A stretch of DNA of 32,020 nt from Bacteroidia bacterium. Its GTDB lineage: Bacteria; Bacteroidota; Bacteroidia; Bacteroidales; Prolixibacteraceae. The stretch lies in the NCBI GenBank assembly GCA_026391315.1, contig JAPLDT010000066.1, forward strand, positions 1-32,020, read 5' to 3'. A program made the position numbers and the translations under genes. The notes beneath the pieces were generated by a model that was not told the DNA's origin, searched no databases, and was given only the letters and a program-made list of their open reading frames with translations. Positions 1-32,020 of this stretch are shown here, piece by piece; within the stretch, counting starts at the first letter, position 1, and each line of letters opens with the position of its first letter.

Positions 1-1
1 A

Positions 2-106
2 GACGGAATCAGAGCAATTCTTTTTAGCGTTTTTTCGATCAAATTAACCGGAGCTAAGATTGAATCAATCGAGGTCAGAAATTATACTGCCCCACTTTTC
101 AAATAA
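2..106 (+). CDS. C-terminal fragment of an unidentified protein (cut by window edge)
   Basis: The second forward frame is open from the window edge for 34 codons and ends at a TAA at 104-106. The peptide begins DGIRAILFSVFSIKLTGAKI and ends RNYTAPLFK; its mix of hydrophobic and charged residues is protein-like rather than random. I do not recognise the family, and too little is present to assign one. The gene points towards the convergent HEPN/MNT pair, so it would belong to the neighbourhood left of the window. Confidence 0.45.
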   Translation, partial: DGIRAILFSVFSIKLTGAKIESIEVRNYTAPLFK

Positions 107-237
107 TTTTTAAAAAATGAATTTTTAGAACCTCCCTATTGTTTATTCCCGTCCGGGAAAACGGAGCTCGTTACCTCCTGTTTTCTATTGAGCTTGATGC
201 CCTGGTGGGCAAGAATTGAGCTAATAGGGTTACAATT

Positions 238-635
238 CTACTCTTTTATTCCGATTGTCTTTATAGCTAATACCCTAAATTCCTGAGCGATATTGATTGA
301 TAATTCTAATTCGTCTTTTGTTAGGAAGATGGTATAATCAGGATATCTAATCTGAACGCTAAATCCATTTATAAGTATCGCTTTGTCATATATATCCTCA
401 GCAATATCAATCTTTGAGCTAATAAATCAAGCAAATACACCAGATTATGAGAGCGTTGAAATTCGACACCGAAATGCTCAAGCATTGACTTTAAATATTT
501 TTCCGATGCTTGTTGACAGTGAAATGCTATGGTGTCAAAATAATCCGGAATGTGTAAATAAATCAATTTAGCAGAACCCAAATCATGATCAGCCTTATCA
601 ATCCATTCCTTCACTATCTTGCTATCCCCGCTCAT
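238..635 (-). pseudogene. HEPN-domain protein (toxin partner of MNT), frameshifted
   Basis: Starts at ATG 635 (MSGDSKIVKEWIDKADHDLG) and shows the PF05168-type HEPN core FHCQQASEKYLKSML followed by a SHNL motif. The start overlaps the end of the upstream nucleotidyltransferase gene by 14 bp, the usual arrangement of MNT/HEPN pairs, in which HEPN is commonly an RNase-like toxin and MNT neutralises it. The frame stops at 369-371, but the neighbouring frame continues without a break (SSKIDIAEDIYDKAILINGF ... AIKTIGIKE) to TAG at 238-240. Restoring one base near 420-428, where the coding strand reads GATTTATT and a T4 run would fit, gives a 132-residue protein of normal HEPN length. So this is either a recent single-base deletion in a homopolymer, a phase-variable tract or a sequence error. 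A longer start at 722 lies inside the MNT gene and is unlikely. Confidence 0.8.
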
Positions 636-939
636 AAAGTATTTTTGAAGTCTTAATTGCCGAATATAGGAAAGAGCTTTTTTCCTTCTTTTCCTGTTCA
701 AATTCTTTGGTCGTATAAACAAGAATGTCCATAGGTATCATAGAGCCAATCAGTGATTTATGAATATCAAAGCTCCTTTTATGTCGGGGTAGGTCTGTAT
801 CTTTAATTATCAATAGATCAATATCACTGTCGTTATTTGGATTTCCGGCAGCATACGAACCAAACAAGATAATCTTATCAGGATTGAATTTTATTGCAAT
901 CCTTTTTACTATATCGTCTATCCTTTTTGTTTCTATCAT
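622..939 (-). CDS. MNT-type minimal nucleotidyltransferase (antitoxin of HEPN/MNT pair)
   Basis: The 105-residue protein has the polymerase-beta-like nucleotidyltransferase signature: GS at residues 27-28 in ILFGSYAAG, the carboxylates D39 and D41 in DSDIDLLI, and a third acidic position at D71 in PMDILVYT. In characterised MNT/HEPN systems the MNT protein AMPylates or otherwise blocks the HEPN RNase. All the motif residues are present, so this partner looks intact although the downstream HEPN gene is frameshifted. The two genes overlap by 14 bp and must be co-transcribed. No clear promoter was identified upstream. Confidence 0.85.
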   Translation of the reverse strand: MIETKRIDDIVKRIAIKFNPDKIILFGSYAAGNPNNDSDIDLLIIKDTDLPRHKRSFDIHKSLIGSMIPMDILVYTTKEFEQEKKEKSSFLYSAIKTSKILYERG

Positions 940-1203
940 ATTCTTCTCAAATTCAATTGCAAGTTAGCAAAATTTGTTATAACAGTAGTCGCTTTGGCTT
1001 TTGTCGGTAGTCAATGCTTATTTAGGGTACAAAATCAATTTTTGGCTCTTCGCCCCCTTTGACTTCGCTTAGGGACCTATAGTATTTCCGATTATTTCAA
1101 TTTATTTCCACCTATTTCAATCTAATATCCTGCAATTGACTCAGGGATAGAGTGTTCAGAAATACAATCGACAATCCAAAATCCAAAGTCGAAGATTATT
1201 TTG
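940..1203. other. Non-coding spacer between MNT/HEPN and thrE-like genes
   Basis: A 264-bp spacer with no credible reading frame. It contains short near-repeats of the type ATTTCAA around 1090-1125 and a stretch at 1155-1195 (aatccaaaatccaaa) of simple composition. I see no tRNA, IS end or terminator with a convincing stem. Confidence 0.4.
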
Positions 1204-1707
1204 TTATTGGTCTTCCTGTTCTTCGCTGCTCTTGATCCGCTTAAAAGTGTCTTTCCTGGTTACCAGCATGGGGATGGCCACCCCCGCAGACAAGGCGATC
1301 AGAATGAAAATAGCTTTCAGCCCGTTGTTGGTAGTCTCCGCCAGTGTTTTCAGATAGGTTTCCGAATTACTTGAAGTCCCGATCAGCTCCATGCATCCGA
1401 GCATCATGCGGTAGGCAAAGGCACCTGGAACCATCGGAATGACCGACGGAATTGAAAAAACCAGTGGCGGTGCATGTTTGTTGTGGGCTGCATAAACACT
1501 GAGCACACCAATAAGAGAGGCCCCGGCAAGGGAGGCAAGTACAATATTTACTTCCACTCCAAGCAAAAGAAATTTCAATAGTCCACCCAAAGCGCCCATG
1601 GCCCAAATAATTAACAAGGTTCGTTGCGGAACATTGAACAGAATGGCAAATCCCAGTGCTGCAAATCCAGCCCAAAATCCTTTTTCCAAAATATTGATAA
1701 AATCCAT
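1204..1707 (-). CDS. Threonine/serine exporter family protein, small subunit (YjjB/ThrE_2-like)
   Basis: A hydrophobic protein of about 167 residues with four to five predicted membrane segments and the ThrE_2 signature around VFSIPSVIPMVPGAFAYRMM. In Corynebacterium ThrE one long protein exports threonine and serine; here, as with E. coli YjjP/YjjB, the two halves are separate genes. I place the start at ATG 1707 (MDFINILEKGFWAG), four bases after the stop of the upstream partner. A longer frame starting at 1779 would overlap that partner by 68 bp and its extension looks like shadow sequence. In YjjB-type proteins this subunit supplies the second membrane half. The C-terminus is a short charged cytoplasmic tail (KRIKSSEEQEDQ). 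Amino-acid or dicarboxylate export is the family-based expectation; the real substrate is unknown. Confidence 0.85.
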   Translation of the reverse strand: MDFINILEKGFWAGFAALGFAILFNVPQRTLLIIWAMGALGGLLKFLLLGVEVNIVLASLAGASLIGVLSVYAAHNKHAPPLVFSIPSVIPMVPGAFAYRMMLGCMELIGTSSNSETYLKTLAETTNNGLKAIFILIALSAGVAIPMLVTRKDTFKRIKSSEEQEDQ

Positions 1708-1711
1708 CTGC

Positions 1712-2479
1712 TTAAATGTTAAAGAGAAATTTAGCACAAAGCAAACCCAGTGCAATGGCAAAAGCGATAATAAGTCCATGAATTCCCCTAACGATACCGT
1801 TAAGGATGTTGCCGTCGATCATGTCGGTAAATGAATTGATCAGCGGAACTCCGGGTATGAGAAAAAGGACCGAAGCGGCAAAGGCAAGATCCGGTGATTT
1901 ACCCACTCCCAATTTAACGGAAAGTCCAGAAAGGAGCGAGGCCGCAAAGGAGGCAAAAAAGATCGACACGAAGGGGTTAAACCTCTTCTTCAACGATTCC
2001 TGCCTGATAAACAGTCCAAAAAATGTGGCGACAAAAGCCACCACCAACTCTATTCCTTTGCCACCGAACAGGGCGCAGAATGAACTTCCCGCAAGAGCGA
2101 CGGAAGAGAGAATGACCAGTCTTGGATAGTGGGGCAGAGCAACCAGCCGTTCAATTTCTCTATTGATTTGTGGAATACTCCAGTTTTCTTCTATCACCTT
2201 CCAGCTCATCCTGCTTATTCCGGAAACTATTCGGAAGTTTACCCCATGCGGGGAGGTGCGTTTCAGGCTCGCGATAAAGCGATCGCTCTCCTCATCGATC
2301 ACTTTCAACATCAACGATCGGTTGGTAATCAGCAATTCGATGTTGTACCCGAGGGCATCGGCAATCCTGTTGACCGTTGTTCTGACCCTGCCTGTACTGG
2401 CTCCGGAACTCATTAGCAACGTGCCAACATTGAGCAACATCGCCTCCGCTTCACGAATATCTTTTAGCGTTTTGATCAT
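1712..2479 (-). CDS. Threonine/serine exporter family protein, large subunit (YjjP/ThrE_1-like, DUF1212)
   Basis: A 255-residue protein with a soluble N-terminal part (residues 1-115, including LLMSSGASTGRVRTTVNRIA) followed by about five membrane segments and the family motif PGVPLINSFTDMIDGN near residue 215. This is the ThrE N-terminal/YjjP architecture. It is followed after four bases by the small subunit, so the two form an operon and presumably one exporter in the inner membrane. The start ATG at 2479 gives the expected family N-terminus. Upstream lies a 20-bp inverted repeat that separates it from the sanA-like gene. Confidence 0.87.
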   Translation of the reverse strand: MIKTLKDIREAEAMLLNVGTLLMSSGASTGRVRTTVNRIADALGYNIELLITNRSLMLKVIDEESDRFIASLKRTSPHGVNFRIVSGISRMSWKVIEENWSIPQINREIERLVALPHYPRLVILSSVALAGSSFCALFGGKGIELVVAFVATFFGLFIRQESLKKRFNPFVSIFFASFAASLLSGLSVKLGVGKSPDLAFAASVLFLIPGVPLINSFTDMIDGNILNGIVRGIHGLIIAFAIALGLLCAKFLFNI

Positions 2480-2493
2480 GGCAAGTCAATTAC

Positions 2494-2598
2494 AAATTAC
2501 AAATTAAAGATTACAAATTATAAGGGCGACAACATTACCTAAGAACGAACATATTTAAATTCGGGTTTAAATCTCTCATAATCTTTAATTTGTAATTT
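2494..2598. repeat. Long inverted repeat in spacer (20-bp perfect arms)
   Basis: Positions 2494-2513 (AAATTACAAATTAAAGATTA) and 2579-2598 are exact reverse complements separated by 65 bases. The left arm continues as partial repeats of the same words (ttacaaatta). The element sits between two minus-strand genes, and a transcript would fold into a long A/U stem. It resembles the multi-copy intergenic inverted repeats common in Bacteroidota. It has no U-tract typical of an intrinsic terminator. Confidence 0.8.
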
Positions 2599-2601
2599 TT
2601 T

Positions 2602-3252
2602 CTAGTCCGGGATCTTGATCTGTTCTCCCAAAAAATGAGGTTGTGTTCCTATTAACAGGTCATAGGCAAGCAGAACCCTGGCACCAATTTCCCTTATAAT
2701 AACTTTGATAGAAGGTCTTCCATTCTGGTCGCCGGCGTTAAAAGCAATCACCTCAAGTCCCCTTTTTCGTCCAATATAAACTGCGCGATGGTTGTGAAAT
2801 GGCTGTGATATTATCGTGAACCGGTGCTGACCGAATACCATGTAGCAGCGAACGACAGAGTCAAGAGTGCGGAAGCCGGCATAATCAAGCACGATACGAT
2901 CTTTTGGGATCCCGGCTTCAACAAGATCGTTATACATGGAAACCGGTTCGTTGTAACTTCTGTGTTTGTTGTCGCCGCTGACAATGATGTAATCTATTTT
3001 TTTGCTTTTATAGAGTAATACAGCTGCCTGGATACGATAGGTATAGTATAAATTGATCTTCCCTGCACTAATATATTTGTTGGTTCCAAGCACCACTGCA
3101 CAATGGTTATGGGGAATTGCACCAACCGAATCATAGGAGAATTGTTTGCCTGTTTTGGTGACTTCCAGATTGATCCATAAAACAAAAATAGAGAAAGCCA
3201 GCCACAGAAAGGCCAGAAATATTAAAAGCCGTATCGCCCATTTTCGGATCAT
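2602..3252 (-). CDS. SanA/YdcF family (DUF218) membrane-anchored protein
   Basis: A 216-residue protein with one N-terminal membrane anchor (about residues 8-28) and a DUF218 domain: AVVLGTNKYI, IIVSGDNKHRSYNEP, FRTLDSVVRC and the SanA-like ending AYDLLIGTQPHFLGEQIKIP. SanA proteins affect envelope permeability (vancomycin exclusion at high temperature in E. coli), but their biochemical activity is not settled. The domain would lie in the periplasm. The start ATG at 3252 precedes the hydrophobic stretch directly. It is transcribed in the same direction as the thrE-like pair but separated from it by a large inverted repeat, so it is probably an independent unit. Confidence 0.88.
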   Translation of the reverse strand: MIRKWAIRLLIFLAFLWLAFSIFVLWINLEVTKTGKQFSYDSVGAIPHNHCAVVLGTNKYISAGKINLYYTYRIQAAVLLYKSKKIDYIIVSGDNKHRSYNEPVSMYNDLVEAGIPKDRIVLDYAGFRTLDSVVRCYMVFGQHRFTIISQPFHNHRAVYIGRKRGLEVIAFNAGDQNGRPSIKVIIREIGARVLLAYDLLIGTQPHFLGEQIKIPD

Positions 3253-3341
3253 AGAAAATTGTAATTTCTATATAAAATTAGCATTTTTTTTTGAAGCCAT
3301 TTTGAGTTAATATTACTATTACTTTAATTCAGTAACCTTAT

Positions 3342-4019
3342 ATGGACAGAGCTGCCTCATATAAATTGACTATTCCCTATCTTGCCGATGCTCTATTGTC
3401 AGATAATCAGGATATAGATGAGAGAATCAAACTGGCAGGTGTGACTCTCTTTGTTGATAAAGTTAATTGGTTAAAATACCCATATAAGCCCATTGTAAAG
3501 CTTTTTACCGTTTATTCAGAAGAATATCTTTGGATTTGTTTTGACGTGAAAGGAGACTTTTTCAGAGCAAAAGCCACGGTAGATCAAGAGGCAGTCTGGG
3601 AAGACTCGTGTGTAGAGTTTTTCATCTCCACCGGTGGTGAAAATGGCCATGTCGGTGATTTGGGTACAATCTATAGAAACTTTGAATTCAATGTGTTGGG
3701 GGTCTGTCTTTCAGCCGTTGGAACCAAATCAGAAAGGGTGATGCTTTCAACTGAAGAAATGAAGCGAATACTTCGATTCCCATCCATTGGAAGGAACAAC
3801 CTTCCGTCTGAAGGGGATTGCTTTGACTGGAAATTGAGTGTGGCAATTCCATTGAGAATACTGGGAATAGAGCCTGGCTCTTCGTTTACCGCCAATTTTT
3901 ACAAATGCGGGGATTTGACGACTCATCCTCATTTTCTCTCCTGGAGTTGTATAAATGCTGCGAATCCTGATTTTCACCTGCCTCAGTTTTTTGGTAGGAT
4001 GGAACTTGGAAAAAGTTAA
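3342..4019 (+). CDS. Carbohydrate-binding family 9-like (CBM9-like) protein
   Basis: A 225-residue protein without a signal peptide that matches the CBM9-like families of Bacteroidota: LWICFDVKGDFFRA, the acidic AVWEDSCVEFFIS motif, a YRNFEFNVLGVCLSAVG strand, and DCFDWKLSVAIPLRILG. These proteins adopt the DOMON/CBM9 beta-sandwich fold, but the Bacteroidota versions have no defined ligand that I can name. The gene is followed after 12 bases by the RelA/SpoT homologue, so they may share a transcript. No catalytic motif is visible; a binding role is inference from the fold. Confidence 0.75.
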   Translation: MDRAASYKLTIPYLADALLSDNQDIDERIKLAGVTLFVDKVNWLKYPYKPIVKLFTVYSEEYLWICFDVKGDFFRAKATVDQEAVWEDSCVEFFISTGGENGHVGDLGTIYRNFEFNVLGVCLSAVGTKSERVMLSTEEMKRILRFPSIGRNNLPSEGDCFDWKLSVAIPLRILGIEPGSSFTANFYKCGDLTTHPHFLSWSCINAANPDFHLPQFFGRMELGKS

Positions 4020-4031
4020 TATGTTTGCAAT

Positions 4032-6227
4032 ATGGAATCAACAGGTATTGAACGAATTAGAGATAGCTTCAAGGCGTTAATGACCGAATGTCGGCCCCAA
4101 ATTCCGGAAGCCGACCACCTGTTGGTCCAAAAAGCGATGGATCAGGCTTTGTTATCTTTGGGCGATGCCAAATGGGAAAATGAAGAGTACATCCTTCACC
4201 ATTCCATGGCTGTTGGCCGGATTGCCGTTTTAGAGCTGGGTCTTTCCACCGACTCTTTGATAGCCTGTTTGTTACACAATACTTTTGACAAAGCGGATCA
4301 TCAATTTTCAGCGGCTGAAATCAAAAGGGAGTATAAACCAGGAGTTGCGGAAATATTGGATGGCATCATCAAAATAAACTCCCTGAATACCGAAAATATT
4401 GCCCTGCAGAGTGAGAATTTCAGACGGCTGATGTTGGCGCTCTCTGGCGACGTACGGGTAATCCTGATCAAAATTGCCGACCAGCTGCAGGACATGCGCA
4501 ACCTTGAAAATCTGCCGGTAGCGCTGCAGCAGCGTTTTTCGATCGACTCGTGGCACCTCTATGCCCCACTGGCACACCGGCTGGGACTATACAAAATTAA
4601 TTCTGAATTGCTGGATCTCTCCTTAAAATACCTTCATCCAGAGGATTACAGGCATATTGTAGAGAAATTGCAGGAGACCACAGTCGAAAGGGCCAATTTT
4701 GTCTCCGCATTTGTTAAACCAATTGAGAAAAAGCTGAAAAGCCGTGGCTTCGATTTTGAAATGAAGGCCCGTACCAAATCTATCTTCTCTATCTGGAACA
4801 AAATGAAAAAGCAGGAGGTCGATTTTCATGAAGTATATGACCTTTTTGCCATTCGAATCATCCTGAATTCGAAATCTGAAAATGAGAAGGCCGAGTGCTG
4901 GCAGGTCTTTTCAGTGGTAACGGAAGAGTACCTTTCTAATCCTGAACGGCTGCGCGACTGGATTACTTTCCCCAAGTCAAACGGGTATGAGTCCTTGCAC
5001 ACCACTGTGCTTGGCCCTGATAAAAAATGGGTTGAGGTGCAGATTCGAACCAGACGGATGGATGATGTGGCCGAAAATGGACTGGCTTCCCACTGGCGCT
5101 ACAAAGAGGGGAAAGCAGGTGGCAAGGAGTTGGACGACTGGCTCAAAAATATCAGGGAGATTTTGGAAAACCCGCAACTAAGTCCGGCAGATTTTATCGA
5201 AGATTTCAAAGTCAATATTTACGATGACGAGATATTTGTCTTCACACCGAAAGGCGACCTGATCAAACTTCGCGCAGGCGCTACTTTGCTCGATTTTGCC
5301 TACGAAATCCACTCACACATTGGCGATCATTGCGTAGGGGGCAAAGTAAACGGAAAACTAGTGACCTTGAAATACCGTTTGAAAAACGGCGATCAGCCGA
5401 TTGTTGAAACCTCCAACAGCCAAAAACCTAAGCTCGATTGGCTAGATTTTGTTGTCACATCCAAAGCGAAATCACGTATCAAAGCTAGTCTCAACGAGGA
5501 ACAAAAACGTGAATCGGAAAACGGGAAAGAGATTCTAAGGCGCAAGTTTAAAAATTGGAAAATTGAACTGAGCGATCAGGTAATCCGTGACCTGCTGAAA
5601 CATTATAAGCTGAAACTGGCCTCTGAGCTCTATTACCAGGTTTCGACCGGTAAGATTGATCCGCTGGGTATTAAGGAGGTCATAACGGTCCACGAAGTGG
5701 AGAGCGCGAAGGAACGTCTCGCTGAGATTTTGGCGCCAACAGAGCTTAAAGAGTTGTCGTTTGACGCAGGCGATGATTATTTGGTGATTGACAATGATCT
5801 GAAAAATGTCATCTATAAGCTGGCAGTTTGCTGCAACCCAATCTTTGGTGATGATATCTTTGGCTTCGTGACCATCCGTGAAGGGATAAAAATACACAGA
5901 ATATCCTGCCCGAATGCCAAGCAGATGACCGAAAGGTATCCATACAGGTTGATCAAAGCCAAATGGCGATCCACCGGTAAAAGGAACTCCTTTCAGGCTA
6001 CTGTAAGAGTAGCAGGGTCTGACAGAATTGGAATGGTGAACGACCTGACCCATATTATTGCCAAAGAGGTTGGCGTGCAAATGCGGTCCATTACCATCAA
6101 CAGCGAAACCAGCTCCTTCGAAGGGATATTACGAGTCTATGTCAACGATACCCACCACCTCGATTTCCTGATGCAAAAACTCAAGAATATCAAAGGAGTC
6201 GATTCGGTGACAAGATCAGATGGTTAA
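4032..6227 (+). CDS. relA: Long RelA/SpoT homologue, (p)ppGpp synthetase with degenerate hydrolase domain
   Basis: A 731-residue RSH protein. Order: HD-type domain (about 50-190), synthetase (about 230-345), TGS (about 398-460), conserved-cysteine region around VCCNPIFGDDIFGFV, and a C-terminal ACT domain (about 655-731). The synthetase retains D270 in DLFAIRII, Y319/H323 in NGYESLHTT and E335 in EVQIRT. The hydrolase site is altered: the normal HDxxED reads HNTFDK (residues 82-87) and the ADRLHN region reads ADQLQD (149-154). This argues for a synthetase-only, RelA-like enzyme that needs a second hydrolase elsewhere. The loop RLRD at 306-309 is of the basic RxKD type usually seen in bifunctional enzymes, an odd pairing with a dead HD site. 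TGS and ACT domains suggest ribosome and uncharged-tRNA sensing. The start ATG at 4032 is 12 bases after the CBM9-like gene. Confidence 0.93.
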   Translation: MESTGIERIRDSFKALMTECRPQIPEADHLLVQKAMDQALLSLGDAKWENEEYILHHSMAVGRIAVLELGLSTDSLIACLLHNTFDKADHQFSAAEIKREYKPGVAEILDGIIKINSLNTENIALQSENFRRLMLALSGDVRVILIKIADQLQDMRNLENLPVALQQRFSIDSWHLYAPLAHRLGLYKINSELLDLSLKYLHPEDYRHIVEKLQETTVERANFVSAFVKPIEKKLKSRGFDFEMKARTKSIFSIWNKMKKQEVDFHEVYDLFAIRIILNSKSENEKAECWQVFSVVTEEYLSNPERLRDWITFPKSNGYESLHTTVLGPDKKWVEVQIRTRRMDDVAENGLASHWRYKEGKAGGKELDDWLKNIREILENPQLSPADFIEDFKVNIYDDEIFVFTPKGDLIKLRAGATLLDFAYEIHSHIGDHCVGGKVNGKLVTLKYRLKNGDQPIVETSNSQKPKLDWLDFVVTSKAKSRIKASLNEEQKRESENGKEILRRKFKNWKIELSDQVIRDLLKHYKLKLASELYYQVSTGKIDPLGIKEVITVHEVESAKERLAEILAPTELKELSFDAGDDYLVIDNDLKNVIYKLAVCCNPIFGDDIFGFVTIREGIKIHRISCPNAKQMTERYPYRLIKAKWRSTGKRNSFQATVRVAGSDRIGMVNDLTHIIAKEVGVQMRSITINSETSSFEGILRVYVNDTHHLDFLMQKLKNIKGVDSVTRSDG

Positions 6228-6229
6228 TA

Positions 6230-6328
6230 AATTGGGAAATGTGGAAATGTGAAAATGTGGAAATTGACACTGCATTCGTACGAAGCGATCATTTCCACAT
6301 TTCCACATTTTCCAATTTCCACATTAAA
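6230..6328. repeat. Intergenic dyad repeat, TGTGGAAA family, copy 1
   Basis: The left part consists of repeated 8-base words (GTGGAAAT, GTGAAAAT, GTGGAAAT), and the right part of their complements (ATTTCCAC, ATTTCCAC, ATTTTCCA). The centre is the perfect 10-bp palindrome TTCGTACGAA at about 6274-6283. A near-identical copy in the opposite orientation lies at 7441-7527. The right arm abuts the ATG at 6329, so a transcript from relA would carry a large hairpin just before the TPR gene. Confidence 0.85.
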
Positions 6329-6607
6329 ATGTTTATGAAAGAACTGATTTTTAAGGCCCGTCAACTCAGGGATGAAGGCGATTTTCAGGAGGCGCTAACG
6401 TTGCTTGACCAACCATCGCTGAAAGGGGATGGCGAAGCTGCATTCCTGGCCGGAGAGATTCATTACAACAACCAGAATTGGGGCGCCGCGCTCAATAGTT
6501 TTCGTCATTGTATGCAAATTGACCCATCTCAGACAGCCGCGCAAACCTATGTAGACCTTATTTTAAATATTCTGGGATTTTTTCACACCGATCAGTTCAA
6601 CCCATGA
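6329..6607 (+). CDS. Small TPR-like protein
   Basis: About 92 residues, starting at ATG 6329 or 6335 immediately after a long intergenic hairpin. The sequence ELIFKARQLRDEGDFQEAL, LLDQPSLKGDGEAAFLAGEI and YNNQNWGAALNSFRHCMQID matches two tetratricopeptide-type helix pairs. An upstream in-frame extension to 6239 would run through the repeat and is not believable. It has no signal peptide. The end DLILNILGFFHTDQFNP occurs in short Bacteroidota TPR proteins. It lies 101 bases after relA in the same direction and may be co-transcribed. A protein-interaction role is all that can be said. Confidence 0.7.
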   Translation: MFMKELIFKARQLRDEGDFQEALTLLDQPSLKGDGEAAFLAGEIHYNNQNWGAALNSFRHCMQIDPSQTAAQTYVDLILNILGFFHTDQFNP

Positions 6608-6617
6608 ATATTTGAAT

Positions 6618-6625
6618 TAACTTTG
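6618..6625 (+). promoter_or_regulatory. Putative Bacteroidota -7 box (TAACTTTG)
   Basis: TAACTTTG matches the Bacteroidota -7 consensus TAnnTTTG exactly and lies in the 178-bp spacer ahead of the exported TPR gene at 6786. No convincing -33 TTTG element is visible at the right distance. If used, it leaves a leader of roughly 150 bases that contains a 7-bp stem (AATACCC near 6700 with GGGTATT near 6745). Confidence 0.35.
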
Positions 6626-6785
6626 GTAGAGATCTGCTTTTTAGTTTTTGTTACTATTATAAAAATGAGGAAGTTGTAAACCAAATTAATTCTCAAAATG
6701 AAATACCCATGAGTAAACTTTCATATCAGCAGATAATGAATATGTGGGTATTCCATGTGGCAATTAAAAAACAAATTATCTAGAC

Positions 6786-7439
6786 ATGAAACGTTTTGCT
6801 GTAGTCTTATTCGTGTGCTTCAGCGTATCATCCTTGTACTCCCAGGATGCTATGACGCTGAGAAATGAGGGGAACAAAGCAATGGTTGCCCAGCAGTGGG
6901 CTATCGCACTTGCAAAGTACGAAAAAGCGCTCACCGTTTGGGGAAAGAGACCTACCGATCAGGCCATGATCTTTTCCATGGGGGCCTGCGCCTACCGTGT
7001 CAACGACATGAAAAAATCATTGAAATATATCGATATGTCGATCGCGGCAGGGCACAACCTCGACATGGCCTACCAGTACAGGCTTTGCATCATGAAGGCC
7101 CAAAACAACAATGATGAATACCTCAAAACTTTGAAGGAGGGATTGGTCAAAGTCCCCAATTCCAAAGTTATGAAAGAGACGCTGGCTAAATATTACTTTA
7201 CCGAAGGTGATAAGCATTACCATGAAGCCCTTTCGATCTTGAAAACGGCCGTTGCACAGGTAAAAGCGGGCAAATATCCGGCATCCGACAAGGCCTTTAA
7301 AGATCAGAACGACAAAGCGAGAATGGAATTAAAAGAAGCCATGAAATACATGAACATGAGTCTGGAATTGAATCCCAACGATGAAAATGCAAAAACGGTT
7401 AAAACCAATTGTCAGAATCAGTTGAATATGCTGATTTGA
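6786..7439 (+). CDS. Exported TPR-repeat protein
   Basis: A 217-residue protein with a clear signal peptide (MKRFAVVLFVCFSVSSLYSQ) followed by TPR-type helix pairs: ALRNEGN-like entry at TLRNEGNKAMVAQQWAIAL, a second unit at FSMGACAYRVNDMKKSLKYI, and a last unit ending MNMSLELNPNDENAKTVKTN. It is presumably periplasmic and a scaffold; no catalytic motif is present. It is the second TPR gene in the pair bracketed by oppositely oriented copies of the TGTGGAAA repeat. A phylum-type promoter box lies upstream. Confidence 0.85.
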   Translation: MKRFAVVLFVCFSVSSLYSQDAMTLRNEGNKAMVAQQWAIALAKYEKALTVWGKRPTDQAMIFSMGACAYRVNDMKKSLKYIDMSIAAGHNLDMAYQYRLCIMKAQNNNDEYLKTLKEGLVKVPNSKVMKETLAKYYFTEGDKHYHEALSILKTAVAQVKAGKYPASDKAFKDQNDKARMELKEAMKYMNMSLELNPNDENAKTVKTNCQNQLNMLI

Positions 7440-7440
7440 T

Positions 7441-7527
7441 AATTGGAAAATGTGAAAATGTGGAAATGATCGCTTCGTACGAATGCTGTGTTAATTTTCA
7501 CATTTTCACATTTCCCAATTTTCAAAT
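7441..7527. repeat. Intergenic dyad repeat, TGTGGAAA family, copy 2 (inverted relative to copy 1)
   Basis: Reading the reverse complement aligns with copy 1 over about 85 bases, including the shared core GCATTCGTACGAAGCGATC. The arms again consist of GTGAAAAT/GTGGAAAT words and complements. The element occupies the entire spacer between two convergent genes (exported TPR on plus, Dld-II on minus), so it could work as a bidirectional stop signal. The repeat nature is directly visible; the function is inference. Confidence 0.87.
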
Positions 7528-10359
7528 TTATCCTTCCGGTTTTTCTGAACTGACTTTATCTACCAGGTAAACAATGGATTGAAACGGAATTCCTGAGTGG
7601 AGGCTGAGTCCGATTTCACATGTCCGGCTGTTGGAATATCCCCGGAGTACCGATATGGGAAGCTGGGCTTTCAGGGTACGTAAACCATGCTGGTTCAATT
7701 CAGGAAAGGAAAATCCACGGTCGCCGGCAAAACCGCAGCAATTGGTTTCCACTATCACCACCTCCTTCGCGCAAAGTTTGGCCAGGTCAGTCAGTTTTTG
7801 ATCCAATCCCATCTTTTTCAGACTACACACCGGAAAGACTGCGATGGTTTCGTCCAGGGGAGTGATGGTTAATTGAGGCAACAGATGTTCAAGAATAAAC
7901 TCCACCGGTTCGTACAATTTCATTCTTGTTCCCATGTTTTCACGCATGGTATAAAGGCAGGGGCTCATGTCGCACAAGACCGGATACCTTCCATTTTCGC
8001 TTGCCTTCTGAAGGGCAGCTTCAAGTTCGTTCGATTTTTTATCGCCTGCTTCAGTATAACCTTTACTCGAAAAGGCCATCCCGCAGCACAAATCGGACAG
8101 ATTTTCAGGGTAGATGACATCAAATCCTCCTTTTTGCAACAATTTTAGCATCACCGCCGTGAGCTGTTCCCCTTTCTCGTACCCTGAAGGTCCCATACTA
8201 CGGTTAATACAAGAAGGGAAATAGACTACCTTTTGCCTTGATTTGGATTCGTGGATTAACGGGAAAGAGTGGATTTGTTTGGCACCGGTCGGCATCCATG
8301 GGTTCCATGATGGCAATTTGTTGAAGGTGAGCCAGCGGGCGCTTTTTGTGATGGCCGACATGATACGGGTTCCAACCATTTTGTGCACAAAGGCAATGAA
8401 AGTGAGTCCGGTACGCATCGTCCCGGTTACCAGTTTCATCCGGTCGGCCACCCATACACCACGCTTTTGTCCGGTTCCAATCTCTTCCTGACGGATGGAT
8501 TTTATCAACTTTCCTGTGTCGATTTTCACCGGACAGGCGGTCGCGCATAATCCATCGGTGGCACAGGTTTCGTTGCCTGCATAGCGGTATAATTTAAGCA
8601 GTTGTGCAAGCAAATGAGGCTCTTTCCCACTATTTTTCAGACTGGCTATTTCCCGGTAGGTAACGATTCGCTGTCGCGGAGTGAGTGTCAGTTCTGCTGA
8701 CACGCAATTTGGTTCACAAAATCCACATTCGGTACAAGTGTCAATTTGCTCATGCGCAACGGGTATCGGTTTCAGGTTTTTCAGATGTACAAGCGGATCG
8801 TTGTTAAGGATCACACCCGGATTTAGTAACTGTTCCGGATCAAAGATGGCTTTGATCCGTTTCATCAGCATGTAGGCTTCAGCACCCCATTCCAACTCCA
8901 CGAAAGGCGCCATGTTACGACCGGTTCCATGTTCAGCCTTTAGCGCACCGTCGTATTTGTGAACAACAAGTTCAGAAATATCTTCCATGAAATTTTTGTA
9001 CCGTTCCACCTCCTTATCGGTAGCAAAATCCTGCGTGAAAACGAAGTGCAGATTGCCCATCAGGGCATGACCAAAGATGACCGCTTCGTGGTAACCCCAT
9101 TTTTCGAAAAGTTGCTGAAGATCCAGTGTAGCTTCTGCCAACCGAATAACAGGGAAAGCGACATCTTCAATAATCACGGTCGTGCCTTTCTTTCGCATCG
9201 CTCCGATAGAAGGGAACATCCCTTTTCTGATTTTCCAAAGATGGGCGCATTCTGTGGAATCAGCTGTAAACTGTATAGGTTCAACTGTTGGAATATCTTC
9301 TAAAATCCTGGCTATCTGTTTTATCTGAACCTCAAGCAGGCCGGTCTCTGCTGCCCTGGTTTCGACCAAAAGGGCACATACATTTTGATCGAGTGTCTTT
9401 AGATCAACCGCTAATCCTTCTTCCGTTTCTACCGATTTTAAACCAGCCCTGTCGATCAGTTCGACAGCTGCAACCGGCGCTTCCTGCAACAGAATAACTG
9501 CCTTGCATGCCTCGTAAATTGAAGGAAACAGCATCAGTGAACTTGCTTTGCATGGATGCTCTACAACCGTTCTGTATCTGATTTCAGAAATGAAGCCGAG
9601 CGTTCCTTCTGATCCAATTATCAGATGCTGCAGAATATCAATGGGATCTGAAAAATCTATCAGGGCATTGAGACTATACCCTGTCGTATTTTTCATCTTG
9701 TATTTGTGCCGGATCCTCGCTGAAAGTGATTTATTTTCAGTAACAAATTCCTTCAAAAGATCGATTTGATTCAAAAAGCTGTCATGGGATTTTCTGAAAG
9801 AGGCACAACTTTGCTCATCACCGGTATCCAGCAGTGTTCCGTCCTGAAAGATAATCCGCATGCTTAACAATGTCTGGTAAGAGTTGTCAGCAGTTCCGCA
9901 ACACATTCCGCTGGCATTGTTGGCGGCAATCCCACCAATCATTGCAGACTGAATAGATGCAGGATCCGGTCCTATTTTTCTGCCGTATTTTGCGAGCAAG
10001 GCATTGGCCTCGCTGCCTGTAAGTCCGGGCTGTAACCTAATTGCTGCACCATCCTCTTCAACTACCGATTTTTTCCAGTTGTTGCCGGCAATCACCAGCA
10101 ATGAATCGCTAACGGCTTGTCCGGAAAGACTGGTGCCCGCGGCACGAAAGGTAACAGGGATTTTCAGACTGGACGACTCTTCCAGAATCAGCGACACCTC
10201 AGCCTCATTTTTTGCCTTGATCACCATTCGGGGAATGAGCCGGTAAAAGCTGGCATCAGTTCCGAATGCAAGGGTATGCAACGGATCGTGGTAGATGCGG
10301 TTTTTGTCGACAAATGGAACCAGCCGATCGTAAAGTTCCTGAAAATTACCAGTTAGCAT
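7528..10359 (-). CDS. FAD-linked and Fe-S D-lactate dehydrogenase, Dld-II type (GlcD-GlcF fusion)
   Basis: A 943-residue fusion. Residues about 35-180 form an FAD-binding_4 domain (AAGTSLSGQAV, GGIAANNASGMCCG) and about 270-515 the FAD-oxidase C-terminal domain (FGHALMGNLHFVF, KAEHGTGRNM, LLNPGVIL). A ferredoxin-like module follows with C542/C545/C548/C552 (CTECGFCEPNC) and C599/C605/C609 (CATDGLCATACP). Two cysteine-rich CCG regions close the protein (LCCGMAFSSKG, NCCGFAGDRGF). This is the layout of Shewanella Dld-II, a membrane-associated D-lactate oxidase passing electrons to quinone or cytochrome. YdiJ-type D-2-hydroxyglutarate dehydrogenases share the layout, so the 2-hydroxyacid substrate is not certain. 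It follows the DUF4143 ATPase gene on the same strand after 49 bases. Confidence 0.9.
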   Translation of the reverse strand: MLTGNFQELYDRLVPFVDKNRIYHDPLHTLAFGTDASFYRLIPRMVIKAKNEAEVSLILEESSSLKIPVTFRAAGTSLSGQAVSDSLLVIAGNNWKKSVVEEDGAAIRLQPGLTGSEANALLAKYGRKIGPDPASIQSAMIGGIAANNASGMCCGTADNSYQTLLSMRIIFQDGTLLDTGDEQSCASFRKSHDSFLNQIDLLKEFVTENKSLSARIRHKYKMKNTTGYSLNALIDFSDPIDILQHLIIGSEGTLGFISEIRYRTVVEHPCKASSLMLFPSIYEACKAVILLQEAPVAAVELIDRAGLKSVETEEGLAVDLKTLDQNVCALLVETRAAETGLLEVQIKQIARILEDIPTVEPIQFTADSTECAHLWKIRKGMFPSIGAMRKKGTTVIIEDVAFPVIRLAEATLDLQQLFEKWGYHEAVIFGHALMGNLHFVFTQDFATDKEVERYKNFMEDISELVVHKYDGALKAEHGTGRNMAPFVELEWGAEAYMLMKRIKAIFDPEQLLNPGVILNNDPLVHLKNLKPIPVAHEQIDTCTECGFCEPNCVSAELTLTPRQRIVTYREIASLKNSGKEPHLLAQLLKLYRYAGNETCATDGLCATACPVKIDTGKLIKSIRQEEIGTGQKRGVWVADRMKLVTGTMRTGLTFIAFVHKMVGTRIMSAITKSARWLTFNKLPSWNPWMPTGAKQIHSFPLIHESKSRQKVVYFPSCINRSMGPSGYEKGEQLTAVMLKLLQKGGFDVIYPENLSDLCCGMAFSSKGYTEAGDKKSNELEAALQKASENGRYPVLCDMSPCLYTMRENMGTRMKLYEPVEFILEHLLPQLTITPLDETIAVFPVCSLKKMGLDQKLTDLAKLCAKEVVIVETNCCGFAGDRGFSFPELNQHGLRTLKAQLPISVLRGYSNSRTCEIGLSLHSGIPFQSIVYLVDKVSSEKPEG

Positions 10360-10408
10360 GAAGGTGAATGAGGATGATTAGTTGGCATTAAAAGTAGGAT
10401 AAATTTGA

Positions 10409-11548
10409 TTAAAGCATTCCTTCCAGCAGCAAATCGAGGTAGTTTTTACGGTTGATCAGCTGAAATCCTCCATGGTATTCTTCCTGCCACAATTTGGGCG
10501 GTTTTACATTGTCCTTTGTCATCTTAATTTCAAATCCCATCAATCCGTCTTCTCCCTCTTCGACATAATCGATTTCGGCTCCGGTGTAGGTGCGCCAAAA
10601 ATAGGAATGAACCATCTTCCGATTGTAAAGAAGTTGTTTGCGGCGTTCAGCGATCACGAAATTTTCCCATAGACTACCTGCGTCGATGCGTAAATGAAGC
10701 GGTTTGAGGTTGTCGATCAGGTAATTTCGAATTCCTATATCGTAGAAATATATTTTGTCCATTTTGGCTACCTCTTTGCGTAGATTTCTGTTGTAAGAGG
10801 GCAACCGGAAGATCACAAAAGCCTTTTCAAGCAAGTCGATGTATCGTTCAACGGTTTCGCGGTTGATCGAAAGGGTCTGGGACAACTCATTGACCGAAAC
10901 CAACTGTCCAACCTGGAATGCCAGTAAACGCAACAAATCCCTGATCTTGGCCGTGTATTTCACATTGGTCAGCTGAAGAACATCCATGTACAAATAGGAG
11001 TCGCAGATTTCACCGAGGAAGTTGCACTTTTGGTTGGCACTGGCCATGAAAATTTCCGGGTACATACCAAAACGCAGCAACTCTTCCAATTGCTGATCCA
11101 ATTCAAATTTGTTCTTGCCTGCAATGATTTCACTCAGTGAAAATGGAAGCAGATGGAAAACCGTTTTTCGTCCTGTCAAGGGTTCAGCAGCTCGGTTGGC
11201 CATTTCGAAGGAGGAAGAACCGGTAGCGATCACCTTCAAATGGGGCAATTCATCATAAAGAACTTTTAGCGCCAGCCCGATATCCTGTACGCGTTGAGCT
11301 TCATCTATAATTAGCAATTGATACCCTTCCGTGAGTTCCGAGATTGTTTGAATATCGCGTTGCATGAGGAGCAATTCATTGTCGAGCAGATCAGCAGAAA
11401 GGTACTTTACCTTCCATCCGGAAAGTTTCCCCAATTGTTTGACAAGGGTTGTCTTGCCAACCTGACGTGGACCATAAATCAACAAAACTTTTCTGCTCGA
11501 TTTTAGCTGATCGAGGCAGGCAGTTTCGATGTGTCGTTGAATGTTCAT
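10409..11548 (-). CDS. AAA-family ATPase with DUF4143 domain
   Basis: A 379-residue protein with Walker A GPRQVGKTT (26-34), Walker B LLIIDEAQ (78-85), a sensor-like VIATGSSSFEMA (about 110-121) and an arginine-rich LTGRKTVFHLLPFSLSE segment. A winged-helix-like and DUF4143 C-terminal half follows (SINRETVERYIDLLEKAFVI, YNRNLRKEVAKMDKIYFYDI, YFWRTYTGAEIDYVEE). Its GAEIDYV/ FEIKM residues resemble the PD-(D/E)xK-like core noted in DUF4143. These ATPases are multi-copy in Bacteroidota and have no established function. The gene starts 39 bases from three tandem 32-bp dyad repeats, which may regulate it or mark it as a mobile unit. Confidence 0.9.
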   Translation of the reverse strand: MNIQRHIETACLDQLKSSRKVLLIYGPRQVGKTTLVKQLGKLSGWKVKYLSADLLDNELLLMQRDIQTISELTEGYQLLIIDEAQRVQDIGLALKVLYDELPHLKVIATGSSSFEMANRAAEPLTGRKTVFHLLPFSLSEIIAGKNKFELDQQLEELLRFGMYPEIFMASANQKCNFLGEICDSYLYMDVLQLTNVKYTAKIRDLLRLLAFQVGQLVSVNELSQTLSINRETVERYIDLLEKAFVIFRLPSYNRNLRKEVAKMDKIYFYDIGIRNYLIDNLKPLHLRIDAGSLWENFVIAERRKQLLYNRKMVHSYFWRTYTGAEIDYVEEGEDGLMGFEIKMTKDNVKPPKLWQEEYHGGFQLINRKNYLDLLLEGML

Positions 11549-11587
11549 GGTATAAATTTCAACACAAATATACTAAGATTATTTTAA

Positions 11588-11683
11588 AACCAGCATAATT
11601 CGCGTGAAAATTGCTGGTTAACCAGCAAAATTCGCGTGAAAATTGCCGGTTAACCAGCATAATTCGCGTGAAAATTGCTGGTT
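11588..11683. repeat. Three abutting 32-bp dyad repeats upstream of the DUF4143 gene
   Basis: Units at 11588-11619, 11620-11651 and 11652-11683 are directly adjacent. The first and third are identical; the second differs at two positions. Each begins AACCAGC and ends GCTGGTT (GCCGGTT in unit 2), so every unit is itself a dyad with an inner AATTCGCGTGAAAATT. The spacing of 32 bases is about three helical turns, which would put bound proteins on the same face. It lies between the divergent DUF4143 and ggt genes. There are no spacers, so it is not a CRISPR array. Confidence 0.93.
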
Positions 11684-11845
11684 GATGAATCTGGAATCTG
11701 TTTTTGAAATGGAAAGTTCAAGGTAATCAATGAGTAAAAATGCTATAAATTCGATTTTGTCTGCTTCCTATATTGCCGGAAGATAACTATATTTACCAGC
11801 CATTCCGACTTACAAACAGAGAACCGGAAGCAATTTAAAATTATT

Positions 11846-13534
11846 ATGAAGAATACTATTTTGATGCTTTTCGTTGTTCTAATATCAGTCAACCTAGCTG
11901 CCCAGGATCGTATTACCGGCCACACTTTTGCTACACGTTCTGAGGTGATTGCACAGCATGGGATGGCTTGTACCAGTCAGCCATTGGCAACCCAGGTAGC
12001 TCTTGATATCCTTAAAGCCGGCGGCAACGCGGTAGATGCAGCCATAGCAGCCAATGCCGTGCTTGGATTGGTAGAACCCGTCAGCAATGGCATTGGGGGT
12101 GATCTGTTTGCCATCGTGTGGGATGCAAAAACGCAGAAACTTTATGGTTTGAATGCCAGTGGCCGATCCCCGTATGATCTGACTTACGAATATTTCAAAA
12201 AACACGGTATTACCCGAATTCCCGCCTTCGGACCGTTGTCGGTATCGGTACCCGGATGTGTGGATGGTTGGTCCGAACTACACAAAAAATTTGGAAAACT
12301 TCCCTTCCAGGACCTGCTGAAACCGGCCATCAATTATGCCAGGGAGGGATTTCCGGTCACTGAGGTCATCGCCTATTACTGGAATTCAAATTCGAGGAAC
12401 CTGCAAAAATATCCGGGGTTCAAAGAGATATACATGCCAAACGGAAAAGCGCCTGCCAAAGGTGAGGTGTTTAAAAACCCATATCTGGCTGCCACGCTCG
12501 AAAAAATTGCTACTGGAGGACGAGATGCCTTCTACAAAGGAGAAGTGGCTCAGAAGATTGCCGGTTACATGAAGGAACAGGGAGGATTCTTGAGTGTCAG
12601 GGACCTGGCGGATCATCATTCGGATTGGGTCGAACCCATCTCTACCAACTACCGTGGATACGATGTATGGGAATTGCCACCGAACGGTCAGGGTACTGCC
12701 GTGTTACAAATGCTCAATATGCTTGAGAATTTTGATATCGCGGGAATGGGTTTCGGTAGCGCTGCCTACATCCATACCTTCGTTGAGACAAAGAAGCTGG
12801 CCTTTGAGGATCGTGCCAAATATTATGCTGATCCCGATTTTGCCAAAATTCCGATTGAAAAACTGATTTCCAAAACCTATGCCAAAGAGCGGCTAAAACT
12901 TTTTGATGCCACGAGATCAGCCAAAAGCTATCCTGCCGGAAACCTCGAACAGGGAAATACCATCTACATGACCACTGCCGACAAGGAGGGGAACATGGTT
13001 TCGCTGATTCAAAGCAATTACCGTGGGATGGGATCAGGAATGACTCCCGGAAAGCTGGGATTTATTCTGCAGGATCGTGGGGAGATGTTTATCATCGATT
13101 CGACCCACATGAACCGTTATGAACCGCACAAAAGGCCTTTCCACACCATCATTCCGGCATTTATCACCAAAGATGGCAAGCCCTTCATCAGCTTTGGACT
13201 GATGGGCGGTTCCATGCAGCCGCAGGGTCATGTGCAGATGGTGGTCAATCTGATCGATTTTGGTATGAATCTGCAGGAGGCAGGTGATGCGCCGCGGATA
13301 TGTCATGAGGGATCCAGCGAACCTACCGGTGAAACCATGACGGATGGGGGAGTGGTTTATCTTGAAAGTGGAATCCCTTATGAGACCATCCGGCAACTGC
13401 TGGGCAAAGGGCACCAGATTCAGTTTATCAACGGAATTTATGGTGGATACCAGGCCATCAAATGGGACGAAAAAAATAAAGTTTATTTCGGAGCTTCCGA
13501 ATCCAGGAAGGACGGACAAGCAGCGGGATACTGA
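11846..13534 (+). CDS. ggt: Gamma-glutamyltransferase, exported
   Basis: A 562-residue protein with a signal peptide (MKNTILMLFVVLISVNLAAQ) and the whole GGT fold: GMACTSQPLATQVALDILKA, GGNAVDAAIAANAVLGLVEP, NGIGGDLFAIVWD. The autoprocessing site is at T372 in EQGNTIYMTTADKEGN, where the threonine becomes the N-terminal nucleophile of the small subunit. Downstream are the oxyanion-loop-like MGGSMQPQGHVQM and the small-subunit end GGYQAIKW. It would cleave or transfer gamma-glutamyl groups of glutathione and related compounds in the periplasm. Residue positions after the nucleophile (SNYRGMGSGM) differ from E. coli Ggt, as is common for this branch. It is divergent from the DUF4143 gene. Confidence 0.93.
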   Translation: MKNTILMLFVVLISVNLAAQDRITGHTFATRSEVIAQHGMACTSQPLATQVALDILKAGGNAVDAAIAANAVLGLVEPVSNGIGGDLFAIVWDAKTQKLYGLNASGRSPYDLTYEYFKKHGITRIPAFGPLSVSVPGCVDGWSELHKKFGKLPFQDLLKPAINYAREGFPVTEVIAYYWNSNSRNLQKYPGFKEIYMPNGKAPAKGEVFKNPYLAATLEKIATGGRDAFYKGEVAQKIAGYMKEQGGFLSVRDLADHHSDWVEPISTNYRGYDVWELPPNGQGTAVLQMLNMLENFDIAGMGFGSAAYIHTFVETKKLAFEDRAKYYADPDFAKIPIEKLISKTYAKERLKLFDATRSAKSYPAGNLEQGNTIYMTTADKEGNMVSLIQSNYRGMGSGMTPGKLGFILQDRGEMFIIDSTHMNRYEPHKRPFHTIIPAFITKDGKPFISFGLMGGSMQPQGHVQMVVNLIDFGMNLQEAGDAPRICHEGSSEPTGETMTDGGVVYLESGIPYETIRQLLGKGHQIQFINGIYGGYQAIKWDEKNKVYFGASESRKDGQAAGY

Positions 13535-13736
13535 AAAAGGACTGGGAGACTTGGGGACCAAGGGACTGATGGACTTTGAGATACAATTTTCAGAACTGAG
13601 TAAAAAGGGGAAACGAGGAAACAATGAAACGGAGAAAATATAATTAAGTATAGTGGCGAAGTACTTTAGTCACTCTAGTCACTTTAGTTCACTTTAGTCA
13701 CTTGCATTTAGATTAACTATAATAATTGATATAAAC
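13535..13736. other. Spacer with short tandem repeats
   Basis: The first half has degenerate words of the type GGGACT (13540-13585). At 13663-13699 four units of 9-10 bases are tandem: ACTTTAGTC, ACTCTAGTC, ACTTTAGTTC, ACTTTAGTC. No gene is visible. The tandem block sits about 40 bases before the start of the Gfo/Idh/MocA gene. Confidence 0.7.
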
Positions 13737-14987
13737 ATGAAGAGAAGAAGCTTTCTGAACACATCGCTTGCCATGGCAGGTATCATGGTAATACCGAGGC
13801 ATGTACTCGGCGGAACAGGTTTTACCGCACCCAGTGATCAGCTTACCAAAGCCATTATCGGTGTAGGCGGGATGGGTCGCGGACACATTGGCTACGAAGA
13901 TACAAGGGTTGTGGCCATTTGTGATGTAGATAAGAATCACCTCGCACAGGTCCAAAAGATGATTCCGAATCCGGTAAAGACCTACCACGATTTTAGGGAG
14001 TTGCTGCTGCAACCCGATATCGATATCGTACACATTGCCACACCTCCGCATTGGCATGGCATCATGGCTGTTGAGGCCGCCCGTGCCGGGAAAGACATCT
14101 GGTGTGAAAAACCAATGACCCGTACCATTGGAGAAGGTCTTCGGGTGGTTGAGGAGATCAACAAATACGACAGAATATTCAGGTTGAATACATGGTTTCG
14201 TTTCAAGGATACTTTTTATGGGTTGGGTACGGATGTTAAACCACTGAAAAAGGTGATCCAAAGTGGGATTCTGGGTTGGCCGCTCAAGGTAACTGTCAGC
14301 GGAATAACCGGGTATGACTGGAAATTCTATTGGAGTGGTGAGCGAAATCTCAAACCAATGCCGGTACCCGAAGAGCTCGATTACGACATGTGGCTTGGTC
14401 CTGCCCCCTACAAACCCTACAATCCCGAACGTGTCCATGCCAAGTTCAGGGGCTACTGGGATTATGACGGAGGAGGTTTGGGCGATATGGGTCAGCACTA
14501 CCTCGATCCGGTACAATACCTGCTGGGGAAAGACGATACCAGTCCTGTCAAAGTCGAAGTGGATGCACCTGAGCAACATTACGATGCGGTAGGTTCATGG
14601 CGGAGAATAGAGTATACCTATGCCGACGGTTGCAAAATCATTCTGGATGGTGAGAACCGCGACAAGGATGCTGCCTACATCGAAGGTCCCAATGGAAAGA
14701 TTTTCAGAGGTTTCAAATCTACGATCCCAAATCTTCAATCATTTATAGAGACGCTGCCGGATCCAGAACCACAAATTACCACATTCACGGAATCGGTGAA
14801 AACCAGGAAGAAATTCGCACTGAATGAGATGAATGGTTACCACTCCTGCACGGTGGTTAACATGGGAATCATCGCACTTCAATTGGGACGCACGTTGCAT
14901 TTCGATCCTGCCACACAGCAGTTTATCGATGATGAAGCTGCCAATAGATTAATCAATCAACCCATGCGTGCACCCTGGAGTATATAG
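13737..14987 (+). CDS. Gfo/Idh/MocA family oxidoreductase with Tat signal
   Basis: A 416-residue protein whose N-terminus, MKRRSFLNTSLAMAGIMVIP, is a twin-arginine signal, so it is exported folded with its nucleotide. The Rossmann motif is AIIGVGGMGRGHIG, followed by the family EKP motif in WCEKPMTRT (about residues 121-129) and the catalytic-region GDMGQHYLDPVQYLLG. The C-terminal half is the mixed alpha/beta substrate domain. Family members oxidise or epimerise sugars, inositols or glycosides with bound NAD(P). The next gene encodes DUF1080 domains, now linked to 3-keto-glycoside hydrolysis, so oxidation at sugar C3 is a reasonable guess. The exact substrate cannot be read from the sequence; GH109-type activity is an alternative. 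Confidence 0.9.
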   Translation: MKRRSFLNTSLAMAGIMVIPRHVLGGTGFTAPSDQLTKAIIGVGGMGRGHIGYEDTRVVAICDVDKNHLAQVQKMIPNPVKTYHDFRELLLQPDIDIVHIATPPHWHGIMAVEAARAGKDIWCEKPMTRTIGEGLRVVEEINKYDRIFRLNTWFRFKDTFYGLGTDVKPLKKVIQSGILGWPLKVTVSGITGYDWKFYWSGERNLKPMPVPEELDYDMWLGPAPYKPYNPERVHAKFRGYWDYDGGGLGDMGQHYLDPVQYLLGKDDTSPVKVEVDAPEQHYDAVGSWRRIEYTYADGCKIILDGENRDKDAAYIEGPNGKIFRGFKSTIPNLQSFIETLPDPEPQITTFTESVKTRKKFALNEMNGYHSCTVVNMGIIALQLGRTLHFDPATQQFIDDEAANRLINQPMRAPWSI

Positions 14988-15013
14988 TACTTAAATTCAA
15001 AGAGATGCATCTT

Positions 15014-15109
15014 TTTCTTTGCGATCTCTGCGAAATCCTTTGCGACCTTTGCGAGAAAAATAGTCACGCAAAATACGCAAAGAGAAGACGCAAAAAAGCG
15101 CAAAGAAAA
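15014..15109. repeat. Inverted repeat built of CTTTGCG words
   Basis: The left arm (15014-15055) has CTTTGCG/CTCTGCG/CTTTGCG/CTTTGCG at intervals of about 9-16 bases, and the right arm (15065-15106) has the complements CGCAAA four times. It would form a long imperfect stem between the oxidoreductase and the HEAT/DUF1080 gene. Sequences of this CTTTGCG type are widespread multi-copy intergenic repeats in bacteria. Confidence 0.8.
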
Positions 15110-15153
15110 TTTTATCAGTTTCTACAAATTATAATGTTCCAAGAAAAAACGAT

Positions 15154-18100
15154 ATGAAGAAAATAGGTTTGTTTTTAATGGTTGTCTCGCTGATACTTGC
15201 ATTTAGCTCGAATGGCAGGGGTCAGATCAACCGTACCATCAATACCAAAGTTGCGGATGCCCTCGCACAAGTGCCAACCAAAGATGACGTCAGGCTGAAT
15301 GTGCTGATGAGCGAAGTAGCTGAAATGAAAGAGGAGGGATTTGCCCTTTTTGCAGCCAAAATTATACCTCCAGGTACCGGAGATGACGTAGCAGCCAGAT
15401 TTGTGGTAGCTAGCCTCTCAAAATATGTTTCCCAATTCGGTAAAGAAGCCGACAAACGGATGGTAGAGAATGGATTGCTGAAAGCCGTTCAGGGCAGTTC
15501 AGACAAGGATGTCCAATCTTTTTACCTTACGCAGCTCTATTTTGTTGCGACCGATCAGTCGGTTGCTACATTGAGCCAGTTCCTGACTGATGAAAAATTG
15601 TGCGATGCCGCTGTCAAAGTATTGTTGGCAGTTGCGACTCCATCCGCAGGCGATGCCATGTTGAAAAAATTGGAAGGTTCTCAGGGAATTGCAGCCCTGG
15701 CTCTTGCCAAAGCTGTCGGCCAGATGAAGATGGAAGCAGCCAATCCAATCCTGATCAAAAAAATGGGTGGTGCAGATGCCAAACTGCAAAGGGTGATACT
15801 GGTAGCGATAGCTCAAATTGCATCCAAAGAGAGTTTTGCCTTTTTATCAGACAAAGCTGCAAAAGCAAAATACATGTACGAACCTACCGGGATTGTCTCC
15901 TCACTGGTTACCTACGCTGGTCGACTAGGGGCTAGTGGCAATCTGACGCTCTGCGACAAAGTAGTCACAACTCTACTGACCAACTGCAAAGAGAAATCTC
16001 AATTGCAGTACCGCTCTGCTGCCCTGGCCGTAAAAGCGAAATATTGGGGAGTGGAGGCGCAGCCACTCCTGCTGAAAGAGTTTGACAACGCCGACAAGGC
16101 TTACCGTGCCGGTGTGATGAATCTGGCAGCTGCCTCGTCGGATGTGGCCGTGACCCGTCAGTGGATCGCAAAATCGAAAACCGTCACCGGCGAAAAAAGA
16201 GCCGAAATTGTTGAGATGCTCGGACGCAAAGGTTGTAAAGATCCGATGGCTACCTTTGAATCACTTCTTTCTGACCCATCGGAGGAGGTTAGAATTGAGG
16301 CAATCAATGCCATATCAAACATCAGGGTACCTGCTGCTACAACTGCACTTGAAGACCACCTGATCAAAGGATTGGATGCTGTTGCTACCGCGAAAGCGCT
16401 TTCCCGTATGTTGGACGGAAAACATATCGACAGGCTGGCACAGTCACTGGATGGAGCCCCGAAAGCAGCAAAAGTCGAGATCATTAAACTGATTGGCGCC
16501 AAGGCAGGTAACTGGAATTTCGATAAAATGGTTGGACTTACAGCGAACAAGGACCAGGATATTTCCGCTGCTGCCTATACCGCTCTGAAGAATTTGTCGA
16601 ACGAAGAAAATATTCCCGTTCTGCTGGATCTTTTGAAGAAAGCATCCACGAAAGAGCAAATCGTAGCGGTTCAGCTTTCCTTGATTCATGCTGCTTCTGC
16701 TTTAGACAAAGAAGAGACCGGCAAATTCGTTGCTGAATTGAGTAAAATGAATGATCCTGGCCGTACCCTGGAAATTTTCTCAAAACTGGGTGGCCGTGAT
16801 GCCCTGAAACAGGTGATTGATGCCTTTGGATCCAGCGATCAGGCAGTTAAGGAGACAGCCTTCAATGCGTTGCTAAAGTGGAGCAATGCCGATGCAACTG
16901 ATGCACTATACAAAATTTGCGCTGCCAATCCGGACTATCAGGCCAGGGCCTTCAAAGGCTTTATCAGCCTGGTTGCTACCCCTGCAGTTCCTGAAGACCA
17001 AAAATTGCTGCAATACCGCAAGTTGATGCCTCTGGCTCAAACTGACGAGCAAAAATTGATGGTGATCGACAGACTGGGCGATGTAAAGACTTTTTCTGCT
17101 CTTATCTATGCAGCTAATTTCCTCGATGACAAGGCGCTTCAATCCGATGCAGCCAATTCCGTTATCCAGATTGCTTTGCCTGGTTCAGGTAAGACGGTAG
17201 GTTTGACAGGTGAAATCGTCAAAGCCGCCTTATCCAAATCTGCCGGCCTTTTGAAAGGGGCGGAGAGTGATTATGACAAAGAGAAGGTTAAAAAATACCT
17301 GGCTTCGATGCCGGATGAGAAGGGATATGTAACCATGTTCAACGGGAAGGACCTTACCGGTTGGAAAGGTTTGGTGGGCAATCCGGTTACAAGGGCTAAA
17401 ATGACTGAAAAGGAACTGGCCTCCAAACAGGTTGAAGCCAATGCCAAAGCAGCAAAACTCTGGAGTGTCAAAGATAATTCGATTGTTTTCAGCGGATCAG
17501 GCGACAATCTGTGCTCCGAAAAACAGTACGGGGATTTCGAGATGATCGTGGATTGGCGCATCACCAAAAAAGGAGACAGCGGAATCTACCTGAGAGGTTC
17601 CCCACAGGTTCAGATCTGGGATACTTCCAGGGTTGAAGTAGGCGCCCAGGTTGGATCGGGGGGACTGTACAACAACGCCAAATTCAGAAGCACTCCATTG
17701 AAAGTTGCAGACAATCCCATTGGCGAATGGAACCATTTCTACATCAAAATGGTTGGAGAAAAGGTGACGGTCACTTTGAACGGAGTTTTGGTCGTCGACC
17801 AGGTGCCGCTCGAGAATTACTGGGACCGTTCGATCCCTATCTTCCCGAAGGATGCCATAGAACTACAGGCACACGGCACAGATCTTGCCTTCCGCGACAT
17901 CTATGTAAACGAGATCAACGACAACAACTATGTCCTTTCGGCTGAAGAGCAAAAGGAGGGATTTGTTCCCCTTTTCAACGGCATCAATTTCGACGGTTGG
18001 ACAGGGAATACGGTCGATTATGAAGTAAAAAATGGTGAGATTGTCCTGAATATCGACAATGGTCCTTCACATGGAAACCTCTTCACACAGGGCGAATACC

Positions 18101-18534
18101 GTGATTTTACCTTCCGTTTTGAGTTCCAGTTGACACCCGGTGCCAACAATGGTCTTGGTATCCGTGCACCCCTGCAGGGCGATGCGGCATACGTGGGAAT
18201 GGAGCTTCAGATCCTTGACGATGATGCGCCAATATACGCTCAGTTGCAACCTTACCAGTACCATGGTTCTGTTTACGGCGTGATTCCAGCCAAACGCGGA
18301 TCGCTAAAACCTACCGGGGAATGGAACTTTGAAGAGGTAATTGTGAAGGGCAACAATGTCAAAGTGATTCTCAATGGAAACATCATTACTGACGGGGATA
18401 TCGCCGTTGCCAGCCGCAACGGAACCCTCGATCACAAAGAACATCCCGGGTTGCTGCGCACTACCGGGCATATCGGCTTCCTCGGACATGGATCTGTTGT
18501 GAAATTCAAAAATATCAGGGTAAAAGAGCAGTAG
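15154..18534 (+). CDS. Secreted HEAT-repeat protein with two DUF1080 (3-keto-glycoside hydrolase-like) domains
   Basis: A 1126-residue protein with signal peptide MKKIGLFLMVVSLILAFSSN. Residues about 30-700 are alanine- and leucine-rich helical units typical of HEAT repeats (for example DPSEEVRIEAINAISNIRVP and STKEQIVAVQLSLIHAASAL). Two concanavalin-like DUF1080 domains follow, beginning FNGKDLTGWKG at about 729 and FNGINFDGWTG at about 941. Each has the family's RDFTFRFEF/FEMIVDWRI strand, GIYLRG or GLGIRA, and a late GTLDHKEHPG/HGTDLAFRDI strand. DUF1080 proteins are associated with 3-keto-disaccharide hydrolysis together with Gfo/Idh/MocA dehydrogenases; the preceding gene is one, 166 bases away. 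The HEAT part may dock a partner or the surface. The double catalytic-type domain is uncommon and could mean one active and one binding copy. Confidence 0.9.
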   Translation: MKKIGLFLMVVSLILAFSSNGRGQINRTINTKVADALAQVPTKDDVRLNVLMSEVAEMKEEGFALFAAKIIPPGTGDDVAARFVVASLSKYVSQFGKEADKRMVENGLLKAVQGSSDKDVQSFYLTQLYFVATDQSVATLSQFLTDEKLCDAAVKVLLAVATPSAGDAMLKKLEGSQGIAALALAKAVGQMKMEAANPILIKKMGGADAKLQRVILVAIAQIASKESFAFLSDKAAKAKYMYEPTGIVSSLVTYAGRLGASGNLTLCDKVVTTLLTNCKEKSQLQYRSAALAVKAKYWGVEAQPLLLKEFDNADKAYRAGVMNLAAASSDVAVTRQWIAKSKTVTGEKRAEIVEMLGRKGCKDPMATFESLLSDPSEEVRIEAINAISNIRVPAATTALEDHLIKGLDAVATAKALSRMLDGKHIDRLAQSLDGAPKAAKVEIIKLIGAKAGNWNFDKMVGLTANKDQDISAAAYTALKNLSNEENIPVLLDLLKKASTKEQIVAVQLSLIHAASALDKEETGKFVAELSKMNDPGRTLEIFSKLGGRDALKQVIDAFGSSDQAVKETAFNALLKWSNADATDALYKICAANPDYQARAFKGFISLVATPAVPEDQKLLQYRKLMPLAQTDEQKLMVIDRLGDVKTFSALIYAANFLDDKALQSDAANSVIQIALPGSGKTVGLTGEIVKAALSKSAGLLKGAESDYDKEKVKKYLASMPDEKGYVTMFNGKDLTGWKGLVGNPVTRAKMTEKELASKQVEANAKAAKLWSVKDNSIVFSGSGDNLCSEKQYGDFEMIVDWRITKKGDSGIYLRGSPQVQIWDTSRVEVGAQVGSGGLYNNAKFRSTPLKVADNPIGEWNHFYIKMVGEKVTVTLNGVLVVDQVPLENYWDRSIPIFPKDAIELQAHGTDLAFRDIYVNEINDNNYVLSAEEQKEGFVPLFNGINFDGWTGNTVDYEVKNGEIVLNIDNGPSHGNLFTQGEYRDFTFRFEFQLTPGANNGLGIRAPLQGDAAYVGMELQILDDDAPIYAQLQPYQYHGSVYGVIPAKRGSLKPTGEWNFEEVIVKGNNVKVILNGNIITDGDIAVASRNGTLDHKEHPGLLRTTGHIGFLGHGSVVKFKNIRVKEQ

Positions 18535-18540
18535 AAATAA

Positions 18541-18575
18541 TGTGGAAATTGGGAAATGTGAAAATGTGGAAATAA
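18541..18575. repeat. TGTGGAAA family repeat, left half-element
   Basis: GTGGAAATTGGGAAATGTGA and continuing words match the left arm of the copies at 6230 and 7441. It starts just after the stop codon of the HEAT/DUF1080 gene. The complementary right arm is not adjacent but 200 bases away at 18777-18808, with a terminator and promoter between. Confidence 0.8.
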
Positions 18576-18643
18576 GCGCTGCTTGACAGAGAGTGGTTAT
18601 TGCCGCCACAGATTCATTTATAACCGGTGTAATATGATATTTG

Positions 18644-18690
18644 AACCCGGGGACGAAGCAGTGCTGATCCCCGGGTTTTTATTTTTATTT
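18644..18690 (+). terminator. Rho-independent terminator after the HEAT/DUF1080 gene
   Basis: A perfect 10-bp GC-rich stem (AACCCGGGGA at 18644-18653 with TCCCCGGGTT at 18668-18677), a 14-base loop and a run of T residues directly after. It lies about 110 bases beyond the stop codon and ends the sugar-related unit before argS. Confidence 0.9.
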
Positions 18691-18756
18691 AATGTACTAT
18701 TCACGATAAAATTGAACTATCCCCCATTTTTACCCATCTATTTCAGTCAGATATAG

Positions 18757-18764
18757 TAAATTTG
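18757..18764 (+). promoter_or_regulatory. Putative argS -7 box (TAAATTTG)
   Basis: An exact match to TAnnTTTG, located downstream of the strong terminator and 53 bases upstream of the argS ATG. A -33 element is not obvious. Position between terminator and gene supports it as the argS promoter. Confidence 0.5.
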
Positions 18765-18776
18765 CGGAGTTCATAA

Positions 18777-18808
18777 TTTCCACATTTCCACATTTTCACA
18801 TTTTCAAA
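18777..18808. repeat. TGTGGAAA family repeat, right half-element in argS leader
   Basis: ATTTCCACATTTCCACATTT and continuation are the reverse complement of the block at 18541-18575. It lies in the probable argS 5' leader, ending 9 bases before the ATG at 18818, the same placement as copy 1 before the TPR gene. Confidence 0.8.
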
Positions 18809-18817
18809 TTGTCGTTG

Positions 18818-20608
18818 ATGAACATAGAACTTATTATAAAAGACCAGGTTGCAGTGGCAATCAATTCCCTTTACGGACAACAGGTTGACCCTGCTCAGGT
18901 TCAGGTACAGCTTACCAGGAGTGAGTTTGAAGGCGACCAGACCGTAATGGTTTTTCCATTTCTGAGAACTTCGAAAAAGTCACCGGAAGTGACAGGCCAG
19001 GAGATCGGCGAATACCTTGTCGCCAATGTGACAGAAGTATCGAAATTCAATGTGGTCAAGGGTTTCCTAAACCTGGTGATTGACAATACATTCTGGATTG
19101 ACAGGCTCAACGAAGCAATTCCTGATGACCGATTCGGATTCATTCCTGAGACTGACCAATCTGAGCTGGTCATGATCGAATATTCCTCCCCCAACACCAA
19201 CAAACCCCTGCATCTCGGCCATATCCGCAACAACCTGCTTGGATTTTCCCTGGCAGAGGTGATGAAGGCCAATGGCTACAAAGTAGTGAAAACCAATATT
19301 GTCAACGACCGAGGTGTCCATATCTGCAAATCGATGGTGGCCTGGCTGAAGTTTGGCAACGGCGAAACCCCTGAAACCAATGGAAAAAAGGGCGATCATC
19401 TGGTAGGGGAGTACTATGTCAAGTTCGATCAACTGTACAAAAGTGAGATTGCCGAACTGATGGCTGACGGCAGAACCGAAGAGCAAGCAAAGGAGGAGGC
19501 TCCCTGCATCGTGGAGATCCGTGAGATGCTGATCAAATGGGAGGCCAACGATCCGGAGGTCCGCCAATTGTGGAGAACGATGAATGGCTGGGTGTATGCC
19601 GGTTTCGATGAGACATACAAGACCCTTGGTGTTGACTTCGATAAGATCTATTACGAATCGGATACCTATACCATTGGTCGCGATGAAGTGTTGCGCGGTG
19701 TCAAGGAGGGTATCTTCCAGCAGGAAAGCGACGGTTCTGTTTGGGCTAACCTCGAGAAAGAGGGACTCGACAAAAAGATCCTGCTCCGTTCGGATGGTAC
19801 TTCCGTGTACATCACACAGGATATCGGAACAGCTCAGCTGCGCTACCGTGATTATCCAATCGATCACATGATCTATGTTGTTGGTAACGAGCAAATCTAC
19901 CATTTTCAGGTACTTTCGCTGCTGCTTGACAAACTTGGCTATAAGTGGGGAAGTGACCTCTATCACTTTTCATACGGGATGGTGGAGCTGCCCAATGGCC
20001 GGATGAAATCGCGCGAAGGTACTGTGGTGGATGCCGATGACCTGGTAGCCGGGATGATCGACGTAGCACGTTCCGTCTCCATGGAGTTGGGCAAACTCGA
20101 GGGTTACAGTGAAGCAGAAAAAGAGCACATTTACCATATTGTGGCTTTGGGTGCGCTGAAATACTTCATTCTGAAAGTCGATCCAAAGAAGACAATGACC
20201 TTCAATCCGGAAGAGTCGATCGACTTCAACGGCAATACCGGACCGTTTATCCAGTACACTTATGCCCGGATTCAGAGCATCCTGCGAAAAGCAAAAGAAA
20301 CGGCAATTGCCATACCGCTAAAGGCAGAAACAACCTCACTCAACGACAAGGAGCGCAGTCTGCTGAAGATCATTTCTCTTTTCCCTGAAGTGGTAAAAGA
20401 GGCCGGGAAGGGGCATAGTCCGGCTGTTGTGGCCAATTACGTCTACGACCTGGTGAAAGAGTTCAACTCCTTCTACCACGACTATTCCATTCTAAACGAA
20501 CCCGATCTGTCCATTCGTGACTTCAGGCTGGTTGTCGCCCAAACGGTTGGCAAGATAATTAAGAACGGATTTTCGTTACTTGGGATAGAGGTGCCGGAGC
20601 GAATGTAA
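18818..20608 (+). CDS. argS: Arginyl-tRNA synthetase
   Basis: A 596-residue class I aminoacyl-tRNA synthetase charging tRNA-Arg. The ArgRS-specific N-terminal additive domain (residues 1-105) precedes the HIGH-type motif in SSPNTNKPLHLGHIRNN (about 123-139). The KMSKS-type loop is GRMKSREGTVVDADDLV, of the normal ArgRS form, and the DALR anticodon-binding domain ends the protein (YTYARIQSILRKA to LLGIEVPERM). The ATG at 18818 is preferred to an in-frame TTG at 18809, which lies in the repeat-derived leader. A terminator and a promoter-like box lie upstream, so it is a separate unit. Confidence 0.97.
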   Translation: MNIELIIKDQVAVAINSLYGQQVDPAQVQVQLTRSEFEGDQTVMVFPFLRTSKKSPEVTGQEIGEYLVANVTEVSKFNVVKGFLNLVIDNTFWIDRLNEAIPDDRFGFIPETDQSELVMIEYSSPNTNKPLHLGHIRNNLLGFSLAEVMKANGYKVVKTNIVNDRGVHICKSMVAWLKFGNGETPETNGKKGDHLVGEYYVKFDQLYKSEIAELMADGRTEEQAKEEAPCIVEIREMLIKWEANDPEVRQLWRTMNGWVYAGFDETYKTLGVDFDKIYYESDTYTIGRDEVLRGVKEGIFQQESDGSVWANLEKEGLDKKILLRSDGTSVYITQDIGTAQLRYRDYPIDHMIYVVGNEQIYHFQVLSLLLDKLGYKWGSDLYHFSYGMVELPNGRMKSREGTVVDADDLVAGMIDVARSVSMELGKLEGYSEAEKEHIYHIVALGALKYFILKVDPKKTMTFNPEESIDFNGNTGPFIQYTYARIQSILRKAKETAIAIPLKAETTSLNDKERSLLKIISLFPEVVKEAGKGHSPAVVANYVYDLVKEFNSFYHDYSILNEPDLSIRDFRLVVAQTVGKIIKNGFSLLGIEVPERM

Positions 20609-20612
20609 GGTC

Positions 20613-21962
20613 TTAGTGGCCTTCTTTATTTTTTTGCTTTTCGGAGTGGACTCTTGATTTATTTTCAAGTAATTCGCCTACCAAAATCAGTTTTTCACCT
20701 TCGCCCGACAAACCGGTCAGTTTGACGGTTTGAATACTGTTTTTCTGAATCTCTTTGGCTTGAAATTCAACCGGAACATACAAATCGCCATAACCGTATG
20801 CTTTGTTTTTTGTGATTTTCTCCACCAATACATTCTGGGTTTTCCCGATCAGGGTTTGGTAGTACCTGTACTTATTCTCAACGGAAAGCTGACGGATCTG
20901 GGCAGACCGTTCAGTCTTGATTTTTTCAGAAATATGATTTTCCAGTTTTTCGGCGCGTGTACCTGTCCGTATTGAATATTTGAAAGTGTGCACATGGCTG
21001 AAGCCGAATTCCTCAACAGCTTCGAGTGTTTGCTGAAAATCTTCTTCTGTTTCACCGGGAAAACCAACAATAATATCGGTAGTGAAATTAAATTCGGGAT
21101 AAACTGAACGGAACTGTTGGATTGTTTTTCGGAATTGCCCTGCATCATACATCCTGCGCATCCGGAGCAGTGTTTTTTCTGAACCGCTTTGTAGACAGAG
21201 GTGAAGATGAGGCATAAGCTTTGGATGCGAAAACAGTTCAACAAAACCATCGCCAAAGCCATCAGGTTCGAGGGATGAAATTCGCACTCTGAAATCGCCC
21301 GGTACATCCAGAATCCGGGCCAATAAATCTTCGAAGCGAGCTTCCCCGTCTTCGTAACGGCCAATGTTAACTCCGGTGATCACAATTTCCCTGAATCCGT
21401 TTTCAATGGTTTTACGCACATTTTCCAGTACATCAGCCACAGGACGAGAGACAGCCCTGCCCCGAACCATCGGGATGATGCAGAATGTACAGAAATTGTC
21501 GCAGCCATCCTGAATTTTTACGGCGCTTCGGGTGTGAAGGCTTTTCCGGACAGGTTCGTAACTGAAAACATCCTGGGGCAACTGGTTGGGATGAATGATT
21601 TCACCCGAAAAATGGGCTTCGACCAGTGAAAGAATAGAGCTTTTCCGATTGTTCTCGACGACAAAGGTGATGTTCTCCTGGCTTTCGAGTTTTTCTTTGA
21701 AATTATTGGCCATGCAACCCGTTACCACCACCACGGCATTTTTGTTTTTACGGGCGGCCTGGCTAATCACGGTCCTGGATTTCTGGTCGCTCTGGTTGGT
21801 CACCGTGCAGGTATTGACAACCACCACATCGGGCGATTCGTCAAATCCGACCAGTTGGTACCCTGCTTCATCAAAATTGGTAACCAGCGCATCGGTTTCG
21901 TATTGATTGAGCCGACAGCCGAGTGTTTTAAAAGCTACTTTCTTTTTATCGTTTATAACCAC
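20613..21962 (-). CDS. mtaB: tRNA t6A37 methylthiotransferase MtaB
   Basis: A 449-residue radical-SAM methylthiotransferase making ms2t6A at position 37 of tRNAs. The N-terminal MTTase domain supplies C16, C52 and C83 for the auxiliary cluster (TLGCRLNQYE, NTCTVTNQSD, TGCMANN). The radical-SAM cluster is C154/C158/C161 in GCDNFCTFC, followed by VRGRAVSR. The CRLNQ form and absence of the MiaB GQNVNSYG motif distinguish it from MiaB, and a TRAM domain closes the protein. There is no ATG in a suitable position; GTG at 21962 is the probable start. It converges with argS, with four bases between the stop codons. Confidence 0.92.
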   Translation of the reverse strand: MVINDKKKVAFKTLGCRLNQYETDALVTNFDEAGYQLVGFDESPDVVVVNTCTVTNQSDQKSRTVISQAARKNKNAVVVVTGCMANNFKEKLESQENITFVVENNRKSSILSLVEAHFSGEIIHPNQLPQDVFSYEPVRKSLHTRSAVKIQDGCDNFCTFCIIPMVRGRAVSRPVADVLENVRKTIENGFREIVITGVNIGRYEDGEARFEDLLARILDVPGDFRVRISSLEPDGFGDGFVELFSHPKLMPHLHLCLQSGSEKTLLRMRRMYDAGQFRKTIQQFRSVYPEFNFTTDIIVGFPGETEEDFQQTLEAVEEFGFSHVHTFKYSIRTGTRAEKLENHISEKIKTERSAQIRQLSVENKYRYYQTLIGKTQNVLVEKITKNKAYGYGDLYVPVEFQAKEIQKNSIQTVKLTGLSGEGEKLILVGELLENKSRVHSEKQKNKEGH

Positions 21963-21980
21963 ATTGTTTTTATTTAATAC

Positions 21981-22289
21981 TGATTATCAACAGATTGCTT
22001 CGTCGTTCCTCCTCGCAATGATAAATTTTATATTTGCTTGATTATCAACAGATTGCTGGTTGTGCAGTTGGATGAGGCGAGGGCTGGATCGTAAAACACG
22101 ATTTGTTGTCAATTTTCACCCAGCCCTCGCCTCATCCAACGCAATCCCTGTGAGAGTCGTCATTGCGACCGCGAGGCACGAGCGGGAAGCAATCTGTTGC
22201 ATTCTCACAACTCAAAATAACCCACCGTCATTGCGACCACTGCCTGTACCGATTTTTCATCGGGAAGAAACGAAGTGTGAAGCAATCTG
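21981..22289. repeat. Cluster of intergenic repeats between mtaB and miaB
   Basis: The 352-bp spacer holds no gene but several repeat types. A 19-base direct repeat (TGATTATCAACAGATTGCT) is at 21981-21999 and 22039-22057. Modules of the form GTCATTGCGA ... GAAGCAATCTG occur at 22158-22199 and 22227-22289 and, inverted, at 21991-22021. Between them, 22067-22087 and 22120-22140 form a perfect 21-bp inverted repeat (GTTGGATGAGGCGAGGGCTG plus one base) enclosing a small ATCGT/ACGAT hairpin. The GTCATTGCGA/GCAATCTG module resembles a dispersed repeat known in many bacterial genomes. Confidence 0.88.
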
Positions 22290-22314
22290 ATGTCCCTTAT
22301 AAAAATACATTCTT

Positions 22315-23667
22315 TTACTGAGACTGTCCAATGTGAACTTCATGCAGCTCGCCACTCATGGAAAAATCAGCAGCTGATGTGATTGTAACATCGACGATTT
22401 TCCCCATCAGGGTATCGTCCCTCCTGTCGAGCCTGACAATCAGTTTTCCTTCGGTCAAGCCTGTTGAAAAGCCGGTCTTGCGGTCGCTTCCATTGATCAG
22501 TACCCTGATTGTTTTTCCGACCAACGACTCATTGTACCGGAGTGAGTGGGTCTTCATCACTTCCGAAAGGCGATGCAGCCGGTCTTTTTTATCGTCTGTG
22601 GCCACCTCATTTTCCCAGCGATAACTGGCAGCTCCCGGACGTGGTGAATACATGGCGATATAAGCCATGTTAAACCTGAATTCTTTCATGGCCTCAACTG
22701 TATTCTGAAATTCAGCTTCGCCTTCGTTGGTAAAACCTACAATGATATCGGTAAAAAGGGTGGCCTGTGGTATTAGTTCGCGAATATCTGATACGATCCT
22801 ACGGTATTTATCCATCGAATGCTGGCGGTTCATTTTGATCAGCACCCGCTCGTCACCGCTTTGCATCGGCAGGTGTATCTGCTTGGCCAGACATGCATAA
22901 GATGCTATCACCTCAATCACCTCGCGGTTCATATCCTGCGGATGGGGTGAGGTGAAATAAACCCAAAATTCCTGACCAGAGGTCTTGCCAAATTCACCGA
23001 TCTGGCGTAGAAGCTCCGCAAAATTTATCTCCTCTCCATCTTTATCGAGTCCGTAGGAGTTGACGTTTTGCCCCAAAAGCGTGATAGATTTGTAACCCTG
23101 ATCTACCAGGTGTCGCACTTCATCCAAAATTTCACTGGATGGCCGTGAAACTTCACGGCCACGGGTATAGGGAACCGCGCAAAAAGTACAGAACTTATCG
23201 CATCCGTTCTGGATGGGTACAAAGGCTTCGTAGGTCGACTGATATTTGGGCTTGATGTGCCACAGTTCCGTGATGTGCTCATTTTTTGGCATCACCGGTT
23301 TGGGTTGTTTCAGTCCGGCAGGAGTGACAATTCCATATTCCCGGATCATATCGGGCAACTGAGCCAATTCGCTCATCTGGAAAATCAGGTCAAAAGTCTT
23401 CAGGAATTTCTCCTTATCCGCAGGTAAAATGCAGCCCGATACGAACGTGAGGAGGTTACGGTTGTTTTTCCATCTGTTCCATTGAGCGATCTTGTTGTAT
23501 ATCTTGTCGATGGGTTTTTGCCTGACAGAACATGCAAGTATGCCGAGTAAATTGGCCTCTTCCTCAATTTCAGTGCGGATATAGCCCATCCCTTCCAGAA
23601 CGGCGCTAACCCGTTCACTGTCCGACAGGTTCATTTGGCAACCAAGGGTAATCAAATGATATTTCAT
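22315..23667 (-). CDS. miaB: tRNA i6A37 methylthiotransferase MiaB
   Basis: A 450-residue radical-SAM methylthiotransferase converting i6A37 to ms2i6A37 in tRNA. The MTTase domain has C10 (LGCQMNLSDSE), C46 (ACSVRQKP) and C79 (SGCI). The radical-SAM cluster is C156/C160/C163 in GCDKFCTFC, followed by YTRGREVSRP. MiaB hallmarks are TLLGQNVNSYG, FTSPHPQDM and LPMQSGDERVLIKMNRQHS. The usual NTCSVR reads LACSVR, a mild divergence outside the cysteine. A TRAM domain is at the C-terminus. It is in the same direction as mtaB but separated by the repeat cluster, so the two tRNA-37 enzymes are neighbours rather than tightly coupled. Confidence 0.88.
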   Translation of the reverse strand: MKYHLITLGCQMNLSDSERVSAVLEGMGYIRTEIEEEANLLGILACSVRQKPIDKIYNKIAQWNRWKNNRNLLTFVSGCILPADKEKFLKTFDLIFQMSELAQLPDMIREYGIVTPAGLKQPKPVMPKNEHITELWHIKPKYQSTYEAFVPIQNGCDKFCTFCAVPYTRGREVSRPSSEILDEVRHLVDQGYKSITLLGQNVNSYGLDKDGEEINFAELLRQIGEFGKTSGQEFWVYFTSPHPQDMNREVIEVIASYACLAKQIHLPMQSGDERVLIKMNRQHSMDKYRRIVSDIRELIPQATLFTDIIVGFTNEGEAEFQNTVEAMKEFRFNMAYIAMYSPRPGAASYRWENEVATDDKKDRLHRLSEVMKTHSLRYNESLVGKTIRVLINGSDRKTGFSTGLTEGKLIVRLDRRDDTLMGKIVDVTITSAADFSMSGELHEVHIGQSQ

Positions 23668-23751
23668 TTTAACAAAATATGTTTTTTAATGGCCACATTA
23701 CATGCATTGTTGCGTTCGTGAAATTAGTCCCCAATTCGTGAAATTTTTTCC

Positions 23752-24474
23752 TTAGAAATATACTTCGCAATGGATCTGATCCCGTTCAAAGCCTTTCTCC
23801 TTCAGTACTTCTATGGCATCAAAAATCATATTGCTGTTTCCGCATAGGTAGAACTGGGTCTCTTTGGCAAAAGTGCAATTTTTTAAATAGCCTGTCAGCC
23901 GTCCCTGGTAATTTCCGCCAGCGTCTTTACTTGTGCACAAAACATAGCGGTCGGCGGCATATTCATCCTTGTCGTAAGCTTCGGTTGATTTTCGGACGCC
24001 ATGGATCAGTGTGTAATCAAGACCAGGATAGCTTCGGATCATGCTGCGGAATGGCGCAATACCAGTTCCACTCGCAATAAATACAAATTTTCCGGTTTCA
24101 GCGGCTTTTGGCCCGATGCCAAACCTTCCGAAAGGGCCATGCACTTCAACCAGGTCGCCAGCTTTCAGCTTACGGAGTCTGGGTGTAAAATAGCCGTTCT
24201 CCACCTCCTTTACCAAAACTTCGAGGTATTCATCGTTTGTACCGCTGTAGACCGAGTACTCCCTGCTTTGATGATTGCCGTGAATCCGTAATGAAATATG
24301 CTGGCCCGCCTTGAACTGGAAGCGGGCCTTTGGTAATTTCAATGAAAATGTCTCGTCTGTTAATTGTCTGATTTCTATTATTTTGTAGAAGCTTTCGTCA
24401 ATTTTCTTGTCATCCTTTATAAAACTCATCCTGCTTGCAATTCCTGGATAATTCGAGTAATCGTTTATTTCCAT
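23752..24474 (-). CDS. Ferredoxin/flavodoxin-NADP reductase-type flavoprotein
   Basis: A 240-residue protein with FNR architecture: an FAD-binding beta-barrel with REYSVYSG (RxYS motif, about residues 70-77), HGPFGRFGIG for the diphosphate, then the NAD(P) domain with FIASGTGIAPFRSMI, YLCGNSNM and the C-terminal aromatic EVYF. It transfers electrons between NAD(P)H and ferredoxin or flavodoxin. A second in-frame ATG at residue 16 (MSFIKDD) may be the true start, because the first 15 residues have no family counterpart that I recognise. It lies 84 bases upstream of miaB on the same strand, possibly feeding electrons to radical-SAM chemistry. Confidence 0.85.
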   Translation of the reverse strand: MEINDYSNYPGIASRMSFIKDDKKIDESFYKIIEIRQLTDETFSLKLPKARFQFKAGQHISLRIHGNHQSREYSVYSGTNDEYLEVLVKEVENGYFTPRLRKLKAGDLVEVHGPFGRFGIGPKAAETGKFVFIASGTGIAPFRSMIRSYPGLDYTLIHGVRKSTEAYDKDEYAADRYVLCTSKDAGGNYQGRLTGYLKNCTFAKETQFYLCGNSNMIFDAIEVLKEKGFERDQIHCEVYF

Positions 24475-24617
24475 CCCTATTTTTAATTTTTTGATATCCT
24501 TTCTATTTACGGGAGAATCCGCATGTTGGTTACCATCATCTGCTTAAAATTCCATTTATATCGATCCGGTGAAACCAAAATCAGCGGAAAATATGGTGGA
24601 GAATTCCCAAAATAGTA

Positions 24618-24625
24618 TAATTTTG
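24618..24625 (+). promoter_or_regulatory. Putative promoter -7 box of tRNA-Gly (TAATTTTG)
   Basis: An exact match to the Bacteroidota consensus TAnnTTTG, 20 bases upstream of the first base of the tRNA, which is a plausible start-point distance. No strong -33 element is seen. Confidence 0.5.
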
Positions 24626-24644
24626 TACCTTCCTTTTAAAAACC

Positions 24645-24717
24645 GCGGAAGTAGCTCAGTCGGTAGAGCATCAGCTTCCCAAGCTGAGGGTCGCGAGTTC
24701 GAATCTCGTTTTCCGCT
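24645..24717 (+). tRNA. tRNA-Gly (anticodon CCC)
   Basis: The cloverleaf is complete. Acceptor GCGGAAG (24645-24651) pairs with TTTCCGC (24710-24716) with one G-U pair. The D-arm is GCTCAGTCGGTAGAGC. The anticodon stem TCAGC/GCTGA encloses TTCCCAA, which gives anticodon CCC. The T-arm is GCGAG TTCGAAT CTCGT. CCA is not encoded. It is the last conserved gene before the AT-rich accessory region, a common site for island insertion. Confidence 0.95.
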
Positions 24718-24721
24718 CAAT

Positions 24722-24762
24722 AAAAAAAAGCGAGTTAGATTTGTTTCTAACTCGCTTTTTTA
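24722..24762. terminator. Bidirectional intrinsic terminator after tRNA-Gly
   Basis: An 11-bp stem (AGCGAGTTAGA at 24729-24739 with TCTAACTCGCT at 24746-24756) has A-residues on its left and T-residues on its right, so it can terminate transcription from both sides. It ends the tRNA on the plus strand and the small lipoprotein gene, whose stop codon overlaps its right edge, on the minus strand. Confidence 0.92.
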
Positions 24763-25128
24763 GAAGGTTGTAAATAATGATTCTTTGCTGTAAGCTGTGC
24801 CGGCATTGTTTGTTGCATAGGCTCTTAAATAGTAAGTGGTGCCTGATGTTAGTCCGGTCAGTTCACTTACGAATGTTCCAAGTCCACCGCCATTTAATGT
24901 TTTGCTGTTTGAAATGGTCGGAGAGGGGGATGTACTCCAGCAAACACCACGTTCAGTGATCGGACCTCCAGTATCTGTAGTAATATCACCACCCGATTTT
25001 GCCATGTTTGGCGTTATATCTGTAACAGGATTTAGTGCGACTACAGGTAACACTATGGGAATCGCACTCTTGGTACAGGCCGCCAGACTTAAAACTAATA
25101 TGGTACAAATGGATAAAAGGCTCCTCAT
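24760..25128 (-). CDS. Small lipoprotein with fibronectin-type-III-like segment
   Basis: A 122-residue protein with a lipoprotein signal (MRSLLSICTILVLSLAAC, lipobox LAAC, C18). The rest resembles the Bacteroidota repeats found in surface proteins: ERGVCWSTSPSPTISNSKTL, GTFVSELTGLTSGTTYYLRA and YATNNAGTAYSKE. This pattern is usually a single Fn3-like unit of a longer protein; here only one unit is present. It is therefore either a short surface lipoprotein or the remnant of a longer one. It ends in the bidirectional terminator shared with tRNA-Gly. Confidence 0.75.
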   Translation of the reverse strand: MRSLLSICTILVLSLAACTKSAIPIVLPVVALNPVTDITPNMAKSGGDITTDTGGPITERGVCWSTSPSPTISNSKTLNGGGLGTFVSELTGLTSGTTYYLRAYATNNAGTAYSKESLFTTF

Positions 25129-25345
25129 TTTGTAATCATTTTAAAATTCAAAAGTAAATATTTTGTCCATCAGTAAAACCGAACTTAACATCTTTTATAT
25201 AAATACAATTTTCATTGTAAGTTGAGACAATAATTGCTTTTACTAGATCAATTAAAATAAAGTTCCAATCAATTAATCGATCTGGATTTTCTTTTATCCA
25301 AAGAACTTCTTTACATTTACTGTCCTAGCTTACAAGACGTAAAAA
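25129..25345. other. AT-rich divergent spacer
   Basis: A 217-bp spacer between the divergent lipoprotein and endonuclease-like genes. It is strongly AT-rich and shows a weak TACATTTAC box near 25313, about 30 bases upstream of the plus-strand gene. I see no repeat or RNA gene. Confidence 0.35.
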
Positions 25346-26059
25346 ATGAGATTAATTACCTGGAACTGTCAAGGAGCATTCCGAAAGAAGGCTGACTTTA
25401 TTTTGCCTCTTCAACCTGACATTTTAGTGGTCCAGGAATGTGAACACCCAGATAAATTAAAATTCAGTCAGACAAATAAAGAACCGAATGACTTTTATTG
25501 GCATGGAGACAGCGTTCACAAAGGGATCGGGATTTTTTCATATTCTGACTACAAGTTTGAATTACTCCCAGATTTCAATCCTTCCTTTAGACATATCCTT
25601 CCATTGCGAGTAACCGGAAACGGTCATTCATTTACATTACTTGCAGTTTGGGCTATGGACAATAAGGAAAACTATGAAGCTCGTTACATTGGTCAAATTT
25701 GGCTTGCAATCAATCACTATAGGGATTTATTAGGAAGCTCAATCATTATTGCAGGAGACTTTAACAGCAATAAAATATGGGATTATAAAGACAGAGTTGG
25801 AACACATTCAGATATGGTAAACAATTTGGAAGTTAAAGGCATTCACAGTATTTACCATAAGCATTTTGGCATGGAACAAGGGAGAGAAAAGCACCCGACA
25901 TTTTTTCTGCAAAAAAAGGTGACTAAGCCTTACCACATTGATTATTGCTTTGCATCAACTGATTTACTTGAAAGAGTTAAAACAGTTGAAATTGGGACTT
26001 ATGAAAATTGGACAGCACACAGTGATCATTCACCACTTTCAATAAGTTTTGACCTATGA
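25346..26059 (+). CDS. Endonuclease/exonuclease/phosphatase-fold protein
   Basis: A 237-residue protein with the metal-dependent EEP fold: LITWNCQGAF (N8), DILVVQECE (E32), the central IIAGDFNSNKIWD motif carrying the catalytic Asp and Asn, and the terminal HSDHSPLS with the Asp-His pair; HIDYCF supplies another conserved Asp. All the key residues are present, so it is probably an active phosphodiesterase or nuclease, but the substrate could be DNA, RNA, nucleotides or a lipid. It has no signal peptide. It lies alone in the accessory region. Confidence 0.85.
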   Translation: MRLITWNCQGAFRKKADFILPLQPDILVVQECEHPDKLKFSQTNKEPNDFYWHGDSVHKGIGIFSYSDYKFELLPDFNPSFRHILPLRVTGNGHSFTLLAVWAMDNKENYEARYIGQIWLAINHYRDLLGSSIIIAGDFNSNKIWDYKDRVGTHSDMVNNLEVKGIHSIYHKHFGMEQGREKHPTFFLQKKVTKPYHIDYCFASTDLLERVKTVEIGTYENWTAHSDHSPLSISFDL

Positions 26060-26068
26060 TTTTTCAGT

Positions 26069-26097
26069 AGCAGAAAAGTGTGACACCTTTGATTTTT
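26069..26097. repeat. 29-bp direct repeat, left copy
   Basis: The 29 bases, with core GTGTGACACCTTTGAT, are repeated exactly at 27285-27313; the match extends left by four bases with one mismatch. The two copies are 1216 bases apart and bracket two short genes and a MITE-like element. Confidence 0.9.
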
Positions 26098-26185
26098 TGT
26101 CGGTTAAGTAATTTAATATTCAAATGAATAGATTAGTTTTACAATACTGAGTCATAATCTACTTACAACAACCTAAAATTAAATT

Positions 26186-26596
26186 ATGAAAAAAACAATC
26201 CGGATATTTTTGATGATTATAATCTTGACATCATTTTTTTACTATATGTCTTTTACACCGGTTATCAATTCTTTAAGATTATGGAGCACACCAGTTGCAT
26301 TAATAACAGCTCTACTCTGTGCAATTGGAAGTAGCATTTTTATGTGGAAAAAAATGGGAAACAGCTCGAATAATTTAGTAGTCAGCATATTGGTTGGTGG
26401 TCTATTACTTGGTTCCATAGGTTTTTTTATGGGATTTGTTGGCCCAATCATTTTTACTCCTCATAGTAACCAAGGACCTTTACTCGGTATATTGAAAACT
26501 GGCCCTTATGGCTTTGTTATTGGTTTAATTGCAGGTGGTGTTTATTGGTGGTACAAAAAGGAAAAGAAAGAGGATCCGTCACTTAAAAGTAATTGA
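26186..26596 (+). CDS. Hypothetical membrane protein with about four membrane segments
   Basis: A 136-residue protein of unrecognised family. Hydrophobic stretches lie at about 5-24, 35-52, 65-88 and 104-122, separated by short loops and ending in a lysine/glutamate-rich tail (KKEKKEDPSLKSN). The third and fourth segments are glycine-rich (VGGLLLGSIGFFMGFVG and FVIGLIAGGVYWW), which suits close helix packing. It is followed after two bases by a gene for an exported protein, so the two form an operon. The pair lies inside the 29-bp direct repeat. Confidence 0.65.
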   Translation: MKKTIRIFLMIIILTSFFYYMSFTPVINSLRLWSTPVALITALLCAIGSSIFMWKKMGNSSNNLVVSILVGGLLLGSIGFFMGFVGPIIFTPHSNQGPLLGILKTGPYGFVIGLIAGGVYWWYKKEKKEDPSLKSN

Positions 26597-26598
26597 TT

Positions 26599-26973
26599 AT
26601 GAGAAAGATAATTTTATTGACAGTTTTGATAATCGGATATTGTCTTCCGACATTTTCGCAATCAAACAGTCAACTTCAATTTGACACGACAACGGTGAAA
26701 TTTGGGTTTTTCAACGGCTCAAAGACTCTTGGACATTTAGATACCATTGACTTTAAGCAACTATTAAACAATCCTGAACATCATAAATATTTGCTGGATC
26801 CAAAATTGGCCGATAAGGATGTACATTTTGGTCAGTTATCCAATGGCAGGATCAAAGCTTCACACTCTCTCGACAATATGCCATGCCTTTATCCGCAAGG
26901 ATCATTCCCAATGCCAATTTGTAAACCAGATTCTACAGTAAGATACAGCTTGCTGATAAGGAAATATAAATAA
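26599..26973 (+). CDS. Hypothetical exported protein
   Basis: A protein of 124 residues starting at ATG 26599, two bases after the stop of the membrane protein; an in-frame TTG at 26593 would overlap that gene. The N-terminus MRKIILLTVLIIGYCLPTFS is a signal peptide with probable cleavage at SQS. The mature part has no family that I recognise; it contains HYLLDPKLADKD-like charged segments and LDNMPCLYPQGSFPMPICKP with two cysteines. Its role is unknown. Confidence 0.65.
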   Translation: MRKIILLTVLIIGYCLPTFSQSNSQLQFDTTTVKFGFFNGSKTLGHLDTIDFKQLLNNPEHHKYLLDPKLADKDVHFGQLSNGRIKASHSLDNMPCLYPQGSFPMPICKPDSTVRYSLLIRKYK

Positions 26974-27053
26974 CCTATTTTGCCAATCGAGTAGACGGCC
27001 CCGCTGGATAGAAAACAAGGAACAATGACAGTGCATTTTTTTGTTTCATATTA

Positions 27054-27254
27054 GAAACTGTTTAAATTTTATTGTTCCTATTTTATTCATCAGAAATCAC
27101 GTGATCAAGACTGTGCCGTAGGCACATAATGTCGGTAGAAAGAGAAATTACCTCAAAATATTCCGTCCCGTACGGGACGGAATTTAGATCTTAATCCATA
27201 TTCTACCGACATTATATCCCTAACGGGACAAAAAAACAAATTTTAAACAGTCTC
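27054..27254. mobile_element. MITE-like non-coding element with terminal inverted repeats
   Basis: A 201-bp element ends in GAAACTGTTTAAA (27054-27066) and the complement of GAGACTGTTTAAA (27242-27254), 12 of 13 matching, and is flanked on both sides by TTA, a likely 3-bp target duplication. Inside are a 24-bp perfect palindrome (27160-27183, centre CCCGTACGGG), a 15-bp inverted pair (27126-27140 and 27201-27215, ATAATGTCGGTAGAA) and a small GTGCC/GGCAC hairpin at 27113-27125. It has no reading frame, so a transposase would have to come from elsewhere. The GTCGGTAGAA module resembles repeats seen in other Bacteroidota. Confidence 0.75.
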
Positions 27255-27284
27255 TTAGTCTTTATGCAGAATTAATGTTTCAGG

Positions 27285-27313
27285 AGCAGAAAAGTGTGAC
27301 ACCTTTGATTTTT
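27285..27313. repeat. 29-bp direct repeat, right copy
   Basis: Identical to 26069-26097. It sits 30 bases after the MITE-like element and 134 bases before the LPO_1073-like gene. The whole 26974-27446 spacer contains this repeat, the MITE, and otherwise AT-rich sequence with a TATATTTAC box near 27348 that could serve the next gene. Confidence 0.9.
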
Positions 27314-27446
27314 AGAGGATAAGCACATTTATTTAATGAACATGCTTATATTTACATGGTAAGCATTTGCATTTGATACCATAAAACATCTCTAACCTTG
27401 AATTGAATAAGAAGTACTACTCACACCGAATAACTACAATAATAAG

Positions 27447-28613
27447 ATGACTGATTATTTTACAAAAATTTGGAACAATCGCGAATGGATATTTTCAGGC
27501 ATTGGAGTACTAATCATTTCAATTATTGGTGGACTTATTCTCAGAAAAAGAAAAAATGAAAAAAAACTAGAGCCTCATGGAGATGGCCACAATTATGCTG
27601 CTGAAACTATTCATATACATAATTCAAGTGGTCTTTCAGCGACTGATGTAAAAGAATTAGCAAGATCCGTTTTTATTGAAAATTTCCCAAAACTTCAAGA
27701 AGTTGCCAAAATAGAAGCTGAAAAGAATCGTGATTTATTCATTACAGAACTCGATAATAAAATTCAAGAAAAACTTAATCAGGAAGAAATAAATCGATTC
27801 AATAAACCGGATATTCAGTTTGTATTAAAGGATGCGATAATATCGGCATCAAGAAAAGACAACAAGGAAAATCGAACTATCTTAAGCAATTTAATAATAG
27901 ATCGGGTAAAAAGTGATGGCATTGAGTTTAAGGAAATTGTTTACAATGAGGCAATAAATACAATTTCACGTTTGACTAAGAATCATTTAGATATTTTAGC
28001 CTTCACTTTTATTACAAGATATGCCACTTTCGTTGACGTTAAAGACTTAGATAACTTAGAACAATTGCTTCGAGCAAATATTTGTCCGTTTATAAATTTT
28101 TCCTCATCAAATGCTCAATTTCAACACTTAGAATACTCTGATTGTGCAAATATTAGTATAGCCTCAACTTATTTAGAAGCGGCATTCCGAAAATCATATA
28201 GTAATTTATTTCTAATAGACCAAAGTCCTTTTATTGACAAGCCAGCATACGATGCATGGAATTTACAACCTGACTTAAAACCAATTTTCTTAAGACCCAG
28301 TGATGACTGTGAGAATTATTATTTTATTCAAAGAACAGCAGAAGAAATTCAACAGGAAAGAGATAGACTAATCAAAGGAGACATCCCAGATTTTATTGAT
28401 TTATCAAAGGATTTTTTAACATTTGTAAAAGGTGTAAATGAAATTGCAGCAGAAATAAAGTCAAAATTTGATTTTGGAGAAAGACTTTTTAAACAATATA
28501 ACGAAACTAAAGTAGGCCATCTTACATTAACCTCTGTTGGGCTAGTAATTGGAGCATCTCATTTAGAAGCTAAAACCGGAGAAAGGCTTGATATTGATAT
28601 TTGGATAAACTAA
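27447..28613 (+). CDS. Membrane-anchored LPO_1073/Vpar_1526-like protein
   Basis: A 388-residue protein with one N-terminal membrane segment (about residues 14-33, WIFSGIGVLIISIIGGLILR) and a basic stop-transfer RKRKNEKK. Then follow AAETIHIHNSSGLSATDVKE and a helical region FPKLQEVAKIEAEKNRD, PDIQFVLKDAIISASRKDNK and EAINTISRLTKNHLDILAFT. This order resembles the uncharacterised LPO_1073/Vpar_1526 family, whose members often start with an IHI-type strand before a helical bundle; the assignment is from memory of the family pattern. The presence of a membrane anchor in an island of orphan genes suits an effector or sensor role, but no enzymatic motif is visible. AT-rich codon use sets it apart from the housekeeping genes. 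Confidence 0.6.
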   Translation: MTDYFTKIWNNREWIFSGIGVLIISIIGGLILRKRKNEKKLEPHGDGHNYAAETIHIHNSSGLSATDVKELARSVFIENFPKLQEVAKIEAEKNRDLFITELDNKIQEKLNQEEINRFNKPDIQFVLKDAIISASRKDNKENRTILSNLIIDRVKSDGIEFKEIVYNEAINTISRLTKNHLDILAFTFITRYATFVDVKDLDNLEQLLRANICPFINFSSSNAQFQHLEYSDCANISIASTYLEAAFRKSYSNLFLIDQSPFIDKPAYDAWNLQPDLKPIFLRPSDDCENYYFIQRTAEEIQQERDRLIKGDIPDFIDLSKDFLTFVKGVNEIAAEIKSKFDFGERLFKQYNETKVGHLTLTSVGLVIGASHLEAKTGERLDIDIWIN

Positions 28614-28641
28614 TAACAGTGTTTCATATTTAGAACAATTT

Positions 28642-29175
28642 TTACGAGGCTTTGGTTCTGATAATATGTTCCCAATAATTGCGTTGCCACAATTTGCCGT
28701 CGAACCGTTTCCATCCCTGATTTTTGACCCCGCGAATGTATTCGTTTGTCGTCATTGTTTTAAACCAATCGACCATTTCGCCCATGGGAACACCAAATTT
28801 TTTGTTGTCGGGACCGTATTGGGGAACGTCAATGGTGCACGTATCAACAGGACGCCCACGTAGGGGCGCCCCTACGTGGGCGTCCTGTTGATGATCGTCC
28901 ATAATTTCGATGATACAATGAAAATGGTTGGGCATTACGACCATTTCACGGCAACGAATTCCGGGATATTTGTTTTCCAATTCGTAATACCATTTTGCAA
29001 TCATTTCGCCGGCGGCGGTTAATATCATTTGGGGCGTCCCGATGCGTATTTCGCCGAACAAACATGCGCGGTTTTGGACACATGTCGTGATAAAATACAA
29101 TCCGGCCTTTGAATAATCATATCCTTTCAATCTGATCGATTTGCGGTGATGGATATTTGGATGGTAATCAGGCAT
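28642..29175 (-). CDS. REP-associated tyrosine transposase (RAYT, IS200-like Y1 family)
   Basis: A 177-residue single-strand transposase-like protein. Family features: GLYFITTCVQNRACLFGEI, the HUH motif MPNHFHCIIEI (H84, H86), the conserved FKTMTTNEYIRG in which Y145 is the likely nucleophile (59 residues after H86, as in IS200/IS605 enzymes), and LWQRNYWEHIIRT at the end. RAYTs are domesticated, cut REP hairpins and usually occur as single copies. Residues 95-111 are encoded by a perfect 50-bp palindrome at 28843-28892, an in-frame insertion between the HUH and tyrosine motifs; translation stays open. No IS ends are visible around the gene. Confidence 0.92.
   Translation of the reverse strand: MPDYHPNIHHRKSIRLKGYDYSKAGLYFITTCVQNRACLFGEIRIGTPQMILTAAGEMIAKWYYELENKYPGIRCREMVVMPNHFHCIIEIMDDHQQDAHVGAPLRGRPVDTCTIDVPQYGPDNKKFGVPMGEMVDWFKTMTTNEYIRGVKNQGWKRFDGKLWQRNYWEHIIRTKAS
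28843..28892. repeat. Perfect 50-bp palindrome inside the RAYT coding sequence
   Basis: Each half is 25 bases and the halves are exact reverse complements with no loop. The centre reads GTAGGGGCGCCCCTAC, flanked by GGACGCCCAC and GTGGGCGTCC. GTAG next to a GC-rich stem recalls the REP hairpins recognised by RAYTs. It encodes part of QQDAHVGAPLRGRPVD without a stop codon. Confidence 0.97.
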
Positions 29176-29255
29176 GTTCTATTGTTAGGTTGGATAAAAT
29201 TATACAATATTCCCGGAACCCTGTTTCGATGCCCGGAGAATAGCATCTGTCACCT

Positions 29256-29726
29256 TCAAAGAAGCCTGACCTCTTCTTCATAATCAAACTGCAGATCCTC
29301 ATGAAGTGTAGCCAATGATTTTTTAATTTTTTGGACCTGTCGAACATAGATGTTGCCCAATGCGCTGTTCAAGGGCATTGCAATTCCTGACTTTCTTAGT
29401 TTTATGCAAAAATGAATCAATATTTCAACCTCCGTTTGTTTTGAACCCGAGTATTTGATCTGTTTATTGGCAACCCCGAGTATTTTGCGAATACCCTTCT
29501 TTGCATGGTAAGAATTACTTCTGTTGACCTCCTTAAACATTTCATCCATCTCAGAAATCACCGACTGGATGTATGCTTTTTCATCATACGAATCAAATAG
29601 AAGATAGGTAAGCAACTCTTTATTTTCCTTTTTGTATTTAACCATTTTCAGACAAAGCTCCGCCATCCGTGCAGGGTGCACACTTGCCAATTCTGTCTTG
29701 ATCTCCTTCAGTGAGGCTGTTTTCAT
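29256..29726 (-). CDS. DUF6155-like protein
   Basis: A 156-residue soluble helical protein. Recognisable pattern: ELCLKMVKYKKENKELLTYL, LFDSYDEKAYIQSVISEMDE, a KKGIRKILGVANKQIKYSGS segment and the end LATLHEDLQFDYEEE. This agrees with the uncharacterised DUF6155 family common in Bacteroidota; the assignment is from pattern memory. No catalytic motif or signal peptide is present. It lies 15 bases after the ywbE-like gene on the same strand, so the two probably form an operon. Confidence 0.7.
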   Translation of the reverse strand: MKTASLKEIKTELASVHPARMAELCLKMVKYKKENKELLTYLLFDSYDEKAYIQSVISEMDEMFKEVNRSNSYHAKKGIRKILGVANKQIKYSGSKQTEVEILIHFCIKLRKSGIAMPLNSALGNIYVRQVQKIKKSLATLHEDLQFDYEEEVRLL

Positions 29727-29741
29727 AAATGTGAAAGTGGT

Positions 29742-29933
29742 TTATTTGATCGACTTGACCCTGCCAACTTCCCCAGAGGTCAGTTTGACTTTGATACCAT
29801 GGGGGTGAAACGAGCTATTGGTCAGGATATCCTGGACAACTCCTTCCGTAATTTTGCCGGATCGCTGGTCATTTTTCAATACGATTCCTACTTCAGCTCC
29901 AACCTTCACTTCACTTCTGTTTTGACCTTGCAT
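29742..29933 (-). CDS. YwbE-like small protein (DUF2196)
   Basis: About 63 residues with the full YwbE pattern: VKVGAEVGIVLKNDQRSGKI, TEGVVQDILTNSSFHPHGIK and VKLTSGEVGRVKSIK. YwbE proteins are tiny beta-barrel-like proteins of unknown role. The start ATG at 29933 (MQGQNRSEVKVG) gives the usual family length. The frame stays open to 30206, but that extension has low-complexity, shadow-like sequence and no family counterpart, so I exclude it. Confidence 0.8.
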   Translation of the reverse strand: MQGQNRSEVKVGAEVGIVLKNDQRSGKITEGVVQDILTNSSFHPHGIKVKLTSGEVGRVKSIK

Positions 29934-30471
29934 CGAACGAATGTTTTTTGCAAAATAGTGATTTCGAATGAAATTTGACTCATTTCTTTCCGTCAACACA
30001 TTGACAAATGGCTCTCTCTTTTGAAATATTGCGCTTATTGGAGAGTTTTCTTCTTTACAAAACATATCTTTTGCTTTCCAAAAACAGAATATTGAAATCC
30101 TTTCACAAAACTGATATTGTCTAGAGAGTCGATAATTTTGATTCTGATCCAAATTATTAAGAGCTTTCCTAAAAATTAAATATTTGGAAACTATTGTTTT
30201 ATTCAATGCTTTTGTATATAATTACATTCCAATTCCTCAAACACCTAACCTGAAAAATCCGTTCCCTTATAACGAATAGAGGTTCTGAAGATGTTTTGCG
30301 ATTTAAGAATTTACTTAAATCAAAAGGAATTTTTTGAGATCAAACTAAAAGAATGTTGTTAGTTCCGACCAATAGACTAAATATTTCTGAAATACAGTGG
30401 CCGTCAGAATTAACTTAGTAAAAAGGGCTCCATCAAAAGCACCCTGAGTAAGTACCTTAATCTTCAAAAAA
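29934..30471. other. AT-rich spacer without recognisable gene
   Basis: A 538-bp stretch between the YwbE-like gene and the lipoprotein gene. The minus-strand frame continues open to 30206, but its product has no recognisable features. Beyond 30206 there is only AT-rich sequence with a slightly GC-richer patch at 30400-30445. I see no repeats, tRNA or strong terminator. Confidence 0.35.
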
Positions 30472-30921
30472 ATGAAAAGTCAATTAATTGATTCAGTACT
30501 AGGAATAATATTAATTACTATAATTTCATCATGTGGTAGTGGAACAGTTCCAAAAGATGATACCTCAACTTCAAATGCCACAATACAAATCGCGAATTCA
30601 GGTAATGGTAGTTCATCCATCGCTATTTCGCTTCAATTTATTACAATAGAGCTGACACCAACTGATGGTTCTAGTATGACAAAGGCATATTCATTTGTCT
30701 CAACTAAAGGAACTTCGATTTCTGTAGCAGTTAATCTACCAAAAGCAAGTTCATACAAAATTCGAATTTATGCAAACGATTCTGTTGGATTTATTCAATG
30801 GAACTCTATTGCTATGGCGATTGGTGGTACAACTGCAGTAGACTTATATAGTTATGGCGATTCATATAAAAATGGAAGCAAAGCTGCAGGTTTACCGGCA
30901 GACATTGCAAGTGGAATCTAA
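30472..30921 (+). CDS. Hypothetical lipoprotein
   Basis: A 149-residue protein with a lipoprotein signal (MKSQLIDSVLGIILITIISS then C21). The mature protein is rich in serine, threonine and glycine and appears to form a single beta-sandwich: GNGSSSIAISLQFITIELTP, TSISVAVNLPKASSYKIRIY, ANDSVGFIQWNSIAMAIGGT. It may be a small surface or outer-membrane lipoprotein. I recognise no family. Codon use is AT-rich as in the rest of the accessory region. Confidence 0.65.
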   Translation: MKSQLIDSVLGIILITIISSCGSGTVPKDDTSTSNATIQIANSGNGSSSIAISLQFITIELTPTDGSSMTKAYSFVSTKGTSISVAVNLPKASSYKIRIYANDSVGFIQWNSIAMAIGGTTAVDLYSYGDSYKNGSKAAGLPADIASGI

Positions 30922-31099
30922 CTTCAGTGCCTTTAGAATTTCCTCATGTCCCACCTTTACTTGTAAAGAGTTCACATTTTAAAATGTTTAATTTTAGAGA
31001 CATAAAAGTCTATGTTATGTTTCGGATTTCTCTCTATCTTAGATTGAAATTCCCTTCATTACACAATGCAAGCTTTGCTCTTCCAAAATCAAGATAAAA

Positions 31100-32020
31100 A
31101 TGGGAAAATCAATATTATTTCTCACGTTTTCAATATTTATAGTTGTTGGTACTGTCAAAAGCTTACCCATCGAACCCAAAATCTATTCCGCAGATATTGT
31201 CATTTATGGAGGCACTTCTGCGGCCATTATCGCAGCTGTTGAGGCCGTTCATTCAGGCAAATCAGTTCTGGTGGTTTCGCCTGATACGCACCTGGGAGGA
31301 CTCTCTTCCGGCGGATTGGGCTTTACCGATACGGGAAATAAATCCGTGATTGGTGGACTTTCGCGCGAGTTTTACCACCGGGTTTGGCTGCACTACAACG
31401 ATTCCGTAACCTGGAAATGGGAGAAGCATTCAGAATTTGGAAACAAAGGTCAGGGTACGTTGGCCATGGACGGCGAAAACCGTACCATGTGGATCTTTGA
31501 ACCACATGTTGCTGAAACGGTTTTCGAAGAACTCGTTAAGGAGAACAACATCAGGGTACTGAGAAATGAGTGGCTTGACCGGGAAAAAGGAGTGGAAAAG
31601 GTAGGTGGCGCCATCGCCTCTATTAAAACCTTATTAGGAAAGCGCTTCTCCGGAAAAATGTTCATTGACGCAACTTATGAAGGAGATCTGATGGCAGCTG
31701 CCGGAGTGTCCTATTTCGTTGGTAGGGAGGCCAATTCAGTTTACAATGAGACCTACAACGGCGTGCAGGCGGATATCAAAGAGCGGGGCCATTTTTTCAA
31801 AGATCCCATAGATCCCTACCGGATTCCTGGTAGGAAAGAGAGCGGTTTGCTTGATGGTATCTCTACGGAGCCGATCTCACCCAACGGAACCGGGGATAAA
31901 AAGGTCCAGGCATACTGTTTCCGACTTTGCCTGAGCGATCATCCCGGCAACCGGACCCCTTTCCCAAAACCTAAAAACTACAATCCGGCCAATTATGAGT
32001 TGGTTGCCAGGGTATTGGAC
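31100..32020 (+). CDS. FAD-dependent oxidoreductase, exported (N-terminal part, cut by window end)
   Basis: The frame opens at ATG 31100 and runs 307 codons to the window edge without a stop. The N-terminus MGKSILFLTFSIFIVVGTVK is a signal peptide or anchor. It is followed by a FAD-binding motif ADIVIYGGTSAAIIAAVEAV and by LGGLSSGGLGFTDTGN, GGLSREFY and IDATYEGDLMAAAGVSYFVG. This matches the FAD_oxidored-type family abundant in Bacteroidota polysaccharide and sugar-processing loci, but the reaction is not established for most members. The usual GTSAG reads GTSAA. GC content rises again here, marking the return to core-like DNA. Confidence 0.88.
   Translation, partial: MGKSILFLTFSIFIVVGTVKSLPIEPKIYSADIVIYGGTSAAIIAAVEAVHSGKSVLVVSPDTHLGGLSSGGLGFTDTGNKSVIGGLSREFYHRVWLHYNDSVTWKWEKHSEFGNKGQGTLAMDGENRTMWIFEPHVAETVFEELVKENNIRVLRNEWLDREKGVEKVGGAIASIKTLLGKRFSGKMFIDATYEGDLMAAAGVSYFVGREANSVYNETYNGVQADIKERGHFFKDPIDPYRIPGRKESGLLDGISTEPISPNGTGDKKVQAYCFRLCLSDHPGNRTPFPKPKNYNPANYELVARVLD

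Follow-up and report, generated by a model that had tools for sequence, protein, structure and literature searches.

In-frame insertion of REP elements in tnpA_REP genes, generally between the HUH and Tyr motifs, is given as a feature of TnpA_REP subclass 2.4 in the part of Quentin et al. (2018, PMC6006769) available to us. Intragenic REPs, some of them in longer palindromes, are described in the available part of Di Nocera et al. (2013, PMC3733652). The element analysed here is of a known kind, because these sources already describe in-frame REPs in the RAYT loop (in 2018, for subclass 2.4) and intragenic REPs within longer palindromes. The spread of REPs and the role of RAYTs remain open questions in the field. 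We analysed a stretch of 32,020 nucleotides from a Bacteroidia bacterium, which is called the window here. Our explanation, which we hold with good confidence, is that a double-foot REP sits, with the reading frame kept, in the beta3-alphaC loop of a TnpA_REP gene that resembles subclass 2.4 (RAYT group 4), and that its palindrome is kept at the DNA level, probably by template switching. Coordinates of palindromic features are given without strand.

A perfect palindrome in a truncated RAYT gene

The inverted-repeat search located a perfect palindrome of 50 bp at 28843-28892. Its two arms (28843-28867 and 28868-28892) are 25 nt each and 100% complementary with a spacer of 0 nt, and about 3e-11 such pairs of arms are expected by chance in 32 kb (32020 x 4^-25). 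The palindrome is in frame with an ORF of 177 aa on the minus strand (28642-29175), in which it covers residues 95-111. The sequence-only reading had reported a palindrome without loop or mismatch, in frame in a RAYT gene, and the coordinates of the arms and the ORF bear this out. When the codons of the gene were shuffled synonymously, the longest stem had 13 pairs as compared with the 25 observed, and none of the 1000 shuffles reached 25. This result indicates that the protein sequence does not account for the palindrome. Against dinucleotide shuffles, the palindrome gave a z of -10.1 in DNA folding and of -11.1 in RNA folding, with a predicted RNA energy of -53.2 kcal/mol. The Rfam search of 27400-30300 gave no match.

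The ORF at 28642-29175 (minus strand) was assigned as a RAYT gene (TnpA_REP, subclass 2.4-like) without the C-terminal YIxNNP segment. The NCBIfam model NF047646 (REP_Tyr_transpos) matched it with an E value of 6.2e-12 and 45.6 bits, which is below the cut-off of 80 bits, and the Pfam search of the gene gave no match. A profile of 58 relatives matched E. coli TnpA_REP (4er8) with an E value of 1.5e-8; the alignments A1 and A2 consist of 58 hand-picked sequences, namely the window gene and 57 of the 99 genes with the Tyr motif. The closest orthologue, L036 in the genome G025, is intact and shares 87% protein identity with the window gene. Its structure model matched 4er8 (E 2.7e-4; TM-score 0.44 by query and 0.58 by target) and the TnpA of IS608 and ISDra2 (IS200/IS605 TnpA). 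With these profile and model matches, the PNHFH at residues 82-86 (28918-28932, minus strand), identified in the alignments, represents the HUH motif of a Y1 transposase fold.

For comparison of the gene family, 168 loci were scanned. RAYT genes numbering 104 were kept, and 11 duplicates and 53 loci without both motifs in one frame were excluded; the 53 comprise partial genes, distant relatives and places where the palindrome is not in a RAYT gene. Also among the 53 are four loci (L040, L043, L049 and L164) whose palindrome is in a RAYT frame. The YIxNNP of the homologues aligns to YIYINP of 4er8 (Y115 and N119 in the chain numbering), and a looser Tyr motif, Y[IVL]..NP, is matched by 99 of the 104 genes. 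YIxNNP is absent from the window gene, which ends in HIIRTKAS, and no remnant of it was detected in any of three frames over the 300 nt that follow, so that a frameshift was rejected as the source of the lost C-terminus. The proposal that H84 and H86 form the HUH motif therefore stood, and the proposal of Y145 as the nucleophile did not, because the YIxNNP of the homologues that aligns to 4er8 is missing here. DNA homology with L036 ends at position 28660, and 28642-28659 (minus strand) is a tail without homology. Judged from its sequence, the window gene is a truncated RAYT relative and not an intact member, and it is probably inactive, because the catalytic YIxNNP segment is missing. Outside the loop (140 codons), dN and dS against the orthologue were 0.055 and 0.249, respectively, which suggests that constraint acted during much of the divergence.

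The REP core and the loop that holds it

Comparison between genomes delimited a double-foot REP core of 36 bp, GGACGCCCACGTAGGGGC/GCCCCTACGTGGGCGTCC, at 28850-28885. Its inner part, GTAGGGGCGCCCCTAC at 28860-28875, has GTAG and CTAC feet, which fit the double-foot definition (GT[AG]G with the complementary C[TC]AC) in the available part of PMC6006769. The consensus of the core is GGACGCCCACGYAGGGGC/GCCCCTRCGTGGGCGTCC, and the flanks differ between the sites. The core was common to 15 RAYT genes, including the window gene, in frame and in the same loop, and to six places outside recognisable RAYT genes. These six come from five genomes, of which four belong to the window's genus and the fifth to its family. 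Two of them are L163, within an open frame of 229 aa, and L153, whose 152-aa match to the extended loop of L161 is weak (25%, E 5e-5). The earlier idea of a REP-type element in frame in a gene whose transposase is of the element's own class is thus upheld, with the core found also outside recognisable RAYT genes in the five genomes.

Searched as a 28-mer with up to 3 mismatches, the core occurred in 15 of 140 genomes of the family at 18 places, of which 12 are in RAYT frames and 6 are not; the RAYT-frame copy in G080 (contig C170) carries an internal TGA. Three of 393 genomes in the sample of the order had the 28-mer, the window's own genome included. A variant with both feet changed (GCAG/CTGC) was found in four congeners (G026, G028, G029 and G030). 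According to the available part of PMC8266576, a GCAG substrate is barely cut by the TnpA_REP of S. maltophilia, which belongs to a different group; this speaks against the GCAG version being fully functional. Neither the 36-mer nor the window protein was found in viral contigs, the plasmid search gave four distant records, and the families of G227 and G231 contained no copies beyond the two known ones (1/6 and 1/3 genomes).

The sequence-only reading had also suggested that the host genome may contain a matching dispersed REP family, and this was not borne out. The 16-bp centre had no second copy there, the 28-mer was single-copy even when as many as 3 mismatches were allowed, and GTAGGGGC was not enriched (56 matches vs 139 for the reversed control). 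The many extragenic copies that characterize a REP were not found, the core being present once, and the GTAGAGAC type occurred at one place. With the single core and the lack of GTAGGGGC enrichment, no dispersed family that the element matches was found. The double-foot GTAGGGGC had three matches there, all inside two RAYT genes, the window gene and one other. The second RAYT gene of the genome (G000 contig C99, L035:1136-1885) has two REPIN-like in-frame inserts, one per loop; 219 bp separate them, and their similarity over 55 nt is 93%. The orthologue L036 likewise carries a pair of REPs, in the two loops that hold the inserts of the C99 gene. In the DNA alignment with L036, the window has a scar-like ATCGGGACGCCCC at 29031-29043 (minus strand) where the orthologue has GTAGGGGCGCCCCTGCGTGGGCGCCC, and this segment is probably the scar of a second REP in the earlier loop.

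Other repeats were observed in the window. Three head-to-tail near-palindromic units of 32 nt like AACCAGCATAATTCGCGTGAAAATTGCTGGTT are at 11588-11683 between two ORFs, imperfect hairpins of AAATGTGGAAATGTG-like units are at two sites at ORF ends (6212-6351 and 7434-7528), and a perfect inverted repeat of 21 nt with a spacer of 32 nt, GTTGGATGAGGCGAGGGCTGG, is at 22067-22140 between two ORFs.

The loop that holds the palindrome follows the HUH strand (beta3-alphaC surface loop). This loop was hypervariable across the relatives in the alignments, with a length of about 20 aa in the Flammeovirga genes L113 and L115 vs 51 in the window gene. An alignment of homologues had been proposed as a check on the insertion, and it identified the loop as a hypervariable insertion site. 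The loop is predicted to be disordered: in the AlphaFold model of the window protein, residues 98-114 have pLDDT <50, and the core of the protein is mostly confident. Among the relatives, the loop contains recurrent peptides (VGADLRVCP, VGATLVVAQ, DAHVGAPLRGRP and GQPQGIAPT), and 75 of the 104 loops contain a peptide from a set picked after inspection. A REP kept in this loop suggests that peptides such as VGADLRVCP or VGAPLRGRP, which recur in transposases as annotated, arise by translation of REP DNA.

The stem was equalled by at most one of 200 synonymous shuffles in 27 of the 104 RAYT genes, in a test which favours perfect, almost loopless stems. The loop makes up about 24% of the residues, yet it holds 23 of these 27 excess stems; the other 77 genes showed no excess. 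Other REP types, e.g., GTAGAGACGCACGGCCGTGCGTCTCTAC and GTAGAGACGCGATTAATCGCGTCTCTAC, were present in the loop of relatives; in genes of genomes of the same family they include 28-bp double-foot palindromes such as GTAGAGACGCACGGCCGTGCGTCTCTAC. They are of the type GTAGAGACN{2,20}GTCTCTAC, a pattern found in 72 of the 140 genomes of the family, with as many as 26 places. The variable beta3-alphaC insert with an in-frame REP, a feature of subclass 2.4, is therefore present in this group. At L043, L160, L174 and L176, tandem partial REP copies adjoin the palindrome in the RAYT loop, which suggests slippage at the hairpin.

Maintenance of the arms and rival explanations

Beyond the 36-bp core, comparison with L036 showed a 7-bp arm extension that is private to the window gene, in which 28843-28849 pairs with 28886-28892. 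Within the 25-bp arms, the window and L036 differ in only two adjacent pairs, both of which are compensated. In a permutation test on the 15 RAYT sites, own-arm complementarity was 37/60 vs 23.4 expected at positions 19-22 (p 0.0004) and 53/120 vs 37.3 expected at positions 19-26 (p 0.0012). Without L036 it was 33/56 (p 0.0015). L065, L068 and L098 were excluded from the test as repeats of L036, L050 and L040. The arms outside the core are more complementary within a site than between sites, by p-values that are optimistic because the sequences are related. The six non-RAYT sites alone gave p values of 0.19 and 0.08, which are not significant. On the coding strand of the 15 RAYT sites, G.U pairs were counted by eye as 4 of 270 core pairs, with 5 other mismatches; the scarcity of G.U pairs leans towards maintenance at the DNA level rather than at the RNA level only.

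We propose that a RAYT would have cut a single strand of REP DNA and joined it into the gene, and that the element would have been tolerated there because the reading frame was kept in a flexible loop. Thereafter, the arms may have been kept perfect and lengthened by copying one from the other through hairpin template switching, a process able to create and repair stems according to the available part of PMC8794818. Selection for a hairpin readable by the RAYT possibly helps to keep the arms paired. Support for the resident REP comes from the recurrence of this core in the loop of 15 RAYT genes, the 23 of 27 excess stems that fall in the loop, the other REP types there, the predicted disorder, the model match of the orthologue to 4er8 and IS608/ISDra2 TnpA, the own-arm complementarity, the dN and dS values and the description in PMC6006769. 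Counting against it are the lack of copies scattered through the host genome, the arm test of the non-RAYT sites, the optimistic permutation p-values, the open frame around L163 and the weak loop match of L153 among the non-RAYT places, the 77 genes with no excess stem, the NCBIfam score below the cut-off with Pfam silent, and the GCAG feet in the four congeners. An extension of this proposal, to which we give a rather low probability, is that the main home of the REP is the loop of its own transposase gene, where it would be a recognition site inside the gene, read as a single strand and able to repair itself; it would move together with the gene and now and then give rise to copies at other places. 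Its bases are the 12 of 18 core places in RAYT frames in the family and the three of three double-foot GTAGGGGC matches in the host genome.

A mutational relic, i.e., a single REP insertion that is now neutral and owes its perfection to template switching alone, is a serious candidate, although we consider it somewhat doubtful. The two adjacent compensated pairs between the window and L036, the ability of template switching to make and repair stems (PMC8794818, available part) and the half-copies in tandem that adjoin the palindrome in L043, L160, L174 and L176 agree with a relic. However, divergent genes whose flanks differ have retained this core in one and the same loop, and the feet were changed on both sides from GTAG/CTAC to GCAG/CTGC and not decayed. 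A selected cis-regulatory hairpin that limits transposase expression, either through the RAYT protein or by stalling ribosomes on the mRNA, appears improbable. The high stability of the mRNA hairpin (-53.2 kcal/mol, z -11.1) and the 23 of 104 RAYT genes with a hairpin excess in this loop would suit regulation, but the core is common to six places outside recognisable RAYT genes, G.U pairs are few though selection on RNA would permit them, and the window copy is perfect despite the truncation of the gene. Conservation of the loop peptide DAHVGAPLRGRP for protein function, with the palindrome as a consequence of the codons, is very improbable. The peptide or a close variant does recur in 15 RAYT genes; against this, the stem is lost in the synonymous shuffles (0/1000), by which a protein-driven palindrome was rejected, the same DNA is found outside recognisable RAYT genes, and the loop, predicted to be disordered, has unrelated peptides in its place in relatives. 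An assembly artefact, for which the draft assemblies in many contigs could be cited, has a negligible probability, with the core in many separate assemblies, including L065, L066, L068 and L098 (three of which repeat other genomes).

Comparison with described REP systems

The double-foot REP resident in the RAYT loop resembles TnpA_REP subclass 2.4 (RAYT group 4), as described in the available part of PMC6006769, in its in-frame position between the HUH and Tyr motifs within a variable beta3-alphaC insert. Common to both are also the double-foot form with GT[AG]G and C[TC]AC and hosts among the Bacteroidetes, and the relatives analysed here share the subclass motifs NH[IFV]H, WQ and YIxNNP. 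Unlike that subclass as described there, the window gene has no YIxNNP, the element was found in this genome only in RAYT genes, and the outer arms are private and compensated, with the GTAG feet lying within a longer palindrome. The GTAG REP families, in the available part of PMC3733652, likewise include GTAG-tagged palindromes and intragenic REPs, some in longer palindromic flanks. Their intragenic hosts include repair, replication and RNA-binding genes, with RAYTs appearing as neighbours, and they have high copy numbers, unlike the window element. The Rickettsia palindromic elements (RPE; same source) are also palindromic elements within coding sequences, whereas here the host gene belongs to the class of transposases to which movement of the element is attributed.

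In the titles and abstract beginnings of the open-licence literature, we found no description of arm-by-arm compensation of a REP or of a REP mainly in RAYT genes. A REP kept in a transposase loop with pairwise-changing arms is a natural record of hairpin copying, and it places a defined substrate beside its likely enzyme, which is testable in vitro. To the described systems, this locus adds a genome with all three double-foot GTAGGGGC in RAYT genes and arms that change in step.
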